Part shown: one piece after another, positions 1 through 31,655 of the stretch
Numbering within the stretch: the first letter of the stretch is position 1
Layout: each line of letters opens with the position of its first letter
Source of the DNA: a virus
DNA length: 31,655 nucleotides
IMG/VR virus record: IMGVR_UViG_3300006923_000085
Location: 1 to 31,655 of that record
Strand: one strand, 5' to 3'
Notes under the pieces: model-generated
The model's database searches: none
What the model saw: the letters and a program-made list of their open reading frames with translations, nothing else
What the model was told of the DNA's origin: nothing
Position numbers and translations under genes: made by a program

Positions 1-11
1 TTAAATCAAAA

Positions 12-752
12 TTACTCAGTTTCTGATTTCGTATGATCTGTCTCAGATTCATTCTCTTCCTCTTCTTGTGGTGTAAAAGATTCCTGTATTTTTAATAATA
101 TATCTTTAGTATCAGCTGCAGATACCTTATATTGATCTAACAAAACATATAATCTATTATTAAAGTTCTCAAAGTTTTGCTCAGCAACCTCTAATAAATA
201 GTCGGCCGACACTTGTTTGAGTATAATCTCTGCTACTTCTTCAGATGTGTGCTCTTTGTATACTATTCTGGGTGCCGTATCATTTAATATAGGTTTATTA
301 CCATCGTCTATTTCTTCTCCAGCTAATACTCCATTTAATTCATCTATCATTTTCCTAATTATACTTAGCTGTTTAACTCCACTTTGTACAAAATAATCTC
401 TATATGTTTTTTCATCACCTCTAAAGGTTAATTGATTATTAATCCTAACATACATAGTGCCATCTTTTTCTGATTTTATCTTATTTCTTGCATAACTTTC
501 TAATTTACCTAAAACTTTTTTGTATTCTTTATCATCATGTATATACTTTCTTCTTAGATTTAGTTTAGCTTCATTAATGATCCAATGATATAGGGCTCTT
601 ATCCTATCTAGAATAAAAAAGTTTCTATGATTATCCACATGCTTCGCATTATTTGGATTATAACTATCTGCACGCTCTGAATGACTCCTCGCAAAATCTT
701 TAAACTTAGAGACAGTATCTTTTTTGTTTATTTGAAAAAAATCTTCATTCAT
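12..752 (-). CDS. Unknown charged, helical protein
   Basis: A 246-residue protein with no recognised family. It is rich in Lys, Glu, Asp, Asn and Arg, mostly predicted helix, and ends in a strongly acidic tail (runs of Glu with Asp and Ser in the last 25 residues). There is no signal peptide, no membrane segment and no Cys. Unlike its neighbours it lacks Gly/Thr-rich beta segments, so it is probably not an adhesin. A weak binding site (AGAGA, about 10 bases before ATG) and a 41-base spacer separate it from the previous gene. It could be an assembly chaperone or non-structural protein at the end of the cluster; this is a guess from context. Confidence 0.75.
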   Translation of the reverse strand: MNEDFFQINKKDTVSKFKDFARSHSERADSYNPNNAKHVDNHRNFFILDRIRALYHWIINEAKLNLRRKYIHDDKEYKKVLGKLESYARNKIKSEKDGTMYVRINNQLTFRGDEKTYRDYFVQSGVKQLSIIRKMIDELNGVLAGEEIDDGNKPILNDTAPRIVYKEHTSEEVAEIILKQVSADYLLEVAEQNFENFNNRLYVLLDQYKVSAADTKDILLKIQESFTPQEEEENESETDHTKSETE

Positions 753-784
753 AGTTTATAATCTCTGTTTTTAGCTGCATAATA

Positions 785-799
785 GGGTACCCGTTACCC
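785..799 (-). terminator. Short hairpin across the stop codon; weak terminator candidate
   Basis: On the minus strand GGGTA-ACGGG-TACCC forms a 5-base stem with a 5-base loop; the TAA stop of the 507-residue gene (794-796) lies inside the stem. No T-run follows, so factor-independent termination is doubtful. It could be a processing or mRNA end-protecting structure between the last adhesin gene and the final unknown gene. Confidence 0.2.
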
Positions 800-2317
800 G
801 ATTTTAAAGTTAGAAAGTGTCATATTAGAAGGTATCGTAGCAATAAAGTTTTGAAACACTTCAGAGTCACTTAACGATCTACTAAACACCCTCGTTAAAC
901 CCACATCATGAGCGACTTGAGCACCAGCTAAAGCTCTTGTAGTACCCATAAGTAATCTAGGGGAAGTTAAAGTGGGCATCGCTATAACATCAGCTGAACC
1001 TCCAGTAGATTGTACAGTACTGCCAGAGATAGAAGCAGATAAAGGAATAACTGTAACATCAGCAGCAGCAGCAGAAGCATATCTTGTTCTAGCTAGTGGC
1101 ATTCTATGGCCGTCAATATAAATCCTCATACCAGAATCTGAACCAGTAGCAGATACAACACCAGCAACATGGTACCATTTATTTAATAATATATTATGTT
1201 GGCCGACCATATTATTAGTTGATTTTCCGACAGTGCCAGCAGCAGTAGTTAAAGTTCCAGCAGTAATAGAGGATGAGTTATTAGAAAAAGAGAAAGCGCC
1301 ATTCTCCATATAAAGTTTAAGCCCTTCTTCAGCACCAGCAATATTCATAAAGGTTTGATCGCTACCCGTGGCATGAAACCTTACATATGTCATTAAAGTC
1401 ATACCGGTAGTAACGTCATTTCTCGTATTAAAAAGTGAGGATGTTACACCTTCTATATAACTGCTATTATCTAATCTAAACCCACCTTCAATTGGCCCGC
1501 TGGTCCAACCTGTAACTGTACCTGATCCTGCACCTTGAAGGCCAGCGGTTTGCATCGCCCCATGGCCGGCAGCTTTACCAACAACAGCGGCACTTAATCC
1601 ATTATAAGATAAGTCAAAAACCCCCGTTAAGCCAGATGATGCCCAAACTTGTTGAGCATCTTGCTGATTGTAAAGATAAGTCGTTATATCAGCCGAGCCG
1701 GCTGCACCATTCATATCAGTAGTAGAATTAACAACATAAGTGCTGTTTTGCCTACCTTTAGGTCTTATTCCATTACCTATAACTTTCATGTCAGACAGAG
1801 TTGGTAATCCTGTTATTGTTATATCTGTTGCGTTGCTCACGCCATCATTAACTATTACATCAATCCTATCTGTACCATTCATTGTCATCGTGATAATATA
1901 TTCGGTGCCTTGAGAAGTTGTAGACAATAATGAGCTTGTAGCTGCATTGGATGCATCCCAAGCGGTCCTGCCCGCAGCTGCGCTTGCTCCATTAGTTTGT
2001 CCTAGCCCAGACGTAATAGAGTTTGCAGTAATTCTATTACTACCAGTTGCTGATGTTAATCCTGCTGCCGTACCAATAGTAATACCCATAACTCCATCAC
2101 CACTTATTGCATTAGCGGCACCAGTATCAGATATAGCAGCGCTTTCTCTATAAGTATCAGCATTACCTTGACCTCTTGTAATTCTATATACAGCAATAAA
2201 GTCATCACCAGTAAGGCCCATATTATTAGTCAATAAAAATAAGGGTTGTTTGCTAAAGTTTGTTTTATTACTTAAGTATCTAACCGTATGCTGTGTTGTA
2301 AAGTTTTTAGTTTCCAT
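794..2317 (-). CDS. LamG-domain virion protein with low-complexity N-terminal half
   Basis: A 507-residue protein, starting one base after the preceding stop (TAATATG). Residues about 277-490 form a LamG domain: EGGFRLDNSSYIEG, MTLMTYVRFHATGSDQTFMN, LLNKWYHVAGVVSATGSDSG, RIYIDGHRMPLA, and the ending AHDVGLTRVFSRSLSDSEVF. Residues about 60-250 are Ala/Gly/Ser/Thr-rich, beta-prone and of low complexity (for example GTAAGLTSATGSNRIT), possibly a second jelly-roll or a spacer rod. Only a weak ribosome binding site precedes the ATG, so coupling to the upstream gene is likely. Likely role: a further glycan-binding adhesin. The TAA stop lies in a small hairpin. Confidence 0.7.
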   Translation of the reverse strand: METKNFTTQHTVRYLSNKTNFSKQPLFLLTNNMGLTGDDFIAVYRITRGQGNADTYRESAAISDTGAANAISGDGVMGITIGTAAGLTSATGSNRITANSITSGLGQTNGASAAAGRTAWDASNAATSSLLSTTSQGTEYIITMTMNGTDRIDVIVNDGVSNATDITITGLPTLSDMKVIGNGIRPKGRQNSTYVVNSTTDMNGAAGSADITTYLYNQQDAQQVWASSGLTGVFDLSYNGLSAAVVGKAAGHGAMQTAGLQGAGSGTVTGWTSGPIEGGFRLDNSSYIEGVTSSLFNTRNDVTTGMTLMTYVRFHATGSDQTFMNIAGAEEGLKLYMENGAFSFSNNSSSITAGTLTTAAGTVGKSTNNMVGQHNILLNKWYHVAGVVSATGSDSGMRIYIDGHRMPLARTRYASAAAADVTVIPLSASISGSTVQSTGGSADVIAMPTLTSPRLLMGTTRALAGAQVAHDVGLTRVFSRSLSDSEVFQNFIATIPSNMTLSNFKIG

Positions 2318-2318
2318 A

Positions 2319-4055
2319 TTAATCTATTACATCCCAACTGATTTCGCCACCTTTTCTTGTTTGGGCCGGGCCAACAAATCTACCCGGATAAAACCCTTCT
2401 CTTATTTCTAATGCATCGACTCTAAACAAATTACCCACTGAATTATCGGAATCACCTAGTACTTGTATTCCTACCTCACCCGTAATAGTAGATTCACCAG
2501 TAGGAAGCGCCGCTGTATTTCTTACTACTATAGGCATCCATACGTTTCTATCCATAACACCTGTAACAGCCTGCACTTTGGCCTTATCTCCTACAACAAA
2601 AGACACTCTTCCCGAAGCACATCCCGAAGTTAATAATAACCTTAAGGATAAAGTGTATTCATTTTTATCAAATAATAAATGACTATAATTTATAGTGTGA
2701 ACTGCTCCTTGACCAGGTCCCGTTGTATTAATAGTGTATGCTGAAGAACCCATAAATATATTTAACACATCATAATTAACAGCAGCGCCACCCGAAGCCG
2801 TCCATGTATTAGAAGCACAAGTAACTAAATTATCAGCACCCTGCTCTAAAATTATTTTATTTTGATTGTCATGTACTACACACATTCCACCGTGATCATA
2901 GGTTCCACCTCTTAAACTATCTAAATCTACTTGACCACTAACTGCATTATTTAGGCCAGATACAGTTTGGCCACCTACAATTGTCTCTTCTTCCGAATAA
3001 TCCAATGTGCCAACAAAGTTTTGTGGTGTAGCGCTATGCCCATACTGTGTTATATCGGGAACGCTATCAGCTACACTTGCAAACAAGTCAACAGCCGATA
3101 TACTTTCAAATCTCCACCAAGCTGCTAAATACTCTGCCGATGGTGCAAAATCTAATTTTACTTGAGCTGCATTTGTTTGACTATTAAAAGCGTTAGTAGG
3201 AACTCCGATATTGCCTTTATCAGCTAAAGCTGCAATAGAGTTTGTTGTTCCACTATTTAGCCACAATCTCATCTCATCTAACTTGCCATCAAAACTTATT
3301 GCCCTACTATACCCATAAGTAACAGCCGATCCTGTAGAGGGGAATGGTAAACCTTCACCACCTAAAGCCGAACGAGTTAACTCTTCTAATGTTTCTTGTC
3401 TATCAAGCACTCCATTGAGATATATTCTCATCCAGCCTCTTGGTGTTGGCGTAAATCGTGGATTTTGATCAGCCCCTGAAACTGTGTACTCACACCAAAC
3501 ATGATGCCACTGGTTTAATGAAAGACTTTTATTAGAAGTAAGAGAATAAGCAAAACTACCACCAGTAGCAAATTGAAAATCAATAAAATGAGCTGATGTA
3601 GTAGCTGTCGTAGCGTATATAGTTCTAGCCATATAGTTGCCATCGAAACCGGTTGTAGAAGATGCAGAGTTTCTCTGAATAGTAACTTCAAAGAATTCAC
3701 TATTCTTATCTATACCTGTAATACTAGAGTCTAGTTTTACCCATGCCTCTAAAGCAATATTGTTGGCAGTAGCTCCATGTTTTACTGTATTTAGGCCAAT
3801 GTCCTCTAATAAAATTTCCGTACCCAGTCCTTGTGACGTAGGTAGTTTAAGAAAATCATCAGTGCCGTCTAATTCAATAGATTTCGCTGATCCCGTGAGC
3901 ACCCCATCTGCATTATCGCCTGTTTGTGGCACATCATTAGGTAAATTATATGTAGGTGTATCTGTAAGATCTAATGTTTCAGGATCTTCTATAAGTCGCG
4001 CCAGTATTTTTTGATACTCGCCAGATATTGCTGCATTTATATACTTAAAAGCCAT
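2319..4055 (-). CDS. LamG-domain adhesin-like virion protein with C-terminal jelly-roll-like half
   Basis: A 578-residue protein. Residues about 55-320 form a LamG domain: SIELDGTDDFLKLPTSQGLG, IALEAWVKLDSS, LNQWHHVWCEYTVS, GWMRIYLNGVLDRQ, FDGKLDEMRLWLN and AAWWRFES. Residues about 402-553 look like a jelly-roll carbohydrate-binding-type fold (NLVTCASNTWTASGG, YTLSLRLLLTSGCASGRVSF, VGNLFRVDALEIREG), followed by a short tail ending GEISWDVID. It begins with AGGA before ATG. The two beta-sandwiches in tandem suggest a two-site glycan binder on the baseplate rim. It lacks the module shared by copies A-C. The next gene starts one base later. Confidence 0.72.
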   Translation of the reverse strand: MAFKYINAAISGEYQKILARLIEDPETLDLTDTPTYNLPNDVPQTGDNADGVLTGSAKSIELDGTDDFLKLPTSQGLGTEILLEDIGLNTVKHGATANNIALEAWVKLDSSITGIDKNSEFFEVTIQRNSASSTTGFDGNYMARTIYATTATTSAHFIDFQFATGGSFAYSLTSNKSLSLNQWHHVWCEYTVSGADQNPRFTPTPRGWMRIYLNGVLDRQETLEELTRSALGGEGLPFPSTGSAVTYGYSRAISFDGKLDEMRLWLNSGTTNSIAALADKGNIGVPTNAFNSQTNAAQVKLDFAPSAEYLAAWWRFESISAVDLFASVADSVPDITQYGHSATPQNFVGTLDYSEEETIVGGQTVSGLNNAVSGQVDLDSLRGGTYDHGGMCVVHDNQNKIILEQGADNLVTCASNTWTASGGAAVNYDVLNIFMGSSAYTINTTGPGQGAVHTINYSHLLFDKNEYTLSLRLLLTSGCASGRVSFVVGDKAKVQAVTGVMDRNVWMPIVVRNTAALPTGESTITGEVGIQVLGDSDNSVGNLFRVDALEIREGFYPGRFVGPAQTRKGGEISWDVID

Positions 4056-4063
4056 ATTTTTTC

Positions 4064-5053
4064 CTATATATCTATTTGAACTTTAAAAGTTAATGGTAAA
4101 TCCGTTGGCTTCTTTAATGGTCTAGCTAATTTTGCCACCGCCATTAAATCATTATTATTATCATACAACCCTACTGTTGTAATAAATGGGCCGGCGCCAG
4201 CACCAGTCATAGAAGGTGTATATGAAAACCTATCAGTAGAACCTGTTAATGGAGATTTCGTCCATAGATTATTATACGCTTGCTGTATTTCACCTGCGCT
4301 TGTTGTATCGCTACTTACCGTCCCTGTTAAGGCAGAAGTAAAGTTAGTAGAAAAATTCATTTCGTCTGGTTGACATTTACAAAAAACACTTATAGCAGTC
4401 CCTAAAACTTTTGTCTTATACTTTACAGATGTGACGGATGTGGCAACCTCTCTCATATTAGCCGCCGTTACCACAAACATTCCATCGTCAATTAAAGAAG
4501 CACCTATTGTATTGCCAGTAGATTTTTGAATGAATTGTCCAGAGCCAGAATCATAATAATCACCTGCAATACTATCACCTGCATAATTAACACCTGTAAC
4601 TGTGGCAGTCATTCCCCCTTTTTCAATTCCTAAATCAAACAGCCTTTTTCTTAATGTAAATATACCAATATCATTTACACCCGCTGCATTAATTGCCCCT
4701 GTTGTTGTGCCTGTAAAACTATTCGTAAACCCTCTATTACTTAACAACATTCCAACACTCATAAAATAACCCGACTTTGACCCTGTAACGCTTGCTGTTA
4801 CACCTGTCATTGAATCTTTTGGTGAAGCAACCATACCATGATCAAGTTTTCCATCAATAGCTGCAGCCATAGTTGTGCCACTCAGCCCACTTAATGTAAA
4901 TTGTCTAGAAGTTTCAAAATTACAGATATATGTATCAGCTGCAGCCAATGGAGAATAAGCGCTTTTTATTAACGGATGAGTAGGAGTAGGGACTACCGGT
5001 CCGCCAGTTACTGAACCGTCTATCATTGTCTGTTGTATTATAGTGTTTGGCAT
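4064..5053 (-). CDS. Virion structural protein, shared C-terminal module (copy C)
   Basis: A 329-residue protein, 9 bases after the LamG protein, with AGAGAAG before ATG. Its last 110 residues resemble copies A and B: the EMNFSTNFTSALTG stretch and, close to the end, PFITTVGLYDNNNDLMAVAK followed by PLKKPTDLPLTFKVQIDI. The rest is rich in Gly, Thr and Ala (for example GMTATVTGVNYAG), typical of beta-rich fibre segments; one Cys pair (CKC) lies within the second half. No LamG domain was found. It is probably a fibre or connector subunit that docks through the same C-terminal module. Confidence 0.65.
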   Translation of the reverse strand: MPNTIIQQTMIDGSVTGGPVVPTPTHPLIKSAYSPLAAADTYICNFETSRQFTLSGLSGTTMAAAIDGKLDHGMVASPKDSMTGVTASVTGSKSGYFMSVGMLLSNRGFTNSFTGTTTGAINAAGVNDIGIFTLRKRLFDLGIEKGGMTATVTGVNYAGDSIAGDYYDSGSGQFIQKSTGNTIGASLIDDGMFVVTAANMREVATSVTSVKYKTKVLGTAISVFCKCQPDEMNFSTNFTSALTGTVSSDTTSAGEIQQAYNNLWTKSPLTGSTDRFSYTPSMTGAGAGPFITTVGLYDNNNDLMAVAKLARPLKKPTDLPLTFKVQIDI

Positions 5054-5062
5054 ATTTCTTCT

Positions 5063-7426
5063 CTAAAAGTCCAATTTAACTTGGCCACCTAATGTAAGAG
5101 CCTCATCTTTTCTTACAGGTTTAGATAGTTTTGCAATGGCTAACAAATCATTAGTATGGTTATACAGCCCAACACTAGTAATATAAGTAGCTGGCTCGTC
5201 AAATATGCTTCCACCAGTCTCCGGATTAACTCCACTGGGATTACCAGAGAAATTCATTTCACTTCCCGATGCGACCGCGTCAACTAACAATCTTCCACGA
5301 TCAACTTGTGAATTATAAACAACACGCTGGAAATTAAAAGCCGTATTATTATGTCCTGTAACAGCAAAGCCAAAATCACCCGTTGCTCCGCTCGCAGGGA
5401 ATGTAAAATCTAAACGAGCATTAGGGTCATCGCCATCAATAGTTACTAACCCTAAATCATAAAAAACCAACCCGATCCTTTTTATAGAATCTTGTATTGT
5501 TTTTCTTATTAATCTACCTTGAGTATTTTTACTATCTACAGGGTTATTAAGTTGTGGTTGATCAAAATAAAGAAAATCTCTTGGAATACCGGAGACTTGC
5601 AAGTCCGTAATTGTATTTCCGCTTACACCATTAGTTATATCCTTAGAATCCAACAATTTAACAATTCCATTACCCACAACACTACCAGTATTAGAAGATA
5701 TATTACCTAGTACTGCGCTGCCATCAACCATACCACCAGAAATATCAGCTCCAGTTATACCATTCATATTATTAAAATACCACCAAGCTGCAATATTAGA
5801 AGCAGAAGAGGTGCCGGTTAATGCCGTATTTTTAAAATTAGTAAAACTTAAACCTAAAGGATTAGCGCCATTAGATTGAGCGTCCGTAGGATCAAGATTA
5901 ATAAGTTTTCCTACTCCGTCTTTAAAGCCAGTAGTGCCGTCTAGTAGTCGTTGATTCCATACTCTTACATGCGCTACTTGACCATCATACAACCCCTCTA
6001 ATTGTGAATCGTATTGATCAGCTAACGCGCCCCAATCTCCCGTTCTTACTCCATCATTCCTATTAAAATTGGAGGCTCCAATATAAACATTATTACCAGT
6101 TGGAGCGTTTACAATACCTGCCGTATACAAGGCTGTTTGTTTAATAGGTATTCTTTGGTCTATCATATTAGCTTGAATAGTAGGTCCACCCGCTGCATCT
6201 GAACCCATTAATCGCGGAAACACTTGTTCTTTATTTGGTAATTTATAGCCGTCTATATAACCCATCACTACGCCAGCGCCTCGATCCGCTGAAGCATTAT
6301 TGCCGGGATCTCCTATTTCATTAATATCCCAAGAAACTACTATATGATGAAAATCACCATCATACATATCTATACCTACATCTGCTGGCACAAACAAACC
6401 AGAAGCTTGAACATTAGGTTGAGCAAAATCTTCAGAAAATGAAGCTCCTGTATCAGCATCTCTTATATAAAATCTAAAAGCTGGCTCTCTATTATCAGCA
6501 GACCTTGTAAGCTCCATTTTCATAAACTTATTTTTAGTCAACGTATCTTGGCTACTTGCTAATCTACGAAAATAAAGTACTGAGTCCGACTTCATGGGCC
6601 TGATAATAGTTTCAATAGTGCAAGCTTCTCTTATACTATCTAAATTATCACCGGCAGTATATCCTAGCCCATTTCTTGTATGAAATATAGTGCCATCAGC
6701 GACGCCATTGGTGCCATCCCCAGTAACACTTACACCAAAAAATGATTTACGACCAGTTCCCTCTTCACCACCAAATGGATTTTTCAAATCTAAAGCTGTA
6801 GTATACCCAGAAACATTTGGAGTTTCTGACCCAAAAATACCAGCGGCAATAGTATTGTATTTAGCGTTAGCTGACGCACCGTCAATAGCAGCGGTTAATG
6901 ATGTGTTGGAGTCATTAATCTGCATTTTGAAAGCAGCAGATTTAAGAGAAGAATGATATATGTCTTTTCTTATATTAATTTCTCTTAACACAGATACTTT
7001 GGTATCAGCCGATGATGAGCTTACTAACGCAGTAGTACTATTATAGTCATTATCTGCCCGATACAAATAACCTTGAGCATATCTAAAAAGATCTTGACTT
7101 GATAATTTAGAATTAGGATTAGTAGAGGATCTATAGGTTTGATCCGAAGAACTTAAAAACACACCAGTAGTGATGTTTGCTGTAAGAGCTTGTCCAACTA
7201 AAACTTGATTATCGAAATTCCAACTATATTTTATTTCTTTAGAGTCAGTTTCATTAAATGTAGGGTTGGTTCCCGACTTAAAAACATTTAATTTACCTAA
7301 AGACCTAACCCCTGTAAGCAAATGGAGGTGGCTAGCACATGGACTATCCTCCGATATAGAGATAGTTTGCTCTTCGACAAATGGTCGAGGTTGAATTTCG
7401 TTTTCTGCGAACGCTTTATATGCCAT
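5063..7426 (-). CDS. LamG-domain adhesin-like virion protein with shared C-terminal module (copy B)
   Basis: A 787-residue protein. Residues about 220-500 form a LamG/concanavalin-type beta-sandwich: CTIETIIRPMKSDSVLYFRR, DGDFHHIVVSWDIN, GYIDGYKL, and YDGQVAHVRVWNQRLLDG, the usual order of strands ending in 'xGxVxxVRVWNxxLL'. Residues about 640-787 carry the module shared with its neighbours: GLVFYDLGLVTIDGDDPNAR, EMNFSGNPSGVNPETGG and YITSVGLYNHTNDLLAIAK. The N-terminal 200 residues are not recognised. LamG domains in phage tails usually bind carbohydrates, so this is a candidate receptor-binding protein. There is no good Shine-Dalgarno sequence before the ATG, only AAGAAAAAAT, unlike the neighbours, so expression may depend on the gene before. 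Confidence 0.7.
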   Translation of the reverse strand: MAYKAFAENEIQPRPFVEEQTISISEDSPCASHLHLLTGVRSLGKLNVFKSGTNPTFNETDSKEIKYSWNFDNQVLVGQALTANITTGVFLSSSDQTYRSSTNPNSKLSSQDLFRYAQGYLYRADNDYNSTTALVSSSSADTKVSVLREINIRKDIYHSSLKSAAFKMQINDSNTSLTAAIDGASANAKYNTIAAGIFGSETPNVSGYTTALDLKNPFGGEEGTGRKSFFGVSVTGDGTNGVADGTIFHTRNGLGYTAGDNLDSIREACTIETIIRPMKSDSVLYFRRLASSQDTLTKNKFMKMELTRSADNREPAFRFYIRDADTGASFSEDFAQPNVQASGLFVPADVGIDMYDGDFHHIVVSWDINEIGDPGNNASADRGAGVVMGYIDGYKLPNKEQVFPRLMGSDAAGGPTIQANMIDQRIPIKQTALYTAGIVNAPTGNNVYIGASNFNRNDGVRTGDWGALADQYDSQLEGLYDGQVAHVRVWNQRLLDGTTGFKDGVGKLINLDPTDAQSNGANPLGLSFTNFKNTALTGTSSASNIAAWWYFNNMNGITGADISGGMVDGSAVLGNISSNTGSVVGNGIVKLLDSKDITNGVSGNTITDLQVSGIPRDFLYFDQPQLNNPVDSKNTQGRLIRKTIQDSIKRIGLVFYDLGLVTIDGDDPNARLDFTFPASGATGDFGFAVTGHNNTAFNFQRVVYNSQVDRGRLLVDAVASGSEMNFSGNPSGVNPETGGSIFDEPATYITSVGLYNHTNDLLAIAKLSKPVRKDEALTLGGQVKLDF

Positions 7427-7442
7427 TTCATTTTATTTTTTC

Positions 7443-8318
7443 TTAATATTGCAACCTAACTGCAAATACCTTTTCAGTATCAAAATCTTTCTTTACAGGG
7501 GGTGCAGTTTTAGCTACAGCCAAAAGTTGATTATCACCATTATACAAACCAACAGTAGTAATAAATGTAGTCGGACTGCCTGTTAAATTAGAAGAAATTG
7601 AACCTAAAGAAGCGTTTGCAATGGCGGTTGGGTTGTTAGAGTAATTAAATTCTTGATTAAATGCTCTTGTAAAGAATACACTTCTCTTTAACATATTTAA
7701 GCTAATAAAGCTTAAATTATTAATCGCTACATTACCAGCAGTAGCGCCAGGCCCAAACACAAACCCTGAAGATGAATCTATCAAAAAGTTAGTGTCGCTC
7801 GAATAATCACCACCGTGAAATACCATTGTTCCAGTATCATAAAAAACAGTCCCTACAATATTGGTAGTATCTGACTTTTCTACTAAATCACCTTTACGAC
7901 CAACGGCTCCAGAAATAGATTGTTCTGGTTGATCAATAATGACTTTATTAGCTTGTGTCCCAAAAGAAAATGTTCCAGTTACACTGCCCGACAAAATAGC
8001 ATCATCAACCGTAGTTCTACCAATAGTAATAACTCTAGAAATACCAGTAGTAGCAACATTATTTTGAGCTACTGGTATTCTATTAGCGGCAGAAGAAGAA
8101 AAGAAATAGTTTGAAATATTACGAAAAGCTGCGCTCAAAGGAGTGCTTGTAGTAGTTCCCTTAGCGTTAACTAAAAAACCAGTAGAAGTAGCTTCCATTA
8201 CAAAAGCATTAATGTTTCTTTCTTGAGCTGCTGTAGCTGAAGTAATTTCATAATTTGTTTTAGTCAATACTTCTGTATTAATTACATCACGGCCTAAATC
8301 ATAATTATTTATAGACAT
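7443..8318 (-). CDS. Virion structural protein, shared C-terminal module (copy A)
   Basis: A 291-residue protein. Its last 130 residues contain VGTVFYDTGTMVFHGGDYSS, then FNQEFNYSNNPTAIAN, then FITTVGLYNGDNQLLAVAK and PPVKKDFDTEKVFAVRLQY. This C-terminal pattern recurs in the next two genes downstream and is one I associate with structural proteins of marine T4-like phages. The N-terminal half is Thr/Ser/Ala-rich and not recognised. The start has AAGGA seven bases before ATG, directly after the 190-residue gene. Likely a baseplate rim or short-fibre component; the module may be an assembly or attachment domain. No enzyme motif was seen. Confidence 0.65.
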   Translation of the reverse strand: MSINNYDLGRDVINTEVLTKTNYEITSATAAQERNINAFVMEATSTGFLVNAKGTTTSTPLSAAFRNISNYFFSSSAANRIPVAQNNVATTGISRVITIGRTTVDDAILSGSVTGTFSFGTQANKVIIDQPEQSISGAVGRKGDLVEKSDTTNIVGTVFYDTGTMVFHGGDYSSDTNFLIDSSSGFVFGPGATAGNVAINNLSFISLNMLKRSVFFTRAFNQEFNYSNNPTAIANASLGSISSNLTGSPTTFITTVGLYNGDNQLLAVAKTAPPVKKDFDTEKVFAVRLQY

Positions 8319-8329
8319 TATTTATTTCC

Positions 8330-8902
8330 TTATGCCGCAGCGCCGGAAGCACTTACCGTTAAAGTAAACTCTTTTCTTGCGCCGCTATTAATACCTGTGA
8401 TATCCACTATAGTTTGCCCTGACTTCCCACCGGCATTAGCTCCTGTTCTTATAGTAAAAGTTCCTTGTCCATTTTCATTTGGAGTAGAAGTAGTATTCGT
8501 CAACACACCAATATCTGTATCTCTAACAGTCGCAGCATATCCTTGAGCATCTTCGCCATTCTGTGTGGCAACTAGAACATTTAAATCATCCCCATAATTT
8601 ATAGACCCACTTGTAGGGGAAATTTGCAGATTTGCAATTTTTAAACTACCTTTTGGTAGTGTAATTAACCTATAAAGTAAAGCTACATTTTCATTAGATA
8701 CAGGCTCCAATACAGGAAGGTTTAATATATCAGCGTCTTGGTCTGTAGCTTTCGTCGCATCATAAAGTTGATAATTGATTTCATCATCACCAAATGCAAA
8801 TTTGGTAATCTGAAAACTACCATCGTTTCTCGCGAGTAGTTCTCTACCTTTTCGTGTAAGTATCGCGTCTATTACAGCGGTAGAGCTATCTAAAAATGCC
8901 AT
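8330..8902 (-). CDS. Virion structural protein with C-terminal Ig-like domain
   Basis: A 190-residue protein. The N-terminal 90 residues, beginning MAFLDSSTAVIDAILTRKGR and continuing with LLARNDGSFQITKFAFGDDE, match a conserved small protein found near baseplate genes of many marine and T4-like phages; the 'LTxKGRxLLAxxxGxF.ItxFAFGDDEInY' pattern is familiar, although its function is not established. The C-terminal 90 residues are beta-rich and end KEFTLTVSASGAAA, looking like a bacterial Ig-like (Big) domain that could serve in weak surface adhesion. Start choice is clear (AAAGGA, 8 bases before ATG). It follows the 82-base spacer and would be the first gene of a possible late sub-transcript for the adhesin genes. 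Confidence 0.65.
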   Translation of the reverse strand: MAFLDSSTAVIDAILTRKGRELLARNDGSFQITKFAFGDDEINYQLYDATKATDQDADILNLPVLEPVSNENVALLYRLITLPKGSLKIANLQISPTSGSINYGDDLNVLVATQNGEDAQGYAATVRDTDIGVLTNTTSTPNENGQGTFTIRTGANAGGKSGQTIVDITGINSGARKEFTLTVSASGAAA

Positions 8903-8984
8903 AGTTTTTTCCTTTATCTAATCTTAATAAATATCTATAGTAAGATAAATACTCTATAAATATTTATGTAGTTTCCTTTTTGGT
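8903..8984. promoter_or_regulatory. 82-base AT-rich spacer with four NATAAATA late-promoter-like sites
   Basis: The largest intergenic space in the window. On the minus strand CATAAATA lies at 8961-8968, about 60 bases before the 190-residue gene, which would suit a T4-type late promoter (consensus TATAAATA; NATAAATA in marine relatives). On the plus strand there are three more: AATAAATA at 8926-8933, GATAAATA at 8944-8951 and TATAAATA at 8955-8962. The last one and the minus site overlap in a short palindrome. The minus-strand read ends with AAAGGA, the ribosome binding site of the next gene. With a gp55-like gene nearby, late promoter use is plausible. The AT content makes some chance matches likely. 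Confidence 0.45.
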
Positions 8985-9515
8985 TTATTTTGTAGTTGTT
9001 TTATCGACAGTTGTTTCAGTAGCCGGTGCTTTCTTTCTAGCTCTTGGCTTTACTTCTGGTGAAACCTCACTAACTTCAAATGGAAAATCATCAGAATTTT
9101 TAGGGTTTCTAAAAATAACCTTTGTAGGAACAATCACATTCCTCTTGATAATCTCCATCTTTGCATCAATATCGTCGTGAAATCTATCAATATAAATAAT
9201 GCTTGCTTTCACAATATTTTCTTCAAAGCGCCTATCCAATTCACCAAATTCAACTGATGTATTAAAAAGATTGCTTGCTTTTAATGACTCTTCAGCGCTT
9301 GGGCTAAAAGTATCATTATTATCATCAATGGAAATAACTTTGATAGAATCAGACTTTTGAGCAGCGGCGTCAGCAAGTTTTAACGTAGCTTGTCCCGCAT
9401 AAGTACCAACCTCTAAAATATTAGTAGTATTTTTATTTATCATATCTTTAATTAAACCATAAAGAGCATCTGCTGCATTATCGGATAACTGTTTAAAACG
9501 ATTAAGGTAATTCAT
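8985..9515 (-). CDS. Class I SAM-dependent methyltransferase-like protein
   Basis: A 176-residue soluble protein whose first 125 residues have a Rossmann-type methyltransferase layout. Motif I is ILEVGTYAGQATLKLA (acidic E35, glycines G37 and G41), the second strand ends in the acidic ISIDD (D64, D65), and the fourth strand is SIIYIDRFHDD with D110 and H113, like the 'iDGxH' motif of the Methyltransf_24 group. The last 35 residues are a Lys/Thr/Ala/Pro-rich tail, probably disordered. It has one of the strongest ribosome binding sites here (GGAGGT). It sits between the wedge and adhesin genes. The substrate is unknown: a virion protein, a glycan or a host molecule are all open. It could also be a non-catalytic relative, because the G of 'DGxH' is R here. 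Confidence 0.6.
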   Translation of the reverse strand: MNYLNRFKQLSDNAADALYGLIKDMINKNTTNILEVGTYAGQATLKLADAAAQKSDSIKVISIDDNNDTFSPSAEESLKASNLFNTSVEFGELDRRFEENIVKASIIYIDRFHDDIDAKMEIIKRNVIVPTKVIFRNPKNSDDFPFEVSEVSPEVKPRARKKAPATETTVDKTTTK

Positions 9516-9531
9516 CTATCTATACCTCCGA

Positions 9532-12500
9532 TTAAGATTGTAATGTTGTGCCACCTTGTTCTTGAATTTGTCTAATTATTTCTGTATCCTTCGTAGAGTC
9601 CGAATTAATACCTACTCTAAATATCGTTGTTTCATTATTAAAAAGATTTGTTATACGTATAGGTACAATACCTATTGAGCCTGATACAGTTCTATCGACT
9701 ATACTTTGAGAAACGCGATCTTCACCAGTTAAAGCTCGAATCCCATCCGATAATCTTAATTCAAACTCGACATTACCAGTTTCTAAGTTAGTAGTAAAAC
9801 TTACATCTTTTTCTTTTATTGTTCTACCTCTACCTTCAGCTATACTCCCCACTGTAGCTTCAAAATAATTATCACCATTGCCAGAAGTAGGGAAGTCGAA
9901 TCTTAACGCAGGCGCTTCAGTTTTAAAAACATTACCTCGCGCTAACATTCTTACACTACCTTTTATAACTGCACCAATATTAGTAGATATAGGGGCGGCA
10001 GTTGGTGAAATAAGCAATGCATCTGTAGTTAATTCTACGGCAGCCGCTGCAGCAGCCGATGGCTTTATTGTTAGTGGTAAGGCTCTACCTATTCTTGTCG
10101 GTAAAAAACGAGGAACATTAGTAGAGCTTTGAACACTTAACGCTGTAACATTTCTTACTGTTGTAACACTATTATCTAAAAATTCTTGTACGCCGTTGTG
10201 ATATTGATAACCTTGAAAATCAGCAGTTGTAGCAGCTGAGGCGATTAACGTAGAATCATTTCCACTATTACTCCCTTGAGTAGATAAGTTGCCAGGACTA
10301 TAATGATTATTAACAGTAAAGGCTGTAACAGCAATATCAATTAAACTTGGCACTTGATTGTTTGGAGTTTTACCTTCATCATAAGAAATAACGCCGCGAT
10401 CGCCACTCATGGTAGGTGCTCCGACATAACCTGTCCCAGTTGACTCCCTCAACCCAAAAGTTCTCTTCATTTTTGGACGTTCTAAGAGGTGGTTTTCGAC
10501 GAACACACCTTCAGCTACTGTACCTGACTTAGCAGGTATGAACTGTTTTATAAAGGTAAAAATACCCCCAAAAGTATCGTTAAAATTAGCTACAGATTTA
10601 ACATAGGCATTGAGATCAGTCACACTTGTAGTGTTTCCACTAGCGCCACTTATAGTGCTCCCTAACACTCCTCCACCCGATCTTATTCTATCCCAAGCTG
10701 TAGAAGATTGTGTAGCAAATGTAGCTGAAGGAGCTAATCCCATTTGTGCTGTTACATCATGCCATTGTTCAACAAAAGGCCCTGTATATTCTTTTCTAAA
10801 TAAATCTTCCGGATCACCCATTGTACCCGCGATATCTAAGTTTTGATAAAAATTACGAATAGCATTGTTAAGAACATTTATAGGGCTTAATGCATAACTA
10901 ACATAGCCTACATCTAAAATCCTATCTATATCTGTACCTTGAGTAATTTTATCATTATCAGGTGATAATCCAACAGGTGAGTAATTAGCTATTTTCTTTT
11001 GATTTTCAAAAACTCTATAATGTTTAGCGCTTAATCCACCAAAACTGACAGGATGCGCAGTATTACTAGCTGTGGTAGAATCTACTATAAAGTTATAAGA
11101 AGCTGCCGACCCAGTTAATACCACATTTTCTCTTAATTTATAATGAGCAGATAAACTAGAGAAGTTAGCTTTATTTGTAATACCTACTGTATTTATACTT
11201 CCCGTAGAATTTTGAAATGATACTGATTCAAAATTTCTTGCATGTTCATATAAATCTTCTGTTTGCAGAGCGACATCATGCCAAGCTCTTACTTCATGCA
11301 TATAGCCTGTAAAGGAACCAGAAGCAGGAAAATAAGCAGGGAATTGTGAATAATTAGTGCCCCCTACAGAATTAGTACCGACACCACCAGTAGAAGAGAA
11401 GTTAATTCGCGCTACATCATAGTGAGCCGTTGATCCAGAAGACCAAGATACTATATCATTACCCCCTGTAGGAGATGCTGATAGAGCCATTGTCCATACT
11501 CTTAATGTATCACCAGAACGAGATGCTATTACATTTACAAAATTATTGGCACTACCGCCACCCTTAACCCAACCAGACATCGAAGTTAAATCAGTAATGG
11601 CAGACATAGAAGCAGTCGTAGTAGATTTAAAAGCCGCTCTTCCACTTGCATCCATATCAATAGTATACATCGGATGCTTTAATAAAGTCATCGAACTATG
11701 ATCGGCCGTTGCAGATACTCGCATTTCAATAGTAAAATTTGTAGAAGCTGGAAAATCAAAAGCTAACGCTGAACCTGTAGTTGCATCTGCAGTAGTTTGA
11801 ATAAAAGCATCACCTGAAGTATAAAAAGCTGGAAAATCAACCTCTTCAATGACTCTCACACTAGAAGGTTTATGAAAGGCAGAGTATTCATTATATTTTA
11901 CATAATTGTGATCAACTCCGTATATCCTATTTATTGCTTCAGCAGCTTCTTTTGTACCCTTTGTCTTTAAAAGATAATTAATATTATTGAGAATCTTATT
12001 CCATATCTCATAAGTTATTTCTTGAGTCGTTGCTCCAGAAGTAGATTGAGTCAAATACTTTTGGAAATCACTATTTGTAGCCACCCCATATAAATTAATA
12101 CCAAACTCAGCTGCTAATGATGGTAAAAATTTATTTGGTACTCTATTATATTTGTCGTAGCTTATTCGTTTAACATTAGCTATTTGGTTAATAAAAGTTT
12201 TTATTTCATCATACTCATCACCCATCGCAGCTAATGTTTTTTCTAATATTGCATCTTCATCACCAGAAAATAATATTTGTGGCAATAAATTCTTAAGTTC
12301 TGGACCGCGAGTAATTCGTGTTTCAGCCGTAGAAGGAAACTCTATTATAGCTCTACGTGCTGTAGAACGCTTCAGGCCATCTGGACTTGTATCTATAGTG
12401 AGGTATTCTGCTGTGCCTGCAGTCCTATCTACAATATTTGTATTTGTTTCTTCAAAGTTAACAGCCCTAGAAGAAACTGAAGCAACTAATGCTGTTTGAG

Positions 12501-12954
12501 ACCCAGTTACACTGTTTGTAGCGCCCCTAATAATATGCACCAGAGGAACTGTATCCCCATCTTGATTAGTGGCATTCATCGTAACATTAGGCTCTGCATT
12601 TGGATTAGCAGACTTAGAACCGGTTATAGCTAATTTATCTAGTAACCATAAATCAAACCCAGTTGATTTCTTTTTAAACTCATCTACTTTAAAAATATTT
12701 TCAGCACATAAAGAAGAAACATCTGTACCGCTGGCACCAATAGGATATTCATTAACTATTCTATCAAAAGAAGTATTAAATAATCTTACAGCGTCAGTAA
12801 AAAATACATGCTGAGAAAAATCACCATAGTCAATAAGAGGAATTACCTTACTATCTCTTCCTGTAAGACTAAGACTTATAAGCTCACCACTAGAGCTGCC
12901 AACTGCTGATAAAGATGCTACTAATGTTTCATATGAAAATCCAGAATCTGCCAT
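9532..12954 (-). CDS. Baseplate wedge / tail protein I-like protein with inserted LamG domain (gp7-like)
   Basis: A 1140-residue protein. Residues about 218-350 follow the pattern of P2 gpI and T4-type wedge proteins: LLPQILFSGDEDAILEKTLA, a helix with DEYDEIKTFINQI, and INYLLKTKGTKEAAEAINRI followed by YGVD. Residues about 375-610 are a LamG/concanavalin-like insert (FTIEMRVSATADHSSMTLLK, FTGYMHEVRAWHDVALQTED). Residues about 710-830 hold GTMGDPEDLFRKEYTGPFVE and GVFVENHLLERPKMKR, motifs common in large wedge proteins of marine phages. The C-terminus is a beta-rich region ending in an interaction-type domain. Thus the wedge frame and a glycan-binding-like domain are in one chain, probably linking baseplate to adhesins. 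The start has AGGA upstream of ATG. Confidence 0.7.
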   Translation of the reverse strand: MADSGFSYETLVASLSAVGSSSGELISLSLTGRDSKVIPLIDYGDFSQHVFFTDAVRLFNTSFDRIVNEYPIGASGTDVSSLCAENIFKVDEFKKKSTGFDLWLLDKLAITGSKSANPNAEPNVTMNATNQDGDTVPLVHIIRGATNSVTGSQTALVASVSSRAVNFEETNTNIVDRTAGTAEYLTIDTSPDGLKRSTARRAIIEFPSTAETRITRGPELKNLLPQILFSGDEDAILEKTLAAMGDEYDEIKTFINQIANVKRISYDKYNRVPNKFLPSLAAEFGINLYGVATNSDFQKYLTQSTSGATTQEITYEIWNKILNNINYLLKTKGTKEAAEAINRIYGVDHNYVKYNEYSAFHKPSSVRVIEEVDFPAFYTSGDAFIQTTADATTGSALAFDFPASTNFTIEMRVSATADHSSMTLLKHPMYTIDMDASGRAAFKSTTTASMSAITDLTSMSGWVKGGGSANNFVNVIASRSGDTLRVWTMALSASPTGGNDIVSWSSGSTAHYDVARINFSSTGGVGTNSVGGTNYSQFPAYFPASGSFTGYMHEVRAWHDVALQTEDLYEHARNFESVSFQNSTGSINTVGITNKANFSSLSAHYKLRENVVLTGSAASYNFIVDSTTASNTAHPVSFGGLSAKHYRVFENQKKIANYSPVGLSPDNDKITQGTDIDRILDVGYVSYALSPINVLNNAIRNFYQNLDIAGTMGDPEDLFRKEYTGPFVEQWHDVTAQMGLAPSATFATQSSTAWDRIRSGGGVLGSTISGASGNTTSVTDLNAYVKSVANFNDTFGGIFTFIKQFIPAKSGTVAEGVFVENHLLERPKMKRTFGLRESTGTGYVGAPTMSGDRGVISYDEGKTPNNQVPSLIDIAVTAFTVNNHYSPGNLSTQGSNSGNDSTLIASAATTADFQGYQYHNGVQEFLDNSVTTVRNVTALSVQSSTNVPRFLPTRIGRALPLTIKPSAAAAAAVELTTDALLISPTAAPISTNIGAVIKGSVRMLARGNVFKTEAPALRFDFPTSGNGDNYFEATVGSIAEGRGRTIKEKDVSFTTNLETGNVEFELRLSDGIRALTGEDRVSQSIVDRTVSGSIGIVPIRITNLFNNETTIFRVGINSDSTKDTEIIRQIQEQGGTTLQS

Positions 12955-12964
12955 TTAAAGTTTC

Positions 12965-14572
12965 CTATAGAAGACCATAATCATAATTAGCATCACGGGT
13001 TCGTTTAGCCATAGAAGATGGGTTTGTATCTTCTGTATTATAAGATTCACCAACCACAAAACCCCACCTATCGGGGAAATCATAATAGAAGGTGTCGCCG
13101 CGCACTTCTAATTCCATATACACCTTATACGGTATGCCCACATATAAAAGATTAGTATCTAAATCAAAGAAATTACCCTCAGAATCATAAGAGATATCAA
13201 AGTTTTGTATTTCTATATCATCTGTATATTTCTCTCTAATCTGAATCTTACCCGCCTTAACAGTAAAGTTATTAGCGGCGGTGCTACTACCTGTAACACT
13301 TTTTAAAGAAGTAGTTCTATCTTTTATATTAACCCTAATACGTTGAGTAGTTCCAGGCTGAAACTTCGGAACCAAATTACTAAGTGTAATTTGATAATTA
13401 GCAGTGGTATAATTGCTATGTCCCGACGTAGGTAATATACAACTAAACGCAAATGAATCAGTCCTATATTCGCCAGCAGTTGTAACTGTCCAACTATCTG
13501 TAAAAGAAGTTGCGCTAGACAAACCAATATTTATCCCTGTCAAACCAGCAGCCGCAGTTTCAGTGCCAGCATCACCTACATTGATTTTATATATACCTTT
13601 TGATGCGCGTGCTGCTGAAACCGCAATACCTAAATAAATTCCTGTGCTACCTGCGACTGTTGTGTTACCATCTGCACTCAAAGTTACATGACCTGGAAAT
13701 GGCCCTGTGCCATTTAAATCAGTTAATGCGCCGTCAACTACACTATAATAGTATAGAAGACCAGACTTAGAAAACTTAATATTTTTTCTATCATCCTTGA
13801 TAGCGCCTGGCCATTCCAACTGCAGGTAAGGTTGCTTCTGCGTATTTGTTTCACGACTATAAAACTTTTTAGAATAAAAGTTTGTTGCTGATACTGATGT
13901 ATCAACGCCAGCTGCAGTGGCCTCAGTTGCATCTTTACATTCTTGAGCATTTGACATTCTAAAAAGAAAGCCATGATCTGCAGATCCACCATTAGCAATA
14001 GAAGTTCCTGTAGCGTAATTAAGAAAAGCCTTGAAATAATCAGTAACATCTATTTTAAGGTTTTCTTCACCATTAACAAAACTTGCTGAACCGGAATTAG
14101 AATCATAAACTTCAGTCGCGTAACCCAAATAATTATTGGCACCTGTTTGACCTGCATTACTATCTGTTTTCCATGCAACTAAATTTGTGGCTGATAATGC
14201 ATTAGCAAAACCTGTGTTACTAAAGTTATCATTATCTAACCCACGACCTTCAATCCAATTTGATGTAAGAGGAAAACTCCATATATCAAAATTTTCTGGC
14301 ACCGTATCAGTAGATGGCGTATTAAACATATAAATGTAAGCAGATACAGTTGAATCGGTTCTTGGGTCGGGATACTTACCAGTACTTACAATACCAGCAC
14401 TTAGAGAAGTAAGACCAAACTTAACCAACATTCTTGCCCACTCTTTTCTATCATCACGGCGATCATTAACTTTATTCCACACCTCTAATACTGGTGTTAA
14501 ACCAAAATTAGCAGTAACAGAATATTCCGTAATCCAAGTATCTATTTTTGAAAATGCTCTTGCGTAGCTCAT
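12965..14572 (-). CDS. Virion structural protein with DNRLRE-like module
   Basis: A 535-residue protein placed between the gp6-like and gpI/gp7-like genes. Residues about 65-260 resemble a DNRLRE (disaggregatase-related) beta-sandwich: a strand TVSAYIYMFN, then LTSNWIEGRGLDND, later LKIDVTDYFKAFL, GFLFRMSN, and finally KKFYSRETNTQKQPYLQLEW. The final 'F-x-SRE...P-x-L-x-x-x-W' is the typical ending. The rest is beta-rich, rich in Thr, Ser and Gly, and includes a part (about 400-500) with paired strands ending KVYMELEVRGDTFYYDF. In other proteins this fold is a surface or carbohydrate-related module. Here it likely builds a baseplate rim or fibre attachment element. No catalytic motif was seen. 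The start is supported weakly by GAGAGA upstream of ATG. Confidence 0.6.
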   Translation of the reverse strand: MSYARAFSKIDTWITEYSVTANFGLTPVLEVWNKVNDRRDDRKEWARMLVKFGLTSLSAGIVSTGKYPDPRTDSTVSAYIYMFNTPSTDTVPENFDIWSFPLTSNWIEGRGLDNDNFSNTGFANALSATNLVAWKTDSNAGQTGANNYLGYATEVYDSNSGSASFVNGEENLKIDVTDYFKAFLNYATGTSIANGGSADHGFLFRMSNAQECKDATEATAAGVDTSVSATNFYSKKFYSRETNTQKQPYLQLEWPGAIKDDRKNIKFSKSGLLYYYSVVDGALTDLNGTGPFPGHVTLSADGNTTVAGSTGIYLGIAVSAARASKGIYKINVGDAGTETAAAGLTGINIGLSSATSFTDSWTVTTAGEYRTDSFAFSCILPTSGHSNYTTANYQITLSNLVPKFQPGTTQRIRVNIKDRTTSLKSVTGSSTAANNFTVKAGKIQIREKYTDDIEIQNFDISYDSEGNFFDLDTNLLYVGIPYKVYMELEVRGDTFYYDFPDRWGFVVGESYNTEDTNPSSMAKRTRDANYDYGLL

Positions 14573-14584
14573 TTTATTCTCTCA

Positions 14585-16429
14585 TTAATATCCGGCGTCG
14601 GTAGTTCCAGCACCTTGAAGATTTGCTGTAGATTGATCAGCGGTTCGGCCTATAATATCAAAGTTAGGATATTTTAACTCCCATACTGCGTCAACGGGGA
14701 ACTTTAAAATGCCACTACTAGTGTTGGCATTAATATTAAGTTCTGTACCTGAATAAGTTCTAGTTCCAACAGTAGTGGTTTTATTAATTATTTTTAGCTC
14801 TGGAATTGATCTAACTTTTTGCAATGATTGCAGCCGAGCTTGGATATCGGGTATAACAATACTATCATTAAAATTAGTGCGAGCAGTATCAAACACTCTT
14901 TGTAGCACTAAAATACACTCCATAAGAGCTTCTTGTGCATTAGCATTTGACTGAGGAACAATTGTAAAATTAACCCCAATATTAATTATACGTCCATTAG
15001 TTAATTTTATTGTATCAGAAAAGGATTTAAAATTTTTAATATATGTTTCTATATTATTTTTTATCACATCTGAGGATAGTGTTAACTGTTTCTGATTATT
15101 TCTCGTTACTAAAAACAACTCAACACCCATACTATTGTTCGGATCTTTTCTTACAAGACTTCTAAACACACTTCCAAACTGCGAAGGCATAGACATTATT
15201 CTGGCTTGATAATCTTGTAAAGTTACGCATCGTAATTGTGACCCCATATTATATACAGCATTCTCTCTAATAGATGAAATTGTTTCTGCTTGCTCACCAC
15301 CAGAAGCTTGATCACCATTAGAGCAAGCTATAGTATTAGTAATGTTTGTTACTACAGTAGCTGACACCGACTGCAAATTAGGCGTTGCAAATACTAAATC
15401 TTTATTTATTATTCTTGTTAAAGTGCCCGCACCTACATTAGTGACCACCCCTCCCCCTGATCTATAATTTATAGTTATATCAGTGTTTTGAGGAGCTACA
15501 CCAAGTGATTTAGTCTTTAAAAAATTAGTGGAATCAATCGCTGCTGGCGCGAAGCCTGAAGGAGATCCACGTAATGTTGGAGGTAAAACAAAATCATTAG
15601 GATTTGGAATAACATCGGCATCAGCCTCCATTAATACTCCAGGCCCAAATCTTATAGAAGTTAATCCAGTAGGGTCGCGTTCCACTACATATCTTTTTGG
15701 AACTCTTTTTAATTTCATAACATATCCAGCATCACCTGAACCACTACCTGTATTAACGTCACCTATAAAAATAGTATCTCTAGCTAAACTATCAACTTCA
15801 TAATACTCACTTCCATCAGATGCAGAAACAGACATTACTTCATTAATATTAGAGTCGGGCAAAGTAATTTTTAAAAACTTTACTGGGTCATTAGCCCTAT
15901 ATTTAAAAATCTTTGAAATTCCTGCAACCGCAGAAACGCCTGACACACTTACTGTAGTAGTGGCACCTGCAGTTTGTATTATTCTATTCGATGGACTTGA
16001 AAAATTTACATCACTTAAAGTTTCAAACGATACTATAGGGTCATAATTAGTTAAAACAGTTGCGCCTTTTTTTAAAGTAAACAAAGTTTCTGCAGATGTT
16101 GTATTACTAAAATCAGCAGATACTGCAAGATTTACTACGGCTGGTGTGGAATTTTTAGGCTTATATCCAAAATTCTGAGCCAATGAAACTATATTTTTTA
16201 ATTCTACAGCACGATTTATATATGCCTCATTTACTTGTCGATCAACATTAAAGCTTAGAATATCGCCCACATAAGCGATTAACTCTAATAGAGCCATGCC
16301 TCCAGATGCATCATTAAAATCGCGCCAATCACTAGGAAAGTGTCTTTTAACATAATCCATAAGGTCAGATTTAATAGAATCAAAATCTTTGGATAAATAA
16401 TTAATATCTCTATTTGAAGTTATAGGCAT
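14585..16429 (-). CDS. Baseplate wedge protein gp6/gpJ-like (Baseplate_J family)
   Basis: A 614-residue wedge protein. The N-terminus (SKDFDSIKSDLMDYVKRHFP, then GGMALLELIAYVGDILSFNV and the Asp/Arg-rich helix after it) and the central block (about 380-430: ISSIRENAVYNMGSQLRCVT, LQDYQARIMSMPSQFGSVFR) are characteristic of the T4 gp6 / P2 gpJ Baseplate_J family. The C-terminal block SFSDTIKLTNGRIINIGVNF also fits gp6 of T4-like phages. Two copies of gp6 per wedge make the inner ring of the baseplate. The length is close to T4 gp6 (660 residues). It follows the gp25-like gene by one base, with GAG just upstream of ATG. Confidence 0.92.
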   Translation of the reverse strand: MPITSNRDINYLSKDFDSIKSDLMDYVKRHFPSDWRDFNDASGGMALLELIAYVGDILSFNVDRQVNEAYINRAVELKNIVSLAQNFGYKPKNSTPAVVNLAVSADFSNTTSAETLFTLKKGATVLTNYDPIVSFETLSDVNFSSPSNRIIQTAGATTTVSVSGVSAVAGISKIFKYRANDPVKFLKITLPDSNINEVMSVSASDGSEYYEVDSLARDTIFIGDVNTGSGSGDAGYVMKLKRVPKRYVVERDPTGLTSIRFGPGVLMEADADVIPNPNDFVLPPTLRGSPSGFAPAAIDSTNFLKTKSLGVAPQNTDITINYRSGGGVVTNVGAGTLTRIINKDLVFATPNLQSVSATVVTNITNTIACSNGDQASGGEQAETISSIRENAVYNMGSQLRCVTLQDYQARIMSMPSQFGSVFRSLVRKDPNNSMGVELFLVTRNNQKQLTLSSDVIKNNIETYIKNFKSFSDTIKLTNGRIINIGVNFTIVPQSNANAQEALMECILVLQRVFDTARTNFNDSIVIPDIQARLQSLQKVRSIPELKIINKTTTVGTRTYSGTELNINANTSSGILKFPVDAVWELKYPNFDIIGRTADQSTANLQGAGTTDAGY

Positions 16430-16430
16430 T

Positions 16431-16964
16431 TTAGCTCTCAGGGTTGTTCAAAGTTATATCAACATTATCAGCTAATGCATTTTGATCAGCTATAACATAA
16501 GACATATTAACTCTTATTTTGTTATTACCTAATGCTGGCTCTTCTTCTTGGGTTATCATACTTATATTACGTATTCTTATATAAGGTAAATATGTTTGTA
16601 CAGCGGTTTCTATTTCTAATCTTATATTTTCAAATGTTTCTTCTCTTGTGGTGGGTTCAAATAGTTGCCCCTGCAGCACAGGTATATGAGTGCCCAACTC
16701 GGCGTGCATTACTCTTTCACCCTTAGTGGTTAAAAGAAGAGTTTTTATATTTTCTCTAACCGCACTAATAGTATCAGTGTTTCCTTGAAAAAACCCTCTC
16801 TCATAAGACTTAAGTGGGAACTTTAAATTGATAGAGTTTACATTTGCAGCATATTTTGCCTTATTAGCAAGAATTTGTTGCCTATCTTGGTCACTAGAAA
16901 CATAACCATCTGGATAAAAAGGATCTATAGTTGTTTCTGAACCCCTAAAATTTTCTCTTGGCAT
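16431..16964 (-). CDS. Baseplate wedge protein gp25/gpW-like
   Basis: A 177-residue baseplate wedge component. Residues about 63-135 match the GPW/gp25 family: TISAVRENIKTLLLTTKGER, then VMHAELGTH, then LFEPTTREETFENIRLEI, then TYLPYIRIRNI. The classical T4 form 'LLtxxGER.xxPdfG..l...LFep' is clearly visible. The N-terminal 60 residues are an extension relative to T4 gp25 (132 residues). In contractile tails gp25 joins the sheath and the wedge core with gp6 and gp53. The gene begins 13 bases after the spike stop with GAGA upstream of ATG, and ends one base before the gp6-like start. Confidence 0.9.
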   Translation of the reverse strand: MPRENFRGSETTIDPFYPDGYVSSDQDRQQILANKAKYAANVNSINLKFPLKSYERGFFQGNTDTISAVRENIKTLLLTTKGERVMHAELGTHIPVLQGQLFEPTTREETFENIRLEIETAVQTYLPYIRIRNISMITQEEEPALGNNKIRVNMSYVIADQNALADNVDITLNNPES

Positions 16965-16977
16965 AATATATTCTCAA

Positions 16978-18624
16978 TTAGTTAACAAATTGATTTTTGC
17001 TTAAAAACTGATTAACTTTTAATGTTAACTCGTTTAATCTTTCGCGTTGAGTAGTGAACTTATCAATTATTTTTTCTAAATCAGTATTAATCGTTGCTGT
17101 TTTCATACCTAACTCAGTTTTTCCCCTATTCGTCATGGGTCCGCCAGGTATCTGATCAATAGAGGCGGCTGGATTTTTATCCGTTTGCACAGGTGCTGTA
17201 AATCGTGGATTCTCAGCACCCCCAATAATAGCTTCAAAGTTAATTTCTTGTTTCCGCGTTCGGACTCTCATGCGGCCGCGGCTCACTATTTTTGGTGGTT
17301 GTGGAATAGATGTTTTGCCACCTGGCACCCATATTCTCTCGGGCCCCAGTGGGCTGTGTGGTCTAGGAACCATAATCATTTTGCCAGGTAAATTAACAAC
17401 TAAATTCGGTTGTCGCCTTACTCTAGGTGGGGTGCTATATATATCTTTCATTTCTATTGTTTTTTCTAAATTTAATTCTATTTTAGGAAGAGCATGAGTA
17501 TGATCTAAAAAAGCATCTAATAAAGTCTGAGTAGAAGAAGCAAATTCGGACACAGTATTCATCACTTCTTTCATTAAGTTAAGAGATTGTTGTTGTTGAG
17601 TAACTAGCTTTTCGCCAAGTACTTGCCTATATAAGGCGCCACCAACATTACGAGAAGAAATATTATAAATCTCTTCAGCGATGTTAACAATCATCCCTTT
17701 ATCGTCGCCCTCTAAATCGCCCGTTTGTTTATTTCCATAAAAACTTTGATAAGTATAATCTCCTAACCTTCTTATAGAAGAGTCAACAAGATGAATACTT
17801 TTAGTTTTAGTAACACCTATAGAGGGGTCTACACTTCTTATTAATTTTTTTGCAGGTTGTACTACGCCTGTACTATCTTCTCCATCATCAGTCAAATAAA
17901 CATCAAAATCACCAGCTAGATCTGAGACTCGTTCGTAATCAAAGCTATTAACTTGATCTCTAGATAATAATTGGCCATCCATTCTAATACCTTGTTCCAA
18001 TACACCTTTTTTATTATTTCTATTAAAAGAATGTCTTAGGTAAGTTTTAGTTCGACCTTGTTGAACTACATCTCCATAAGTCATAGGAATAGAAAAATTA
18101 CCATCTGTACTTTCCGGCATTTTATGTAAAAATTTTTCTCTTAACTCTCTAACATCAAAAGAAAAGCCATATCTATAACGATTATTAGTTTCAGCATCAT
18201 TTGTTGCAACATAGTCACGCGCATAGCTTATATTTAATGGACTAGAATCATTAACTCTACCAATATAATATCCTTGAGAAGAAGATTCAGAATTTTCTTT
18301 TAAAATCAAAACCTCTTCGCCAATCTCGGGGATGCATATAGTATGCATTGGAAAAAGAGGAGGATAGTAAATTTTATTTGATTCATTAGATGGGTTTATA
18401 ACATCATCATCCATTCCAATTATTTTTGCAAACACACTAAAAGGCGGCGTCATACTAGCAAAAGTAGTAGATTTTATTGCCTCAAAATCAACATCTATAA
18501 CAACTCCTTTAAAAATTAAAGTAGGAGCTAGTTGAGTTACACCTTTAGATATATTAAAGCTAGATTGGATGTAATCCGCAGCTCTGTTATTATACCTAAA
18601 AGTGCTTGTAGGTCCGCGGTTCAT
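16978..18624 (-). CDS. Baseplate central spike/hub protein with OB-fold (P2 gpV / T4 gp5 class)
   Basis: A 548-residue protein. Residues about 33-125 fit the gp5/gpV OB-fold: LIFKGVVIDVDFE, a strand with FSVFAKIIGMDDD, then YYPPLFPMHTICIPEIGEEV followed by LILKEN and GYYIGRVND. The consensus 'P-x-IGExVLV..G..YxiG' is typical for this domain. The middle (about 130-350) is mixed and not recognised. Residues about 400-480 are proline- and arginine-rich, and the last 40 residues (LEKIIDKFTTQRERLNELTL) form a coiled coil. No lysozyme domain like that of T4 gp5 and no clear triple-stranded beta-helix repeat were seen. Its location directly before gp25- and gp6-like genes supports the spike role. 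The start overlaps the stop of the 62-residue gene as ATGA. Confidence 0.7.
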   Translation of the reverse strand: MNRGPTSTFRYNNRAADYIQSSFNISKGVTQLAPTLIFKGVVIDVDFEAIKSTTFASMTPPFSVFAKIIGMDDDVINPSNESNKIYYPPLFPMHTICIPEIGEEVLILKENSESSSQGYYIGRVNDSSPLNISYARDYVATNDAETNNRYRYGFSFDVRELREKFLHKMPESTDGNFSIPMTYGDVVQQGRTKTYLRHSFNRNNKKGVLEQGIRMDGQLLSRDQVNSFDYERVSDLAGDFDVYLTDDGEDSTGVVQPAKKLIRSVDPSIGVTKTKSIHLVDSSIRRLGDYTYQSFYGNKQTGDLEGDDKGMIVNIAEEIYNISSRNVGGALYRQVLGEKLVTQQQQSLNLMKEVMNTVSEFASSTQTLLDAFLDHTHALPKIELNLEKTIEMKDIYSTPPRVRRQPNLVVNLPGKMIMVPRPHSPLGPERIWVPGGKTSIPQPPKIVSRGRMRVRTRKQEINFEAIIGGAENPRFTAPVQTDKNPAASIDQIPGGPMTNRGKTELGMKTATINTDLEKIIDKFTTQRERLNELTLKVNQFLSKNQFVN

Positions 18625-18809
18625 TTACTTATCTCAACATCTTTAATTTGCGCGCCATTATCTTCCAAAATTTTCTCCAGATACACCAACTCTTTTCTCG
18701 TCTCTGATATCTTTTGAGTTACTTTTTCAAGAGCTTGCAACATATTATCATATACTATTAGTAACTCACAATAACGCTCAGCATTTTCTCGTAACTCTTT
18801 TTCATCCAT
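18621..18809 (-). CDS. Small coiled-coil protein, unknown
   Basis: A 62-residue protein, nearly all predicted helix with heptad-like spacing of Leu, Ile and Val (MLQALEKVTQKISETRKELV and the following LEKIL). It has AGGTTG just upstream of ATG, starts one base after the sigma-like gene and overlaps the spike gene by four bases (ATGA), so all three are probably translated together. I do not recognise a family. It could be a structural or assembly factor for the spike, or a partner of the sigma-like protein comparable in role to T4 gp33; the sequence itself does not decide. The compact, overlapped setting and good binding site argue that it is a real gene. Confidence 0.7.
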   Translation of the reverse strand: MDEKELRENAERYCELLIVYDNMLQALEKVTQKISETRKELVYLEKILEDNGAQIKDVEISK

Positions 18810-18810
18810 A

Positions 18811-19464
18811 TCAACCTATGAAATCTTCTCTAACAGAAAAATAATTCATCTTTATCTTTTTTAAAGATTTCGTTATCTTTCGACTTGGTAAATCCGTAGC
18901 CTCTCTAATATATACATAAAGTTGCTTCTTATTATAAATATTGAATCTCTCATAGTTTTTGAGTATATCATTAACTATTTCTAAAACAGCGAAATCATCT
19001 CTTGTATAGTTATCTTTGGCATCCCAATCGTCAAAGTCTCCAATGATTTCATTTATAAACTCTTCATTATGTCGCACAACTTCATCTTCCTCGTATGCAT
19101 GTATACTAATATTCTGCACAATTATATCTTGATTATCATCATCAATAAATCGTTTGTTTTTATCAGCATTACATCGCTGAATCATCCAATTTTTTGTGAT
19201 GGTGCCAAAATATGAAAAAGATTTCTTATTTTTAGTTACGTCAAACTTGCTTAACTTTTCATACAGATGAGTCATGACTTCATGCTCAATCTGCTCTCTG
19301 TCCCACAATATTTTATTAAAATTATAAGTATAGTAAATGTTTTCTACAAGTTTGCGAAAGGCAGGTTCAATGATTGCTACAAAAACTTTATGTTTTTCAT
19401 CTATGTCGTCATTTGTGTTAAACTCAACAACAGCTTCTTCTTGATCTTCACCCCAATATTTCAT
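18811..19464 (-). CDS. RNA polymerase sigma factor, T4 gp55-like (late transcription)
   Basis: A 217-residue protein that looks like a small phage late sigma factor, which would direct host RNA polymerase to late promoters. Residues about 30-105 resemble sigma region 2: a helix IIEPAFRKLVENIYYTYNF, an acidic helix EHEVMTHLYEKLSKFD, then KSFSYFGTITKNWMIQR followed by basic residues, parallel to the NPFAYF-type block in gp55 proteins of T4-like phages. The C-terminus (about 175-210), KKQLYVYIREATDLPSRKIT, has the shape of a helix-turn-helix. The start has a good site, AAAGGA, and the gene is preceded by a 74-base spacer, so it may be expressed separately. It ends one base before the 62-residue gene. 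Placing a sigma factor between hub and spike genes is unusual. An alternative is a diverged DNA-binding regulator; the region 2 resemblance makes sigma more likely. Confidence 0.6.
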   Translation of the reverse strand: MKYWGEDQEEAVVEFNTNDDIDEKHKVFVAIIEPAFRKLVENIYYTYNFNKILWDREQIEHEVMTHLYEKLSKFDVTKNKKSFSYFGTITKNWMIQRCNADKNKRFIDDDNQDIIVQNISIHAYEEDEVVRHNEEFINEIIGDFDDWDAKDNYTRDDFAVLEIVNDILKNYERFNIYNKKQLYVYIREATDLPSRKITKSLKKIKMNYFSVREDFIG

Positions 19465-19538
19465 ATTTATCCTTTAAAGTATAGTAACATTTTATTTTAA
19501 TAAAAAGTTTTCTTTTTTTATATTATAGAAAGTGCCAA
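19465..19538 (-). promoter_or_regulatory. 74-base AT-rich spacer upstream of the sigma-like gene, possible promoter
   Basis: One of only two spacers longer than 70 bases in the window. Read on the minus strand it holds CTATAATATAAAAAAAG (a TATAAT match and a one-mismatch TATAAATA match, TATAAAAA), a weak AT-only stem AAAAAG-AAAA-CTTTTT, and the ribosome binding site AAAGGATAAATATG for the next gene. No convincing -35 box was found. A separate promoter or an RNA processing site for the sigma-like gene is plausible but unproven. Confidence 0.3.
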
Positions 19539-22500
19539 TTAAGGTATATAGCCTTTTTTGTTGTATCGGCTGGCCGGGAAGGGTCTTTCAGGCCCCACTT
19601 CGGCAGCTTCTTCTACAGTTTTGGGTGTCAGATCCGGTGCTTGTTGAGCAGAATGGTCTGTAGCTTCTGGCCACTGCGATCCGGCAGATTCTCTTGCGCT
19701 TATAGTTGGGTTTCTTACTAATGTGCCTTCTAATATAGTTTGAAAACCTTGTGGTGTTATAGATTCTCTCACCTTATTTATTAAATACAATCCCTCTAAA
19801 TCAGGCATGACGCCCTTGACTATAACACTTTGAAATGCAGTTATATTAGTAGTACCATGAATAGTAATAGTTACCCTTTTCATATGATTTGCCATAAACT
19901 GAGTAACAGTATTTATTGGTATGTCTTCATTCGACCCAGCGAGTTTGGACGCGGCCGCGATGGCTTCAATCTCACGCATTTGAGCTAATCGGCCAGGGTC
20001 ATTTTGTAAAAACTTAGATACAGCTGTCCTAATCTCAGGCCGCGTTTTTTCTCCACTTTCATCCATAAATAATTGTTTATTTAATGTTACTTCACCTTTT
20101 TTGTCCGGCTCGGCCGATCCGTCATTAATAATAATACCTTTTTCAATATCATGACCATATTCCTTCAATTCTGGATGACTAGACATTAAATATGCTTTCA
20201 ATTCAGGTGCTACGTCCTTATAAGCTAAGAAATTCATTAAAGCATCCGTACTACCAGTATACTCTGCAGCTGCATCCTCAAAAGCCATAACAGTCAAAGG
20301 ATCAAAACTAGAGTTCATATCCATGCTTTCTATTAGAGAATCTATATCCTTAAAATCTAACATAATAATATCGTCAGGAAATCTAATTTTTTCTTGATCG
20401 ATACTTAAAGAATCTATAAATAAATGTTCATAATTTTTAGCATGCTGTTCCCAATCTTGACCGGCCAGAGACAGGATTTCAAATACACCCGATTCAGCTT
20501 CGCGAGCTACCAAGCTTGGATTGGGAACATTATTAACTCCCATAGATCCAGGTCTAAATATTTCTCCAAAAAATTGAGCTATAGACATATTAGAGTTAGA
20601 TTTGGATAATAAATTTTTTACTACATCTGCTCTTATGGGAATGTTAGCTACATTATCTATGGAAAATTGATCCATATTCCCAAACGACGCAGGCGCTAAT
20701 GCCGAACCGGCAGGGCTATCATCCTCACTATCATCCTGCAATGGCCCAAAAAGATCACCATAAGTAGTATCTTCAACTCTTTCAGCCTCATGAAAATGTT
20801 GCACTGTTTGGGATTCGCGGGAACCCAGTATTTTTATTGGCTGATGATTCGGCCTTGCAGCGGTCCTTCTATTTTTAGGTAAAGGAGCAAACACATTTTC
20901 TATAACAAATTTAACAAAACCTTCATTTATCTCTAACCCATCTGTTATTGAACCACCCTCAACCATACATGGGCTATGATTTCTATTATCTATTTGAGTA
21001 AAAAATCCAAATCCATTTTCTGCACCCAAACCAGATAAAAAATCACTCCAATTTGACCAATTTTTCTTTCTTTCTGGATAAACATAAGGGCCATGGTGTT
21101 TATCCTCGGGCGCCCGATACCAACCAGTTCCAAAAGGATATTGTGGATTAGTATATTTTGCCGAACCATCGTATGTGGGCCCAATTACGCGGGCTCCTTT
21201 TGCAGGGCGGGTCGTTCCGGCTCCGATTGTTTCATACCTATCATACTCAGCATATCTATTAGGGTTATTTTTAAAAACATAATATTCCCCATTTTTTACA
21301 AGCAGGGCCCAATTAATTTTTACATTCGGTGCTCCCCTATTAGCGACATCCTGCCCCAAAAATCTTGTTTCTTCTGTAGTTGAACTTCTTCGATGAACCA
21401 TAGATCTTTTCATATCTAAAGTAAGATTCACATTATGCTCGCCGGCACCGATTCTACCGCCCCACATTCCTATTTGCCCCTTATAATCTACAGGTACGTC
21501 TCCTTTAATCTTTTTTAAAAATAAAGGTCTTAGGTACTTATGTGCAAACTGGCCGTGGGGTGTGGTTGGCGACACCAACTTCAACTGCTTAAGGTTTGCT
21601 TTAACATACCCTTTAAAATCACCTGAAAATAGAGCAGCAACCATCTCTACTTGAGTTTTTGCCCAGTCTGCAATACCATCAGCAACTCTTTGAAGACCCG
21701 TCGGATTCCGGCCGGTATTATGCCTTCGATGACTATGGTCCCAGCTTGCGGCTTCGTTTTCATGACCTTTTTCACCTTTTGTTGCCATTCTGTCCCCATT
21801 ACCACCACCTTCAAATGGATAATCTATGACGCCGGCAGGGGCAACTCCACCTTCATAATCATTTGTGTTATTAACGCGTGCCGCGGTTGTGCGACTAGGA
21901 TATAGATAAGCAGGTTTGCCTGCAAAATCTAAATACCAACCAGTAGGCGTATACCAACCTTCACCATCATCAACAATAATATTACCGCCCTCATCTATCA
22001 TTGTATATATGGGAATATTTAACCCGTTGCTCATAAGATTCCTCATATCAAGGTTGCCCGCGGCCTGGTGATGGCCTTGCGTCATTTTTACCGAAGGCCA
22101 ACGGTCAACTATTCTTAATGATCCTGGCCAAGCCGGATTATAACCTAGACCAAATATATTTAAAAACTCTTTATAAGTGCCTACATAATTACCGCCCGAT
22201 AATTCAACATGACCACCCTGGGATTGTGTCTCTATAGGCGGCCCAGCCTTAAACCCCCATGCATTGTTTCCGTTTTCATAAGGAATGCCTGGGTTGCCAA
22301 AAAGTGACCAATTTTGATACTCCTTTCGCGTTATTCTACCTACTTCTACATCTTCATATGACATATTCTTGCTAAAAACGGCAGATGCATCGTCGTCTTT
22401 AGCTACTCCATAATTAAGGTTATGCAACAACCTGTCCGCGGTTCGCATCATTAGTTCCTCATCATCGCGGCCGTCCTTAAAAATTTCTGGATTTAAAACT

Positions 22501-25500
22501 CGTCTAGGCTGACCCATAGTCGACCAAGTTCTTCTCTCAATATTAAATCTAAATTGATAATTATTGGAAGGTAAATAATATTCCTGGCCACCTGCCGGCG
22601 GGCCATAATTTCTTACATCTATTGCACCATAGGTAACAATACCAGCAAACCGGCGATACCATTGTTGAGCAACTTTAGTCGTCAAATGCGCTGGTTTATC
22701 GCGGCCTTGATCAACCTTTACGCCATCTCCGTCAAAAGCTGAAGTATCATCATATATAGAAAGTTGAACTTGGCCGGCATTTTCATTAAAAAATTCTTTA
22801 AACTCATTAAATGTTTTTTCTATTTCTATAATTTTATTTTCAGCATTTTCAATTGCAAGCTCACAACCACGATAACTTTCATAAGCTGTGTTCAATTCCT
22901 TCTGCTTTATTTTAATAGTATTTAATTTATTTGCAACCTCTTTCTTTGTATGCTCTAATAAAGGTAATACACTCCTTTCATACTTCTGCCTGTTGCGTTG
23001 TTTCCAACTTTCGGCCTTGTTGCTGTTATCTTTCCACGCCCTCAACTCATGATCCCACTGATTTTGAAAATTATTTGTAGGAACATTAAACTTTTCCCAT
23101 AAGATCCATTCTTCTTTTATCTCTGGGCCGGCAATTTCATACTCATATTCTATTTCTGGATTATATATTTGTAGATATGTCGCGGTCCAACGGCCTGTTT
23201 CAGGGTCGCGGGCCATCTCACCTTGCTCGCTCTTAAACTCTGTTTGCGAAGCTACTATTCTTTTAAAATTATTAAACTTCGTCATAATGGTATTGCCCAT
23301 TATATCTTTAGTATCTATTGCCCCTTCTGGGTTTCTTTTATAACGGCCACCTGTTAACCTCTCTAATTGTAATTTTAAAGTATTGATTTGAGAAATTAGA
23401 CGTTGGCTTAGTGATAAAAGACCAGGCGATTCTGAAGGTGTAGATGGCCAAGGCTGAACTGTTGGTACAGTAGGCGCCGGTAAAGTAGGCAGGTTAACTG
23501 CCGACATGAATCCGCGTCGCGCTTCGACGAGTGCGTCAAGGAGATCCGGATCTTCAGAAAGTGCTTCTGCTTCTGCATAAAAATCAACAGTCACAGGAGC
23601 TTCGGTATCTTCATCATCTTCAGCCTCACCCGCGGTGGGCCCATATATCTTAACCCTATTTTCTTGAATTATTTCTCTATATTTTGTTATTTCTTGATTT
23701 CTTTTTGTTTCAGCAGTGCCTTGATCAAACTCCTCAACATACTTATTGCCGATTTCGTCCCAAGACTTGAGAAAACTTTGACGTTGTTCAAAACGGGTAT
23801 TATTGTATATTTTCCCTGTTAAGAAATCTAAATCTAAAGCCTCATTATATATCATTTCAATAGGCATGCCGGCCATTAACACTTCTGCTACTCTTTCTCT
23901 AATGAGATTTTCAAAATATGAAGCTAGATACTCTCTATATAAATTATGCCATTTCTTACATAATAAATTCCAATTATCTTTACTAGATAATCTCCAATTA
24001 TCATAACTTACAGGCATTTTGAATACTTTATCATCCTGGTTATAAGTTACAATCATCCAAAATCTGCCGCCGCGATCTTGAGCTTTATATTCAGTAGGGT
24101 TCAAAGGATCAAACCCATCTGGAGAACCACCAGAAACTACTTCATTTCCTTCGGTGTCCAAATTAATTTCTTGCTTCCAATCCGGTATATAAACCCATAA
24201 CTTTCCGTTGTTGTCAGGATAGGGTGCAAGACCCTTTGACCTCAGCACATCGACATAGTTGCGCGTGTTGATTTCTCTTACATGGCCACGCATTGGAGCA
24301 CCTATCATATTTCCAACATTTGGGGGTGGTGTAAAAATAGCTCGTATTATCTTGTCGGTTGCAGAACTTTGCTTTCCCGCATATACCGCGACAGCGCCGC
24401 TCACAAATGATGAGGATGGATCTTTATCAAGCAACTTGGTGGCCCTGCTGATGCCCAGGTATCGAACTTTCTCGGCCATGAGCTTTTGCAAATTAAGAAC
24501 TCCACGCGTAGCCTCTTGATCAAAAGCCGCCGGTGGTAAAAATCTTTCTTTTAATCTTATAACAGCTTCTTGTATTCTTTCTTCCATCCCATGTTTTCTA
24601 TTAACTGATGAAACCTTAGTTTGGAATGCTGTGCTTAATTTAGATTCATCACCTAGGCTATGATAATAAAAAGAAGGCGCTTTACTATTATCTAAGCCTT
24701 GTGGCCCACATCGATTAGCCATACATATTGAAACACTGTCCATTATAGCCCCTAAAAAATAATAAACAGGTTGGCTTTCATACGTTTTTATTAACTTAGT
24801 AGGAGTTCCATCCGATGGCTGGCCCTGCTCGTCAGCGAAAGCGTCAGTGAAATCACCCGTTTCATTACCAATATCTTCAGGATTAGGGTCAGGTATTCTT
24901 TTAAAAATTTGTTTATGTGATTTAATAGAATTAGCCTCTGGATATCCTTTTTGAGGTTTCCTAACTGCCTCATTGGCCTCCATTATATCTGCTTCAGTGA
25001 AGTATTCTTGGCCCGCTGGGATACCTTCTAATATGTCTCCTACAGAACTTTTTATTCCAGTAACCGACACTACTGCCCCGTCACCGCTGAACTCTTCAAT
25101 AGCTTCTTGCCACTTTGCGGTAAATTCTTCGTAGGATTGAGGTGTACCTGTATACTTTCCATCTTTATCTTTTTCATGACTCTTAATATATTCATCATTA
25201 AGGCGCTGCTGTCTTTCTATTAACATATCTCTCATAGTAAATTCATTACCACTCATATCAGTAATAATTTGATCTAATATATCAGTATCAAGAAGCATCT
25301 TAAGTTTACGAGCTACATTAGACATAACAGTAGAGACCATACCTAAAGAATCATCATCTCTAAGCTCTATATTTAATTCTAACTTGCCCATTTCATTAAA
25401 GCCAAAGTCGTATTTACTAATATTAACAATACCTGATGACCAGTACCCACCATTGCCTAAATTACGAATAGGTACACGCATACGCTTATGATTTGGATCG

Positions 25501-26165
25501 TTAGGGTCATTTTCTAATTTTGGTGGTGGCATAGCGGCACTATAACCTGGAATAATTTCTGGATTAGCCCAGCCATAAATAATTAAAAACTTGGAACCAA
25601 AAGTAGCTAATTTAGAATACTCCCATCTTTCATCTAATATTTTAGTATCATTTATTGACATTCTAACTTTAAACACTCGCGTTCCTAAAATATCGTTTCC
25701 ACCATAATCAACCTGCAAATCAGTAAGGCCAACGCCACCCGATGGATCTTGCATTTGGGTGCTTGATTCAGCCATCATAATTCCATTTACTTTTTTACTA
25801 TCTAACCCCCCTTGGATTGATTTTATTGTATAAATGTTTATAAAACGCTCTTTTATAGCTTCTTCAATGTGATTAAAAGCTTCCGGATCAATTTGATATT
25901 TCTCATTATAAGACTCAGATCCTGCAGTGCCGTCATCATAACCTACAGGCACTCTAGTGTCAGTGAGTGATTTAAACATTTTCTTATATTCATCAACATC
26001 AAATAACCCTATTAATTGCACAAATGGCACTAAACTACTAATAGCCTGATTATTAGCTTTTCTTTTATCGTTCCACCCCTTAATGGTGTCGGGCGGCGTA
26101 ACAGTGGTAGTATTAGCTAAATCAGCTTTTGTTATACCAGTAGCTGGTGCAGAGGTTTCTGTCAT
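19539..26165 (-). CDS. Giant (2208-residue) probable baseplate hub protein, gpD/gp27 position
   Basis: The largest gene here. It starts on the TAATG shared with the LysM gene (AAGG upstream). By position between gpX-like and gpV-like genes it should be the tail hub (P2 gpD / T4 gp27). The N-terminal part (to about residue 300) is beta-rich with strings such as FGSKFLIIYGWANPE, a style common in phage hub proteins. The C-terminal end (about 2093-2148) reads RVTITIHGTTNITAFQSVIV followed by GLYLINKVRESITPQGFQT, resembling the last beta-barrel of gpD-like hubs. Between them lie a proline-rich linker (about 890-915), a long coiled coil (about 1050-1130), a Trp/Gly/Tyr-rich middle (about 1230-1750) and a His cluster (1468-1482). 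No lysozyme or peptidase motif was recognised. Known hubs are about 350-450 residues, so most of the chain is unexplained. The hub role is an inference from context and the C-terminus. Confidence 0.5.
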   Translation of the reverse strand: MTETSAPATGITKADLANTTTVTPPDTIKGWNDKRKANNQAISSLVPFVQLIGLFDVDEYKKMFKSLTDTRVPVGYDDGTAGSESYNEKYQIDPEAFNHIEEAIKERFINIYTIKSIQGGLDSKKVNGIMMAESSTQMQDPSGGVGLTDLQVDYGGNDILGTRVFKVRMSINDTKILDERWEYSKLATFGSKFLIIYGWANPEIIPGYSAAMPPPKLENDPNDPNHKRMRVPIRNLGNGGYWSSGIVNISKYDFGFNEMGKLELNIELRDDDSLGMVSTVMSNVARKLKMLLDTDILDQIITDMSGNEFTMRDMLIERQQRLNDEYIKSHEKDKDGKYTGTPQSYEEFTAKWQEAIEEFSGDGAVVSVTGIKSSVGDILEGIPAGQEYFTEADIMEANEAVRKPQKGYPEANSIKSHKQIFKRIPDPNPEDIGNETGDFTDAFADEQGQPSDGTPTKLIKTYESQPVYYFLGAIMDSVSICMANRCGPQGLDNSKAPSFYYHSLGDESKLSTAFQTKVSSVNRKHGMEERIQEAVIRLKERFLPPAAFDQEATRGVLNLQKLMAEKVRYLGISRATKLLDKDPSSSFVSGAVAVYAGKQSSATDKIIRAIFTPPPNVGNMIGAPMRGHVREINTRNYVDVLRSKGLAPYPDNNGKLWVYIPDWKQEINLDTEGNEVVSGGSPDGFDPLNPTEYKAQDRGGRFWMIVTYNQDDKVFKMPVSYDNWRLSSKDNWNLLCKKWHNLYREYLASYFENLIRERVAEVLMAGMPIEMIYNEALDLDFLTGKIYNNTRFEQRQSFLKSWDEIGNKYVEEFDQGTAETKRNQEITKYREIIQENRVKIYGPTAGEAEDDEDTEAPVTVDFYAEAEALSEDPDLLDALVEARRGFMSAVNLPTLPAPTVPTVQPWPSTPSESPGLLSLSQRLISQINTLKLQLERLTGGRYKRNPEGAIDTKDIMGNTIMTKFNNFKRIVASQTEFKSEQGEMARDPETGRWTATYLQIYNPEIEYEYEIAGPEIKEEWILWEKFNVPTNNFQNQWDHELRAWKDNSNKAESWKQRNRQKYERSVLPLLEHTKKEVANKLNTIKIKQKELNTAYESYRGCELAIENAENKIIEIEKTFNEFKEFFNENAGQVQLSIYDDTSAFDGDGVKVDQGRDKPAHLTTKVAQQWYRRFAGIVTYGAIDVRNYGPPAGGQEYYLPSNNYQFRFNIERRTWSTMGQPRRVLNPEIFKDGRDDEELMMRTADRLLHNLNYGVAKDDDASAVFSKNMSYEDVEVGRITRKEYQNWSLFGNPGIPYENGNNAWGFKAGPPIETQSQGGHVELSGGNYVGTYKEFLNIFGLGYNPAWPGSLRIVDRWPSVKMTQGHHQAAGNLDMRNLMSNGLNIPIYTMIDEGGNIIVDDGEGWYTPTGWYLDFAGKPAYLYPSRTTAARVNNTNDYEGGVAPAGVIDYPFEGGGNGDRMATKGEKGHENEAASWDHSHRRHNTGRNPTGLQRVADGIADWAKTQVEMVAALFSGDFKGYVKANLKQLKLVSPTTPHGQFAHKYLRPLFLKKIKGDVPVDYKGQIGMWGGRIGAGEHNVNLTLDMKRSMVHRRSSTTEETRFLGQDVANRGAPNVKINWALLVKNGEYYVFKNNPNRYAEYDRYETIGAGTTRPAKGARVIGPTYDGSAKYTNPQYPFGTGWYRAPEDKHHGPYVYPERKKNWSNWSDFLSGLGAENGFGFFTQIDNRNHSPCMVEGGSITDGLEINEGFVKFVIENVFAPLPKNRRTAARPNHQPIKILGSRESQTVQHFHEAERVEDTTYGDLFGPLQDDSEDDSPAGSALAPASFGNMDQFSIDNVANIPIRADVVKNLLSKSNSNMSIAQFFGEIFRPGSMGVNNVPNPSLVAREAESGVFEILSLAGQDWEQHAKNYEHLFIDSLSIDQEKIRFPDDIIMLDFKDIDSLIESMDMNSSFDPLTVMAFEDAAAEYTGSTDALMNFLAYKDVAPELKAYLMSSHPELKEYGHDIEKGIIINDGSAEPDKKGEVTLNKQLFMDESGEKTRPEIRTAVSKFLQNDPGRLAQMREIEAIAAASKLAGSNEDIPINTVTQFMANHMKRVTITIHGTTNITAFQSVIVKGVMPDLEGLYLINKVRESITPQGFQTILEGTLVRNPTISARESAGSQWPEATDHSAQQAPDLTPKTVEEAAEVGPERPFPASRYNKKGYIP

Positions 26166-26485
26166 TATTTATTACCTTGATTTAATTGTATGAGACTTAA
26201 AATAGGATCAATAGTATTAGGTATTTTTAATAAAAATCCTGGCAATAATTTATAAGAAAAAGGATTATCTAAATCGTTCATTAAGCAAATGGCCCACCAA
26301 TAAGTAGCGCTTCCTAAAAAGCGTTCCGCGAGGTGATCCAACCGATCAGTTTCCTTAAATTTGATAATAGTATGAGGAATAACTGATAAGTCATCCATAC
26401 TAATAGAAGGAAATGTCTCTAATCTTCTGGGGTCTTTTACAAAGCTTTTAACTTGTTTAAAATTTTTATATCTAGATGTAGCCAT
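26165..26485 (-). CDS. LysM-type baseplate protein (P2 gpX / T4 gp53 class)
   Basis: A 106-residue protein with one LysM-like fold in its second half: IIKFKETDRLDHLAERFLG, then SATYWWAICLMNDLDNPFSY, then LLPGFLLKIPN. This order (start on a strand, D-x-L-D-x-L-A-x-R-F-x-G, a WWAI..N helix, and G-x-x-L-x-I-P) is the one seen in tail protein X of P2-like phages and in the LysM-like domain of T4 gp53, where it ties the tube tip or hub to the wedges rather than binding cell wall in solution. A strong ribosome binding site, AGAGGTGA, lies just upstream of ATG. Its stop TAA overlaps the next start as TAATG, so translation is probably coupled to the giant hub gene. Length matches the family. Confidence 0.75.
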   Translation of the reverse strand: MATSRYKNFKQVKSFVKDPRRLETFPSISMDDLSVIPHTIIKFKETDRLDHLAERFLGSATYWWAICLMNDLDNPFSYKLLPGFLLKIPNTIDPILSLIQLNQGNK

Positions 26486-26495
26486 TTTTCACCTC

Positions 26496-28658
26496 TTATA
26501 CATATATAAGTTCGCCTTCATGTTCCGCCACAGGTACTTCAAGATCTCCATCGCCTTCAGAACGAAAATCGCCTTGTGGGTCAAGCCCATATGCCGCGGA
26601 AGCACCTGCCAATTCTTCCATAAAAGAAGTTTCACCAAGACCCGGAACCAAATCACCTGTATCAATAAGAGGGGTGCCAAACCCAATTGAGCTTCCTTCA
26701 GTTTCTTCAAAAGCTTCAAATGCATTGCCATGGTTAGCCCAGTTGTTGATTTGTCTAGATCTCGTCGATGCTGAATGTAATCCACCAGCTGGCCCACCAT
26801 AAAGATCCGAAGCTCTATTCGGCATTGTATCATGAATAACTTGATAACTCATAGTGACTGAAACTCCTTGAGGCATTCTCATTCCAGATGTCATTTCCCA
26901 TTTCCCACCATTAAATAGCCAATCATAAGAAAGGCTTCTAATAATTCCTGCTTTATATTGAAATAAATCACCTACTCTCATAGCTATAACAGGTCCATCC
27001 GACATGCGGTTGTTACCTACTTCATATTCGGGATAACACTGTTGAGCCAACCACACTACCCTTTCATAAACATTTTGTAATTGTCTCATTTCATTAGCAA
27101 AAATAGTAAAACCTATATCTATTGTTCTATCAGTAAAAGTATAAGTATGAGCTTGTTCGCTTCTTCCAAAGAAATGTCTTGAGTTCCAAGTTGGAGTGTA
27201 AGATTCACCTAAAGAATTAATAAGAGCTTGGAGATAACATATTTGAAGTCTTCTTTCCCCACCTCGTCTTTTATTAACTGTAGAAAAAGCAAATGGAAAA
27301 TATTGACCTTGAGTAAACCTAACAGTTTCGCGGCCCATATTTACAACTTGATCACCTGCCATTGCGCTATAATCTCTTACTGCAACTTGCATCTTCGACG
27401 GATCAACTGTTGTCCTATCTCCATTAGAAGTAAAACCTGTTTCTTTCTTAGCATAAGTAAGATAGTTTGCGTCGTCTTCTTCAAAAGTAAAAGGAACATT
27501 TAGTGATCTTGGTATTGGAGTAGAGGGGTCACCTTCAATTTGCTTAGTTGTTATACCAAGAGGCTCCTGTAATAAATTAACAGGAGTACCTGCTATAATA
27601 CCATTATTAAAAAGAGCGTTTGATACATTAACGCCACCCGCCTTACCAGCTCTATTTCTTGTATATAGCGATTGAAATGTTTTTTCAGTTGCGCCGTAGC
27701 CCGGAGGGCCCTCACCATTTCCATTATTATTACCAGCCACATCTGTAGGGTTCATTCCATCTATTTCGCCAGAATTAGGTGGTAATAATATATTTTGATT
27801 CAGATTTTCTGATAATGGTTTTTTCGTTAACCAATTTTCTGCAGGCCGTCCCCAACCTGGTACGTAAAGTTGTGATATTCTATCTATAGGAGCTATTGTT
27901 TGAGACATTCTATTATAGTAATTAGCTATAAATTCATTTTCTTCTGCTCCTGCAGCGCCGGCGAGATCATCAAAAATAGCTCTTGTAATATTCTGTGCTT
28001 CAGTTTTAATGCGATCTTCAATAGTAACATTACCTCCTAAAGTTTGACCTAGATTAAAGCCAACCATCGCTTGCCAAGTAAAATCTATTCCCGATGGAGG
28101 ATCTACAAAACTTGGGCCTTGCGTTGCCATATACCGAAAATCATAAGATTGATAATTGTCACCGTACTTATTAGATTGATTTGTAGGGCTGTTGCTGGCC
28201 GGCGCTGGATTTCGATATACCGAACGATCTTTATTGTCAAAAAATGCCGCTCTTGTTTCTTGTAATAAAGTAAATAAACTTTTTCTTCCTTTTAGCTCCA
28301 TAAACTTACTTGGATCGGACTGGCCGGATTGATTAGAATAGGCGCCATGGGTTTGCAAGACCTCATTGGTAGATTTTCCTGAAAATTTATCCCTTACAGA
28401 TACTCGGCCTTGATCATCATCCCAATATATTTCTCTTATATAATATTTCTCATACTCATCTGGAGCATTACCTATAACATTACCCTCAAAATTTTCAGGG
28501 TAATTAATATTAACATCACCGGCCGGACCGTGATAAACACCACTATCTTTTAAAGAAGCAGCTAACTGATTTAGAGCACCAATCTCTGTCATATTATTTT
28601 CAAACATTGATAATATGTTATTACCTCGTGCATCTAATTTAACGCGTTCGATTGCCAT
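26496..28658 (-). CDS. Tail tube initiator / baseplate hub-proximal protein (gpU-like position and fold signature)
   Basis: A 720-residue virion protein. The N-terminal two thirds are not recognised. The C-terminal third carries a pattern I associate with tube-initiator and gpU-like proteins: TYTFTDRTIDIGFTIFANEM, then an amphipathic helix with RVVWLAQQCYPEYE, then a stretch of the form GPVIAMRVGDLF..GIIRSLSYDWLFNGGKWEM, ending in a MPQGVSVTMSYQVI strand. In P2-type tails this position, between the tape measure and the LysM gene, holds gpU; in T4 the comparable tube-base proteins are gp48 and gp54. The start is supported by GAGA about 8 bases upstream of ATG, 9 bases after the tape measure stop in genome coordinates. 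The protein is much longer than gpU (about 160 residues), so extra N-terminal domains are likely. The role as a tail-tip component is fairly secure; the exact homology is inferred. Confidence 0.6.
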   Translation of the reverse strand: MAIERVKLDARGNNILSMFENNMTEIGALNQLAASLKDSGVYHGPAGDVNINYPENFEGNVIGNAPDEYEKYYIREIYWDDDQGRVSVRDKFSGKSTNEVLQTHGAYSNQSGQSDPSKFMELKGRKSLFTLLQETRAAFFDNKDRSVYRNPAPASNSPTNQSNKYGDNYQSYDFRYMATQGPSFVDPPSGIDFTWQAMVGFNLGQTLGGNVTIEDRIKTEAQNITRAIFDDLAGAAGAEENEFIANYYNRMSQTIAPIDRISQLYVPGWGRPAENWLTKKPLSENLNQNILLPPNSGEIDGMNPTDVAGNNNGNGEGPPGYGATEKTFQSLYTRNRAGKAGGVNVSNALFNNGIIAGTPVNLLQEPLGITTKQIEGDPSTPIPRSLNVPFTFEEDDANYLTYAKKETGFTSNGDRTTVDPSKMQVAVRDYSAMAGDQVVNMGRETVRFTQGQYFPFAFSTVNKRRGGERRLQICYLQALINSLGESYTPTWNSRHFFGRSEQAHTYTFTDRTIDIGFTIFANEMRQLQNVYERVVWLAQQCYPEYEVGNNRMSDGPVIAMRVGDLFQYKAGIIRSLSYDWLFNGGKWEMTSGMRMPQGVSVTMSYQVIHDTMPNRASDLYGGPAGGLHSASTRSRQINNWANHGNAFEAFEETEGSSIGFGTPLIDTGDLVPGLGETSFMEELAGASAAYGLDPQGDFRSEGDGDLEVPVAEHEGELIYV

Positions 28659-28667
28659 AATTAATCT

Positions 28668-31655
28668 CTACATCCCAAGGCCAGTTTCATAAAAGTTTTT
28701 TCCTACGACTTCAGAAACCAGTTTACCATCCATTCTAATTTCAGGAGTGCCAGTTTCTTTTTGAGTTTTAATCATCTCTGCCATTAATTTATTTTGTTTC
28801 TTTAATTCCTGCATCATTTCACTATTACCCAACGGCACAACTGCTTCTGGCCCAGCCTCACCTATTAGGGCTGTTGTGGGCCTATTAACAATTCCTCCAG
28901 CAGCTAATGAAGGAATAGCAAGTGCCTTTCTATACTTATCTCCGCCAGCACCATATAGCGACCTATTAATGCTACTATACATTTTTGTTGCTGCACCGCC
29001 GCTTGTTTGACCAGTACCTAAAGCTATCAAATGAGGTGCTGGAATACCCATAGAAGATATTAAGCTACTTGTGCCTAATTTTTCAGTTAATTTTTGAAAA
29101 TTAGCTTCCGTAGGGGTTTTTTCATATCCACCAATAGCTTGATTCATCCACTTAGAAAGACCGCTCGGTGAGCCATGATCAAATCTTCCACCGCTCTTAA
29201 TATGGTCTTCAATTAACTTTACACTTCTTCGGCGGCCTTTTCCATAGCCACCAGTAAGATTAAAAACCTTATTCAAACCTTTTGTTGCTATACCGCCAAC
29301 AGCATTACCTAACATACCACTTAAAGGCGGCGGGATACCCATTGCTCCCAATGCCATTCCAGCACCAACACCAAGACCTGCACCTACACCAGCAGTTCCT
29401 GCTCGTTTCCAATCACCGGTTTGTGCAAAAACATTTCCAAATGTCATTAACCCGCCTGCTGCACCTGCTCGGCCCATACCACCAAAACCACCCATTTTTC
29501 CCAATCTATATCCCGTTTTTTGGGCATAACCACTCATTCCACCTCCAGCACCCCAAGCCTGTGATGCGTAATCAGATTGACCTTGCCCTCTGCGAAAAGC
29601 ATCAAGAACACCTCCGCCTTGAAATCCCGGAACACCAATAGATCCTAACTCTTTGGCAACACCAGCATTAATCGGTAAACCTTTTCGTATTCTTTCAGTA
29701 GGTACAACAACTTCACCTCTACCCTCTTCACCAACCATCATTAATGTTGGGCTATTTACATACTTACCTTTTGCTGCTTGATCCATTCCTATTGCACTTC
29801 GTAAGGCCATATGGCTACCTTGTCGAGCAGAAGGCATTCCTGGCATTCCTCCGCCCATCGTTCCCATTCCCAAATATTGAGCTGCCGTTTTGCTGGCAGT
29901 GCCTCCACCAATCATCCCAGCAAGAGCCTGAGAGCCTGTTTGTACCATTGATCTTCCTACATTACCACCTTGAGCAAAAGCAGCTAAACCGGCGCGGAGC
30001 GTTCCACCGAATGCCTTGAATTCTTCAGTAAGTTTATATAATCCACTTTCTGTACTCGAAAGTCCTGCTGTTATTCCTGCCTTTGCGCCTGCCGTCATTG
30101 CTGCTTGAAGATCCCCGCCTTGCGACCATGAAGTCAAACCTGCCATTACACCCGTAGACATCTCTTTGGGAAGATTTTTATTCAACACAAATGCAAGCTC
30201 TTTATTATATTCTCTAAAAGCCATCTTAAGCCATGGAGGGCCTTTCTTTTCTTTCTTGGCTCTTTCGTCAATCAGATCATCCATCTTGTGTTCATAATGC
30301 TGACGCCAATATTCTATCATAGCAGCTTGTTGATGCACCACCTCTTTCTGTACGGCGAGAGCCCCAGATGTTCTATAAGATTGCGACCCAAACGCTCCTT
30401 GCTCTCCTGTTCGATTCATCGCGCCTCTTGTAGATCTTACCACACCACCATTTTGAAAACCCGGTACGCCAATTCCCGCTAATGCAGAAGCTGCTCTTCC
30501 ACCAACACCAATACCACTTCTTAATGCTGAGCGAGAAATAACTACTTCACCACCAGCTTCACCTACGATAGCAGATCTGCCGTAACGAATACTACCTAAA
30601 GCATCCCTCGCGGGCCTTCTCACCGAACTCGCGCGCGTGCGCGCGGCGCCGAGGCGTTCGATTTCGATGACACCGTGCCCAGCGTCTTCTGCAGCATCAG
30701 CTAATTTGTATTGCTGTTTGATCAATCCGGAGATGGTTCTATTCAGATTTTGCCTTAATTTATCTTCTTTTTCAAGGCTCTCAAGAAGTTCTTTTCGGCG
30801 GACGCCTTCCGGATCGTCTTCGTCCAGCATCCAGTCGAGTTCATGTTGTAATTCTTTTGTCCGGTCATAGCTGCTGGATCTGTCCGCGGCCGCAGCTTCT
30901 TCTTCTGCGCGGGCTCCACCATAATCCTTTCTCATACTCTGTTCTGTTTGCCTGAAACCCATCGAAGACCAATCCCACGCATAATTCTCTCCAACCCATG
31001 AGATTCCCTTAGCTAAAGCTTTTCCAAACATATCACCTACTATATCAAACAACTTCTCAAAATATACTGCAGCTCCTTTACCTTTTGTAGCTGCACCCAA
31101 ATCTTTTAGCTGAAATTTATCAGTGACCCAATCTATAAATGCTTCAGTTTGTGCTCGGGGGCCATCTGGGTCATCACTGGCAAGTCCAAGAGCATCACTA
31201 AATGTAGTAGAAAGGCCACCAGCGATACCCATCACGCCGTCCTTCATTATTTCGATCAAACTTTTTCCAGACATTATTTTATCATTTAAAGCTTGAAATT
31301 CTCTACTTGCTTGTGGGACTGCTCTGGCCATCCCAACAAAAGCCTCTAGTGTACCTCCGAGTCCGTTGGCAATACCTTCGACGTGTAATTCCATATCTTC
31401 CAGATACCGACCCGTGGACTGAATCCGAATGCCCTGCTTGCCCAGATCTTGAGTAGTAGCTTTTATACCCTTTTGAATACGGTTCATGATCTCTTCGCGG
31501 CCTTTAGCACCTTTTACATTTAATCTTGCAAGCTCCTCGGCCGTGCCCACAATATTTATAAATTCATCGCCAAAAATTCGTTGTGCTTTAGCTAATGTAT
31601 CTTGAATATTTCCTACATCTGAAAACGCAGTTTTTATACCTGACCAGTCTTGTAA
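28668..31655 (-). CDS. Tail tape measure protein, 5'-truncated by the window edge
   Basis: This is the C-terminal 995 codons of a tail tape measure protein, which sets tail length and fills the tube lumen. The reading frame stays open to the last base of the window, so the in-frame GTG at 31550 is not the real start; 35 codons precede it here. The protein has long stretches rich in Gly, Ala and Met, a charged coiled-coil segment (about 30650-30890), and three copies of the motif GEAGPEAVVPL or a close variant (about 30560, 29725 and 28855), which is typical of tape measure C-termini. The first two copies are followed by IGVPGFQxGGV. A glycine-rich hydrophobic stretch near 29290-29400 could insert into membrane. 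The next gene follows after 9 bases and encodes a tube-tip protein, as expected for gene order in contractile tails. Part of the gene (about 30600-30900) is unusually GC-rich. Family call is firm; the N-terminus is missing. Confidence 0.85.
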   Translation of the reverse strand, partial: LQDWSGIKTAFSDVGNIQDTLAKAQRIFGDEFINIVGTAEELARLNVKGAKGREEIMNRIQKGIKATTQDLGKQGIRIQSTGRYLEDMELHVEGIANGLGGTLEAFVGMARAVPQASREFQALNDKIMSGKSLIEIMKDGVMGIAGGLSTTFSDALGLASDDPDGPRAQTEAFIDWVTDKFQLKDLGAATKGKGAAVYFEKLFDIVGDMFGKALAKGISWVGENYAWDWSSMGFRQTEQSMRKDYGGARAEEEAAAADRSSSYDRTKELQHELDWMLDEDDPEGVRRKELLESLEKEDKLRQNLNRTISGLIKQQYKLADAAEDAGHGVIEIERLGAARTRASSVRRPARDALGSIRYGRSAIVGEAGGEVVISRSALRSGIGVGGRAASALAGIGVPGFQNGGVVRSTRGAMNRTGEQGAFGSQSYRTSGALAVQKEVVHQQAAMIEYWRQHYEHKMDDLIDERAKKEKKGPPWLKMAFREYNKELAFVLNKNLPKEMSTGVMAGLTSWSQGGDLQAAMTAGAKAGITAGLSSTESGLYKLTEEFKAFGGTLRAGLAAFAQGGNVGRSMVQTGSQALAGMIGGGTASKTAAQYLGMGTMGGGMPGMPSARQGSHMALRSAIGMDQAAKGKYVNSPTLMMVGEEGRGEVVVPTERIRKGLPINAGVAKELGSIGVPGFQGGGVLDAFRRGQGQSDYASQAWGAGGGMSGYAQKTGYRLGKMGGFGGMGRAGAAGGLMTFGNVFAQTGDWKRAGTAGVGAGLGVGAGMALGAMGIPPPLSGMLGNAVGGIATKGLNKVFNLTGGYGKGRRRSVKLIEDHIKSGGRFDHGSPSGLSKWMNQAIGGYEKTPTEANFQKLTEKLGTSSLISSMGIPAPHLIALGTGQTSGGAATKMYSSINRSLYGAGGDKYRKALAIPSLAAGGIVNRPTTALIGEAGPEAVVPLGNSEMMQELKKQNKLMAEMIKTQKETGTPEIRMDGKLVSEVVGKNFYETGLGM
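28830..30573 (-). repeat. Threefold repeated module inside the tape measure gene
   Basis: Three degenerate protein-level copies of a GEAGPEAVVPL-type motif sit at about 30541-30573, 29705-29744 and 28830-28862, roughly 836 and 869 bases apart (about 280-290 residues). The first two are followed by IGVPGFQxGGV (30439-30476 and 29604-29645). The third is preceded by IPSLAAGGIV. Between them a second glycine-rich unit, of the form AQgGdxxrAmxxGaxAg, occurs near 30060-30133, 29910-29982 and 29350-29433. The spacing suggests an old internal duplication of a domain of about 285 residues. The copies are clear only in protein; no long DNA identity was seen. Confidence 0.55.
30600..30900. other. GC-rich island within the tape measure gene
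   Basis: Bases 30601-30660 contain 46 G or C of 60 (77%), 30781-30840 about 55% and 30841-30900 about 52%, against about 32% at 31561-31620. At 30630-30645 there are 16 bases of strict purine-pyrimidine alternation, (CG)4 TG (CG)3, flanked by more GC. The reading frame passes through intact and encodes a charged coiled coil and an Arg/Ala-rich linker, with CGC, GCG, GTC and CTG codons that neighbouring stretches use little. A recombined segment from a GC-richer phage is one explanation; local amino-acid composition accounts for part of it. Confidence 0.6.

Follow-up and report, generated by a model that had tools for sequence, protein, structure and literature searches.

The 2208-residue protein encoded at positions 19539-26165 of the window (the whole 31,655-nucleotide stretch analysed, from a 31.7-kb IMG/VR record) belongs to a family with the predicted fold of a gp27/gpD-type contractile-tail baseplate hub. 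The hub has been enlarged from ~650 to 2208 residues mainly by one insert of ~1,300 residues. Taken as a whole, the explanation that we consider likely is that the gene encodes the trimeric central hub and that the insert surrounds the spike as a peripheral collar.

The open reading frame begins with ATG and is read from the minus strand, as the complement of 19539-26165. At the window's base composition, the chance of 2208 stop-free codons is ~1e-74. A second contig, IMGVR_UViG_3300025066_000066, encodes a hub protein 100% identical to that of the window, and contigs from other metagenomes encode hubs of 2085-2173 residues with the same architecture and ~30-36% identity to it. Given the identical contig and the recurrence of the architecture in other metagenomes, the frame is not an assembly artefact; the original prediction of a gene of this length was correct. 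The phage is uncultured and apparently marine, judging from the types of phage and contig that it resembles. The features of the gene and its neighbours are listed in Table 1.

Table 1. Features of the giant hub gene and adjacent tail genes, in window coordinates (residues are those of the 2208-residue protein)
Feature	Positions	Strand	Evidence
Whole hub gene, 2208 aa	19539..26165	-	Open reading frame, identical second contig, syntenic family
N block, residues ~26-298, predicted first hub barrel, GWN...PFVQL...YGW signature	25272..26090	-	N-block HMM, AlphaFold2 model of L068, PDB fold matches
Insert site 1, residues ~299-460, ~170 aa in window protein	24786..25271	-	Anchor-distance table
VYYFLG helix block, residues ~463-510, conserved, inter-barrel core	24636..24779	-	Family alignment, anchor distances
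Insert site 2 (giant insert), residues ~511-1837, without known family	20655..24635	-	Anchor distances, profile searches, dN/dS
Proline-rich linker inside insert, residues 880-925	23391..23528	-	Composition
Coiled-coil-like helix inside insert, residues ~1059-1123	22797..22991	-	Heptad score; helix in low-confidence model
W/G/Y-rich centre of insert, residues 1130-1480	21726..22778	-	Composition
C block, residues ~1838-2170, predicted remaining inter-barrel domain and second hub barrel	19656..20654	-	C-block HMM, phrog_52, fold
gp53/gpX-like baseplate adaptor, 106 aa	26165..26485	-	phrog_7145 baseplate wedge E 6.8e-8; family profile against A-1(L) gp16 (8kea_J) E 0.0018
Late sigma factor resembling T4 gp55, gene located between those of hub and spike	18811..19464	-	phrog_234 E 1.9e-5; Sigma70_r2 E 0.005, below Pfam cut-off
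Probable central spike, 548 aa	16978..18624	-	Identity from position
gp25 baseplate wedge protein	16431..16964	-	PF04965 E 1.8e-9
gp6/gpJ baseplate wedge protein	14585..16429	-	phrog_219 E 5.9e-29

The tail operon runs from the tape measure (a separate gene at 28668-31550, from PHROGs) through a 720-residue protein, adaptor, hub, late sigma factor, probable spike, gp25 and gp6 to more baseplate and fibre-like proteins. An adjoining gp53/gpX-like adaptor with spike, gp25 and gp6 genes nearby is the neighbourhood of a hub. The gene had been described as lying between gpX-like and gpV-like genes; the gpX-like neighbour is there, but the gene directly downstream is the late sigma factor (phrog_234), and the spike-like gene comes next. 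A late sigma factor gene separates hub and spike in every relative whose contig extends that far, and the order gp53-like, hub, late sigma, spike, gp25, gp6 is kept wherever a contig spans it, in compact- and giant-hub phages alike. The probable spike of 548 residues has no database match, and no lysozyme domain in Pfam or PHROGs.

Other genes of these operons can be mentioned here. The fibre-like frames at 4064-5053, 5063-7426 and 7443-8318 have a common C-terminal motif, approximately T[ST]VGLYxxxNxLxAxAKxxxPxKK, which suggests a common C-terminal module in these three adjacent sequences (4064-8318). Within the tail/fibre operon, the 176-residue product of 8985-9515 looks by eye like a class I SAM methyltransferase (LEVGTYAGQATL). 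In one relative, a 185-residue frame between the spike and gp25 genes (L097:7483-8037) looks by eye like a GIY-YIG-type homing endonuclease (MVIYCTVNLKNGKKYVG).

Searching 50,697 phage records by tblastn with the giant protein and with its compact homologue gave no match to either; the insert is thus a sizeable virion module without an assignment. With gp6 as bait, 54 loci were obtained and the genes in the hub slot were compared. They are homologous, with conserved N- and C-terminal ends and a variable middle. Family HMMs built from the N block (residues ~26-298) and the C block (~1838-2170) identify one gene, always in the same syntenic slot, in ~14 distinct uncultured phages, with products of ~631 to 2208 residues. 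The N-block HMM matches every member, including those of 631-720 residues, and members of 669-714 residues that were left out of HMM building score E <= 1e-31. By locus, the hub sizes are L096 ~631, L068 669, L069 714, L097 ~882, L061 1025, L044 1060, L042 ~1400, L065 1690+, L064 1844, L051 1987, L012 2084, L017 2119, L028 2159, L073 2166, L020 2169 and the window 2208. A gp6 tree gives three clades with starred support for each: phages with compact hubs (669-714), those with intermediate ones (1060-1987), and the window's clade (2084-2208). Some inner forks are open. Hub equivalents were not recognisable in Mel-JY01, immuto or LR756508, and W03, at E 0.02, scores close to chance. Wider viral scans using the insert returned only contigs already in the set, and a scan of genome contigs with gp6, made in search of the host, gave no match.

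The strongest evidence for gp27/gpD hub identity comes from the structural matches of a predicted model, that of the 669-residue member L068 (AlphaFold2, 30 aligned rows, mean pLDDT 68.8, with values mostly of 72-94 for the first barrel and of 73-92 for the last strands). The model matches T4 gp27 (1k28_D) with a Foldseek E of 1.6e-5 and Z of 15.1; other Z values are 17.1 for the A-1(L) hub, 16.8 for the phi812 hub, 16.2 for Mu gp44 and 14 for VgrG. In both Foldseek and VIA-align 2, the top rows are throughout tail hubs and their relatives, including P1, R2 pyocin and eCIS proteins. Some of the hub matches in BFVD bear the annotations tail lysin, peptidase M15B or tail lysozyme. The two barrels and inter-barrel domain of the hub fold are found in the L068 model, with matches over residues ~26-646 at Z 14-17; strands of the first barrel span 30-213 and those of the second 474-646, with both insert sites between. 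The fold is transferred from L068 to the window protein through the N- and C-block HMMs.

Sequence searches reach less far. Profile searches against the PDB found no solved hub, the C block has a weak match to a PHROGs tail protein (phrog_52, E 2e-4), and Phage_GPD (PF05954) has no match in the window protein. What PF05954 defines is a subfamily in Pfam, not the hub fold as such. With no match to it and only the weak one to phrog_52, the protein is filed under the hub fold and not under PF05954. The fold matches of L068 and the synteny support the earlier call of a gpD/gp27-type hub, with the extra mass between hub parts at the two ends. The further expectation of two gp27-type barrels at the ends was roughly right, except that the C block also includes the remaining inter-barrel domain and the core amounts to ~800 residues.

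To locate the enlargement, distances can be taken between core anchors common to the family: the N block, a Y[YF]xLG helix and the C block, which begins near an IPI motif. In the window's clade, the extra ~1,300 residues lie at one site between the two barrels, from the Y[YF]xLG helix (469 in the window protein) to the IPIR block (1842). Site 1, from the N block to the helix, measures 55 residues in L096, up to 94 in compact members (L096, L068), 143-171 in the window's clade and 236-667 in intermediate-sized members (620-667 in L051 and L064). Site 2, from the helix to IPI, measures 64-79 residues in L068, L096 and L097, rises to ~145-524 in the intermediate clade and reaches 1306-1405 in that of the window; the values for L061, L044, L042 and L051 are slightly high, the anchor proline having been taken ~18 residues further on. 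Growth was thus at site 2 in the window's clade and mostly at site 1 in the other large-hub clade. Compared as profiles, the inserts of these two clades show no relation (probability 0.2% or less). Within the window's clade, the insert is conserved block by block at roughly 35-40% identity, and dN/dS (NG86, three pairs of relatives) is 0.12-0.36 for the insert and 0.05-0.30 for the C block. The insert is under purifying selection.

The sequence features noted at the outset were all found again. The stretch at residues 880-925 is 17% proline, the helix at ~1059-1123 has the best heptad score of the whole protein (3.67, compared with 1.62 +/- 0.62 in shuffles, of which one in 100 reaches it), the centre at 1130-1480 is enriched in W (2.3x), G (1.8x) and Y (2.0x), and the C-terminal strand sequence RVTITIHGTTNITAFQSVIV begins at residue 2097. 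No Pfam or PHROGs family fits the insert; DUF4478 and other sub-threshold Pfam matches were dismissed as coiled-coil or chance. Against the PDB, the insert profile gives only a match of coiled-coil type (best E 0.007, profile positions 385-452). No internal repeat, second hub or likeness to other window proteins was detected in the insert. An AlphaFold2 model of residues 640-1837 from a 10-row alignment is of low confidence (pLDDT 35.6, pTM 0.26), and no fold was read from it. Since the insert has neither a Pfam or PHROGs family nor a confident model, we infer its function from other evidence.

The lengths of neighbouring proteins provide some of this evidence. As the hub runs from ~631 to 2208 residues, the gp53-like protein stays at 104-107 and gp6 at 600-619. 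The spike has 386-397 residues with compact hubs versus 498-600 with large ones, and gp25 has 177 residues in the window's clade versus 132-142 in compact-hub and intermediate phages; the extra gp25 length is apparently N-terminal. Longer spike and gp25 proteins in giant-hub phages would be expected if both pack against the insert. The lengthening follows the clades, so that few independent events are represented.

In the proposed arrangement, the protein would serve as the central hub in a contractile tail, a trimer of the gp27/gpD type, with two barrels (the first ~300 and last ~330 residues) capping the tail tube and holding the spike. The lineage-specific insert of ~1,300 residues at one inter-barrel site, about 430 kDa per trimer, would project from the hub and encircle the spike as a peripheral collar lying against the wedges, presumably as a structural module facing the host envelope. 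For the hub-anchored shell or collar by itself, we see roughly even chances.

The main alternative is that the insert comprises hydrolase domains acting on the cell wall or on surface polymers, unrecognised in sequence, which would open the envelope at tail contraction as in A-1(L) gp15. We regard this as a serious possibility, although somewhat short of an even chance. Hub-borne precedents exist in A-1(L) gp15 (PMC10966104), 0305phi8-36 gp147 (PMC2147016) and ME3_37 with its M23 and SNase domains, and both the lysin, peptidase and lysozyme annotations among the BFVD matches and the lack of a detected lysozyme domain in the spike (Pfam, PHROGs) are in keeping with it. Yet no hydrolase family of Pfam or PHROGs appears in eight hubs, giant and mid-sized, nor in further members; 1,300 residues far exceed the 150-210 of each A-1(L) enzyme domain; and compact-hub phages manage without the insert. 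That hubs with extra domains mostly carry enzymes counts against a collar and favours an enzyme, whereas the parallel lengthening of spike and gp25, the lack of any known enzyme domain and the great size of the insert speak for a peripheral shell.

That the insert is mainly a module for receptor binding or adhesion, exposed on the hub, appears improbable. Its W/G/Y-rich centre is compatible with carbohydrate binding, it diverges faster than the C block, and another clade has unrelated inserts; but the operon already encodes several fibre-like proteins, wedges normally shield the hub until contraction, and conservation spans the whole insert with no evident hypervariable tip in the alignment. 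We give very little credence to the idea that the product is instead a fibre, tape-measure or lysis protein. In favour of this one could cite the size, the coiled coil and the lack of a direct PF05954 match, but the core fold, the synteny, the phrog_52 tail match and a tape measure encoded elsewhere all argue for a hub. Beyond the collar itself, a broader evolutionary reading, which we hold to be doubtful, would make the inter-barrel domain a docking platform, with two lineages independently enlarging the same hub, each at its own site and with a module of 500-1,300 residues unrelated to the other; the window's insert would then be a new fold, either a spike-enclosing shell or a new class of envelope-opening enzyme. 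The graded syntenic series of ~631-2208 residues allows a minimal hub to be compared directly with inflated versions, and makes it testable what the hub gains, at which site, and whether spike and wedge lengthen too.

Compared with known systems, the core model shares its fold with T4 gp27, P2 gpD, Mu gp44 and VgrG (Z 14-16) and the gene has the same place between gp53-like and spike genes, but no sequence similarity was detected between the window family and these solved members. The phage hubs T4 gp27, P2 gpD and Mu gp44 have ~330-390 residues, whereas the window's has a core of ~800 plus the insert of ~1,300. The best structural match of the core is gp15 of Anabaena phage A-1(L) (Z 17.1), another hub with extra domains inserted within it; the window's 106-residue neighbour resembles A-1(L) gp16 (E 0.0018). 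In gp15, a lysozyme and an endoglucanase are inserted at residues 56-430, near the N end, and a peptidase is C-terminal; the domains were named by fold similarity, and the endoglucanase and peptidase are active in vitro, on host cells (PMC10966104). The window's insert, which is three times larger and has no enzyme match, instead follows the first barrel. Bacillus phage 0305phi8-36 gp147 was described in 2007 as a "hyperplastic" T4 gp27 homologue, in which the gp27 part makes up ~1/4 of the protein and domains that degrade the cell wall are attached at its ends (PMC2147016). The window hub, like gp15 and gp147, has its extra domains in the hub chain itself, as the single-site insert. The annotated hub of Acinetobacter phage ME3 (ME3_37, L102:37999-44988) has 2329 residues, with M23 and staphylococcal-nuclease-like (SNase) domains ahead of its C-terminal part; no sequence relation between it and the window hub was detected. 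In gp147 and ME3_37, giant hubs too, the hub is flanked by the extra domains, recognised hydrolases among them, whereas the window's excess is internal. In phi812, T5 pb3 and other enlarged hubs, insertions likewise spread the barrels over 600-700 residues, but the matched chains total below ~950, unlike the window's 2208. With gp147 and ME3_37, giant hub size was already known, and these proteins and A-1(L) gp15 contradict the original view that a length five times that of known phage hubs is itself novel. Enlarged hubs in general are not new; what does look new is a purely internal expansion of ~1,300 residues without a recognised domain, together with a graded series of relatives.
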